DNA from: Chondrosia reniformis | Taxonomy: Eukaryota > Porifera > Demospongiae > Chondrillida > Chondrillidae | DNA: 64,000 nt | NCBI GenBank assembly: GCA_947172415.1 | Contig: OX359196.1 | Coordinates: 6,511,901 to 6,575,900, forward strand | Direction: 5' to 3' | Shown: piece by piece, positions 1 through 64,000 of the stretch | Layout of the letters: every line of letters begins with the position of its first letter | How positions within the stretch are numbered: position 1 is the first letter of the stretch | Made by a program: the position numbers and the translations under genes | The notes under the pieces: generated by a model | What the model was told of the DNA's origin: nothing | What the model saw: the letters and a program-made list of their open reading frames with translations, nothing else | Databases searched by the model: none

Positions 1-3000
1 GCCTGCTCTTTGCACACATCTCCTCACAAATCTGACACTCTTCACTGAATCCTTCGTGGGATGACTGATTTGTCACAGAATGACACACTTTCTGACATGT
101 GTGGTTCCCACAAGCCAAGACACGCCCACATGGCAATCCACATGAGTATTCCTTCACTTTTGAACACTTTACATTGACAGTCTACGGATGAAGAGAGTAA
201 TATTGAGGTGTCCTGGTTCGTGTATAGGAACTACCCATCAGAAGCACATTGTACATTGTCTTACCTCGTGACCACCTTTACAAGTTCTAACAAAGAAGAA
301 AACACAAGAAATATAAATATTGGCAGAGAAATACAGTAATCTCATGGGATAATAAGTATACTTACAGTATACTGCCAGGGTAATATATCTAGTATACTTG
401 CAGGGTACTGCCAGGGTAATATATCTAGTATACTGCCAGGGTAATATATCTAGTATACTGCCAGGGTAATATATCTAGTATACTGCCAGGGTACTTACAG
501 GGTAATATAGTATATGAACAGTGATATGCTAATTTACAATTAAATTGGATTGGGCAATACTTACATTGCTATAAGATGGCTGCAGGGAGGACATGTATCT
601 ACTGCAGGACATGTTTCTTGTTCCTGGCGCCCCTTCTTTGACTGTCCTTTCAGGAGAGCTGAGTGCTTCTGCTTGGGCTCAGAGTGACAAGGTGACACAC
701 AAGTATGACCACAATCTAGTGACTTGTCACACTTCTGACGACATGGTGGACAAAATCCAAAGTGACAGGAATGGGGCTTCACAGAATGGAAGAGAAGAAA
801 GCTGAACTACATAGGAGCACCAAAAAACAATATTTTACCTTCCTTTCCTTGTGGTGACACGAAGGAGGTGTTCTACAAGGCTGCTTACAGGGTGGGGGCG
901 TGGTCTCTCTCTCACACCCACAGGGTACTGTCAACATGGCTGACCCACATGCACACCTGATTTCAACAGTTAAGGGACATGGATAGCATGGTCCTGTAAT
1001 AACACAATAAGATGTCGGTACACCATTTCCAACTGCACCAAACACACATTGGTTCCCAAGCAACAAGTGTTGCGCAAGCTAACTCACCAAGGTGACACGG
1101 AGCTGCACATTTATGCTTGCGACAGGACAGTGTCTTGTTACATGTCTGCTCACATGGAGGACAGTTTCCATCACAACACTACAGAATACACCACACTGAT
1201 TGGTCAACATACAGCAATATATATATATATATAGGAATACACTGGCTAGAATCGCATCATACTTTACTGGGGAATCCTATAAGCCTGGCATATGTATATG
1301 TAGAGCCTAAAGTAAATAACTTTCTTCAAGTTTAGTTAAAATGGTCCATCTTACACTAACAAAATTCTAAATTTGAGCCAAGCATTGGTCAGACAGAGGT
1401 AGGACAATAATATAATGCTGTAGGCACTATTTTGGGGCAAAAGTGCTTTGAGAAAGTGCTACATATTTAACTGAAAGTGTATCAAAGAAAGGAGAAAGCA
1501 AAGCTAATCCTTATCCTCCCCTTCACTCATACATCACATGAAATGATGACAAATATAGTACAATTCTTCTCTTCCTTTTAGCCAAAGTTACAATTCTCCC
1601 TATTTTCATAATCTCAAATATGAAAGCTACTTCAGAGGAAACTGATTTGAATATACATCAATAGAAAGGTCAGAGCCACCTATTCAAATATAGGCTACAA
1701 ATATTGAAATTGACATGCTATTTCCTGAAATTTACAGAATATTCCCAAAAACACATTAACAGTCTTCGTGATCATATATGCAGTACTGTACATATATACG
1801 TACATATGTACATATATGTGGAATCTACCTAAATGTTAACAGTAATGTTAAATGCTACAGTACCTTTCTCTTACACTGATGTATACCGCACTGTCGCAGA
1901 TTTGTGCACTTTTCTTCACAGAAGTATGGCTGAGTGCACAGAACAGATCTCTTGTGTTTACCACAGCGACAAGACTTGACTCTTAACTGGCGACACTGAA
2001 CATAAAAATGATGAAAGCAAACATTTAAGAATGATAACATCACAGACAAGAAGGTGCAACTCACTGCTTCACATGGACCAGCATGACACCTCATCACGCA
2101 GTAGTGCTCTCCACAGGGCAGCAATCTACCACAAGTGTCTCCACATGTTGGACTCTCCTCTGTACATGGCAGGTCAGTAATCACTAGATAAGGAATGACA
2201 CATGGCAAGTCAGTCATCACTAGATAAGGAAAGACACATGGCAAGTCAGTCATCACTAGATAAGGAATGACACATGGCAGGTCAGTAATCACTAGATAAG
2301 GAATGACACATGGCAGGTCAGTCATCACTAGATAAGGAATGACACATGGCAAGTCAGTCATCACTAGATAAGGAATGACACATGGCAAGTCAGTCATCAC
2401 TACATAAGGAATGACACATGGCAAGTCAGTCATCACTACATAAGGAATGACACATGGCAAGTCAGTCATCACTACATAAGGAATGACACATGGCAAGTCA
2501 GTCATCACTCTCATGGCAATTCAACCTGGGAAGGTGCTAAATAGAATACAGTTGAAACACAAGTCTCCTCCTTGATTCACATCAATATAATAAAGCTTAC
2601 AATATAGTATGAAAATGATATATTACAGGATGTAGACCATTTTCCATTTCAAAAATGCATAAATATCCATAAAATACAACGATCACTTTAAGCAACCAGT
2701 TTAGTGCAGCTTGATCTGAAGAAGATGGAAAATGTTAGTGCCATGTTTCGGACCAGACATGCCCAAAAGGCACCAGTGGGAGGAGGTCAGACCTTAATGT
2801 TGTCAATGCTCTTCTTCAACATCCTATTCACTGGTATCGGTGAGTGGGCCCTTCTGGGACAGAAGGAGGCCAAGAGACAGAAGCCAACACAAATGTGGAT
2901 AATATTTGGTCTGTCCCTCGTCTTTTTCATCTCATCTTGTCTCATCATCACCATCATCCACATTATCATAGCCTGGTATGCTGTTCGGAAGAGAAAGGGA

Positions 3001-6000
3001 CTCAGACCCTTCTGCAAGAGAACCTGGTATGGAGTCCTCAGAAACACTGTCATAACAATAATGGGTACACTATATCTGATAGGAGACAACATGAGGTGGG
3101 TGACTGAGGACGAGTTAGCCAGAGATATAGGACGGTTCCTCCTAAGTGCCTCACTCCTGATAAATATTCTTCAAACCATTTGGGGGACCCTCTTGTTGAG
3201 ATTTAATCCCAACATTGCACAAGACATTATCCTTCCACCTACTTCAGGCCCCACACAGGCAATGTGGCATATTCTGTTAAGTATAATAGCACAAACTACT
3301 ACCGCAGACCAGCTATACACGTCAGTAGTAAACGAGCTTATCAACAAATCCCAATCAGCCATGAGGAACAACAGTTGCCCTAACATTGGTACAAAGCTGA
3401 CATATTCCTTCTTTGTGACCTTGTGCGTGGGATGGATGGTCTTTGTACTGATGGTGCCTCTAGTTCAGTGGCTAAAGTACAGGACAAACAGAAAACCTTC
3501 CTCCGCATTCACAAAATTGTTTAGCATATTCCTGGTACTAACAACGCTGCTATACCTTCCTCTTTATCTGGTGGCAGATAACATGTTTCCATGGCAATGT
3601 CTTGCAACAGAGTCCACTCGTAAAATATGGAAGAACATCAAGAGTGTTCTGATAATAGTGACAATGCTGACAACTCTTGTTTTGTGCATTATTCACATAG
3701 TGTTTATATTTGCACCTGGAGTGTGTCTGCTGGTGTATGATAAGACTGCTCTGGACAAGCTGCCCACTTTTGATTTTACGTTTGTGACAACCAAAAATGA
3801 TTCCGGCTGGGAGACGAGCAAGTCTGTGGTAACGGGCAGCCAGATGAAGATACCAGATGTGACGGTGACTAGTGATAACTATGCACTGAAAATTACTGTT
3901 CCGTTCTTTAACAGAGAGGATATGGAGTGGAACAGAGGGTACAAGTTGTACAGTCACTACAACAGAGACAAGCAGGTAGACAGATACGAGGAACTGACAG
4001 AACTGCTAACTGTTCATAGCAACTCAGGGTCACTCCCCTCAAAGAGCAAGATAGCACTAAGCATTGCCAGCAACAATGACAGACCTTCTAGATATTGACA
4101 AATATTTATCTGTCTATATTAGTATATATGGTAATACTCAGAGTATTTGTTTATAACTTGTCCGATGTTATTTGTGCATATGTTCAGTAATTAAAGAAAT
4201 AAAGAAATACCTGACTTGCCACACTGACATGTTCTGGTTCCAGCTCTGGGACATTCACCACAGGAATCAGAATGGCAAACCTGCATGTCATAAACAACAG
4301 TCATATTGACATCAAATATACAACATCAAAAGTATGTGTATGTATGTAACAAGTGTGTGTCGCATAATATGCTATTAGCAAACACTTTGCCAGCCATTAA
4401 GACACACCTTCTCGCAGTAATGGTGGCCACAGGGGAGTGGCTTGCTGCAGGGCTGTGTGGAGAACGCGGAAGGAACCATCACATGAGCAATCTAAAACAC
4501 CATTTTCCTACATATCTATTCCACAGTAAAAGGCCTATAGGGAACTTAACCTAGTGAGAGCTTTGGATGAGGATACAAGAGTTTTCTCTTTATTCTTTTG
4601 CTAAACTAGGCCATGACATATACATGTCTAACAGAAACATTTCTCACGGAGAAGACTATTGTGATGGAGACATCAGTATCAACATGCATCACTAATTGAT
4701 TTCAAGTCTTACATTTGAGCAGTGCCATTCTGCAGATCCACACTGTCTCTCCACAGTCTCCCTACCACACACACACTCTTCCTCGGCAACAACACTACAA
4801 AGCTTACAAATACCTGACACAAGAAGATTAATGAGAGGTGATTCACAATATGTCTTCAAATTGAAACTTTAGGTGAATTGTGTTACTAAAACCTCATACA
4901 TTTGGTAGTGAAATATCAGGATTGAAAGCAGAATATTATTGCAAGAAATACTCTTCATCAATATACTGACTTTGCACTTCTTGTAAAACTCAGTATAACT
5001 GCCCCTCTCACCTGCATGGCAATGGTCTTCACATATGTGCAAGCCACAACTCAATACTTTTCGACACACCTTCCCACAGGACCACCCACTGGAGCCACAC
5101 CTCTTCATCTGAGGCACACCCCTGCCACAATAGCATGTGACTGTGATGGTGATGGGGCAGGCAGGGCAGGCACCTGGGTGGCACAGCAGCCTGCAGGAGT
5201 GACCACACCCAAGGGACTTTCCACAAACTTCCCCGCAAGAGTGGGGCACCATCCAAGGATCTGAGGGTGGGTCTGTCTACAGCAGAGCATAAAACATCAA
5301 AATGATGATATAATTGGATCAAGCAGTATTTGTTGTTTCTGAGTATTTTGCCTACCTTTTTCCCACAATAACATTTGTATTTTATTGGCACATCTGCAAT
5401 GGAATAGTTCTGTCTACACTTTGGACTGAGTATATAAATGAGGAGAAATCACACATTAGAAGTCTAAGAATTAGAGGTGTTTACAACCAGTTCGTACCAT
5501 GTCCACTGCACCGGTCTGTTAGGAAACAGTTTGGCAGTTGCAGACTGCAGCTGAGCTGAGGTGCTGTCATTTGCCCACTGCTGAATGCACTGGAGATGGA
5601 ACGCACAGTAACAGCGACTACAGCTCCAGATCTATGTACAAATATGTATGTGTCGGTGACACACCAGAAAGGAGTCTGGTGCAGACAGCCCTCTAGGAGG
5701 ACATGACACTAACTGCATCTGTATTCTTCATTGCACAATAGCATATAACACATGGGGCAGACCCTGCAATTATAACATCACTCATCTTCTGTTGCAGTTT
5801 ATCAAAAGAATCTAGGAATAAGGCATATATTGTGTTTCAATATAATGCTGTTTATGTACAATCTAATGTCAATATGATTGTGACATCTTAAAGAATGATT
5901 CAATTTCTTGTCCCTAATTAGACACTATACTATATACAGTATGCATTACTATATGCTGTAGTAGTGCAGTTACCTTGGTGATGCTCCTTTATATCACCTT

Positions 6001-6202
6001 GTTCATAATCCCTCATCATTCTTGCTAGAACACTTGCTGACACATCTGCAGTCTCACTCGTGTCATCTGTCTCACAGTGTAGTAGTTCGCCTTTTGAGCC
6101 ATCTACTGACTCTCTGACATCACGAACATGATCGCCGAATGTCCCACTATGAGAGCCTCTCTGGTGCGCTCCTCGCGTGCTCCAGTAAGACTGTTTCTTC
6201 AT
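1..6202 (-). CDS. NFXL1: NFXL1-like NF-X1-type zinc finger protein, 3' end beyond the left edge
   Basis: The start is ATG at 6202. Exons read on the minus strand: 5974-6202, 5714-5811, 5498-5631, 5357-5425, 5012-5276, 4713-4813, 4408-4452, 4211-4280, 2065-2183, 1864-1995, 1088-1178, 839-993, 565-776, 265-286 and <1-181, with consistent phases. The N-terminal part has a RING/PHD-like cysteine cluster ([17 protein letters not shown], then CPKC), followed by serial NF-X1 fingers such as [30 protein letters not shown] and CGHTC. The order of fingers follows the known NFXL1 family (for example the PCTE-x3-PTCGD-C block). Family members are putative E3-like or transcriptional regulators; NFXL1 normally ends in a membrane segment, which would lie outside this window. 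Oddities: a 22-nt microexon (265-286), a 36-bp minisatellite over the acceptor at 2183, and a nested gene in the 2-kb intron. The identification is firm; small exon edges are inferred from splice consensus. Confidence 0.9.
366..515. repeat. 25-bp tandem repeat in an NFXL1 intron
   Basis: A unit reading roughly AGTATACTGCCAGGGTAATA plus TATCT recurs about five times, with truncated copies at both ends. It fills much of the intron between the exons at 265-286 and 565-776. No coding role is seen. Confidence 0.85.
2165..2514. repeat. 36-bp minisatellite carrying the NFXL1 splice acceptor
   Basis: Ten copies of a 36-bp unit; CATGGC recurs at 2165, 2201, 2237 and so on to 2489, exactly 36 bp apart. 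On the minus strand each unit contains CTAG or GTAG followed by TGATKACTGAC and YTGCCATGT. In the copy nearest the exon this is the true acceptor plus the first codons of the exon ending at 2065 (V-I-T-D-L-P-C-T-E). The unit is 12 codons and stop-free in that frame, so use of any upstream copy would add multiples of 12 residues to NFXL1. Confidence 0.9.
2725..4098 (+). CDS. Uncharacterised multi-pass membrane protein nested in an NFXL1 intron
   Basis: A single open frame of 457 residues from ATG 2725 (the frame stays open upstream to 2704, where TTTAG could be a splice acceptor from a 5' UTR exon). I count seven or eight hydrophobic segments, roughly at residues 22-43, 56-86, 108-123, 136-158, 222-248, 262-288 and 305-341, then a hydrophilic tail of about 110 residues. 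The loops carry basic runs (AVRKRKG, KYRTNRK), as expected on the cytosolic side. A polyadenylation-like AATAAA lies near 4198, only about 10 bp before an NFXL1 exon on the other strand. I do not recognise the family; an ion channel or receptor-like protein is possible but not shown. It lacks introns, unlike most neighbours, and is antisense to NFXL1. Confidence 0.75.
   Translation: MENVSAMFRTRHAQKAPVGGGQTLMLSMLFFNILFTGIGEWALLGQKEAKRQKPTQMWIIFGLSLVFFISSCLIITIIHIIIAWYAVRKRKGLRPFCKRTWYGVLRNTVITIMGTLYLIGDNMRWVTEDELARDIGRFLLSASLLINILQTIWGTLLLRFNPNIAQDIILPPTSGPTQAMWHILLSIIAQTTTADQLYTSVVNELINKSQSAMRNNSCPNIGTKLTYSFFVTLCVGWMVFVLMVPLVQWLKYRTNRKPSSAFTKLFSIFLVLTTLLYLPLYLVADNMFPWQCLATESTRKIWKNIKSVLIIVTMLTTLVLCIIHIVFIFAPGVCLLVYDKTALDKLPTFDFTFVTTKNDSGWETSKSVVTGSQMKIPDVTVTSDNYALKITVPFFNREDMEWNRGYKLYSHYNRDKQVDRYEELTELLTVHSNSGSLPSKSKIALSIASNNDRPSRY
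4497..4600 (-). repeat. Copy of a dispersed ~110-bp repeat family
   Basis: Minus-strand copy of an interspersed repeat with landmarks ACTCTTGTATCCTCATCCAAA, GTTCCCTATAGGCCTTTTACT and AAAATGGTGT. Other copies in this window lie at 10005-10137, 41228-41336 and 44575-44706, with fragments at 42875-42935, 45350-45392 and 51146-51260. Probably a small non-autonomous element. Confidence 0.7.
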
Positions 6203-6349
6203 ATCGATTACCCTATGCAGCCATGGTCCCACGAGTGGCCAAGGTCAAATTTCCAGTTTAATACATAGATATTTAAATTTGGACTAGGACTTTAATTGCG
6301 AATCAACAATTAACGTGGTGCTGACTGCCTGAAATTTCTTTATATTTAG
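6203..6349. promoter_or_regulatory. Bidirectional promoter region NFXL1/STIM
   Basis: 147 bp separate the facing ATGs of NFXL1 (minus) and STIM (plus). Both 5' UTRs and any core promoters must fit here or overlap. No TATA box is assigned. Confidence 0.6.
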
Positions 6350-9300
6350 ATGGCGATGTGTTGGAGGGAGGCCGTCTTGTACTTGTTTTTATCTGCGGCA
6401 GTTTGGCTAACAACGCAGAGCGCTACCGGGGATGATGTCAGTATTTCTAGCGATGGTCAGGTTATCGATCAAAGAGGTAAGATTACGTTAAGTTGTAGAC
6501 GACGCAATCTTTAAGACCTGGTAGCGCGTGCCCGTTCGTCTACGCGTGTATGTTTGTTTACGGCGGTGTGTTATTGTTAACGGCACGTAAATATGTATAC
6601 CTACTCTCAGAGTCCAGCGGACGTTGATCGAGTTTGAATGACCTTTCTATTTGTGACAGCCGCGTGGCCAGAGAGGTCGTACAACCATGCATATGTGGAT
6701 GTAGTCAGTTGCTGTCATGCATACGACACCAATCAATTGCAACCCGCTTCTTTCACTTTCTTTGTTGACGTGCCATCTGTTTCGAGTTACTACCTACATA
6801 AACGGGTATTGGGCGGGCCATTTATGAAAATGACTTTACAGAATATTAGTCAATTAACAATTTCATATGTCTATACGAAGCTATACACATTCCTATTGGT
6901 GCATTTGTGACAACTATCTGTAGAGATTAAAGTGTACATGATTTGAAAAGCTGTCACTAGCATATCTTGACCTATCACTGTGCCACTCCTAATGTATAGT
7001 AGTTAATTAAGTATGTAGTAGTTAATTAAGGGGGCTAGTTCTTACTGTAATGAGATGGGAAGTTAAATGGTTTTATGACTGCCTTAAGAACGTATGTAAA
7101 CGTTTGAAATAATCTGATGACAAAATGTATTCTTTGGTAGCCACTTTGATGATAAATTATTCGTGTATATATGTGTGTGTGTATGTGTATGTGTGTGTGT
7201 ATGTGTATGTGTGTGTATGTGTGTGTATGTGTGTATGTGTGTGTATGTGTATGTGTGTGTATGTGTGTGTATGTCCATTTAATTTATGTACGTATGTAAA
7301 AGTTTACTATGAACACATTTTTTATGTGTTCATAGTAAGACTGTTTCTTCAAAAGTTTACCATGAACACATTTTTTATGTGTTCATGGTAAACTTTTACA
7401 AGTGACTTAAGGAGTGTATTTGTATGTTTATTAGTTGTGTAATATTCTTAGTATCACAAACAGTACACATTCACATCAGGGGTGATCTCACTCGTCAGCA
7501 TACATTTCACCTATGAGTTGTGTTAATGTTGTGAGAGTCTTCCACAAATAATCATTTTTAAGTGATATTGAAAGTGAATCTGTGTTTAGGGGGCACTTGA
7601 GGAACACGGTGCACCTCACAAGTGGAATGCCTGCTCCCATGTAATGCTTGGCAAGATTCTGTTTCTTCTAAGGGTTCTCCCTTCTAATGAGTGTTGAGGT
7701 GCTGTCTGAGGTCTGGTCTGTCCTGTTCACACATCCCTAATAGGCTGGCAGTGTTGTACTTGTGTTTTGTGAATAAACAGACAATTGGTATGGCCTCCCA
7801 ATCAGGTTCTCTATATATATTCCTTGTACCACAAGTGTTTGGTGCGTACCACCTTTCACTCCTCTACAAGGGAACTGAAGTTTGTGTTCACACTGTTTAG
7901 TTAACTATGAAACAGACATAACTTACGGGTTTTATGTCTCTTCCCAAAGTCAAGTGTGGTTAATTTCAGGGTATAGTCCTTCAATTACTGTACAAGTTTG
8001 ACTTAATTGAATATTTACTTATATATATTGCCTGGGCTTAATAAGTTCCTGGGCGGACGGCCTGGTAGCCTTAAGTGGCGATGGTTTATATGTACGTGTC
8101 CAGGTATAGCACTGTGCCCCTTAACCAGCACTGGCTGACATTTATCTACACCCCAATGTATGTACAGTATAGACAGTCACAATAATAATAATAATTATAA
8201 TAATAATAGTAATTAGAATAGCTGCATACATATGTTTGCCTGTCATTTCAATGTACCTATATGTATATAAATATTTATGGTGCCTTTAGGTTGATGATTG
8301 TGTTACCATGGTGATTTTTCTGATATGCTAATAAATATTTCAGGTATTTTGTCATAAGAGCATGTGTGCTGAATTCCTTTCCATTTAGAGAATAGAGACA
8401 GTGATTATGAAGTTGTGAAGAAGATCCACATGCACCTGGATGATGACAGAGATGGGACAGTTGAACTAAAGGAATCGACAGATGTGGGTTCTGCATATGT
8501 ACTGTCTGTTTATTTAAAATGGCATCTTCATGCGCATATCATGGTCTAAGTGCATAGGAATAGTATTGGAAGGACGTGTACATTATATGGTATCCATAGT
8601 AACTGTTGCATATCCTTCTCATATTAACACTATTTGGGAAAGTTAATTGTCCATTAAAGTATGTAGTATGTTCAAGGAAATGATTAGAAGTAATTAAATT
8701 AAGGTAGTTCCCATAGAAATGCTTTATGCTTGATTGGTTAGTCAATACAATATTATATGTACTGTTCTGTAGATACTGTATGTATGTACGTATATAGTAT
8801 ATAGTATATCGTATATCCCACAGATGTATATTTTTGTGTGTCTCCTGTCTATTCTGACAGTTTATCAAAGATGAGCTGGGTCAGGCTGCATTGATGACTG
8901 CTAAGAGAGACAGGTTTCATCAACGAGACATGGGTGTGACTGTCAAGGAACTCTGGTCCACTTGGTCCCACAGTTCAGTCTACAATTGGACCACGGATGA
9001 AGTAGTTATTTGGTTGACTGATGTTGTCAACTTAGGAAAATACGAGGCACAATTTAGGAAGGAAGAAATTAATGGGTCCATGCTGCCAAGGTGCATACAC
9101 ACTTACTATTGAGGTGTAAACTGGACCTTCAAATGGTTTAAAAACCTACATATATCCATATGTCTGTATACGTACGTAATATGTACGTCCAGTAATTATT
9201 CTATTGTCATCATATCTTTTACATAGGCTAGGCTTAGTGCAATTAAATCCCTATACTTCACGTGTATGTGTATACTACAAATACATAGCTGTAATATCAA

Positions 9301-11699
9301 GCACAGTGTATAGTACCAGCATGCTCGTTGAGGCACACTGGTGTGGTTGTAATGGTACCACATTTTACTTGTAGGGTGGCAATGAATGTCAATTCTATAC
9401 TACAAAAGAGGCTGGGTATTAATAGTGACCGGGACAGGAAGAAGCTACAACTGAGGGCAATGGATCTGGTTCTCTTTGGGCCAATAGCTTGTGAGCAGTC
9501 ACTCCTCTTACTAGAACACCTAACTGAAATGATACTATGTATAATATTTCCAGTAAAGTGGATTGTATGTGTGTACGTACATATGTACATATGTACGTAT
9601 GAATACTACTTTTTATAATTTCTGTACCACATGTACGTACGTATGTATATAATGATGTTTATATGTTTAAATATTATAAAATACTTATACTGATTTTTTT
9701 TCTGTCTACAGTACCAGGTAGAAATCGTCTCTTTGATTACTTTCTGTTGACATTGACCATTTCGTGTGCACTGGGATTGTGGTGGTCTCTAAAACAAAAG
9801 AAACAGGCTGAGAAGAGGGTCAGCACCCTCCTGTGGAACCTCAACTCGGCCGAAGAGTGTCTCCAACAGCTGCAGAGTAGCATGTAGTTAGTATTTTCAA
9901 TCATACATACATACTTACATACGTACATATGTAGATACCAAGGACTCATAAACAATCTAGAAGAAGAAGACAAAGATTCCAAGGGTCACTGATGAAGGGT
10001 GGAATTCCCAGAAACAGCTGTCTGGTCCAGAGAAAAACTCTTGTATCCTCATCCAAAAGCTCTCACCATATTTAGTTCCCTATAGGCCTTTTGCATAGAA
10101 CATGTTGAAAAATGGTGTGTTAGATTATTCATCCATGTACGTATATGTACGTATGTGAGTGTATACAAACATGCACGTATATGTAGTATACACATACATG
10201 TTATGTCAGTTGATCATGTTGTTGTAGTAGTGATGTGGATCTGGGTCAGTCAAGAGAGGAATCCCCTGTTAACATGCTAAGTAATGAAAACGAAAGATCC
10301 TATTCTCCACAGCCGTCAACATATGGTAGCGTTAGTGAAATCAGGGCAGAATTACAAACAGTTAGTTGCAGCTTTGTAACCAGTACTGTTAATATGCATT
10401 TAACCAATGTCTAACCATGCTTGGGCTAGTATAACATTTAGTTAATTTGTACTTGCAGCTCTACAAGATGAAGTTTGACTTGCTGGGAGAGGTTCAATTC
10501 ATTCAAAACATTCCAACTCAGTTCTACCAGCTGCTACAGCAAACCTACAAAATGGAGAAGAAGCACTGGGAGGAGAAGAAGGTGATTGCAGAGAAGGAAC
10601 TGCTGAACGCAAGGAAACAAGTGAGTTGGTATCAAGTTTTGACTGAATTAATAAACATGTATAAAATTACACTCTGACAAACTCTCATAGCTCTACAATA
10701 CAACGTACATAGCTACATATTCACTCCAAATGTAGATTTTTATTCATTTTATTTACACTTTGGTTTAGTGTGAGAAGCTGAACAGAAAGAGGGTCTCCTT
10801 TCTATCCTCATTGCGAATGGCAAACAGTTCTGCTCTCCAAGACACTGATCATCAGATCAACCATGCCATGTAAGGGCCTGAGATTGGGACTGTATTGTAT
10901 GAATGTAAATTGTAGTATATGAGTGTATGTTCCTGTGGTTTGGGGGCTCTGTGAGTACAGTAAGGGAGTATACTGGATATATTCACATAACTTGTTACTC
11001 ATGAGTATCATTTTATTAAATTGCTTTTCTTCATTTATTTTAATGTGTAGAATTACTCTAAATGAAGTAAAGGAAGGTCTTGAAGAATTTGGAACTCGTT
11101 GGAGACATATTGAGCACTTTTGCCACTTGCCACTTGCAACCAAAGTCTCCTACAGTGACACAGATGTTACTGAAAGGAAGAACCACGTAGGACGACCCTT
11201 AGACGGTCAAAGTACCCCTCCTCTAAAAGCTAGGAAGCAAAATTCTCAATTGAGTGACACTGATAGTGGAAAGGGAGGATCATTTGATAGCCAGTCCTTG
11301 TCTTCTTATAGCTGGAGTGTAGGGGATTTCTCTAGATCAAATTCATCTGATACTGACACAATAGATGCCATCCTCACTCAGAGATTGAAGCAGCCCATCC
11401 ATCAGGGGCCAAGTCGTAGCATATCAAACCCCATTTCCAAGTCATTATCTGATCAAAATGTTCGAAGGAGTGGGTTTGTGGAAGAAGTTACCAAGAATGA
11501 AGGCACCAAATCAAAAAATCAAAGAATATCCACAAAATCAGTTCGTATTGATGAAGACTCTATGACAACCATTTCAGAAGTCTCCTCCTCTGGGTCGAGG
11601 GAAAGTATTGATAATGGAAACTCAGAAGTCATTGAAGGGAACAGCAAAACAAATAAATCTGTTTTAAGGCGTTTTAAGCAAAAGATGACACAACTTTAA
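6350..11699 (+). CDS. STIM: STIM, ER calcium sensor for store-operated calcium entry
   Basis: Nine exons: 6350-6476, 8389-8483, 8861-9090, 9375-9490, 9712-9883, 10228-10360, 10459-10620, 10769-10869, 11051-11699; total 1785 nt, 594 residues. Domains in order: signal peptide (residues 1-25); luminal EF-hand with the loop DDDRDGTVELKE at 60-71; SAM domain (VYNWTTDEVVIWL, then FRKEEINGSMLPR); one membrane span near 197-216; short coiled coil; SOAR/CAD Orai-activating region from about residue 292 (FYQLLQQTYKMEKKHWEEKK); and a Ser-rich tail ending in a basic patch (SVLRRFKQKM). The family senses ER calcium through the EF-hand, oligomerises and opens Orai channels at ER-plasma membrane contacts. 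The CC1 segment between the membrane span and SOAR is about 75 residues, shorter than the roughly 110 of vertebrate STIM1, and its second half (exon 6) is Ser/Asn/Pro-rich. I saw no S/T-x-I-P microtubule-tip motif in the tail. Confidence 0.95.
7162..7274. repeat. TG/TATG simple repeat in STIM intron 1
   Basis: An impure (TGTA/TG)n run. It yields spurious Val/Tyr/Cys and His/Thr reading frames on the two strands. A further AAT-rich run lies at about 8179-8216 in the same intron. Confidence 0.9.
7305..7398. repeat. Two tandem perfect palindromes in STIM intron 1
   Basis: Two hairpins of related sequence. The first (7305-7337) has arms TACTATGAACACAT and its complement. The second (7351-7398) has arms AAAAGTTTACCATGAACACA and complement around a short T-rich loop, about 21 bp per arm. 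The second matches the first with a compensated C/G change in both arms. Confidence 0.85.
10005..10137 (+). repeat. Copy of the dispersed ~110-bp repeat in a STIM intron
   Basis: The fullest copy seen: CAGAAACAGCTGTCTGG at the left, AAACTCTTGTATCCTCATCC in the middle and ATGGTGTGTTAGATTATTCA at the right. It lies between STIM exons 5 and 6. Confidence 0.75.
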
Positions 11700-12187
11700 C
11701 AGGAACACAAACTCCTGTGTAGTATCATTACAAAGCTTATGTACAAGGGTTTACGTATGTTTATTGTAGTGTATTTGATTTATGTACATTTTAATAGGAA
11801 AGTGTAATAAAACAAAGTTAATGCATGGTGAGATATTGGGCAAATATAAGTACATATATACATATATATATAGATGCATAAACTCCTTGGACATGCTTTA
11901 TAGATGCATAGGGTATATGGTATATGTATGTGTACATAGATAACATTCAAAGTGGAGCCTGGATACACATCTCTCTATAGTGTTTGAACAATAATTAATC
12001 TTTCATGCTAGGAATTCCTTTTTTTACATATACGTATAATTAATACAAGTGTACAATTAATTAATTTCAATAAGAAAATGTACTAAAGTCTGTCATTGGA
12101 TTAGGAGATACAAAAACAGAAATCAAAAAGCTATAGTTAAGTATAGTGTGTATTTGGTGTCACAATGATGATCTAGTACAGTAACAA
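11700..12187. other. Convergent intergenic region STIM/UNC45 with satellite-like fragments
   Basis: No gene seen. A polyadenylation-like AATAAA near 11804 suits STIM. Bases 11815-11850 resemble the reverse complement of the 169-bp satellite of the right half (GTTAATGCATGGTGAGATAT against ...ATATCTCTCACCATACATTAAC). Bases 11953-11980 resemble its companion segment (CCTGGATACACATCTCTCTA). Confidence 0.55.
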
Positions 12188-14995
12188 CTACTTTGCTGGA
12201 TTTGGCTGAATGAGCCCATAATCTACAGCCTTTTGAAGTGCTGCTGATGCACAATCACGAATTTTGTCACTTGACTTTTCATCTTGAGCAAAGGCATTAA
12301 AGATGACGAGGCCATCATTGTCCAAAATCTTTTCTGCTAATCCTTGGTCTGATTCTATAATGTTACCCATTATAAATAGAGCTCTGTGTATGAGCTCTTG
12401 ATCTCCTGTGGCAATCATTTCCTTGAAAATATCAATTGCTTGCTTCACATCCATAATCTTTTTGCAGATCCGCTTATCTATTGAAAGTTGACAAAGAGAT
12501 CCTGCAGCAGCCTTTGCAAGTTGACGATCATCTTCCCCTGAAAAAAGGGTGAGGACTTTGACCCTCTCAACGTCATCCTGTAGAAATCTTTCTGCCACTT
12601 CTTCGCACACCACCAGGTTACACATTGCCTCAGTAGCTGCTCTCCTTATCATTTCATGATCCTCAAACATGAGAGATTCCACCTGCGCCACTCCCTTCTC
12701 TTTTATGATGCGCTTACGGACATCATCATTCAGAGAAGCCAGATTAGTGAGTGCCATCAACCCTTCAAATTGCTGAAGACCCTTCTCCGATTTCAATAAC
12801 ATCAAAATGGGTCTTACTACCTCCAACATACGTTGTCCTGGGAAAGCCAACTTGGGGTCTGTCGTGATGCCAATTTTGGCCAGTGCTTGTGCTGCTATGA
12901 ATTTTCCAGTATCAGTGGAGTTCAGAGCTAATTGGACCAGACATTTAGATCCTCCATTCTGCACAACCAATCCCCTGTTACCAACCTCGTTCACAAAAGA
13001 GAGAAATATTCTAGATACCTGTTCTCTAACTTTGTGACTGTCTGTCTCTGCCATCTTCAGTAGGATAGCCACGGTGCCCATTTTGATCAGCTGTGAAACC
13101 CTCTTGTTAAGAAAGTCATCTTTGTCAAACTCATGCTCCTGAGGGATCTGTTCTCCAGCATATTTGCCAAGCTTCTCCATTTCTTCCATTTCTGCTGTTC
13201 TTTCTATCTTATCATAGCTGTTGGTGAGGTTGACAAAGATGGATGCCAATCCATAGAGGAAGGATTGATCCTTCACCTTTACCAGTGAAAATAACTGCTC
13301 TAGGATCTCTTTGTCTTGCATCATGTCCTCCTTAACTTCTGCATCCATTGTCAGGAATGCCAGACCCTCCACTGCCCATTTCTGTAGAGAAATGTCTTTA
13401 TCTGAAGTCAGGAGAAAGAGACGGCAAGCCCTCTTCAGTTCCAATCTAGATCCTGCAGGCAACGTTTGGGCATTAACATTCCATCCTCCCGTGGAACCCA
13501 GCTTACACAACCCTACCAATGCCCTGACCCGAATATGGTCATTCTTCAGTTGGTAAAGTTTCTGCAAAATTTCTAAACCTTGTGCCATTATGATGCCACA
13601 TCTGTCCTTGTCTGAAGCTGCCAGTGCAAGAGACTCTGCAGCTACCACTTGGCTCTGAGGGTCATCTGACTCGGCCAAGGCCACCATTTTGGACAGAATA
13701 GCCTCATTTGAGAGAATTGAATTACCAACGTCCACTACACCTTGAAGGACAGCACATAAAGCAGTCATCCCATGGATTTGCTCTGGCAAACTATCTTCTT
13801 GCAGCAGAGCCCCAATAAAGGAAGTACATTGAGCTTCAAATGCTTTCTTCTCTTCTGTCATCCACATATCTAAGGACTTGTAGAGCTCGGACAAGATGAC
13901 TGAAACATTAAGGCGAGCATTCTTGCTGACTGGTAGGGGGTTAAATGGCCTGCTTACATCACTGGTATTGGCAGCTACATGCAGTAGATTCCCAACTAAC
14001 CCCTCCTTCAGGTATACAGAGCCTACATCATGCCTAGGGGAGGTCTTTACAAAGTATTCTAGAATGGCATCTCTGGTTTCCTTGGAAACAGAGTTATCTG
14101 ACAGCTTCTCACTTAACAGCTTGGTCAGCGGCATTAAAACTGACATCTCCTTGGCTCCCAAAGAGAAAGGAACTTTAGAGTCCTTTGCCTTCTTTGGTGG
14201 CTTGGCTTCCTCTGTGACGGCCAGCACCATGGTCGTGCATAGTTCCAAAACACTGATGGCTACATTTGTCCTCTGTGATGACACAAGGAGAGCAACTTTG
14301 TCCATTGACAGGTGTTGCATAATCTCTGTCGCTCTTGCTTTGCTGTCTGAGCATATACCCACAAGTGTCTGCACAGCGTGACTGGCAATTTCTGGAGATG
14401 GATCATCCAACAGGCCCAGCACCACGGGGAGGCCACCCCCTTTCGTTATTCGCTCAGCCCCAGCTGACTCCCGGCTTAGAATGGCCATATTCCTGGCAGC
14501 TTTGATACGTTTCTCTAAAGTTGCATCCATATCAGTAAGTGCAGTACACATCTCGTTTACAAGACCATCAGTGGAAGTCATTTTCTCCATCTCCTTCCTC
14601 ATCTTAGTTGTCAGTTTGCTCGCTAATTGTTTAACTTCACTATTCTTTGGGTCGACTGAGAGCAATTTCTTCATGGTCATCAAAGCCTGCTGGTTGTCGC
14701 CTTTCTCATCGTAGGCCTGAGCCAAGCGATAAAGAGCTTTTGAATCACTGGGACTCACTTCCAGAGCTGCCATGCAATCTTCGATGGCCTTTTCAAACAG
14801 AGACAATTTCAACCAGCAAGCAGCTCGGTTCTTTCGATACACTACTAAATCTGACTTTCCTACCCCATCCGATGAGCATTTATTGATTGCTTCAGAGTAC
14901 TTTGCAGCAGAATCTGCATACTTTCCTTGCTTGAATAGCTCGTTTCCTTCAAGTTTTAGTTGACGACTCTGGGTAAGCGACGACTCGTCGGCCAT
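12188..14995 (-). CDS. UNC45: UNC45 myosin co-chaperone, intronless
   Basis: One open frame of 935 residues from MADESSLTQSRQLKLEGN (ATG 14995); an in-frame upstream extension to 15070 is less likely because it breaks the usual N-terminus. Residues about 10-120 form three TPR units (ELFKQGKYADSAAKYSEAIN; KNRAACWLKLSLFEKAIED; ALYRLAQAYDEKGDNQQAL), the Hsp90/Hsp70 tail-binding clamp. The rest is the armadillo-like central and UCS domain (for example the NLTNSYDKI, FEGLMALTNLAS and EAMCNLVVCEEVAERF blocks), which binds and folds myosin heads. Length agrees with the family (about 930-945). The gene has no introns, whereas most neighbours have several, so it may be an old retrocopy or have lost its introns. 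It is head-to-head with RBM41. Confidence 0.96.
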   Translation of the reverse strand: MADESSLTQSRQLKLEGNELFKQGKYADSAAKYSEAINKCSSDGVGKSDLVVYRKNRAACWLKLSLFEKAIEDCMAALEVSPSDSKALYRLAQAYDEKGDNQQALMTMKKLLSVDPKNSEVKQLASKLTTKMRKEMEKMTSTDGLVNEMCTALTDMDATLEKRIKAARNMAILSRESAGAERITKGGGLPVVLGLLDDPSPEIASHAVQTLVGICSDSKARATEIMQHLSMDKVALLVSSQRTNVAISVLELCTTMVLAVTEEAKPPKKAKDSKVPFSLGAKEMSVLMPLTKLLSEKLSDNSVSKETRDAILEYFVKTSPRHDVGSVYLKEGLVGNLLHVAANTSDVSRPFNPLPVSKNARLNVSVILSELYKSLDMWMTEEKKAFEAQCTSFIGALLQEDSLPEQIHGMTALCAVLQGVVDVGNSILSNEAILSKMVALAESDDPQSQVVAAESLALAASDKDRCGIIMAQGLEILQKLYQLKNDHIRVRALVGLCKLGSTGGWNVNAQTLPAGSRLELKRACRLFLLTSDKDISLQKWAVEGLAFLTMDAEVKEDMMQDKEILEQLFSLVKVKDQSFLYGLASIFVNLTNSYDKIERTAEMEEMEKLGKYAGEQIPQEHEFDKDDFLNKRVSQLIKMGTVAILLKMAETDSHKVREQVSRIFLSFVNEVGNRGLVVQNGGSKCLVQLALNSTDTGKFIAAQALAKIGITTDPKLAFPGQRMLEVVRPILMLLKSEKGLQQFEGLMALTNLASLNDDVRKRIIKEKGVAQVESLMFEDHEMIRRAATEAMCNLVVCEEVAERFLQDDVERVKVLTLFSGEDDRQLAKAAAGSLCQLSIDKRICKKIMDVKQAIDIFKEMIATGDQELIHRALFIMGNIIESDQGLAEKILDNDGLVIFNAFAQDEKSSDKIRDCASAALQKAVDYGLIQPNPAK

Positions 14996-15113
14996 TTTAT
15001 TATTGGGCAATGATATCATTGCTGTCGATACGAAGTAACGAACTGCTGATCGATAAAAATATGGCCGCATTGAAAATGGCTACTTTCGGTACCGGTGTGA
15101 CTGTACGTGTAAG
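14996..15113. promoter_or_regulatory. Bidirectional promoter region UNC45/RBM41
   Basis: 118 bp lie between the facing start codons of UNC45 (14995, minus) and RBM41 (15114, plus). Confidence 0.6.
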
Positions 15114-17228
15114 ATGAAGCGAGCTCATAGGGAATGGAACGCAAAAAGGCGAGTCAACTAACTTCCTGCAAAGTGTAGATTATCATACAAAGATCTAATT
15201 ATTACAGGGGTGACTCGGATCGACTAATAAGCCGAGCAGTCATTCGTATGCCTCATGGTGCCCCAAGATTAGTCGGACAAGATGGCACAGAAGAAGAACC
15301 CAGAACAGAAGCAGAGAGGCAGCTGCAGGCTTTGCTGCACAATCAGCTTGATACAACCAAGGCTGGTTTTCAGAAGTAAGTTCTCTAGTGAAATTGATTC
15401 CATTCTCTCTATGTGTCTTCCGCTCTTCATGTTTAGTCGTAAGAAGGAGTTTATCACTGGAACAGTGTACCAACGAATTGAGGCCAGCGGGACGCACTCG
15501 TTGGATCAGTTTAACAAGCTCCAGGAGGACCAGGAACACTTGGATGAACTGAGGTCCATTGGATTGAGTGATTATGAAATTAAACTGAAACTTGCTGAAG
15601 AGCATGTCAGGCAATCAGATAACCCGTGCAGTCATACAGATGAGGGAGAACAAGAAGGGAAGAGAGAGGGATACGGAGCACATGAACATGCAAGGATCCA
15701 GAGAAAGAAAGCTATTACTGAAGTGAGATTGCAAATAGTTGTAACTGTTTGAACTTAGTAGGCCATCCTTTTATTTATTCTTCTATCCATCTATTCCTCA
15801 GCTGTTTGAGAAGAAGGAGGCTCGGTTAAGTAGGTCTTTGGATCCACAGGGTGTTGCTGGTATGAGTCGTCATGCCATGGAGCTGGAAGAGAGTCTTGGG
15901 GAAGGAGACTGTGAAAAGAAAGGCATTGACCTTAAACATCTTGTTCAGAGAAGTAGGAGTGAGGATTAGCAGTAATTACTGCTCATGTGAGTACTGTCTC
16001 TTCATTCCCTCAGAAACACAAGAAACGAATTGGAATTTCCCAAAAGAGTAAGTTTACGGACCTTACATATTAAACATGAACGTAAAGCTGCACGATATGA
16101 TGTTCAAACTGGTCTCTATGGATTGTAGGATCATGCCATCGCATACTGTGTACCAGACTGAAGTGATGCTCTCAAGAAGAAAGGGAGACAGAAGTGAAGA
16201 AGCAGCCAATGAAAAAGCAGAGGACGAGGAAGGCCAAGAAGAAGTGGACTTATCTAAGCCTCCAAAATTGGCGGTCATAGACCAGCTGCCAGAAGAGGTG
16301 ATATGTAGGCATAAACTGAAGCTGGAGGAGATAAGAGCTCTACCGAGGTTCAGAGATTACAAGCTAGGAGACCCAGGCAGAGTTAGTTGACCTCTCCCCT
16401 GTAGTACAATCTATAGAGCTCTCCCCTGTGGTACAATCTATGGAGCTCTCCCCTGTGGTACAATCTATAGAGCTCTTCCCTGTGGTACAATCTATAGAGC
16501 TCTTCCCTGTGGTACAATCTATAGAACTCTCCCCTGTGGTATAATCTATAGAGCTCTCCCCTGTGGTACAATCTATGGAGCTCTCCCCTGTGGTACAATC
16601 TATGGAGCTCTCCCCTGTGGTACAATCTATAGAGCTCTTCCCTGTGGTACAATCTATAGAGCTCTTCCCTGTGGTACAATCTATAGAACTCTCCCCTGTG
16701 GTATAATCTATAGAGCTCTCCCCTGTGGTACAATCTATGGAGCTCTCCCCTGTGGTACAATCTATGGAGCTCTCCCCTGTGGTACAATCTATAGAGCTCT
16801 CCCCTGTGGTACAATCTATAGAGCTTGTTCTTGCTGTATGAGTTGCATGCTTGTACCAGTGCAGCTGCCCAATGACCATGTTACTGACATGTTTAGGTGC
16901 TGTTTGTCAAGAACCTTCATCAGAAGGTAACAGAAGATGACCTGTTTGCTTTGTTTGGTCGTTTCCATGGCAATGGAGGTAGTCCAATTAAGATTAGAGT
17001 AATGAAAGGTCGGATGAATGGCCAAGCTTTTGTAGAGTTTGAGAGTGAGTCAGCATGCCCACATGAAGTATGGACCACTAAAGTGGCAACAGTCTAAAGA
17101 TAGCCATATCTCAATTGTCTCTTACTGCAGATATAGACTTAGCAATCTCAGCTGTAGAACTAGTTAATGGTTATGTGATGCGTGATCGACCAGTCATACT
17201 ACAGTATGGCAGAAGGAGGGATGTGTGA
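15114..17228 (+). CDS. RBM41: RBM41-like RNA-binding protein
   Basis: Eight exons: 15114-15148, 15208-15375, 15437-15722, 15802-15952, 16014-16047, 16129-16381, 16897-17044, 17131-17228; 1173 nt, 390 residues. The N-terminal MKR start, AERQLQALLHNQLDT and KKEFITGTVYQ blocks and the C-terminal single RRM match RBM41. RNP2 is VLFVKNL and RNP1 is RMNGQAFVEF, and the RRM closes with VELVNGYVMRDRPVILQYG. RBM41 is known as a protein of the minor spliceosome (U12-type di-snRNP) that binds the U6atac/U12 hairpins through its RRM. Intron 1 appears to be GC-AG (donor GCGAGT): no GT donor keeps the frame. Exon 5 is only 34 nt. A 27-bp minisatellite fills intron 6, and the stop codon lies inside a 43-bp tandem duplication. 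Confidence 0.9.
16388..16824. repeat. 27-bp minisatellite filling RBM41 intron 6
   Basis: About 16 copies of AGCTCTCCCCTGTGGTACAA plus TCTATAG, with C/T and A/G variants arranged in a higher-order pattern: a block with CTCTTCCC and CTATGG variants repeats as a group. The 9-codon unit gives false open frames on the minus strand. Confidence 0.92.
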
Positions 17229-17306
17229 TCGACCAGTCATACTACAGTATGGCAGAAGGAGGGATGCGTGATCGACCAGTCATACTACAGTATGGCAGGA
17301 GGGATG
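17184..17306. repeat. 43-bp tandem triplication across the RBM41 stop codon
   Basis: GATCGACCAGTCATACTACA starts at 17184, 17227 and 17270. The first copy encodes the RRM end and the last residues (DRPVILQYGRRRDV) and the TGA at 17226-17228; copies two and three are 3' UTR. The 43-bp unit is not a multiple of three. The rest of the gap to TXNDC9 (17307-17605) shows no gene. Confidence 0.88.
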
Positions 17307-17605
17307 TGTGAGGCTCATCGACAGATCCAAACTTGCCCTCCAAAGACACTAGCAACTGATTGACTCACTACCAGATTTGCTGGCCGCTGTTTGTACTCTG
17401 AATTGGAAGACCTCCTTTTGACTGCTACAGTTTCTTTTTTGATAATTTTTGAGGTCAAGTGAACCTTCAATCAGTGAACCAGTAATCATTTTTCATGTAA
17501 TCATAATATAGATAACACATACTGGTCCATTTTAGTATGGATTAAGTGCAAACATATTATATAAAGTGTACAATTGAATTCTGGTGAAATGTGTCATATA
17601 CAACA

Positions 17606-18277
17606 TCAGTCATCTTCATCAGTGTCAGAGTCGGGGTCCCTCCTGGTCTCCCTGATACCTTTGGTGTGACCCAGTATCTGACCACTCTTGGCTGGTTTGC
17701 CGGAGGACGGAGGCTCCAGAAGGCTGCCGGAATAGTTGATGACTCCTGCCACTCCCAGTCTCCACTCCATCATTTCAGTTGAGAACTCATCATGACCTCC
17801 CAGGTCATCAAATCCTTTGATGTAGTCCTTTGTCTTCCCTTCAACCACACATGCTATTGTTGGCAAGATTTTAATATGTAGCCGGTCACATAAAAATGGC
17901 GCCTTCTCGACATCCAGCTTGATAAACTTTGTTTCTAAATGTTTGGGCGCCAGGATGGCAAAATGCTTATCAACTATTTTACATCTCATTGTGCTGTCTC
18001 TGTAAAAATGACACACAACTTTATCACTCTGTTTGCATTCATCAAAGAATTCCTTCTCTCCCGGTATCTCTCTGTATTCACCATGGCCCTTTTCCAGCCA
18101 CTCTTTTCGCTGCGCCTGCGCTCTTTTCATCTGTTGTATTCGCTTTTCTCTCAGTGCTTCAATATCATCCTCACTTAATTTATCTAATCGTTCAATTTCT
18201 GCATCAACCTGTTCTTCTACTACTTTGGCAGCGTTCAGAAGAGTCTGCTCAATAGCTTTGTCGACCTGACTATCCAT
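17606..18277 (-). CDS. TXNDC9: TXNDC9 (phosducin-like thioredoxin-domain protein), intronless
   Basis: One open frame of 223 residues starting MDSQVDKAIEQTLLNAAKVV. An N-terminal helical segment (residues 1-70) leads into the thioredoxin-like domain (CHFYRDSTMRCKIVDKHF; KFIKLDVEKAPFLCDRLHI; KILPTIACVVEGK) and an acidic tail (DSDTDEDD). The classical CxxC is missing at the active position, as in this family, so it is not expected to be a redox enzyme. Known role: co-factor of the CCT/TRiC chaperonin for tubulin and actin folding. It is head-to-head with SLC25A43, 99 bp apart, and intronless like UNC45, another folding factor in this window. Confidence 0.95.
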   Translation of the reverse strand: MDSQVDKAIEQTLLNAAKVVEEQVDAEIERLDKLSEDDIEALREKRIQQMKRAQAQRKEWLEKGHGEYREIPGEKEFFDECKQSDKVVCHFYRDSTMRCKIVDKHFAILAPKHLETKFIKLDVEKAPFLCDRLHIKILPTIACVVEGKTKDYIKGFDDLGGHDEFSTEMMEWRLGVAGVINYSGSLLEPPSSGKPAKSGQILGHTKGIRETRRDPDSDTDEDD

Positions 18278-18376
18278 TCTCGAATTTTGTTTGTAAACCG
18301 CTCGTTGACAACGTGGCTACGAGCATGCGTAATCTATTGCTCAATATCGAGCATAAATTTCAACACTGTCTACAAA
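18278..18376. promoter_or_regulatory. Bidirectional promoter region TXNDC9/SLC25A43
   Basis: 99 bp separate the facing start codons. An in-frame ATG at 18287 would extend SLC25A43 by 30 residues into this gap; the shorter start fits the family better. Confidence 0.55.
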
Positions 18377-19511
18377 ATGAGTAAGGATAGGCGAATGACA
18401 GTTTACCAGAGCTTCTTTGCAGGTGGCATAGCAGGGGTGACCTCGCGAACATTAACATCACCTTTAGATGTGGTCAAAATCCTTGCTCAGGTTGGAACAA
18501 AGGACTCCAAGCAAGGATTCTTAAAAACGTTCACCAATGTCTACAGAAATGAGGGAATGATGGCATTTTGGAAGGGCAATGGTATCGCTTGTCTCAGACT
18601 ATTTCCATACTCTGCTTGCCAGTTCGGTACATACACACAGGTCAAGCTCTATCTCTCCGACAGCCAAGGTCGTCTCTCTTCCCTCAATGCTCTGATTGCT
18701 GGTTCCATAGCTGGCCTGTCTGCAACAACCATTACCTACCCCTTCGACATGATCAAGACCCGACTTACAACACAGCATGTGGATCCCAGTAAACGAGTTT
18801 ATAGGGATATTAGACATGCCTTCAGAGTGATATACCAGGAGGAAGGAGTTTTAGCTTATTACAGGGGAATGTCTGCTACTGTTTTAGGTAAAATAAAGCT
18901 TGTTAAAATTCTCTGTAATCTTGACATTATTGTTATTATGTTTTTAGGTATTGTACCCTTTTCTGGTGCAACGTTTATGGCATACGAGTTTCTAGATAAA
19001 GCTTGGGGGAAAGCAAAATGGGAGATGACACCGCTGGAGAACTTTATTAATGGATGTGTGGCAGCAGCCTTTGCACAGGTATTCTAACACTTGTGAAGTG
19101 CTTTCATGCATAAGGACTATTATTGGTTGAGTGAGAATGTGTAAAACATGTTTTCCCTTTGTGTAGACATTTTCATATCCTTTTGACACAATTCGTAAGA
19201 AATTGCAAGCCCAGAACAATGCTGTGGCTACAAGACAACTGAATGTCGTAGACGTACAGTTTAAAGGCATGGTCGATGCATTTAGGCAGACTGTTAGAAT
19301 AAATGGCTGGGTCGGACTATGGAGGGGAACAGTGGCCAACTTGATTAAAGTTGCACCCTATTCTGGCTTCATGTTCATGTCATTTGAAGCTGCCAAGAGA
19401 GGCTTCATCTATTACAATGGCTACACTGTGTCACCTTGGAAAGACAAAGCCAAGCCTGGAGTGGATCAGTCACTAAAACCTCATGAACTCTACCATTCTG
19501 CCTCAAAGTGA
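18377..19511 (+). CDS. SLC25A43: SLC25A43-like mitochondrial carrier
   Basis: Exons 18377-18887, 18948-19078 and 19167-19511 (introns of 60 and 88 bp); 987 nt, 328 residues. Three repeats each have a mitochondrial carrier signature: SPLDVVK, YPFDMIKTRL and YPFDTIRKKLQAQ, with six membrane helices. Closest in my memory to SLC25A43: the TSPLDVVKILAQVG start, WKGNGIACLRLFP, and the C-terminal NGYTVSPWKDKAKPGVDQSL are characteristic. It acts in the inner mitochondrial membrane; the substrate of SLC25A43 is not established. The first signature has V before the basic residue, and the matrix gate looks intact. Confidence 0.9.
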
Positions 19512-19721
19512 CAGCCATTTTGGTTGATCTAGTGACCTTTGACCTCTTACACAGTCAGCACTGTAGTTAAGGGATGATTAAGCTGCTGTTATGTTTTACA
19601 AATGGAATTCTTTTATATAAAGTGTTTTTAAAAAGAAAATCAGTCATACAACAATACAAAGTTCATTTGTCTTTTGGGAGGTAGCAAAATCTGCTTTAGA
19701 TGTAATTCTCATTTTGAATTT

Positions 19722-21056
19722 TCATGACTTGAGAATAACTTGCAGTTGAGAAATGAGTGATTCTGCACAAGCCAGCCATCTTTCACTCAAGTATGCTGCC
19801 ACAGTAAAGTCCACTCTCTGAGTGCTGTACACAAAAAAGTAGTGGTACAAGCAGAATATCACATACCTACGTACATATCAATACACACATTCTACCTACA
19901 CATGTATATATATGTATAACTGTACGTATACTTATCAAGATATATAATATACACATGCTTGTTACATGGATTAATTAAAGGCTCCTGTGTAATTAATAAA
20001 ACTTACCTATCACCACTCAAATTATAATAGCAATCATCAGGGATTTCCCCCTTCCATTTCTTGATTACAATTGGACAAATAGCATTAGAAGGAATCTCTT
20101 TAGCCTCCAGCCTTCTCCTATACATATGTATATCAAATGTATCTGGTACTAGTATAGAGGCATATAGCTGGTGCATTAATCCATGCACAATTTCCTCCGT
20201 GACTACCTCATTGCTCTCAGCTCTGTCCTGCAATTCTGGGAGGCAAACCATTCTTCTGACAGACAACACACCATTCCTTTACACCTCCTCAATGCACCAC
20301 CAAGCTACATACGTACATATACAGTTCATAATACATAGCAAGTTACCATAGCAACATAACAAGATAACGTATTTGTTAATCTCTTTACCTCTGCATCCCA
20401 CAATTCACCAGGTGAAATCTACAAATATCAAGTAAAAAGTTGAATGTAAGCTTGGTTCCCTAAATCTATTCCACTAACTTGTTGGATGTCAATCCAAATT
20501 GGTATTCCTTGCTCCAGGAGCTTCCTCATAATGGGCAATACTACATCCTACAAGCACAAGTACACTTGATAAGAGTGTATATGGATAGACATGCTATAGC
20601 CAGCACACACTTACCAGATCTTTTGATGCATAGGATATGAATATGTATCTCCCTGGCTTCAATCTAGGAGGATCCGGAAGCTCTTCTCCAGTTGATGTGA
20701 GACTAAGATTGTTTACAGAGTTGGAAGGGTCCTTTTGTTGATCTAAAGTCGCAATAAATTTATTAGTAATAATTAACCATATACCACTGAAGGAGGAGGA
20801 TTGATAAAAGATAAATTTAACCTTTTTTGCTTTTATTCTCATAAACTTGTGTTTCTACTTTCAACACTTGCATTTTCTTTGGGCCAATTCCGTCAATTTT
20901 AGACAACTCATCCACCGACTTTATTTGTCCATGATGACTGCGATAATTTACTATGTTGGACGATATTGTACCTCCAATTCCATTAATTCTTTTAAGGTCT
21001 TCCAAACTACAAGTATTAATGTCAAGTTTTTCAAACTGCTTTGTAATTTCGTCCAT
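19722..21056 (-). CDS. Helix-hairpin-helix/TIR fusion protein
   Basis: Seven exons on the minus strand: 20822-21056, 20615-20742, 20479-20547, 20389-20418, 20207-20304, 20007-20117, 19722-19824; 774 nt, 257 residues. Residues about 10-68 are a ComEA-type double helix-hairpin-helix (INTCSLEDLKRINGIG; KSVDELSKIDGIGPKK), a fold that binds DNA without sequence preference. After a linker (79-108), residues 111-215 form a TIR domain: YIFISYASKDL (strand A, box 1), LEQGIPIWIDIQQISPGELW (BB loop), ALRRCKGMVCCLSEEWFASQ and NCRTELRAM (helix C) and ICPIVIKKWKGEIP. E182 in W-x8-E sits where TIR NADases keep their catalytic glutamate. The family resembles bacterial-type TIR_2 more than Toll receptors. No membrane segment, death domain or SAM is seen. 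I infer a cytosolic or nuclear signalling enzyme; substrate and trigger are unknown. The frame change inside 20003-20304 is explained by an 89-bp intron (20118-20206). Confidence 0.85.
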
Positions 21057-21074
21057 ACCGTATATTATTTGCAA
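21057..21074. promoter_or_regulatory. 18-bp gap between divergent start codons (HhH-TIR / UFSP2)
   Basis: The ATG at 21056 (minus) and the ATG at 21075 (plus) face away from each other with only 18 bp between. Each gene's 5' UTR and promoter must therefore overlap the other gene's first exon or use this tiny shared segment. Confidence 0.6.
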
Positions 21075-24000
21075 ATGGCCGACAATAGACGACTAGTCGG
21101 ATCACCAGAATTCGTCTCGTTTTGTGAAAAGGTAGTGTTTAATACCAAAGCTAATACGGTGTCTGTTACGTTGTTGCTATTTTACTTAAGATTGGCGACG
21201 CTAGCGAAGGCGGTGTTTTAGCAGGGATTGTTTATCAGTGCACATACTATGTGTTGGGACAGTACTGTTCAGCACTGAACTGGAACTCCATCAACTCAGT
21301 CCTCTTGTCTCGCTACCCGGCAGGTAATGTTCATAGGTGTACCAATGCACAAAAGTTTATACGTAGTATTACTATTATTACTATTTTTATTACTATATAG
21401 CTTGAGATAATTAATACTTTAAATACGTAAAATTGAATATTCGTTTCCACAGGTGTGTCTGTGATAGGGTTAGTGCTGCCTGGGGAAGGTGGTCATGTAG
21501 CCATACAGAGGGATTGTCGGAGGGTGGTAGGTGGTACATGCAATGAGGAGGTAGTAGACAGACTTGCTGTGGTATTGTCCTCTGGTTCTGGTCAAGAGAT
21601 TGCAGCATATTCTGTGGACACAGACTCATTTCAAATTGAGCCAATGGAAATGAAAATTGATTCACCACAGGAATGGATGACTAAGGAAGTGGTAGCAGTT
21701 TCTCTGAAGACAACATTCCGTAGAGTAATACCCTCCAGTGCTATCCATGGTGAATCTAAAATTCCATCTTCCTATAGATATGGTTAACCTACACATGAAG
21801 CTAAGGAAGTATATGAATAGAATATAACAAAACACTATTTTCTTAGACTAATGGCTTAGGGAGTTGGCAGACATATACTAATTTGGAAGAGGTAACATTG
21901 ACTTTTCTTATTTTCCACTGGACCAGACAATTGACACTCTGTTATTATTGCCAAAGGGTGTTCCTCTTAACTGACAGTCCTTCACTGTGGTTCCTGTGTC
22001 TCTTTACAGATGCAGTTGGTAGAGAGACATATACAGAAGAGCTCCTTAAACGAGCACACCTTCTTGTTGAAGTCAATAAAAAGATGATTATCAGTAGAGC
22101 TGTAGAACATCAGGAAGTGAGTGTTCTTATGACCCAAGAACAAAATGGCAGCAGACCTTCCTCAGTTGTGTCTATTCCATCCATCAATGAACTGCCTATG
22201 GCTCTGGTTTCGAGTACTGGTATCCATGGCAACACCACTCCCATCAGTCCACTCCTAGAGTACTCTTCTGATGCCGTAGAGTGGTTGACTGTTTCCCTGC
22301 CCATCTCAGTTAAGGGAGTCTTCTTGAGATCTGACAAGCTTGGACACATCAGAGATCAGCTTCTGAAAAGTTGTCACATTCAAATGAAAATGGTTTTGGA
22401 GACGCTATACAGCAGAAGTGGTTCCATTGAGCAAGTGAGTGAGGTGCTAGATTGTACAGTCAATTTGGCTGAGGTCTCTCATAGTTGTCCTTTGTGCTCA
22501 CAGCCAGTGTACTGCAGTGCCAGAGTGTACCACTTCCCAGCTCCCTTTCAAGCTGTTCCTATTACAGTGGTCTACCCGCACCTGACCAGTGCTGGTGAAC
22601 CTGTTACTTTTGAGCAAACAGGTAAGAGAAGTGACATGATCACACTAAATGACTTAACTCTCATACTTCTCCCTGTTTGTGTAATAGAGGAGCACATTTT
22701 GTTGGACCATCTCTATCATTAAATACTGGTTTTTGTATTTCTTTGTAGAATCACTTAGAAAAGAACTACATGAGTTATTTGTGTTGTCAGATGGGCGACC
22801 ATATTTCAGACCAGCCAATCTTCACCTTACCACTCCTCCAAGTGAGGAGATTAGCATGACATATGTTATCACACTTCTACAATCATACATATAACAATCT
22901 TTGAATTTACTCTATTATAATTATGCTATTGGGAAATATCTAAATTGGCATTTACCTTTGTGTGACCTTATCCTATTTGGATATATTTCACACAAACTAC
23001 AGTTCCTATATGCAGTGGATATACATTGTATGTGCTTGTATGTGTGTATGTAGGCCCATACCTTCTGAACCCCCACAAGGGAGCCACAGCCCCCAGTGGT
23101 CCTGGCAGAGTGGCTGTGGTGGATGGTTGGTATGACTACCATCACTATATGCAAGATAGGTTTGATGACAATGTGAGTTGAACCAAGCCATATCACACTT
23201 ATGGAGGTAACGGAGCCTTCCCCACTCCCTTAGGGTTGGGGATGTGCTTATCGTTCACTCCAGACACTCTGGTCCTGGTTCAGATATCAGGGCTATACTG
23301 AGGACCCCGTGCCCTCTCACAGAGACATTCAACAGGTACAGTGAGATTGTGTTTGAAGACAGAAAGTGGAAATGTTATAAAGTTGCTATCATTTGGTCAC
23401 TGTAGGCTCTTATTGGTAGCCTATAGTGGTTTAAGTAAGCCCCAGGGCTTTTAAATTACTATATAGACTTCTTATTTGTACCATAGATGCTAATAACATA
23501 TACACTCACAGTCTCCCTCATTCTGCCCAGACAATCTGTACCATGCAAAAGAAAGAGCAATCATTTGTAGGCTCAAAAGAATGGATTGGGTCAATTGAAA
23601 TCAGCGACTACTTGAATGAGTCACTAGGCGTTACTTGTTACATTATGCATTCAATCAGAGGTGCAGAAATAGCCAGCAGAAGCAGAGAGCTAATGGAGCA
23701 CTTTGACAAGCAGGGCACACCTGTAATGATAGGTAAGCAGAATACAGGGTGCAGTCTACCAGCTGTTAATATACCCTACTGGACACCTCAGGTGGTAACG
23801 CCTTGGCGCACACTATATTGGGAGTGTATTTCTCAGAGGAAACTGGTGATGTTCGGTTCCTAGTCCTGGACCCCCACTACACAGGTGGGGAGGATTTGAA
23901 AGTGATACTCAACAAGGGATGGTGTGGATGGAAGGGAGTTGAGTTTTGGAACCCACAGGTGAGTCAGCCATGGAGTAGTTATAAAAAATATACATATAAA

Positions 24001-24177
24001 TTACCATATCTTTCTGCATATTCACATTATGTACGCATGTAGTTTACATTCCAGTAGCCAGAATGTATGAACATACTATAGCCTAACAAAGCAAAGTAAA
24101 CTGCACATTTAGAGTTATTTTCCATTTAGGTTAACTACAATCTCTGTTTGCCGAGGAGACCAGAAGTACGGTACTGA
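21075..24177 (+). CDS. UFSP2: UFSP2, UFM1-specific cysteine protease
   Basis: Ten exons: 21075-21131, 21191-21323, 21453-21782, 22010-22621, 22749-22841, 23054-23172, 23234-23335, 23531-23732, 23792-23958, 24130-24177; 1863 nt, 620 residues. The C-terminal peptidase C78 domain is complete: [12 protein letters not shown], then [15 protein letters not shown] with catalytic Cys452, [13 protein letters not shown], and [11 protein letters not shown] with Asp576 and His578, ending [15 protein letters not shown]2 matures UFM1 and removes it from ER and ribosomal targets. The N-terminal part (1-420) is longer than in human UFSP2 (469 residues in total) and includes the family's MPN-like region. The small exon 1 (19 codons) puts its ATG 18 bp from the HhH-TIR start. 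Confidence 0.95.
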
Positions 24178-24459
24178 GGGCTATGTATGGAAGGAACTGA
24201 AAATGCATGATACTATCAACAATTGAACAATAGTATTTACAAATTTACCTTACTCTCTAAGTAACAAAATATATTGTCTATTTTACACCAAAGGAAGAAA
24301 CAGAATTATGTATATTGCAATTATGTGCATCCAGAGATGAAAAATATAAATAATTACAGAAGTGTGATTGCTAGTGATTTAAGCGCATACAAGTAACATA
24401 CAACCTGGCTTAATTTATTTAATTGCCAGCAAATGAAAAACAAATGTACTAGCTGTTTG

Positions 24460-26401
24460 CTAACTGTGGTCTTCATGAATCCAACTTTGTTCGACAATTG
24501 TGTGAACTTTCTTCTCATATTCTCTTCTGTTCTCTTGATACAGTTGAGCAGCTTGGCTGTTAGCAGGACTGTTCGGGTTTGGCTCATCTAATAGGGACTA
24601 CAGTACACAAGTGGAGACGGGCTCATCTAATAGGGACTACAGTACACAAGTGGAGACGGGCTCATCTAATAGGGACTACAGTACACAAGTGGAGACGGGC
24701 TCATCTAATAGGGACTACAGTACACAAGTGGAGACGGGCTCATCTAATAGGGACTACAGTACACAAGTGGAGATGGGCTCATCTAATAGAGACTACAGTA
24801 CACAAGTGGAGACAGGCTCAAGATTAAAATGTTTTTTTTTTATAAACAAGAAGCTATATATTCTGTTCCTTCACACAGTCACTTCCTGTTAGGAGAGGAT
24901 GCAAAGGAAGTATAGCTAGAGGATACCTTATTTCCTGTCTTCAAGATGCGAGGGGAAATACCCTTGGGAACTGATACAGTTTTAGGTAGGAATGAAAACA
25001 AGCATTCCAAATTGACATTTCAGTGAAAATGGTGTGCTTACCAGGAAGCCTAGAGGTCACTTATTGATACTTGTAGCTTAATTATACATTTGTGTGTTCA
25101 CAAAGGCCAAGAAACTAAAATTATAAACAATTAAAAGGTTGTACTGTCAAATGCTCTGTATGCATAACTGCACTCACCTGAATTGATGTTAAAATGGCCG
25201 ACACATCATACGTTGGACTCCATCTGTTCTGTAATATATCCAAACATATACTTCCATCTGCATAGACTACAGAATGAGAATGGCATATACCACAACCTCT
25301 AATACATTGGTAGACCCTTGTATAGCATTATTCGAACCACATTCCACACTTTATTGTAACAAATCAATGAAACCTAATTATTGGATACTGTCAACACATG
25401 CTAGTTTAGCTTTACAGATGAAGTTGTACAATGAACGAATATTACAGTGACCAAATGTAGGTATACAGCCAAATCCATTAGAGGCTGCCTGTGGAGAGGC
25501 ACTAGATCAGTAACATTTTACCAAAAGTGTACAGATCACTAAGTGAGATACATAACATGCATACTTAGAGTCAGTCTAGGCTTCCACTAAATACTACATA
25601 CTGTACTTGAAGCATGTACAATTCAATACATGGTTACCTTGACTTACCATTGGGGTGAAACATTTTTGATATAAATTTGACTGAGGGTGCCTTATTTGGG
25701 TACTCTTCAGAAAATTCCATTTTTAACCGAAAGGTACCTATGCAAAATGGAGTCCGATATCTACATACTTTACATTTTTATTAATGTACTCTCAAATTTT
25801 ATTCTTTGATAGAATTACTCATTAAAGCACTACTCTTCCCAGTCATGTGAAACATGTCCATACTGCCTTACAGCAAATGACTGGTATCACAATTTGACAT
25901 AATCAATGAGATAGTGGGTATTAAGATGCACACATTGTCAAGCTGGCTCACCATCCTCAAAGGGCGTGTCTTTGGGTCTAGGGGGAGGGAAAAAGTTGTC
26001 AATTGAACCCAATCATGTGATCTCTGGGTCATAGTGCCTATCAAACTAGCCAGATAAACGACCTACTTATGGAAGTACCTACCTTAGTTTAATAGGATAA
26101 TAAACACATTGACTTTGTTAAGTGGTAAGTGGTATAGACTGATAACGCGAACAGGTTAACTACACTAAGTCAGGCCACGAATTTACAAGATTTCTTCGTT
26201 CCTGGGTCACTTACCCGAATATAACGGCGTTCCATATCATAATATTATTATCCGAAGGGGCTCCACTAAATCCCGGCGGTGGGTCTTCTTGTAACCTAAA
26301 CAAAGCGACATCACGGATAAATGAAACACTTCGTTAATAACACTCACACATACTTACCTTTTAAAGTCTCTCATAAGCCTACGACGAGCCGGCGTTGTCA
26401 T
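24460..26401 (-). CDS. UBE2B: RAD6-type ubiquitin-conjugating enzyme UBE2A/B
   Basis: Six exons: 26358-26401, 26215-26295, 25952-25977, 25648-25737, 25178-25266, 24460-24597; 468 nt, 155 residues. [20 protein letters not shown] is the RAD6 N-terminus. [22 protein letters not shown] holds the catalytic Cys88 and [20 protein letters not shown] the conserved C-terminal half; the end is [10 protein letters not shown]. With RAD18-type E3s it mono-ubiquitinates PCNA, and with BRE1-type E3s histone H2B. Exon 3 is 26 nt. The last exon's acceptor lies in a 39-bp tandem repeat (24583-24820). Whether to call it UBE2A or UBE2B is arbitrary, since the vertebrate pair split later. Confidence 0.97.
24583..24820. 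repeat. 39-bp minisatellite carrying the UBE2A/B last-exon acceptor
   Basis: Six copies of a 39-bp unit. On the minus strand each reads CACTTGTGTACTGTAG then TCCCTATTAGATGAGCC, which is the 3' splice acceptor plus the first codons (S-L-L-D-E-P) of the last exon. Only the copy nearest the exon continues into NPNSPANS. Using any farther acceptor runs after 12 codons into TAG, the acceptor's own stop. Confidence 0.93.
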
Positions 26402-26585
26402 TCTATCCCTTTTATATTCTTATAAGTATTTGGTTGACTTTCTGACGCTGTAACAGGTAACCAGGTCGCTAGGAACTCGACGGGACTAATAATTGCACCC
26501 AAATACCGTTATCGAGCAAATACCGTAAATAGTAACACGTGATAACATTACCTTACGTCATCACCTAAGGCAACCGTTCACCAAA
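26402..26585. promoter_or_regulatory. Bidirectional promoter region UBE2A/B-JPT1
   Basis: 184 bp separate the facing ATGs. The segment contains an ACACGTGAT E-box-like site near 26536 but no assigned core element. Confidence 0.5.
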
Positions 26586-26885
26586 ATGTCTGACGTTCAA
26601 ACATTCACTGGCCTACCGTCCAGCAAAAAGAACTCTTCGAGGTAACCTATGATAATTAATGCTGCAGTAGCTGAATTTTTATTTCATTTCTTTAGAGTTC
26701 TCAAGCCTCCTGGTGGCGGGTCCTCCTTCAGCATTGGCGGAGCGCAAGAGGACCCCAATCCTAAGACTACAGCAAAGGAACAAGAAGCGCCAAAGCAACC
26801 AACTCCAGTCGTCGACGTAAATGCAACAAATTCGTCTAGAGTCACTGCCCCTCCTGGTGGACGGAGCCAAATAACATTTGGTTAA
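26586..26885 (+). CDS. JPT1: JPT1/HN1-like (Jupiter microtubule-associated homologue)
   Basis: Two exons, 26586-26641 and 26696-26885 (54-bp intron); 246 nt, 81 residues. It has the two family hallmarks: NSSRVLKPPGGGSSFSIGG near the N-terminus and the repeat-like NSSRVTAPPGGRSQITFG at the C-terminus. The protein is low-complexity and probably disordered. Family members associate with microtubules and have been linked to cell-cycle and GSK3 signalling; the biochemical role is unclear. Shorter than the vertebrate protein (about 150 residues) because the middle is reduced. Confidence 0.85.
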
Positions 26886-27049
26886 CTCGGAAACTCTGAA
26901 ATTCGGGAAATTATTGAAATAAATTGGCTCTATTCGTACAATCTAATAGAACTCTCTCTTATTTATTATTTAATTGTAAATAATGAATATATAAATGTGT
27001 AAATAATGAAGTTGCATATGCTAGCAATAAAATATAACAGTTAAAACAA

Positions 27050-27494
27050 TTATGCACAAACTAAAACAGACTTTCCAGAAGGTAGGCTTGGAGGCTTTAA
27101 GTCGTCCTAAAGGGTTGAAAAGTCGTTAAATAGTAAATGTAACACAAATTTAGAGACATATAATAAGAACATATCACGTAAATGAGCACCTAATCTGTGT
27201 GCCAGGTGTTGAGAGTTGTACTTTACATATATGACTACGACTTACTGGTTCATAAATGACTCGTATAATCAGAGAGCAGCTAGGACAACGTGCGATATCT
27301 TCGCCATCCATTAGCTCATCCTATAAAACAGTAAAACGATCCACTTGGTACTTAGTTAGGTAAACAAGTAAATAACGTATAGAACTTACAATTGTTATCT
27401 GAAACTGATCGCCACAGGGACATGGATAAACGTATGTCTCTGTTTCGCTGTCAAACTCAAAATCTTCAATTTCCACTTCATCATAAAAGGACAT
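27050..27494 (-). CDS. DPH3: DPH3, diphthamide biosynthesis CSL zinc-finger protein
   Basis: Three exons: 27390-27494, 27246-27320, 27050-27106; 237 nt, 78 residues. [20 protein letters not shown] leads to the CSL zinc finger with [11 protein letters not shown] and [15 protein letters not shown]3 donates electrons for the first step of diphthamide formation on eEF2 (with DPH1/DPH2), and the family also acts with Elongator in tRNA modification. The last exon ([18 protein letters not shown]) is variable in the family. Start-to-start distance to RECQL5 is 115 bp. Confidence 0.95.
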
Positions 27495-27609
27495 CTTAGC
27501 TCTTTAAGCCTGAGTCTAGACAAGTTCCTCTCTCTCCCCGGCTATCTTTCTCAGCGTGATGCAATTTCGTAATCACGTGATTCATCGCTGTTTAGCGGCG
27601 TCTTTGAAA
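27495..27609. promoter_or_regulatory. Bidirectional promoter region DPH3/RECQL5
   Basis: 115 bp between the facing start codons (27494 and 27610). An in-frame ATG at 27556 could extend RECQL5 by 18 residues. Confidence 0.55.
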
Positions 27610-32880
<5,271 letters not shown>

Positions 32881-33125
32881 ATCCCTCTCTTATACCATAA
32901 AGCGACAATATATGTGTATTTGTTGAGCTGTCTTTCAAAGGTATATGTATCAAGTTTTTAAAGGCATCAATAACTTGAAGTTTAATTTCCTATGATTTAT
33001 ATGATTTCTCATCATTATTTAAAAACACATTTTTATTCCTTTAAATCACAGTTTATGTACATGAAGAGTTACGTATATATAATAACAAAGAATGGTAATG
33101 CAATATACATGTACTACAATACATA

Positions 33126-34054
33126 TTAGGAGATTGTCTGTAAGATGGTTGATATTTCAGTTAGAGCATTATAAAGGTCCATCTCTTTGATGACCTGCAA
33201 TTTGAAAGATGATATCTGTAAATTTTAAAGAATGAATGAATGAATTTTTTAATAGGTCATCGGTATCTGGCCATGCACATGCAATTGTTTGATCTGACAT
33301 TTTCCTATGATTACGTATACATAAAAAAATTAAATCTCTTAGATGGTTCATCCTTCGACTTTTTGAGTATCTAGAGACGCAGTTTTATTGTTAAACTTTA
33401 GTCAGGTGTTTTGACCCTGGGGGTCTTCTCCAATGACTGATTTTATCATCGAATTAATTAAAGTTACAAAAAAGAAAATAATTGTTGCGGATTGAAAAAA
33501 GTTACTTTGAACATATAGGGATGCACTCTCTTGTAGTACTTACTGCTGCACAAAACTTTTGCATATCTGGATCACACGTCAGCATTTCATGGAAGAGTTC
33601 AGTGGAAAGGTGAGGATTCATCAGTAGGGTCTTGTGGGGGATAACATGATGAGTGTAATTGGAACCAACTGATGCACACTACACTACATGATATAAGCAC
33701 ACATGCACCTACTTTTTCCAAAAAGCTTCTGCTTTGAGCGAGAAATTGACAATCAACAGTCACTCCAAGATTAATCTTGTGATTCTGCACTATCTGTAAG
33801 AGCTCGTTATTAAATCTAGCTAGATGCTTCTTATTAGACCCCAATTGCTGCCAAACCTGCAAAACGGAATAAGAGAACTAGTTGCATGGTAGTTTTAAAG
33901 AGAGAAGCAGGGATTAAGTACCAACTTTATCGAAGAAAGTTGACCATTTCTGAGCATTTTTCAAATCTTCAATTTTCCACTCCTTTATTTGAGTTGTGGA
34001 TGCTTTGGATAAAACCCTGAGATAAGCTAACGAATTTAGTAGAAGGCCCTCCAT
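33126..34054 (-). CDS. Possible short FANCF-like protein
   Basis: Four exons, all phase 0: 33926-34054, 33713-33856, 33544-33630, 33126-33194; 429 nt, 142 residues, start MEGLLLNSLAYLRVLSKAST. The N-terminus recalls FANCF of the Fanconi core complex: M-E-x-L-L, then S-T-T, then W, then A-x-x-W at matching spacings, followed by a helical repeat region (VDCQFLAQSRSFLEK; LLMNPHLSTELFHEML). FANCF is normally around 370 residues, so this is at best an N-terminal or reduced form. Exons between 33195 and 33543 may be missing from my model. It is head-to-head with ATRX and tail-to-tail with RECQL5. The gene structure is fairly sure; the FANCF assignment is weak and rests on recognition only. Confidence 0.5.
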
Positions 34055-34182
34055 CGTTTAACAACAGCATTGGGCGACTATATTGAAGCTTCTTGTAAAA
34101 GCAGTGGCCTCATGTGGCGGTTAGGCTCTAAAATGCGCGGTAACTACGTAGGCCTAAAATTCGGTAAAATGTGGAGAAATCG
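34055..34182. promoter_or_regulatory. Bidirectional promoter region FANCF-like/ATRX
   Basis: 128 bp between the facing start codons at 34054 and 34183. Confidence 0.5.
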
Positions 34183-37100
34183 ATGATGGAAGGGTACGTT
34201 TTCATTGTTTATCCATTTGGAGGCACCTATTAACTGTAAATCTTTGTTCGACTGTACATGTAGATGTTTTGATTCACAAGTGCGACTTCTTCAAGTAAAA
34301 GGCGAACAAGAATTACAACGATATCGAGTATGTTAATGTATCCGTAAATTATTAGTCATTAATCGTGCTAGAGGGCTTTGCAGTTACGGTGATGACGCTT
34401 ATGTTAAATACGTTTGCAACTGAGTTAGTTGTGTTTTATTTATCCTTTAATTAATAGTAAGTAATTACCGAGAAAGTAATTTGAAAAGTGGATATATTTA
34501 GGTCTGTAGAACAGTTTATACTGTGCAATTAGCATTAAAGTTCTATAGGTACATTCACTGAGATATGTAAGCTACCTCAGGATCTTATTTTAGAATGAGG
34601 ATACTATCAATTTACAAAGCAGTGGTACAGTGGCTTTTGGAAATTTAACTAATATACATTTCTAACATTTCTAGTCAATTCATTATGAACACAACAAGTA
34701 CCCCTTATTACTTCAATATTGTGCATATACATGTATATTAAAATGTGTCCCCAATCTCTGTTCATGATACTCCATCCGATGAAATGAGTGTTAGGAACCT
34801 GATTGTACTCTATCATGTAGTGACAGTGCTGTCTAGCTCTGTATAATAGCTGTTGTGTAAATGGTTGGACTTCCCATAAACCTCATATACGTAGTGCTGC
34901 CAAACTGCCAAACCATCTGATATGCCAAGTGCACACTTTGCAGCGTCACATCACTCCCAAACATACTTCTCTCTTTCACTCATGTCAGTTTTTTGAACTT
35001 CGAAATGTTCTGCAATCCTAGTTGTACATTCCAAACCATGTGTGACTGTTTGTGTTTTACATAGTAAATGTGTATGGTGTCATAAATGACCACACGTTAC
35101 CTGTCAGGATTATGACACAAGGTATTCCGAAAGAGGGAGGTAATTAATGTGCTATCTATGATACAAGGTATTCCGAAAGAGGGAGGTGATTAATGTGCTA
35201 TCTATGATACAAGGTATTCCGAAAGAGGGAGGTGATTAATGTGCTATCTATGATACAAGGTATTCCGAAAGAGGGAGGTGATTAATGTGCTATCTATGAT
35301 ACAAGGTATTCCGAAAGAGGGAGGTGATTAATGTGCTATCTATGATACAAGGTATTCCGAAAGAGGGAGGTGATTAATGTGCTATCTATGACACAAGGTA
35401 TTCCGAAAGAGGGAGGTGATTAATGTGCTATCTATGACACAAGGTATTCCGAAAGAGGGAGGTGATTAATGTGCTATCTATGATACAAGGTATTCCGAAA
35501 GAGGGAGGTGATTAATGTGCTATCTATGATACAAGGTATTCCGAAAGAGGGAGGTGATTAATGTGCTATCTATGATACAAGGTATTCCGAAAGAGGGAGG
35601 TGATTAATGTGCTATCTATGATACAAGGTATTCCGAAAGAGGGAGGTGATTAATGTGCTATCTATGATACAAGGTATTCCGAAAGAGGGAGGTGATTAAT
35701 GTGCTATCTATGACACAAGGTATTCCGAAAGAGGGAGGTGATTAATGTGCTATCTATGACACAAGGTATTCCGAAAGAGGGAGGTGATTAATGTGCTATC
35801 TATGATACAAGGTATTCCGAAAGAGGGAGGTGATTAATGTGCTATCTATGATACAAGGTGTTCCGAAAGAGGGAGGTGATTAATGTGCTATCTATGATAC
35901 AAGGTATTCCGAAAGAGGGAGGTGATTAATGTGCTATCTATGATACAAGGTGTTCTGAGAGAGGGAGGTGATTAATGTGCTATCTATGATACAAGGTATT
36001 CCGAAAGAGGGAGGTGATTAATGTGCTATCTATGATACAAGGTATTCCGAAAGAGGGAGGTGATTAATGTGCTATCTATGATACAAGGTGTTCTGAGAGA
36101 GGTGGTTTGTAAATGTCAATTTGAATTATGTACCACAGACTACTGTGATATCTAGCAACAACACTCTTGGACAAGTGAATAAGTCGGAAATTCATTGTCC
36201 ACCACTTCCTGTCTGCTTTCTTACTTGAGTAATGCCATTAAAGCTCATACTGTGAAGTAGGATCAGTTGTGGTTTAGTGTACCTTTTAACTTGTCCTAAC
36301 CAGTTTGAACTGGTTTATTGAATAGTACAGTAGTAGTGTAATTTGACCTAGACAGTACACCTGTTTGTAACTGGTTAGAACCAGTTTATGTTGTAGAAAC
36401 CAGTTGTAACTGGTTTAGGCATGTTATGCAAACTTGTGTGGCTTCAGTTTCCTTATATGGAAATGTTATGAAAAACCCGTTTAATTGAAATGGTGTGATT
36501 TATAGTGGCCCCAGGCCCCACTAAGAGCCTGTGCTATAAATAATAGCCCATGAGTTTTATTTAAGAGCCCGTTCCACAATTAAGAGCCCAATTTTAAAGC
36601 CTTGTACCTTTATTGTGAGGCCATGATTTTAATAAGAGCATTCTGCTTTTATTAGGTGTCCATTTTATAGTAAGAGCCCATGGAATGATTGAAAACCTGT
36701 AACAAATATATACCTTAATTTGGGAAATTTTTGTGTTAAGAAGTTATGGTTGGCTCAAACCAGGAATATTTCCTGCTTCAATAAAAAACAACAATAGCAT
36801 AAGGTGCTATATAACTCAAACAACTGCGTGTGTATAACGTTTATATATGGTTGGCCTAGGCCACAAAATTGTCTGTCTCTGCCTTTTATTTGGGGCCTTG
36901 TGTCTTTAATGTCCTTGTTGTCTACCTATGTGCTAGGATCAACATGGAAGTGATGACAGCTATGCAGAACAAAAGGCACATTTACAGAGAATTGTTGGAA
37001 ATCTCTTGGATTGGCAAAACAGTTTTCCAGCAACATGCACCATTCCTGCAGAAAGACCTCGCATTGCGGACAGGAAAATGATAGTTCGCCAGATGCAGTC

Positions 37101-40100
37101 TTCCCTTCCTAAGGCAGTCAAAAACAACAGTCCCTTTTCAAATATCAGTCAACTGCCAGTTCGCAACGAGTTTTTTCAAACAATGGAACCAGTCATTATC
37201 ACCTCGGGAGAAAATGATGTAAAGCCTGGGCGAAATCTCAGACCCAAGCATTACCAGGTTACATCCCCATCCAAAGACAACCTCCTGACCACAGTGCCAA
37301 AGGATGATCCCACATCCTCCCAGTCTTCATCCTCCCAGTCTTCATCCTCCCAGTCATCTTCAGATCCATTCAATGGCAAGGCCATTAAAGATGTGAGGGT
37401 AGTGCTAAATAGACTACCAATCTACAAACTGAAGGACTGTACCCCTGCCTGCTCTGACAGCTCTGACAGCTCGACCAGTTCAGCTGAATCTAGTCAAGAG
37501 GATCAATTGGAACCTTCCCTCGATTCCAGCCCTTCATTGCTATCTCCTCTGCCTGACAGACTAGACATGGATACTTTAGAAGAGGATCTGTCCCCTCCTA
37601 ACACTGGACCCCCTGATGTACAGAACAGGGAACACCAATTGATAGAGCCTGATTTCATTCCACTTCCACTATCTGAAGAAATAGAGGAAGACAGCGTTCC
37701 TGAAACCCAAATGGACTTTGAGCAGCCGGATCTAACTTATCCAGAGATAGCTGAAGCCCAAGGACCACAGGAAGAGGACAGTAGCTCAGACACTGAAATG
37801 CATGTGGACCAGCAAGAGATTAAGACACCTGACATCTCTGCAAACTTGCAAAGCAGTGATGATGACCAGACAGAAGAACCATCGATGGCCTGTGTTTCTG
37901 AACACACTGACAATCACGACAACCCTCAAATGTTAGATGTGAAAACAGAAATTCCTTATAATTTGGAGGCTGATCCCAGTGAAACAGGTTTGACCTCACC
38001 TAGTGATGTGGTAGTTAAATTCAATGATCAGTTGCCTAGCTCAGAGGAGAAATGCCTGAAACTCTTAAAACGATCTAGAGTACGGACCAGTAATTCCCCC
38101 CCTCCAATCAGAGTAGTAGACTTTCTCTGTCAAATTCCAGAGGAAAAGACGCCAATTAAAAATTACTCAAATGGATCATCTGAAGTCGCCAATGGTGCAC
38201 CAATTGAGGATACACTGGGATTTGAACCACTTGAAGATGACAATAGCACAATAATTGCGGATACACCGACAAAGGAGGGGTCTGAATATGATAGCAATGC
38301 ACCGAGGCAGGAAGAATCTAAACTTAAAGAGAGCATCGTTCTTCTAAAAGATGATTACCAGTTTAGACAAAAGTCCAAGTCTCTTAAACCTAAGAAAGAT
38401 CTGAGACATCCCAGAGGTATGTATGCACTGTATCTATATACGTAATTCAGTAGAGTTTGTTTGCAATTTATGCCTAAAATATGCCAACATTAGCTACTAC
38501 ATCTCAGGGATTACAGAGAGCCACCTAAAAAGACACCTTTGCAGGTCAATGGTGTCCGTCCTGCTGTTGTAATGGCCTTCTCCAAGGTCTTCGTTTTGTG
38601 GCTGACTGCCATATTTAGGTATTGCTTCATATGGTTTACCGGCTCCATATAGATAAAATGGCCACTCTGCTGTAGTAGTTGCTCCTGCTAGTTCATTATA
38701 TCGGTGTATCATAATGTGTTGATGTGATTCTTAGGTTGATTTGGGTCTGTGTATTGGTTGTCTTTACCATAGAAGGAAGGGTTATATATAATTGTAGAGC
38801 ATAAAGTGATTTGTTGAATTGTTCTCAGATTTTAGATTGTTGCTCATTCTGTATCGTTCCATTCTTTTGATTAACTTAACTAGTGTAGTCATCTTAGATT
38901 GCATTGAGTAATAATAATTATAGTGTTACATATGTATGTATATTAGTGGGAAATACTTTGGTATTCTATGTATGTATATCAATAGACATTTTTAGTCCTA
39001 CATATGTGCGTATATACAGTACGTTTTGGGACGGATGTTGCAATCAGTAATCGATAAACAGGTTGGTGATGTCATTCTAGTGGGAACTATGGATCGAATG
39101 GTAGTCGCAAGTGTTAACTGATTACCGATTGCAATGTCTGGTCTGGACAACCGGAAAAAGTACTGTAATAGAAATACTTTGGTGTTCTTTGCAGGAGTTG
39201 TATACACTGAAGGTAAACAGACCTACCAGTGTCCAACCTGCACTGTACACAGACCCTTGACAGCAACACACTTTGCAAAACATAAAAGAATTGACATTCT
39301 ACAATGCAAGGTATATATGTGCATAATTACCAGCTCTACTAAGAGATATTCTACTGTGTTCATACGTAAGTATGTTAGACCTTAGTTCAGTAGTAGACAC
39401 AGCTTCACAATGTACATCTCGTTTTATAGCAATGCCTTGAATTCTACAACTCTGACGTCTTTAGCACGACAGATGGTGGTAGAGAAAATGAGTGCTTCCT
39501 GTGTGGAGATGGAGGGAATGTAGCTGAATGTGACAGTTGTCTTCAGAGTGTGTGTGAATCCTGCATTAATCATATTAGTGGACCCACAGCTTTTAAGAAA
39601 TTGCATAATGTAAGCTCTTTCAAGTGTTATTCATGTAACCCATCTCCTATCAAGAAATTGCTTAAGCACTACCAAAAAGTGCAAAATATCTTTGAAGGAC
39701 GTCAAAGACAGCCCCAGGGCAGTGATTTTGCAAAGAAACGTCACTCAAAAACTTACAAAAGAAAAAGAGAGTCTCCTTTTAATAAAAAGCCATCCGGAAT
39801 ACTCGATTTTGAAACAGACGATAATTTGTCTTCTTTATCCTCCAAGGATGAGAATGAATCTGATATCGACTTTTTCTCCAAGAAGAAAAAATCCAAGCGA
39901 AAGAGAGAAGGAACCTCTCCTGCTTCCTGCAAATCTTTGGAAAAATCCGAGCACAGCACAGGATGCAGCAGCGATAACTCCTCGGAAAGAAGAGCCAAGA
40001 AGATTAAGCAACACCAATCCTTTCGAAACAGGCACAAATGGGATGTTTCAAGTAGTGACAGTGAAAGTGAGCCTCTAAGAGGCAGAAAAAGAGAGTCTGA

Positions 40101-43100
40101 AGGACACAAGGGAGCTAAACAAAATGACAGACGGTTAACTAGTTACAGCCCTCGAAGTAGCGTCTCAGAAAGAAGCAACAGAAGTGCTCACAACGATGGC
40201 ATTAAGAACGAAAGCAGCAGCCTAAGAGCAAAAAGGAAAAATCCACTCTTGAGTTCAAACAGTTCATCTGGTGAAGATTCAGCTCAAAAGGTGATCATTT
40301 CTAGAATGTCAGATGGGATGGAATCGCCCGTTCCTCCCAACCGCAGTGGAGGAGTTAATCCTGATGGGGTGACCCTGACGCAACAGGCCCTGGAAAGCAA
40401 TGACTCCTCCTCCTCTGAGGATGAAGAAGTGAAAAAGAAGCAAGTCAAAATGATTAAAAAAGGGAAGGACCCTGAGAACGAGGGACCTTCATCTATAGAA
40501 ATTCTTGAGGAGGCTCAAGAGAAGAGTAGAACCAAAGTTTTGCCAAGGAAGAGGGGTGTTAGGAAACGGCGATTCATTATCTTGGATTCAGATCTAAGTA
40601 CTAGCAGCAAAGAAGAGCAGAGCGATGCTATTGTCTTGAGTGATGATAATGGTTCAGTGAGTGAGGAGGAAACCACAGATGACAAAAGTCACACTCCAAC
40701 ACCTAAAAAGGAGGTTTACATGAGAAGAAATATTAGAAAGATTAAGGACCCCAAGCAGCTAACATTTGCAACTCGATTGGCACAGAAGGAGGAGCAGGAA
40801 CGGATCAGGCGTTTGAAACAGAAGTCAGCCATTTTGTCTGATGAGAAGCAGTTCATTCTTGAAGGCACTGTCGAGAATTCTATTATGCAAATCAACCAAA
40901 ATATTGTGATGCAACTGAAACCACACCAAAGGGAGGGCATCAAGTTTCTGTGGGACTGTGTTTGTGAGTCACTGGAGAGATTAGAAAACTCTGATGGTTC
41001 GGGGGCTATACTAGCCCATTGTATGGGACTTGGGAAAACAATACAGGTAAGTACTAACGTACAGAACACTCATGGCAGTAAGGTGACATTTTGACTTTAT
41101 TAAGTAGTCTCTGCATCATTTGGTTAGTCTTGTATAGCTATCTTTTTCACTGTTACCAGCGGTAACGGTAATTGATTAAATAACAATGAGATCGCTAACC
41201 AGCTGCTAATTTACATAGCTACCATATAGAAAGACTCCTGTATCTTCATCCAAAGCTCTCTTCAGGTTTAGTTCCCCTATAGGCTTTTTTACAGAATAGG
41301 CATAGCATGTAGGAAAATGGTGTATTAGATTTTTCATATATATATTTGGTGTAAAGTATATATAGTTCTTGGCTGATGGCTGGAACCTAACATTCTACAG
41401 AGGACTTTGGGTTTAGCTCTCAGACTGCCTTTCCAGCTGTGATAGCTGGGAATGGCTAAACAGGGTGGTTATATGAGTCTGTCATATTGGTTATGTGATA
41501 TATATTATGGACTGTTGAGCTTCATTTTTGATAATGGATTATAGTTAAATTTAAACTAAAAGGGCCTCTTTCCTTTTATTGATCAGGTTATAGCTTTCAT
41601 TGACATGTTGATAACTAATGAAAAGTGTGGCATTAAGAAATTTCTCATTGTTGCTCCAAAGAACACGCTGAGTAACTGGATCAAGGAATTTGACACTTGG
41701 GTTGGAGAGGAAGCTAACTACTTTGTGAGTTCATGCAGGGTCCTGTGGCTGATGTATTTGTTTGAACCTCTTTGGCATAGTTTAGGATCATTCTACATGG
41801 TTGGGAATAGAAATAAATTTTGAATTAAACCATGCCAATTTAAAATTTTTTAGATCATCAATTTTTGTGGAAACTACCGTAAGGGCGAACAACTAGAAAT
41901 CATCAAGTCTTGGTTTAAGCAGGGAGGGGTTGGTATAGTCAGTTATGACACTTATCGCATTCTTGCTTCAGGCAAGGGAAAAAGAACTTCCAAGCAAAAA
42001 GCCATTCTACGGGAGTGTCTTCTAGATCCAGGTATTCAACCATACTTACTTGACTCATTTGATGTACAGTCATAAAATACAATTAATTAACACTACTTTT
42101 CAGGTCCTGATATGGTGATCTGTGACGAGGGTCATCTGCTTAGGAACCCAAAGTCAGCCTTGTCCATGACAATGAGCCAGATTCAGACCAAGAGAAGGAT
42201 TATCCTCACTGGCACACCTCTCCAGAATAACCTTAAGGAATGTAAGTGTGGGCCATTTTTACCTTGATAAGATGTCAGCCATTTATTAGAAAATGGCTAC
42301 CTATGAATAGTAAGGTACTGCAGCACTTGGTAAAATTAATTTTGATGATAGCTTATAGATAATTATTAGCATCAGTCACACTTGCTGAATAGGTTTTAAC
42401 CTTTCATGAAGATTCCTAGGTTGAAAATTTTAGAAACTGTTTAACAAGCATATCTGATTCTCAGGATAGTTATCAAAACTATAATGATAGCAAAATGTAC
42501 CCCTTATCATTTCTGGCAATGCAGTCTTTGTATTTAACTTTATAATGCAAGTATATGTATGTATGTAGCTTCATATTCACAATATGATCCTCTGCGTTGG
42601 ACATGTTATTGTCTTAATGACTGTACTTTTATTGCATGCCCCTGTCCAGATTACACCATGGCAAACTTTGTGAAACCCAACTTGCTTGGCACTCTGAAGG
42701 AATTCTCCAATCGTTTTATCAACCCCATTAGTAACGGTCAGTGTAGGGATGCTACTCCCTTGGATGTCAGGATTATGAAGAGAGTGTCACATGTTCTTCA
42801 CAAACTGCTTTCGCCATGTGTCCAGGTAATTTCTATAGATAGCTTACTAATTTAATTGCATTTTAGCATATTGGTAGGTTTATAGGTTTTGTTCCCTGTA
42901 GGCCTTTTACTGTAGGGTGGATGTAGGATAGATTAATGTGTATCATCTTTTCTACTTTCAGAGGAAGGATCACAGGGTATTAACAGAGTGTTTACCAGGC
43001 AAACAAGAGTACATCCTTAAATTCCGTCTTGGAGAAGTTCAAGAGAAGCTGTATGTTGCTCTCTTAAACAACAAGGGATCCGATGGAGCTATAGGCATTT

Positions 43101-46100
43101 TTAAATTATTCAATGCCTTACTTCGTGTGAGTTTGCCATGGTATCATGCATGCATGCCACTCACTGTTGGTCAGTTACATATGTTGTCATGGTAACCTTT
43201 AGTCTAGTAACAGGCTATTACTTTTATAGTGTTATGAAAGAGTATATCACCATCAGACACACCCCCTCTCCATCAGACACATCACCCTCAGACACACCCA
43301 TTCTCCATCAGACACACCCATTCTCTATCAGACACACCCTCTCCATCAGACACATCACCCTCAGACACACCCATTCTCCATCAGACACACCCCCTCTCCA
43401 TCAGACACATCACCCTCAGACACACCCATTCTCCATCAGACACCCCCCTCCATCAGACTGACTGGAAGATATTAGTCTTACATGTGTATTATTGCACTTT
43501 CATTCTTTTTTTTTCTTTTTTAACACCATTATACTAATTACTGGTTTTGGACATGAATTCAAGGTGCCATATTAAAATTGTATATTTGGTTTCAGATTTG
43601 GAACCATCCTTGGATGCTGCGAATCTATGAGGAGCAGAAATTGGAAGAGGATGATGAGGATGATGAAGGGAGTGACTTGGCAGGGTTCATATGTGACAGT
43701 GACTCTGATGCTGAGGAACTCTGCATGATAGAAGCCAAAAAGAAGAAGGGAAAAGGTCGGAAGGGGGTCAGATCATCATCCAGTTCATCTTCAAGTACTC
43801 CCATCTTAGCTAGTACATCGGCTGTTGCCAATGATAAGTTGCCACATGTGGTTCTTCTCAATGATGTAACTACTACAAATGCAGAACCAGACAGCACCAC
43901 AGATGTGACTGCAGTTCCAGACAGTAGAAGTGCTACTCCTTCCAGCCAAAATTGGCATCATGAAATTCTTACAGATGAGATGGAATATATGGCAAATCTA
44001 AGTGGAAAAATACTATTTTTGAAGGAGCTTCTGCAAGAGGCAAAGAAATTAGATGAGAAGATTCTTGTGTTCAGTCAAAGCATTCTTACACTTAATGTGA
44101 TCGAACACTTTCTGAATACTGAGGAGTTTGGAAATCTTACTGCCGATTTGGACTATTTTAGGTTGGACGGCTCTACAGGAATTGGAGAAAGATCTAATAT
44201 GACAAGCAAGTTCAACAACAAACGCAATCAAAGGTTATTAATAGACGGTTGTTTTAACTCCTAATATATGTTTGACATGAGACTTGTTCTATCTATCTAT
44301 TTATAAATAGAGTTCGCTTATTCATGATTTCAACTCGTGCCGGTAGCCTTGGGATTAATTTGGTTTCTGCTAACAGGATTGTCATATTTGATGCCTGCTG
44401 GAATCCATCACATGATCTCCAAGCCGTCTTCAGAGCCTACAGATATGGTCAAACCAAGCCAGTATTTGTTTACAGACTTATTGCTATGGTGAGCTATTTA
44501 ATGATTGGTATTTGAATCATCTCCACTTATCTTTAAACATGCTACTTAGACTACATAGAGAAGTAGAAAGAGAAAACTGGTAACCTCATGTATCCAAAGC
44601 TCTCACTAACTAGGCTTAGTTCCTTTTAGTTCCCTATACATATGCCTTTATTCTAAAGTAGATGTACATAGCATGTAAGAAACATGGTGTGTTAGATTAT
44701 TCATAGGTAAACAATCATTTGTTCACTAAATGCAATGCCTGTCTCAAAGTCCCCACTAAAGATTGGTAAGATTGTCTTGCAAGCTGCTTCTCACAATATT
44801 GTAGGGCACAATGGAGGAAAAGATATATGATCGACAGGTAACAAAAGAGTCACTGGCACTGAGGGTTGTGGACAAGAAACAGATTGATAGACACTTCAGT
44901 CTGTCTAACCTAAAGACATTGCTCGTGTATACTCCTCCACCTCCCAAAGAGGCAGTCAACATGAAAGAAAGACCAGAGGTGGGTTAGGACTGTTTATCGA
45001 ACCTTTCATTATGAATCAAAGACTATGCACCAAATAGTGGTAACCTAAAAGGAAGAACGCAATACAAGTATTTCGAGTTTAAAAACTGGCGGGGCTGTGT
45101 CCTGAACATTATAAATAACAATAGAAAAGCTTCGTTAACTAAAGCTTCCTGAATGTTGCCATTTGCAAAAACGATGTATTGACATGTAAATTAAATGTTA
45201 TAATAGTTGCATATGCACCTGTATTAAATGTGTGTCTTTCCGTAACATGAAGCCATACAACGGAATCAGCAAATGAAAACAATATGGTAGCCCCTAAAAG
45301 ATTTTTGGGGCTACTGCCCCCACACCTGAATTACTTATATAGCCACTTGGTTGGTTGAATAATGAATAATCTAACACACCATTTTGTATTCAGATGTATA
45401 GTAAGTGTTTTAATAATGCAATTATTCCTTTTTCAATGAAGGCTGATCATTTACTTTGTGGCATAATGGATCGCCTCCAGCCGGACTGGTTGGTTAGTTA
45501 TCACAGCCATGACTCCCTATTGATCCACAGAGAAAAGGAGGAACTGTCTGAAGAAGAACAGAAGTGTGCCTGGGATGATTACAAGAGGACGATTGAGGGT
45601 GCAGTATACTATAACATAGCTGCCACTGGTCAGCAGCCAACACCTTCTGCCCTGCCTCTCCAAAGTGGCCAACAACCAAATTATACTGCCCTGCCCCAAG
45701 TAGCTCCAGCAAACCCCTCTCTAATGCAAACCTCCATCCAACCAGCCCATCACTTTCCACAGGTGCACTTTCCAAGTACTCAGAAACCATCAGGCCAAAC
45801 CCAGTCAACAATTTATCACACCTTTGCTTTCGATTTGGCAAGGAAGATAATGGAGGAGGAACAGCTTCAATCTTCCTATCCAAATTTGGACAATTTGAGA
45901 GAATTAGTTAAAAATAGAGATCCCTCTAATACCCACCTTATTAACCATATGGCAAAAGTTATTGGTATTAGTCAGGGAAACCTGAACTATATAGCTACCA
46001 AGCTCAACAACATTCCTGGGAACAGTAGAAGACTAATAGAGCCTCTCTTTGCAAGGTATACAAAGATCCAAAGTAATTTCTATGATTACAGTAAAAGAGT

Positions 46101-46131
46101 TTTGGAAGCCATTAAGCAAATCAAACCATGA
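34183..46131 (+). CDS. ATRX: ATRX chromatin remodeller
   Basis: Fourteen exons: 34183-34193, 34264-34327, 36937-38416, 39195-39310, 39430-41046, 41587-41724, 41854-42031, 42104-42241, 42650-42825, 42962-43126, 43596-44233, 44311-44488, 44805-44978, 45394-46131; 5811 nt, 1936 residues. An acidic, Ser-rich N-terminal region is followed by the ADD domain from about residue 519: a GATA-like finger (CPTC, CKQC) and a PHD finger ([24 protein letters not shown]). A long charged linker leads to the SNF2 ATPase: MGLGKTIQ near 1090, the ATRX-type DEGH box at 1209-1212, [23 protein letters not shown] and [19 protein letters not shown] deposits H3.3 with DAXX at heterochromatin and telomeres, the ADD reading H3K9me3 with unmodified K4. 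Exons 1 and 2 are inferred from phase and splice sites. Confidence 0.95.
35108..36102. repeat. 46-bp minisatellite (~21 copies) in ATRX intron 2
   Basis: Unit: GATACAAGGTATTCCGAAAG plus AGGGAGGTGATTAATGTGCT plus ATCTAT. Copies are nearly identical; they vary at GATAC/GACAC and in a few GTGTTCTGAGAG variants near the right end. No splice site of ATRX is included. The array occupies about 1 kb of the 2.6-kb intron. Confidence 0.95.
36298..36415. promoter_or_regulatory. Three CCAG-N6-CTGG type palindromes
   Basis: AACCAGTTTGAACTGGTT (36298-36315), AACTGGTTAGAACCAGTT (36369-36386) and AACCAGTTGTAACTGGTT (36398-36415) lie within 118 bp of ATRX intron 2. The first and third fit the CNRG-N6-CNRG consensus of TFCP2/Grainyhead-class factors; the second has the half-sites in the other order. 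Regulatory function is inferred. Confidence 0.45.
36517..36690. repeat. Degenerate TAAGAGCCC repeats in ATRX intron 2
   Basis: The motif AAGAGCCC or a close variant recurs about six times with irregular spacing and T-rich spacers. The block resembles a decayed short tandem array. Confidence 0.55.
38417..39194. other. ATRX intron 3
   Basis: No exon recognised. A 71-codon minus-strand open frame (38497-38712) matches nothing I know. TACGTA-type simple sequence lies near 38930-39010. Confidence 0.5.
41228..41336 (+). repeat. Copy of the dispersed ~110-bp repeat in an ATRX intron
   Basis: Landmarks ACTCCTGTATCTTCATCCAA, GTTCCCCTATAGGCTTTTTT and AAATGGTGTATTAGATTTTT, in the same order as the other copies. 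Between ATRX exons 5 and 6. Confidence 0.7.
43250..43460. repeat. CCATCAGACACACCC short tandem repeats in an ATRX intron
   Basis: About a dozen irregular units of CATCAGACACACCC or CATCAGACACATCACCCTCA type, 17-22 bp each, in the intron between exons 10 and 11. Confidence 0.85.
44575..44706 (+). repeat. Copy of the dispersed ~110-bp repeat in an ATRX intron
   Basis: Landmarks ATGTATCCAAAGCTCTCACT, TTAGTTCCCTATA and ATGGTGTGTTAGATTATTCA. A further 3' fragment, inverted, lies at 45350-45392 immediately before the last ATRX exon. Confidence 0.7.
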
Positions 46132-47128
46132 TACTGCTCCATTGTCCTTGTATATCCCATCAGAAATTTTGATTTTGTTTAAATGTGTAATATATTTACA
46201 TATTACTATCATCAATTCCACTTAATAACTGGTTTATGTGTATTATCCATTTATCATTGTAATTGGAATTATTTTACTGTTGTTGATACACCATGGATGT
46301 CCTATCAATATTAAAATGTTCACAGTTATAGACAATTTGAATATATTTCATAAATATCCTGGCTTTTCTTAGTTATCTAATTATGTATATACATGGAGAC
46401 ATGTGCATCTTATATAGTCACAAAAGTGGTTAATAATAACTGGAGAGATACTATGTAAGTTTACACAAAAGTGCTTGGATAATATCTGTATTTTAAGGAA
46501 AATGCATGTACACATACAATTTAAATTTATAATAATCCTTAAGGTTGTCTAATTACATAGAGACATGGATATATCTGCACTGTATTTTAAGGAAAATGTA
46601 GCCCTAAATGTACATTAAATTCTGGTACACCAATTTTATGTATGGTGAGAGATAGGGTAAATATTGACATACGTACGTATATATACAGTACTTCAGTACT
46701 AGAGAGGCCACTGTGGCTGGAGACCAGTAGAGTCCATTACAATTGGAGACCTGTAGTGACCAATTAGAGACCCTGCTGACACATGCATGTTTAGGTTCAT
46801 ATATTAAAGACATTAAAATTTCTAAAACTCGCTGAAAATGTTGTATATATGTGGATGTCTGTGAATGCTGACATAAAGTTTCAGATTCATTTATATCTTT
46901 CCATTTGACAGAGTTGCAACACTAAATGTGCATTAAATACAAACTTAAAGTCACAATATATATGCACGAATTGGTTTATAACTAGTCTTTCTGAAGTTCA
47001 TTGGCAATTAATTATGATCACCTTGCCATTCAATATAGCATCATATTAACATCTACCATTTTCATGAACATGTGTATGATTATAATAATTGCCTACAGTT
47101 CTTGAGATAAATATATGACTGTATTTGT
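46132..47128. other. Convergent intergenic region ATRX/SLC36-like with inverted satellite relics
   Basis: No gene seen. Bases about 46605-46665 and 46825-46965 read as the reverse complement of the 169-bp satellite: GTACACCAATTTTATGTATGG then GAGAGATAGGGTAAAT, and GATGTCTGTGAATGCTGACA. They are divergent from the main block. Confidence 0.65.
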
Positions 47129-50100
47129 CTAAAGTGACACTTGTAAACAAATTTCTTCAGCTTCACCCTTATCAAAACTGATGATAAAATCCTTCAATGT
47201 TGTACATAAGCCAATGATTGCTCCTAGTATTCCAAAAATTATGATCAAGATGTCTTTGGAAACCCACATCACAAAGTATATTTTCTTCCATGCAAGAGCT
47301 TTATTATTCAATGTTTCTGGTAAGGTTCTTTGACTATTCCAGAGCATTTTCTTGGATTCTCCAGCATAAATGAGAAGGTGGATGATGGCTGGCATTATAA
47401 AAGCGATTGAAGTACTGGAAACGGTTCCAACAAGTGATACATAATCACCCAAACGTCCTGGATCAACCATGGCTAATCCACCTGAATGAAGTATATGTAT
47501 TGCAATATTAAAATTTGTTTAAAAAGGTAGAATTATATATATATATATGTAAATTTATCCTCTGTTTTACTAGAGGATATACCTATAATCAAACTATCAG
47601 TATAATTTCTAATAAGAATTAATCCCTTAGGTTTATATATAATTACCCTCCCAGGCCAAAAGCTACGTATATATCATACAATACATTATTATAGATCAGT
47701 ACAAGTTTTCTCGTAATATATCAGAAAATGTATTAGAATTTTACTCTTATATATAGTCTATTCATATACGTACAGCTAGGTGTATATAATATTATACGTA
47801 CGTATATAAATAGTTACAAATCTATACTTACAGATGATGATGACAATAAAAGTTACAAGTGCTAAATGAATGAGGTATTTTTTAGTTTCCATTCTTTTAT
47901 CTTCCTTTAAATAGCCATGATGTATCATATATGTAAATAGCGATGGCTCCATAAATTCAATAGGTATATAAAATTGGAAAGGAAAGGTGGCATAGATTGA
48001 AAAACCAATACCAAGTCGAGCAACATGGTAAACACTACATATAGAAGAAGATGTATATAGAGAAGACTATAGTGACTTTATAGCCATTTAACACATGTAT
48101 ATACATTTATTTTGATTGAAAAGATTATGATTGTATAAATTTATGAAAATGTAAAATTATGTAATAGCATTGTATATATACATACGTATATACACTGTAT
48201 GTCTCTTTTTGTTGTGTATAAAACATCTATAGATTTATAACCTCGATCATGAATTTATGATTGAATGCAAAATATATATGTTATTCTAAAGCAAGTGCTA
48301 AACTCACGCTCTGAGCCATGGAGTATTGGAGTTCAAATTCATGAAAATGTTTCCCCTTACACAGTTGCCATAAGCCAGGTAACCAAGGAGACCAGTAGCT
48401 AAATATAGTCCAGCCACCAATGTCAAGCTGGCATACACAACTCTTGCAAAGTGTTCTGGCTTTTTCATTTTATTTTTAATTGGCAAAATCTAGCATAAGT
48501 ATGTCATAAATATTATCAACTATACCTTACATATACATATACACCCTAATCACCCTTATAAATTGTGAATGTGCCTAATATATGCACTTACTGCTCCTGC
48601 GCCTTCAATGGAAAATATAGCAATGCCAAAGAATAAAAATACATCATTAATATCTTTTGATACTATTTCAACCCCACAGATCAAAGTTTGAACCTCATAG
48701 ATGGCAGGTGCTTCGTCAATTTTATGGGCAGCTGTGGTATTCCAATTGGTCAGGCAGTTAGCAGCTGCAGTGTGTGTTGTCAGCCTGTATAGCATATCAC
48801 AATAGCTAACTATTAAGCTGCTAATCATCACAACACTTCCAGTCATCATGATTAATGCTAAAGTGGGCAAATCTCTGATGTATGAAGGCAGCAGGAAGAG
48901 AACAAATAGAGCAGCAATCAGTACACGCAGGTCTATATCCATACCAATACTTGGATCAGCAAGAATCTATATACACATGCAGTAATATAGATAAGTAAAT
49001 GTTACTTATATATATACATACATCTATAGTATAGTATACTAACATATTTTAAGTTTTCAGCACAAAAGACAACATAGACGACACAAACTCCAAATTGTAG
49101 GATTATCAGAATGAGCTTGATTGTGTAACTGTAAAAGTGTAGATAAACAACAGTTACTAAACCAGAATGGATATATAAAATTTATAATAATAATTATAAA
49201 CAATAACAATGAGATAATTTTTATTATTATTTCCATTCATATAATAATCAGAGAGTACGGTAGTACTCTCTATGTAGGGATGGTACTGGTTGTTTCGTTT
49301 TCCCCATACATTGGTATAGGAGCGAAATTCCGAATTAGGCTGAAAATCGCCGAAACGAGACTATGTAGAGTTAAATATAGAACAGCCATGCTATAAATTG
49401 GCCTTGAAGGCAAGCGACCGTGTATCGTTGGCAAATGAACGAACTTTGAAATCTCCCATTTTCGTTTTCTTCTTCTTCATCTTCTTCTTCTTCATCTTCT
49501 TCATCTTCTTCGCCCGCTGTAACTAAAAAACGCAATAAGCCTTCGGACTACTTCTTAAGCGAAAATATTCTAAATTTTCCGAGCTGTATTCTTTTGTAGA
49601 AGCGAGAGCGATAACGCTATTATTGAGTATGACAGTTTTCATGGCCCCAGAGTCAAGACCTCAATAAATTCGCCATTTTAATGACGTCATATTCAGTCGA
49701 ACATTGCAAAACCAAAGTGGTTTAAAATACAACGAATTCCTAGCTTATGCTCCATAAAAAGTACAGAAACTAGAGAACAATAAAAATTTTCTTCAAAAAT
49801 AGTGAAGATGTAGGGATGGCACAAAAAGCAGAGAAACAAGAAAGGGATGTTACACAGTGAAGCATTAGCTATGCATGAATCCTACAAGCAAGGGTGTTGT
49901 ATGATTCATGCATATATAGCTAAGGCTTCACTGTGTAACATCCCTTTCTTGTTTCTCTGCTTTTTGTGCCATCCCTACATCTTCACTATTTTTGAAGAAA
50001 ATTTTTATTGTTCTCTATAATATTAATAATTATAATAATAATAAAAAAAGAAAAAATACATATGAATCCTTAATTATTCTGTACCTTGTAAGCTTTTCAA

Positions 50101-50894
50101 TATTTTGCTTGGATACTTTTACACAGTATAAATTAACGTACTCAATATCACTAAGTTGAATGGCCATCTTAGCTAACTGGTCATACGTTATGGGGTAGTT
50201 TGTGTCCAAGTTAAGCCTATTTATGTGTATTATATAGAAGGAAAGTCACTGACATCACAGACGTATAATATGTACATGTTTATTTTTTATCATGAGCTTA
50301 CTTCTTAATTACAAATTGGCTTGATTGTGCCAGAAGAATTACGCAATGAATAGCAATTACAGCTATACTTATAAGCAAAAGTGAAGCCAACTGTGATAAA
50401 TGACATAATACTGATACAATACAAACATGCACGTATACTGCTATAATACAAATTGGTTGTGCTTAATATTATACGCATTCCATAATAATGTGCTGTTGAT
50501 GTTGAAAATGTAATACAATAGGAATAATATCACCATGCAGTATGAATTGTGCAGAAGTTTACTAAATAGCCAGCCTTCCTGAAGGCAAATGGAAGAACTA
50601 AGATACCCGTTCCCATGAAGGATTTCGTTATGCCTGCTGCAGCATCAAGACTACTATATATAAAGAATAGAGTATAATTATTTAATTGAAGCCTATAGTC
50701 CTGTAAATTGTAAATATAGGATACGCCATTATAATTTACACAGTTATAGCGGCATATACGACGTATATAGCTCATTACAAAGCGGTAAAACTGTATACAG
50801 ATATGATCGCTTACTTAATTAACTTTGATGGAATTTTATTTTTATCGTCTGTTGTAGTAATTTTCTTGAGATCCGTGCAGTTTTTCTTATTCAT
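47129..50894 (-). CDS. SLC36/SLC32-type amino acid transporter (APC superfamily)
   Basis: Nine exons on the minus strand: 50815-50894, 50563-50653, 50302-50390, 50085-50216, 49044-49128, 48592-48966, 48308-48489, 47832-48034, 47129-47481; 1590 nt, 529 residues, start MNKKNCTDLKK. The first span (GITKSFMGTGILVLPFAFRK) carries the MGTGILxLP signature of the Aa_trans family. Later spans follow the 11-helix pattern (ALFVLFLLPSYIRDLPTLAL; FFGIAIFSIEGAGA; ASLTLVAGLYLATGLLGYLA; ILIIIFGILGAIIGLCTTL). A 60-residue loop between spans carries Asn and Cys, as in PAT transporters. Known role of SLC36: proton-coupled export or uptake of small amino acids at lysosomes or plasma membrane. The exact substrate cannot be told. 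A TA-flanked hairpin element occupies its 0.96-kb intron. Confidence 0.9.
49468..49512. repeat. (CTT/CAT)n simple repeat
   Basis: CTTCTTCTTCATCTTCTTC-type run in the long intron of the SLC36-like gene. The surrounding 49130-49770 holds no recognised exon. Confidence 0.85.
49773..50015. mobile_element. Near-perfect foldback element with TA target duplication (Tc1/mariner-type MITE)
   Basis: Two arms of about 110 bp are almost exact reverse complements: GAGAACAATAAAAATTTTCT at 49773 against its complement ending at 50015. The loop itself pairs further (ATGCATGAATC with GATTCATGCAT). TA flanks both ends (49771-49772 and 50016-50017). The high arm identity implies a recent insertion or conserved hairpin. 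Confidence 0.85.
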
Positions 50895-51225
50895 TTTATC
50901 GATCACTAAGGGAAAGATGGAGATTATGTCATAGTTGGTAACTGTCGTAGGATATCACGATCATATCTGCCATGGCTGAAGTGTTTCTGAATCAATAGGA
51001 AATATGGTCGTTAATTATAATCATTTTTTCTGTTGTTGCTATATATTAAATATACGATTCGATTCGATGGACGAGTTAATTCGTTGGAAATGGCGTCCTC
51101 AATGGTGTAGGGATGCGTGCATGGCTGTACTATACGAAGAGTGGATTTTCCAGAAACAGCTGTCTGGCCCATGCATGGGGGAAGAGGAGAAGATAAAACT
51201 CTTGTATCCCCTCACCGAAGCCCTC
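50895..51225. other. Upstream region of the SLC36-like gene
   Basis: No gene recognised. Bases 51146-51225 are a fragment of the dispersed repeat (CCAGAAACAGCTGTCTGG, AAACTCTTGTATCCC) that runs directly into the first satellite-block companion segment. Confidence 0.5.
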
Positions 51226-51806
51226 ACCACCGTTTTCTTTGGACAAAACTTCATATAAATAGAAGCGAAAAACCTTATATAGTAGGCCTACCTGGACACA
51301 TCTCTATGGTGGTTGGGGTTCCCATAGAGGTTGGTAGCGCTTAGACTCTGAAGCTGTCTCCTAATCGGTTGGTGCCATAGAGACGTGTTCACCAATAATC
51401 CGGATTTCGCGGGGGGGTTCCACGTAATGTGGGATTGGTATCTGATATCTTTAAGGATTCATATGAGTCGGCCATATCGAGAAGAGCTGGTTCTTCTCAC
51501 GCAAGTGACACCCAATGCTCAACTCGGCAGTAATTTGCTTCGGCAGATTCGATAAGTTGAACGTTATCAACGATCCCGGCCTATGAGCGTCGTGGATGGT
51601 AGCGTTCGGTATGGTCCAACTTTTTTTCTTTGGAGTTTCGTTGGCTGTCGATTGACGAAATTTCACTTTAACGAGATCCATATAAAATATATGGATAGAT
51701 AGTACTTCAATAACAATTAAGTACTACAAAGTGCATATCCCTATGTATAAAAAATTGGAAAGTATTCGAGATTTTCAGATATAGTATGGAATTTTTGTCT
51801 ATTATA
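51226..51806. repeat. Companion segment of the satellite block, copy 0 (left part)
   Basis: Begins ACCACCGTTTTCTTTGGACA and matches the later copies at 54604, 58606 and 61935. It includes GGACACATCTCTATGGTGG, GTAGCGCTTAGACTCTGAAG and the palindrome-like CCATATAAAATATATGG. It is interrupted at 51806 by a retrotransposon and resumes at 52697-52797. Confidence 0.85.
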
Positions 51807-52696
51807 ATATAATTATTCATTTCTTGTTTCAATATACGTATATAATTATATCAAACTAATAATAAATAATAACAAATGTTCAAACAATATGGTTCTTTTA
51901 CTGTACATGTTCTAATTGAAATTGAAATTAAGAATTTAAAACATTGTCAATGTGATTGTCCTTGATTGTGCCCAGTACGGCAGCCGCATTGCCCCTCTGC
52001 ATGGCAACCGAGATCCTCTGGAAGAGGAATTGGAGGGAACATGGCTCTCCTGTTTCTGCCTTGAGGCGGTGTCCAAGTTCGCGGAGAAAATGCAGGGCCT
52101 CCGGACCACAGACTCCTGCAGTTTCTATGGCCACTGGAACGAAGTGGTGACTATAGCTTCCAGCTCAGCGTACTTCGAACGCTTCCTCTGTTCCGCCTGA
52201 GCTGCTACAGCGCCTGCTTCTCTGGTCGCCATTGAGATGTGGGAGGGGGCATAGGTGTCGGGACAGGTTACGTCCCACACCAAGACCCGGCCCGTCTTCC
52301 ACGGCATGACTGTGGCTCCATCGGGTCGTTTCCCGTCCGATCGACAGATGCTGTTTGGTTCCAAGTGAGATGGCACCCCTGCAGATGTTAGTGATCTCTT
52401 AACAATATCATTGATGGCAGCATGGCGGGGGTGTCTGCCCTGGCTCCTGCGGCAACTTAGCCCATGGAGGCCCCGGTGGTCCACTTGTGCTTGGCAATGC
52501 AGGCACACATGTGGATGACACAGTGTGACCCCTAAGCGGAGACCCAAGGCCACCCGGACCACCTCCCTGTCCATGCGCAGGCCCAACGATGATACAGGAA
52601 GGGCCTGCAGCCAAGCTCCCGACTCCTTTGCGCGAGCAGCAAGCAGGCGCGCCCGTGCGGGTGCATCCGTATGCATATAATCCGTGTGCATATAAT
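51807..52696 (-). mobile_element. 5'-truncated non-LTR retrotransposon insertion with ATTATA target duplication
   Basis: Flanked by ATTATA at 51801-51806 and 52697-52702. The sister copy near 62480 has a single ATTATA at the same place, i.e. the empty site. Coding remains are on the minus strand, followed by an AT-rich 3' stretch (51807-51927). No reverse-transcriptase motifs are inside, so only the 3' end was inserted. Confidence 0.8.
51928..52691 (-). pseudogene. C-terminal part of a non-LTR retrotransposon polyprotein, frameshifted
   Basis: Two overlapping open frames (52125-52691 and 51928-52134) are joined only by a frameshift near 52145. The first holds a CCHC-like finger (HVCLHCQAQVDHRGLHGLSC) and a likely PD-(D/E)XK endonuclease core (KRPDGATVMP, then GRVLVWDVT), the arrangement of R2-like elements with a restriction-like endonuclease. 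The second frame continues with GVCGPEALHFLRELGHRL. Base composition is much richer in GC than the surroundings. A decayed copy, not a host gene. Confidence 0.75.
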
Positions 52697-52797
52697 ATTA
52701 TACCTTCTAACGGTCGGCCATATATAGTATTATGCAATTTTCTCTAACAAAACAGTACATTAACTGTAATTCTGTAACTCTATCAAATGGCGAGATA

Positions 52798-53174
52798 CAG
52801 GCCTGCCAACCTGAATTTTCCAAAAACCTTGAGACCCAGTAGGCCATAGGAAGCCAATATTAAATTTGCCTCGTCAACCATACATTTGCATTTCCAGCAT
52901 ATTATTTTGTATATGTTTATATGGCTAAGTGCCTGTACTTAACCTGCATATATTGTGCAAAATGCAAGGTTGACGTCATCTAGAGATTACATCATACTTA
53001 CAGTCGCAGCTAATCCACGGAATGGGGATAGACTACACTTTTTAACATGCAGAAAAAATCTGTGGCTGCTTGAGTACCCAAAATCCGTGAGTTTGAGTAC
53101 CTACACCGTGAGAGAGTGAGATTTCGACTGAAACCGTGAGACTCACGGAAAATCCGGGAGAGTTGGCAGGCCTG
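52798..53174. mobile_element. hAT-like non-autonomous element with 13-bp inverted ends
   Basis: Ends CAGGCCTGCCAAC and GTTGGCAGGCCTG are perfect inverted repeats. GAGATA is duplicated at 52792-52797 and 53175-53180, and the sister copy near 62574 has it once, as GAGATATGAAG. Length 377 bp, no coding capacity. CAGG-type ends suit hAT elements, though the visible duplication is 6 bp rather than the usual 8. Confidence 0.85.
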
Positions 53175-54185
53175 GAGATATGAAGCTAAATCTTTGTGTC
53201 AGCATTCACAGACATCTATAGAGCATGTCCAATGGGTTTTGAAATTTTGATGAAACTTAAAATTTGCCATATCTCTCACCATACATTAACTTTGTATACC
53301 AGAATTAAATGTACATTGAGGGCTGTAAAAATATCAAAATTAAAGATATGAAGCTAACACTTTGTGTCAGCATTCACAGACATCTATAGAACATGTCCAA
53401 AGAGGTTTTGAAATTTTGATGGAACTCAAAATTTGCCATATCTCTCTCCATACATTAACTTTGTATATCAGAATTTAATGTACATTGAGGGCTGTGACAA
53501 TATCAAAAGTAAAGATATGAAGCTGTGACTTGGTGTAAGCATTCACAGACATCTATTAAGCATGATGATGGGGGTGCTGGTGGTCTGGAGCTAAAGCAGA
53601 AGATTCAAGATCAAGCTATTATGGGATGTCCCAAGTTCAAGCCCAGGCCATGGCAGCAATTTTTCAGTGACAGCACCCCCTTGACAACAAACATTAATTG
53701 CTCACTGAACAAACTGATTATTGCTGACTGATTTACTGTATGTTGTGTTTATATTGTTATGTTAATGTTGTTTGTACTATTGTGGGTGCCTGGAAGAGTA
53801 GCCTCTTGGCTAAAGGCTTCCCACATTAAATAAGATTCCTAATTCCTAATGATTAAAGAGTTTTTGAAATTTTGATGGAAATTAAAATTTGCCCTGTCTC
53901 TCACCAGACATTAACTTTGTATACCAGAATTTAATGTACATTGAGGGCTGTAAAAATATCAAATTAAAGATATGAAGTTAACACTTTGTGTCAGCATTCA
54001 CAGACATCTATAGAACATGTCCAAAGAGTTTTTGAAATTTTGATGGAACTCAAAATTTGCCCTATTTCTCACCATACATTAACTTTGTATACCAAAATTT
54101 AATGTACATTGAGGGCTGTCACTCTATCAAATGGAGAAATATGAAGCTAAATCTTTGTGTCAGCATTCACAGACATCTAATGAAA
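53175..54185. repeat. 169-bp satellite, block 1 (interrupted)
   Basis: Several monomers with landmarks GATATGAAGCT, TCAGCATTCACAGACATCTA, CTCTCACCATACATTAACTT and AATGTACATTGAGGGCTGT. Broken at about 53565-53854 by a retroelement-like insertion. Confidence 0.9.
53565..53854 (+). mobile_element. Retroelement 3'-end insertion inside a satellite monomer
   Basis: A sequence of about 290 bp interrupts a monomer between GACATCTATTAAGCATG and AAAGAGTTTTTGAAATTTT. It holds a short open frame ending LNKLIIAD and ends in ATTCCTAATTCCTAATG, a short-repeat tail typical of non-LTR elements. The family is not identified. Confidence 0.6.
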
Positions 54186-55219
54186 CCGGCCTAGTTGAAA
54201 TATCGATCATAGACATTAATATCGTCCAGGCGATAAATATCGGACCTCTCACTATATCTAGTTTTCTGTATCATGAAAAGTCGCTCTCCTCCCTCCACCA
54301 AGACACATACTGGCTTTTATCCATTTGCCACAGTTATGAGATGTATTGGAAATACTGCGTATGCGTGTAAAATTGTTGGGAACGATTCACTGGTCTGGAA
54401 TTAAAGTGGAATAATTTGACGATTTCTCGAAAATAATTGGGATCAGAAAAGTCGTTCTCCTCGGCCCATCAAGACACTTACTGGTTTTTCTCCGCTTTCC
54501 CCAGTTTTCAGATGAACCACTAATACTGCCTATGTCTTTAAATTTGCTTGGAACAATTCACTGATCTGGAAATAACGAGAAATTTGTAAAAAAATGCCCC
54601 AACCACAACCGTTTTCTTTGGACAAAACTTCATATAAATAGAAGCGAAAAACCTTATATAGTAGGCCTACCTGGACACATCTCTATGGTGGTTGCGGTTC
54701 CCATAGAGGTTGGTAGCGCTTAGACTCTGAAGCTGTCTCCTAATCGGTTGGTGCCATAGAGACGTGCTCACCAATAATCCGGATTTCGGGGGGGTTCCAC
54801 GTAATGTGGGATTGGCATCTGATATCTTAGGATTCATATGAGTCGGCCATATCGAGAAGAACTGGTTCTTCTCACGCAAGTGACACCCAAAGCTCAACTC
54901 GGCAGAGCGTTACCACCGATCCCGGCCTCAGAGCGTCGTGGATGGTAGCGTTCGGTATGGTCCAACTTTTTTTCTTTGGAGTTTCGTTGGCTGTCGATTG
55001 GCGAAATTTCACTTTAACGAGATCCATATATTATATATGGATAGATAGTACTTCGATAACAATCAATTACTACACAGTGCATATCCCAATGTATAATAAA
55101 ATTTAGAAACTATTCTAGATTTTCGGATATAGTATCGAATTTGTCTTGATTTTATACCTTCTATCGGTCGCCATATATAGTATTACGCAATTTTCTCTAA
55201 CAATACAGTACTGTAACTC
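54186..55219. repeat. Companion segment of the higher-order repeat, copy 1
   Basis: Starts near GGCCTAGTTGAAATATCGAT and runs to CTAACAATACAGTACTGTAA. It is nearly identical to 58187-59221 and 61516-62560. The short open frame at 54667-54897 is present unchanged in the other copies, but I see no sign it is a gene. Confidence 0.92.
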
Positions 55220-57800
55220 TACCAAAACTAAAGATATGAAGCTAACACTTTGTGTCAGCATTCACAGACATCTATACAGCATGTCCAAAGAGGTTTTGAA
55301 ATTTTGATGAAACTTAAAAATTTGCCCTATCTCTCACCATACATTAACTTCGTATACCGGAATGTAATGTACATTGCAGGCTGTAACTCTATCAAATGGA
55401 GAGATATGAAGCTAAAACTTCGTGTCAGCATTCACAGACATCTATACAGCATGTCCAAAGAGGTTTTGAAATTTTGATGAAACTTAAAAATTTGCCCTAT
55501 CTCTCACCATACATTAACTTAGTGTACCAGAATATAATGTACATTGAGGGCTGTAACTCTAACAAAAGTGCAGATATGAAGCTGTGACTTTGTGTCAGCA
55601 TTCACAGACATCTATAGAACCTGTCCAATGAGTTTTTAAAATTTTGATGGAAATTAAAATTTGCCCTATCTCTCACCATACATTAACTTTGTGTACCAGA
55701 ATATAATGTACATTGAGGGCTGTAACTCTAACAAAGGTGCAGATATGAAGCTGTGACTTTGTGTCAGCATTCACAGACATCTATAGAACCTGTCCAATGA
55801 GTTTTTAAAATTTTGATGGAAATTAAAATTTGCCCTATCTCTCACCATACATTAACTTAGTGTACCAGAATATAATGTACATTGAGGGCTGTAACTCTAA
55901 CAAAGGTGCAGATATGAAGCTGTAACTTTGTGTCAGCATTCACAGACATCTATAGAAGATGTCCAATGAGTTATTAAAATTTTGATGGAAATTAAAATTT
56001 GCCCTATCTCTCACCATACATTAACTTTGTGTACCAGAATATAATTACATTGAGGGCTGTAACTCTAACAAAGGTGCAGATATGAAGCTGTAACTTTGTG
56101 TCAGCATTCACAGACATCTATAGAACCTGTCCAATGAGTTTTTAAAATTTTGATGGAAATTAAAATTTGCCTTATCTCTCACCATACATTAACTTTGTAT
56201 AACAGAATATAATGTACATTGAAGGCTGTAACTCTAACAAAAGTGCAGATATGAAGCTGTGACTTTGTGTCAGCATTCACAGACATCTATAGAACCTGTC
56301 CAATGAGTTTTTAAAATTTTGATGGAAATTAAAATTTGCCTTATCTCTCACCATACATTAACTTTGTATACCAGAATATAATGTACATTGAAGGCTGTAA
56401 CTCTAACAAAAGTGCAGATATGAAGCTGTGACTTTGTGTCAGCATTCACAGACATCTATAGAACCTGTCCAATGAGTTTTTAAAATTTTGATGGAAATTA
56501 AAATTTGCCCTATCTCTCACCATACATTAACTTTGTATAACAGAATATAATGTACATTGAAGGCTGTAACTCTAACAAAAGTGCAGATATGAAGCTGTGA
56601 CTTTGTGTCAGCATTCACAGACATCTATAGAACCTGTCCAATGAGTTTTTAAAATTTTGATGGAAATTAAAATTTGCCCTATCTCTCACCATACATTAAC
56701 TTTGTATACCAGAATATAATGTACATTGAAGGCTGTAACTCTAACAAAAGTGCAGATATGAAGCTGTGACTTTGTGTCAGCATTCACAGACATCTATAGA
56801 ACCTGTCCAATGAGTTTTTAAAATTTTGATGGAAATTAAAATTTGCCCTATCTCTCACCATACATTAACTTTGTGTACCAGAATATAATTACATTGAGGG
56901 CTGTAACTCTAACAAAGGTGCAGATATGAAGCTGTAACTTTGTGTCAGCATTCACAGACATCTATAGAACCTGTCCAATGAGTTTTTAAAATTTTGATGG
57001 AAATTAAAATTTGCCCTATCTCTCACCATACATTAACTTTGTGTACCAGAATATAATTACATTGAGGGCTGTAACTCTAACAAAGGTGCAGATATGAAGC
57101 TGTAACTTTGTGTCAGCATTCACAGACATCTATAGAACCTGTCCAATGAGTTTTTAAAATTTTGATGGAAATTAAAATTTGCCCTATCTCTCACCATACA
57201 TTAACTTTGTGTACCAGAATATAATGTACATTGAGGGCTGTAACTCTAACAAAGGTGCAGATGAGAAGCTGTAACTTTGTGTCAGCATTCACAGACATCT
57301 ATAGAACCTGTCCAATGAGTTTTTAAAATTTTGATGGAAATTAAAATTTGCCCTATCTCTCACCATACATTAACTTTGTGTACCAGAATATAATTACATT
57401 GAGGGCTGTAACTCTAACAAAAGTGCAGATATGAAGCTGTGACTTTGTGTCAGCATTCACAGACATCTATAGAAGATGTCCAATGAGTTTTTAAAATTTT
57501 GATGGAAATTAAAATTTGCCCTATCTCTCACCATACATTAACTTTGTGTAACAGAATATAATGTACATTGAGGTCTGTAACTCTAACAAAAGTGCAGATG
57601 AGAAGCTGTAACTTTGTGTCAGCATTCACAGACATCTATAGAACCTGTCCAATGAGTTTTTAAAATTTTGATGGAAATTTAAATTTGCCCTATCTCTCAT
57701 CATACATTAACTTTGAATACCAAAATTTAATGTACATTGAGGGCTGTCACTCTATCAAATGGAGAGATGTGAAGCTAATACTTGATGCCAGCATTCACAG
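55220..57800. repeat. 169-bp satellite, block 2 (about 15 monomers)
   Basis: Spacing of GATATGAAGC at 55573, 55742 and 55911 gives a 169-bp period; a few monomers lose one or two bases (ATAATTACATTG in place of ATAATGTACATTG). All are in one orientation. Confidence 0.95.
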
Positions 57801-58186
57801 ACATGTATGAAACATTTCCAAAGAGTTTTAGAAGTTTCAATTTATGTTCATATTTGCCCTATCTCTCACCATACATATGAGTATATCCTACAATATAGTG
57901 AACTCTTGTCAATTATTTTGTGTACGTGGCATGCAAGGTTCAGTTAACTCTATTTTGCATGTTCATATTATTTATTTTGTCTTGTTGTAAGTGCTGCATG
58001 GGGCCAATCCGTGCCCTAGTGCCAATGGGCACGGTGCACTCTAATAATATTGATTGATTGATATAGTATTGGAGCTACAATTGCTTTCAAAGCATTATTT
58101 AGCCTAGAAATAAGAATCTATTTTTATCGGTACATTATTCTCTCAATTCTAAAATTTAAGTTAGGAATTGAGTAATTCATACGGCC
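57801..58186. repeat. Higher-order repeat spacer with retroelement-like hairpin tail
   Basis: Ends the satellite run and contains CCGTGCCC-TAGTGCCAAT-GGGCACGG, an 8-bp stem with 10-nt loop, followed by TAATAATATTGATTGATTGAT. The same sequence is at 61130-61515, so it belongs to the repeated unit. The hairpin plus short-repeat tail looks like the 3' end of an old non-LTR element. Confidence 0.7.
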
Positions 58187-59221
58187 CGGCCTAGTTGCAA
58201 TATCGATCATAGACATTAATATCGTAGAGGCGATAAATATCAGTCTACTCGCAATATCTCTAATTTTCAGCATCAAGAAAAGTCGCTTTTCTCCCTCCAT
58301 CAAGATACATACTGGCTTTTATCCATTTGCCACAGTTATGAGATGTATTGGAAATACTGCGTATGCGTGTAAAATTGTTGGGAACGATTCACTGGTCTGG
58401 AATTAAAGTGGAATAATTTGACGATTTCTCGAAAATAATTGGGATCAGAAAAGTCGTTCTCCTCGGCCCATCAAGACACTTACTGGTTTTTCTCCGCTTT
58501 CCCCAGTTTTCAGATGAACCACTAATACTGCCTATGTCTTTAAATTTGCTTGGAACAATTCACTGATCTGGAAATAACGAGAAATTTGTAAAAAAATGCC
58601 CCAACCACAACCGTTTTCTTTGGACAAAACTTCATATAAATAGAAGCGAAAAACCTTATATAGTAGGCCTACCTGGACACATCTCTATGGTGGTTGCGGT
58701 TCCCATAGAGGTTGGTAGCGCTTAGACTCTGAAGCTGTCTCCTAATCGGTTGGTGCCATAGAGACGTGCTCACCAATAATCCGGATTTCGGGGGGGTTCC
58801 ACGTAATGTGGGATTGGCATCTGATATCTTAGGATTCATATGAGTCGGCCATATCGAGAAGAACTGGTTCTTCTCACGCAAGTGACACCCAAAGCTCAAC
58901 TCGGCAGAGCGTTACCACCGATCCCGGCCTCAGAGCGTCGTGGATGGTAGCGTTCGGTATGGTCCAACTTTTTTTCTTTGGAGTTTCGTTGGCTGTCGAT
59001 TGGCGAAATTTCACTTTAACGAGATCCATATATTATATATGGATAGATAGTACTTCGATAACAATCAATTACTACACAGTGCATATCCCAATGTATAATA
59101 AAATTTAGAAACTATTCTAGATTTTCGGATATAGTATCGAATTTGTCTTGATTTTATACCTTCTATCGGTCGCCATATATAGTATTACGCAATTTTCTCT
59201 AACAATACAGTACTGTAACTC
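58187..59221. repeat. Companion segment of the higher-order repeat, copy 2
   Basis: Almost identical to copy 1, offset 4002 bp (for example, the short frame at 54667-54897 recurs at 58669-58899). Confidence 0.94.
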
Positions 59222-61129
59222 TACCAAAACTAAAGATATGAAGCTAACACTTTGTGTCAGCATTCACAGACATCTATACAGCATGTCCAAAGAGGTTTTG
59301 AAATTTTGATGAAACTTAAAAATTTGCCCTATCTCTCACCATACATTAACTTCGTATACCGGAATGTAATGTACATTGCAGGCTGTAACTCTATCAAATG
59401 GAGAGATATGAAGCTAAAACTTCGTGTCAGCATTCACAGACATCTATACAGCATGTCCAAAGAGGTTTTGAAATTTTGATGAAACTTAAAAATTTGCCCT
59501 ATCTCTCACCATACATTAACTTTGTGTACCAGAATATAATGTACATTGAGGGCTGTAACTCTAACAAAAGTGCAGATATGAAGCTGTAACTTTGTGTCAG
59601 CATTCACAGACATCTATAGAACCTGTCTAATGAGTTTTTAAAATTTTGATGGAAATTAAAATTTGCCCTATCTCTCACCATACATTAACTTTGTGTACCA
59701 GAATATAATGTACATTGAGGGCTGTAACTCTAACAAAGGTGCAGATATGAAGCTGTAACTTTGTGTCAGCATTCACAGACATCTATAGAAGATGTCCAAT
59801 GAGTTTTTAAAATTTTGATGGAAAGTAAAATTTGCCCTATCTCTCACCATACATTAACTTTGTATAACAGAATATAATGTACATTGAAGGCTGTAACTCT
59901 AACAAAAGTGCAGATCTGAAGCTGTGACTTTGTGTCAGCATTCACAGACATCTATAGAACCTGTCCAATGAGTTTTTAAAATTTTGATGGAAATTAAAAT
60001 TTGCCTTATCTCTCACCATACATTAACTTTGTATACCAGAATATAATGTACATTGAAGGCTGTAACTCTAACAAAAGTGCAGATCTGAAGCTGTGACTTT
60101 GTGTCAGCATTCACAGACATCTATAGAACCTGTCCAATGAGTTTTTAAAATTTTGATGGAAATTAAAATTTGCCCTATCTCTCACCATACATTAACTTTG
60201 TGTACCAGAATATAATTACATTGAGGGCTGTAACTCTAACAAAGGTGCAGATATGAAGCTGTAACTTTGTGTCAGCATTCACAGACATCTATAGAACCTG
60301 TCCAATGAGTTTTTAAAATTTTGATGGAAATTAAAATTTGCCTTATCTCTCACCATACATTAACTTTGTGAACCAGAATATAATGTACATTGAGGGCTGG
60401 AACTCTAACAAAAGTGCAGATATGAAGCTGTAACTTTGTGTCAGCATTCACAGACATCTATAGAACCTGTCCAATGAGTTTTTAAAATTTTGATGGAAAT
60501 TAAAATTTGCCCTATCTCTCACCATACATTAACTTTGTGAACCAGAATATAATGTACATTGAGGGCTGGAACTCTAACAAAAGTGCAGATATGAAGCTGT
60601 AACTTTGTGTCAGCATTCACAGACATCTATAGAAGATGTCCAATGAGTTTTTAAAATTTTGATGGAAATTAAAATTTGCCCTATCTCTCACCATACATTA
60701 ACTTTGTGAACCAGAATATAATGTACATTGAGGGCTGGAACTCTAACAAAAGTGCAGATATGAAGCTGTGACTTTGTGTCAGCATTCACAGACATCTATA
60801 GAAGATGTCCAATGAGTTTTTAAAATTTTGATGGAAATTAAAATTTGCCCTATCTCTCACCATACATTAATTTTGTGTAACAGAATATAATGTACATTGA
60901 GGTCTGTAACTCTAACAAAAGTGCAGATGAGAAGCTGTAACTTTGTGTCAGCATTCACAGACATCTATAGAACCTGTCCAATGAGTTTTTAAAATTTTGA
61001 TGGAAATTTAAATTTGCCCTATCTCTCATCATACATTAACTTTGAATACCAAAATTTAATGTACATTGAGGGCTGTCACTCTATCAAATGGAGAGATGTG
61101 AAGCTAATACTTGATGCCAGCATTTACAG
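59222..61129. repeat. 169-bp satellite, block 3 (about 11 monomers)
   Basis: Same monomer and orientation as block 2, but four monomers fewer. Shared variants (CAGATGAGAAGC, GAAGATGTCC) recur in the same order at the right ends of both blocks. Confidence 0.95.
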
Positions 61130-61515
61130 ACATGTATGAAACATTTCCAAAGAGTTTTAGAAGTTTCAATTTATGTTCATATTTGCCCTATCTCTCACCA
61201 TACATATGAGTATATCCTACAATATAGTGAACTCTTGTCAATTATTTTGTGTACGTGGCATGCAAGGTTCAGTTAACTCTATTTTGCATGTTCATATTAT
61301 TTATTTTGTCTTGTTGTAAGTGCTGCATGGGGCCAATCCGTGCCCTAGTGCCAATGGGCACGGTGCACTCTAATAATATTGATTGATTGATATAGTATTG
61401 GAGCTACAATTGCTTTCAAAGCATTATTTAGCCTAGAAATAAGAATCTATTTTTATCGGTACATTATTCTCTCAATTCTAAAATTTAAGTTAGGAATTGA
61501 GTAATTCATACGGCC
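61130..61515. repeat. Higher-order repeat spacer, second copy
   Basis: Near-identical to 57801-58186, including the CCGTGCCC/GGGCACGG hairpin and the ATTGATTGAT tail. Confidence 0.9.
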
Positions 61516-62560
61516 CGGCCTAGTTGCAATATCGATCATAGACATTAATATCGTAGAGGCGATAAATATCAGTCTACTCGCAATATCTCTAATTTTCAGC
61601 ATCAAGAAAAGTCGCTTTTCTCCCTCCATCAAGATACATACTGGCTTTTATCCATTTGCCACAGTTATGAGATGTATTGGAAATACTGCGTATGCGTGTA
61701 AAATTGTTGGGAACGATTCACTGGTCTGGAATTAAAGTGGAATAATTTGACGATTTCTCGAAAATAATTGGGATCAGAAAAGTCGTTCTCCTCGGCCCAT
61801 CAAGACACTTACTGGTTTTTCTCCGCTTTCCCCAGTTTTCAGATGAACCACTAATACTGCCTATGTCTTTAAATTTGCTTGGAACAATTCACTGATCTGG
61901 AAATAACGAGAAATTTGTAAAAAAATGCCCCAACCACAACCGTTTTCTTTGGACAAAACTTCATATAAATAGAAGCGAAAAACCTTATATAGTAGGCCTA
62001 CCTGGACACATCTCTATGGTGGTTGCGGTTCCCATAGAGGTTGGTAGCGCTTAGACTCTGAAGCTGTCTCCTAATCGGTTGGTGCCATAGAGACGTGCTC
62101 ACCAATAATCCGGATTTCGGGGGGGTTCCACGTAATGTGGGATTGGCATCTGATATCTTAGGATTCATATGAGTCGGCCATATCGAGAAGAACTGGTTCT
62201 TCTCACGCAAGTGACACCCAAAGCTCAACTCGGCAGAGCGTTACCACCGATCCCGGCCTCAGAGCGTCGTGGATGGTAGCGTTCGGTATGGTCCAACTTT
62301 TTTTCTTTGGAGTTTCGTTGGCTGTCGATTGACGAAATTTCACTTTCACGAGATCCATATAAAATATATGGATAGATAGTACTTCAATAACAATCAAGTA
62401 CTACACAGTGCATATCCCTATGTATAAAAAATTGGAAAGTATTCTAGATTTTCAGATATAGTATGGAATTTTTGTCTTTATTATACCTTCTAACGGTCGG
62501 CCATATATAGTATTACGCAATTTTCTCTAACAAAACAGTACATTAACTGTAGTTCTGTAA
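61516..62560. repeat. Companion segment of the higher-order repeat, copy 3
   Basis: Offset 3329 bp from copy 2. Its right part (from about 62330) is closer to copy 0: TTGACGAAATTTCACTTTC and the AACGGTCGGCCATATATAG variant. It preserves the empty sites of both the retrotransposon and the hAT-like element found in copy 0. Confidence 0.92.
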
Positions 62561-63118
62561 CTCTATCAAAGGGCGAGATATGAAGCTAAATCTTTGTGTC
62601 AGCATTCACAGACACCTATAGAGCATGTCTAATGAGTTTTTGTAATTTTGATGAAACTTAAAATTTACCATATCTCTCACCATACATTAACTTTGTGTAC
62701 CAGAATTTAATGTACATTGAGGGCTGTAACAATATCAAATGGAGAGATATGAAGCTAACACTTTGTGTCAGCATTGACAGACATCTATAGAACATGTCCA
62801 ATGAGTCTTAGAAATTTTGATGGAACTCAAAATTTGCCCTATCTCTCACCATACATTAACTTTGTGTACCAGAATTTAATGTACATTGAGGGCTGTAACA
62901 ACATCAAAAGTAAAGATATGAAGCTGTGACTTTGTGTCAGCATTGAAAGACATCTATAGAACATGTCCAATGAGTTTTTGAAATTTTGATGGAACTGTAC
63001 TGTGTAACTCTATCAAACACCAAGATGTGAATTCGAAGGTAATACTTGATGTCAGCATTCCCAGACATGTATGAAACATTTCCATAGTGTTTTTGAAATT
63101 TTAATTTATGCTCATGTG
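62561..63118. repeat. 169-bp satellite, block 4 (diverged edge)
   Basis: About three monomers, then a decayed partial one (ATGTGAATTCGAAGGTAATA). The variants resemble block 1 rather than blocks 2 and 3. Confidence 0.88.
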
Positions 63119-63137
63119 TAGAAAGTAGATATAACCC

Positions 63138-64000
63138 TTAAATTTCACTGTCAAATGAATATCTTCTTAAATATGGATACTTCTTGATGGATTCTTCAAT
63201 AAAATTCACTTGTTCTTTATTCCAGTGGATGTAAGATCTAGTTTTAGAAAGCTGCTTGGCTGTTGATCTCATACAAATGTCAAGGTACTGCTGAGAACAT
63301 TCTACACTTAAGAAATCACACATTCTCTGCATCTCTCTTACAGGATCTTTCACTAGGTCTGGTAAGTGTATCTGATGGATATCTAGAGAAAGTGCTTCTG
63401 TCATTTGTTCAATGGCCTCAACACGAGCAAAGAAATGGCAAGCAGACCGGTCAATTGCTCTGCTTAGTTGTTGTGCAAACTGACCATTCATGGCTTGGGT
63501 TAGGTTATGTCTGAGATCGTATCCACCAACCAAATACAGAGCCAATGTAGCTATATTGTCAAAAGGATTTCTCACAACCTGCATGTACGTACATAGAACA
63601 TTAACATGTATTTATATACGCATACAAATTAAAGTATATATAGGTACTATTAGTATAAGATGTGTACACGATTATACATGCATGTACATGTGTTCCATGA
63701 ATTGGTTGCAACGTTTGCATGCAACATAATATTTAGGCACTGTTCCATGCAGCTAACAAACCCACCTGTATATATTTTATGGATATTCCAACAATCTTTT
63801 TGAGTTTTTCTATAGTAGCCTTACTTTTGTCAGGATTGGATAGCCATGTTTCTACCGTCCTACTAGCCTTTTTGTCTCCAATAACTTGTATGTAGTGGTC
63901 ATAATTGGCATTCCATGAACCATTCAAAAATACACTCACTTTCTTTTCTTGCCTTTCTGCAACATTTTTGCTGGCTTGCTTTTGCCGAAAAGCCAATGCC
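63138..64000 (-). CDS. Sulfotransferase-family protein, 5' end beyond the right edge
   Basis: Two exons are visible, 63766->64000 and 63138-63578, joined phase 0 across a 187-bp intron, stop at 63138. KYIQVVRNPFDNIATLAL is the 3'-phosphate-binding (PAPS) signature of sulfotransferases, and LPDLVKDPVREMQRMCDFLS matches the late family motif before the C-terminus. The C-terminal helix follows (NKEQVNFIEESIKKYPYLRRY). The 5'-phosphosulfate loop would be in the missing part. The substrate cannot be inferred. Confidence 0.8.

Follow-up and report, generated by a model that had tools for sequence, protein, structure and literature searches.

A predicted gene of the demosponge Chondrosia reniformis encoding a double helix-hairpin-helix domain followed by a TIR domain

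Does the minus strand at positions 19722-21056 of the window (the whole stretch of 64,000 nucleotides analysed here, C8:6511901-6575900, on chromosome 8 in the genome of Chondrosia reniformis, a demosponge) code for one protein of 257 residues in which a helix-hairpin-helix (HhH) domain is joined directly to a TIR domain, and what could such a protein do? Both domains are present, in this order and on the same strand, and the joined gene looks real. Our preferred reading, to which we assign a probability of about 0.4, is that a single sponge gene with introns encodes a small soluble protein; its (HhH)2 domain would bind DNA, and its TIR domains would gather and signal. If this is true, a very short path would link DNA to TIR output, through a DNA-binding-type domain fused straight to a TIR, and sponges would have a further use of TIR_2 domains beyond receptors, MyD88 and SARM1.

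Gene structure and location

The C. reniformis genome is 117.37 Mb in size and consists of 14 chromosomes and the mitochondrial DNA; the available text of its description gives 8.13 Mb for chromosome 8 and a gene count of 17,340 (PMC12181767). The assembly that we searched has 117,379,552 bases in 15 contigs.

The HhH-TIR model comprises 257 codons and a stop codon in seven exons, all of which read open. All six introns are of the GT-AG type and measure 79, 67, 60, 84, 89 and 182 bases in 5′ to 3′ order. Translation starts in exon 1 (20822..21056), which encodes the entire (HhH)2 domain (residues 1-78). Exon 2 (20615..20742) encodes an acidic linker (residues 79-108) and strand A of the TIR domain (GRYIFISYASKD), exon 3 (20479..20547) helix A and strand B (VVLPIMRKLLEQGIPIWIDIQQ), and exon 4 (20389..20418) the BB loop (ISPGELWDAE). 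Strand C and helix C are encoded by exon 5 (20207..20304), the strand D region (AICPIVIKKWKGEIPD...) by exon 6 (20007..20117), and the VDFT box, the last helix and the stop codon by exon 7 (19722..19824). The spliced product has the same length as the protein in the initial annotation, with Glu182 in the same place.

A mitochondrial carrier gene lies tail to tail with the HhH-TIR gene (Mito_carr, matched in two pieces with E 2.5e-48 and 1.3e-17). The plus-strand gene that lies head to head with it was scanned in three pieces: one matched Peptidase_C78 (E 3.3e-15), presumably indicating UFSP2, and no Pfam family matched the other two.

A probable single transcript

The HhH domain is contained entirely in exon 1, and intron 1 (20743..20821, 79 bases, phase 1) separates it from the TIR-coding exons. 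Several features argue for one gene: the two parts share the strand across a gap of 79 bases, intron 1 begins with GT, ends with AG and preserves the phase, exon 1 has AAG immediately before the donor GT, a TACTAAT stretch lies some 20 bases upstream of the acceptor AG, and in exon 2 no in-frame ATG was found upstream of the TIR when the sequence was read. The donor (AAG/GTTAAA) is weak, which counts against one gene or is neutral. By script, 60 GT/AG pairs with an open frame into the TIR were found around the exon 1-exon 2 junction, so an open junction is weak evidence by itself. Ten of the 60 pairs retain residues 1-64 complete, and among the listed pairs only the chosen intron both leaves exon 1 entire and has its acceptor right after TACTAAT. 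By our own arithmetic, the probability that an HhH gene adjoins a TIR gene by chance is about 0.003, before the same strand and a gap of less than 100 bases are required; the calculation used 4 HHH_3 loci and 7 TIR_2 loci (both counts include the HhH-TIR gene and some matches below cut-off) and 17,340 genes.

The locus might instead give two overlapping or adjacent products, a 79-residue HhH protein ending in unspliced intron 1 and a TIR protein starting at an ATG of exon 1 or in an unseen exon. In the first bases of intron 1 the frame of exon 1 meets a TAA, and AATAAA also occurs in this intron, thus intron retention or early polyadenylation would yield the 79-residue HhH-only protein. An out-of-frame ATG within exon 1, whose frame (MRIKAKK...) is open into the TIR, could begin a TIR protein lacking the HhH domain, and the weak donor fits such an arrangement. 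Against two products, the 79 bases leave little space for a second promoter, the alternative start overlaps the HhH frame, the intron is phase-matching and has its TACTAAT, and the gene's remaining five introns, of 60 to 182 bases, are short as well. We regard two products as unlikely; judged from these sequence features, the HhH exon and the TIR exons very probably share one transcript.

The N-terminal domain

A Pfam scan of the 257-residue protein at E values up to 1 returned nine families, four above and five below their cut-offs. HHH_3 (PF12836) matched residues 8-64 (E 2.7e-17; 63.1 bits with a cut-off of 27; profile positions 3-59 of 65), and the HHH family was also above cut-off (28.1 bits vs 24). 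GIG turns begin at residues 26 and 56, one in each hairpin. The solved structures (PDB) nearest to the HhH part were EEPD1 (E 5.1e-15) and ComEA (E 1e-08). The N-terminal part had been described in the initial annotation as a ComEA-like double HhH, a description supported by the HHH_3 match and the structural matches. All nine matches of an NCBIfam scan of the protein were below cut-off, among them the ComEA-type models comE (56.6 vs 152.35) and TIGR00426 (45.7 vs 53.1).

What the sponge protein shares with EEPD1 and ComEA is the ComEA-like (HhH)2 domain. EEPD1 differs in that its matches contained two HhH stretches, and it has a nuclease domain; ComEA is a bacterial competence protein without a TIR. 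C. reniformis has a separate EEPD1-like locus (L003), so named from an HhH followed by RIATWNLKQF.

A structure model computed from the single sequence, using exon 1 read through without splicing (79 residues, the exon itself giving 78), predicted helices at residues 3-9, 18-24, 31-42, 48-51 and 59-76, with a mean pLDDT of 54.2 and a pTM of 0.36. The HhH part is slightly basic (pI 8.73; 13 Lys and Arg vs 11 Asp and Glu). Not every (HhH)2 domain is a DNA binder: the family of PsbU, which is a photosystem protein, was matched too, below cut-off. On balance the HhH part probably binds DNA, and DNA sensing by the protein is plausible judging from the family.

The TIR domain and its nearest relatives

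TIR_2 (PF13676) matched residues 112-231 (E 6.1e-20; 72.4 bits with a cut-off of 28; profile positions 1-109 of 122), and TIR (PF01582) was also above cut-off (24.9 bits vs 21.3). With TIR_2 and HHH_3 both above cut-off in one 257-residue frame, the profile search agreed with the earlier proposal of a full TIR next to the HhH domain.

No ARM or SAM, Death, or LRR or Ig family was among the Pfam matches at E up to 1, and no membrane helix was visible by eye. The protein thus has the architecture neither of SARM1, nor of MyD88, though MyD88 is among the nearest TIRs, nor of a TLR/IL-1R-type receptor. Like SARM1/TIR-1, it would be a soluble TIR protein of an animal, in which a small helical domain precedes the TIR and the catalytic position is held by a glutamate; in SCOP, SAM and HhH domains share one fold group. 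SARM1 differs in having ARM and tandem SAM domains before its TIR.

When the TIR domain alone was compared with the PDB, Cat1 and AbTir came first (E 0.005-0.011), followed by MyD88, all of them weak matches (E 0.005-0.025). With the full-length query MyD88 (E 0.004) was ahead of AbTir and Cat1 (0.01-0.02), so neither adaptor nor enzyme is favoured by the sequence. A TIR profile built from six sequences placed bacterial NADase TIRs, Cat1 and SARM1 above TLRs and MyD88 (best 60 of 79 matches), an order that leans towards bacterial NADases because three of the six input sequences were bacterial.

The logic of the protein recalls prokaryotic TIR effectors. In TIR-APAZ short Argonautes, retron-TIR, TIR-SAVED and Thoeris systems the TIR is activated by a part that senses a nucleic acid or a ligand. 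The likeness is in logic only. The TIR part matched retron-TIR, Thoeris and SAVED-TIR profiles weakly (its sub-cut-off NCBIfam matches included FxsC, retron-TIR and a Thoeris protein), the nine PADLOC matches all fell within residues 71-206, and TIR-APAZ chains were matched by the six-sequence profile. No sensor domain was matched in common with these systems, and the sponge gene has introns. AbTir, TcpC and Cat1 differ from the sponge protein at its other end, as none of them was among the 12 PDB matches of the HhH part.

The initial annotation had placed animal TIR domains mainly on receptors, MyD88-type adaptors or SARM1. The range is broader: sponges and ctenophores carry TIR_2 genes reported not to be homologous to the TIRs of TLRs or MyD88 (PMC12909245), and in amphioxus the TIR has been described in 28 domain combinations, of which 20 are particular to it (PMC2575513), both as stated in the available sections of these reports. 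The TIR_2 proteins of Dysidea avara, counted as 18 in the published table and 19 in the published text, and of Mnemiopsis are of the same TIR_2 type as the TIR studied here (PMC12909245, PMC11797021).

Residues at the NADase positions

In the PDB alignment Glu182, encoded by exon 5, is aligned with the catalytic Glu208 of AbTir. Asn178, encoded by the same exon, occupies the position of the tryptophan of the WxxxE motif, which is therefore absent from the protein. Five residues are needed in both AbTir and TcpC: S140/S176, R151/R187, D167/D203, V193/V229 and E208/E244 (PMC11374754, available text). We mapped these positions by eye on the alignment with AbTir, leaving out Arg215 and Tyr238, which that study also probed in AbTir. 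Three of the five are identical in the sponge protein (Ser115, Asp141 and Glu182), Cys167 is a conservative replacement at V193/V229, and the arginine of R151/R187 is lost, its place being taken by Leu125. Trp204 of AbTir, which corresponds to Asn178, is needed in AbTir, whereas Trp240 is not needed in TcpC (PMC11374754, same portion). The earlier interpretation of the protein as a DNA-binding/TIR fusion with a glutamate at the NADase position held in part, for the architecture and for the alignment of Glu182 with Glu208; the WxxxE tryptophan and the arginine of R151/R187 are not kept.

According to the available text of PMC7075850, more than 70% of TIR domains have a glutamate at the catalytic position, a share that exceeds 90% for the TLR1/2/6/10 subgroup; the text names SARM1 as the sole animal TIR with known NADase activity. 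The same source states that in SARM1 the tryptophan four residues before the glutamate, replaced by Asn178 in the sponge protein, also binds ligand. These data, the missing tryptophan, and the rank of MyD88 as first TIR match of the full-length query, close behind the NADases when the TIR is used alone, are consistent with a non-enzymatic adaptor: a single fused protein whose TIR would only bind other TIRs, and whose HhH domain would sit on DNA or act as a protein-protein or oligomerising module. The retention of Ser115, Asp141 and Glu182 and the dispensability of the tryptophan in TcpC speak against it. We hold the adaptor to be a possible reading, short of an even chance, and that the TIR is an enzyme seems to us no better than tentative. 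Taken together, the residues appear to argue neither strongly for nor strongly against NAD cleavage.

Occurrence of the domain pair

The genome searches read the assembly exon by exon and scored the best candidates only, therefore the counts are lower bounds. Five candidates gave at least four HHH_3 matches: the HhH-TIR gene, two loci on contig C12 and one on C5, the last below cut-off. Among these four matches from the 117.4 Mb genome, exon 1 ranked first (E 3.9e-16). TIR_2 gave at least eight matches at seven loci including the HhH-TIR gene, three of the matches being below cut-off, and TIR (PF01582) at least four, with the HhH-TIR gene not among them. With the exon 1 protein as query the HhH-TIR gene was the sole match listed; the TIR protein gave at least five matches, four in the gene itself and one on C7. 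None of the three other HHH_3 loci was found to share a contig with a listed TIR locus. The architecture thus occurs in one copy among the genome matches listed.

The TIR on C7 (C7:4879254-4879640; L006 1399-2016) is the nearest TIR paralogue among the matches listed (31% identity over 74 residues). It belongs to a TIR_2 protein of one open frame (206 codons, 70.3 bits) and has a tyrosine aligned at the WxxxE tryptophan position.

A prokaryotic or viral origin was considered and, as far as close relatives go, rejected. None of 50,697 phage records matched, and the five matching plasmid records out of 72,556 all matched within residues 111-233, none over 80% of the query. Pattern scans confirmed none of 38 stretches of genome contigs and none of four stretches of viral contigs, and a scan of genome contigs with a plasmid TIR confirmed none of 64. 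The scans detect close relatives only, so a more distant HhH-TIR protein may exist in prokaryotes.

The HhH-TIR pairing was not found in the available parts of the literature searched, nor in the prokaryote, phage, plasmid and virus collections. The word "hairpin" occurs nowhere in the accessible main texts of choanoflagellate, sponge, ctenophore, cnidarian and amphioxus surveys, and "hairpin" or "HHH" has no occurrence in those of the two sponge and ctenophore TIR_2 papers (PMC12909245, PMC11797021). We regard the product as a TIR protein whose partner domain is unusual.

The single copy among the genome matches listed, the coincidence of the domain boundary with a phase-1 intron and the lack of a two-domain relative would all suit a recent, lineage-private accident of exon shuffling without a selected joint function, or a decaying gene. 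The absence of relatives says little about animals, since the collections covered prokaryotes, phages, plasmids and viruses, and the seven open exons and the good scores of both domains are at odds with decay. Accident or decay appears improbable to us.

A possible DNA-scaffolded TIR assembly

The predicted protein begins with an (HhH)2 domain similar to those of ComEA and EEPD1 and ends with a TIR_2 domain, the two being separated by a linker of 30 residues; this layout suggests how a DNA-assembled TIR could work. The (HhH)2 domain would bind DNA regardless of sequence, several copies would align along one DNA, and their TIR domains would assemble side by side. TIR domains work through assemblies, and AbTir with an NAD analogue forms a filament, according to the available text of PMC7075850 and PMC11374754. 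A DNA-binding partner domain would supply the scaffold for such an assembly, whose output would be either the recruitment of other proteins or the cleavage of NAD. We infer a DNA scaffold for TIR assembly as the most economical reading of the domain anatomy. Several points count against the preferred reading as a whole: the weak donor of intron 1, the replacement of tryptophan by Asn178 and of arginine by Leu125, the rank of MyD88 above AbTir and Cat1 with the full-length query, the low confidence of the HhH fold model, the PsbU match, and the lack of a relative with the same architecture in the prokaryote, phage, plasmid and virus collections.

A bolder version, which we think rather unlikely, would have this single protein serve an early-branching animal as a DNA alarm. 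Misplaced or damaged DNA would be coated by the (HhH)2 domain, the TIRs aligned on it would form a shared active site, and the cleavage of NAD would produce a signal or kill the cell, with no part played by cGAS, STING or an inflammasome. The protein is small enough to be expressed whole, therefore DNA switching of an animal TIR is testable in a simple assay.

Other TIR and HhH loci of the genome

A TIR_2 match at C4:8085809-8086015 (L010) is preceded by an open frame that looks Death-domain-like by eye, thus this locus is probably the sponge MyD88. On C12 an HHH_3 protein (C12:293223-293375; L004) scored 27.4 bits vs a cut-off of 27; its later part reads RNase H-fold-like, which we take to be as in mitochondrial TEFM. 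At C11:4608703-4611342 (L007 655-3294) one stop-to-stop frame of 880 codons matches TIR_2 in two stretches (76.4 bits together) and has after them a region with sub-cut-off matches to the SLOG families LDcluster4 (22.5 bits vs 26.3) and STALD (17.3 vs 24). An animal protein with TIR and SLOG would presumably resemble the two halves of bacterial Thoeris.
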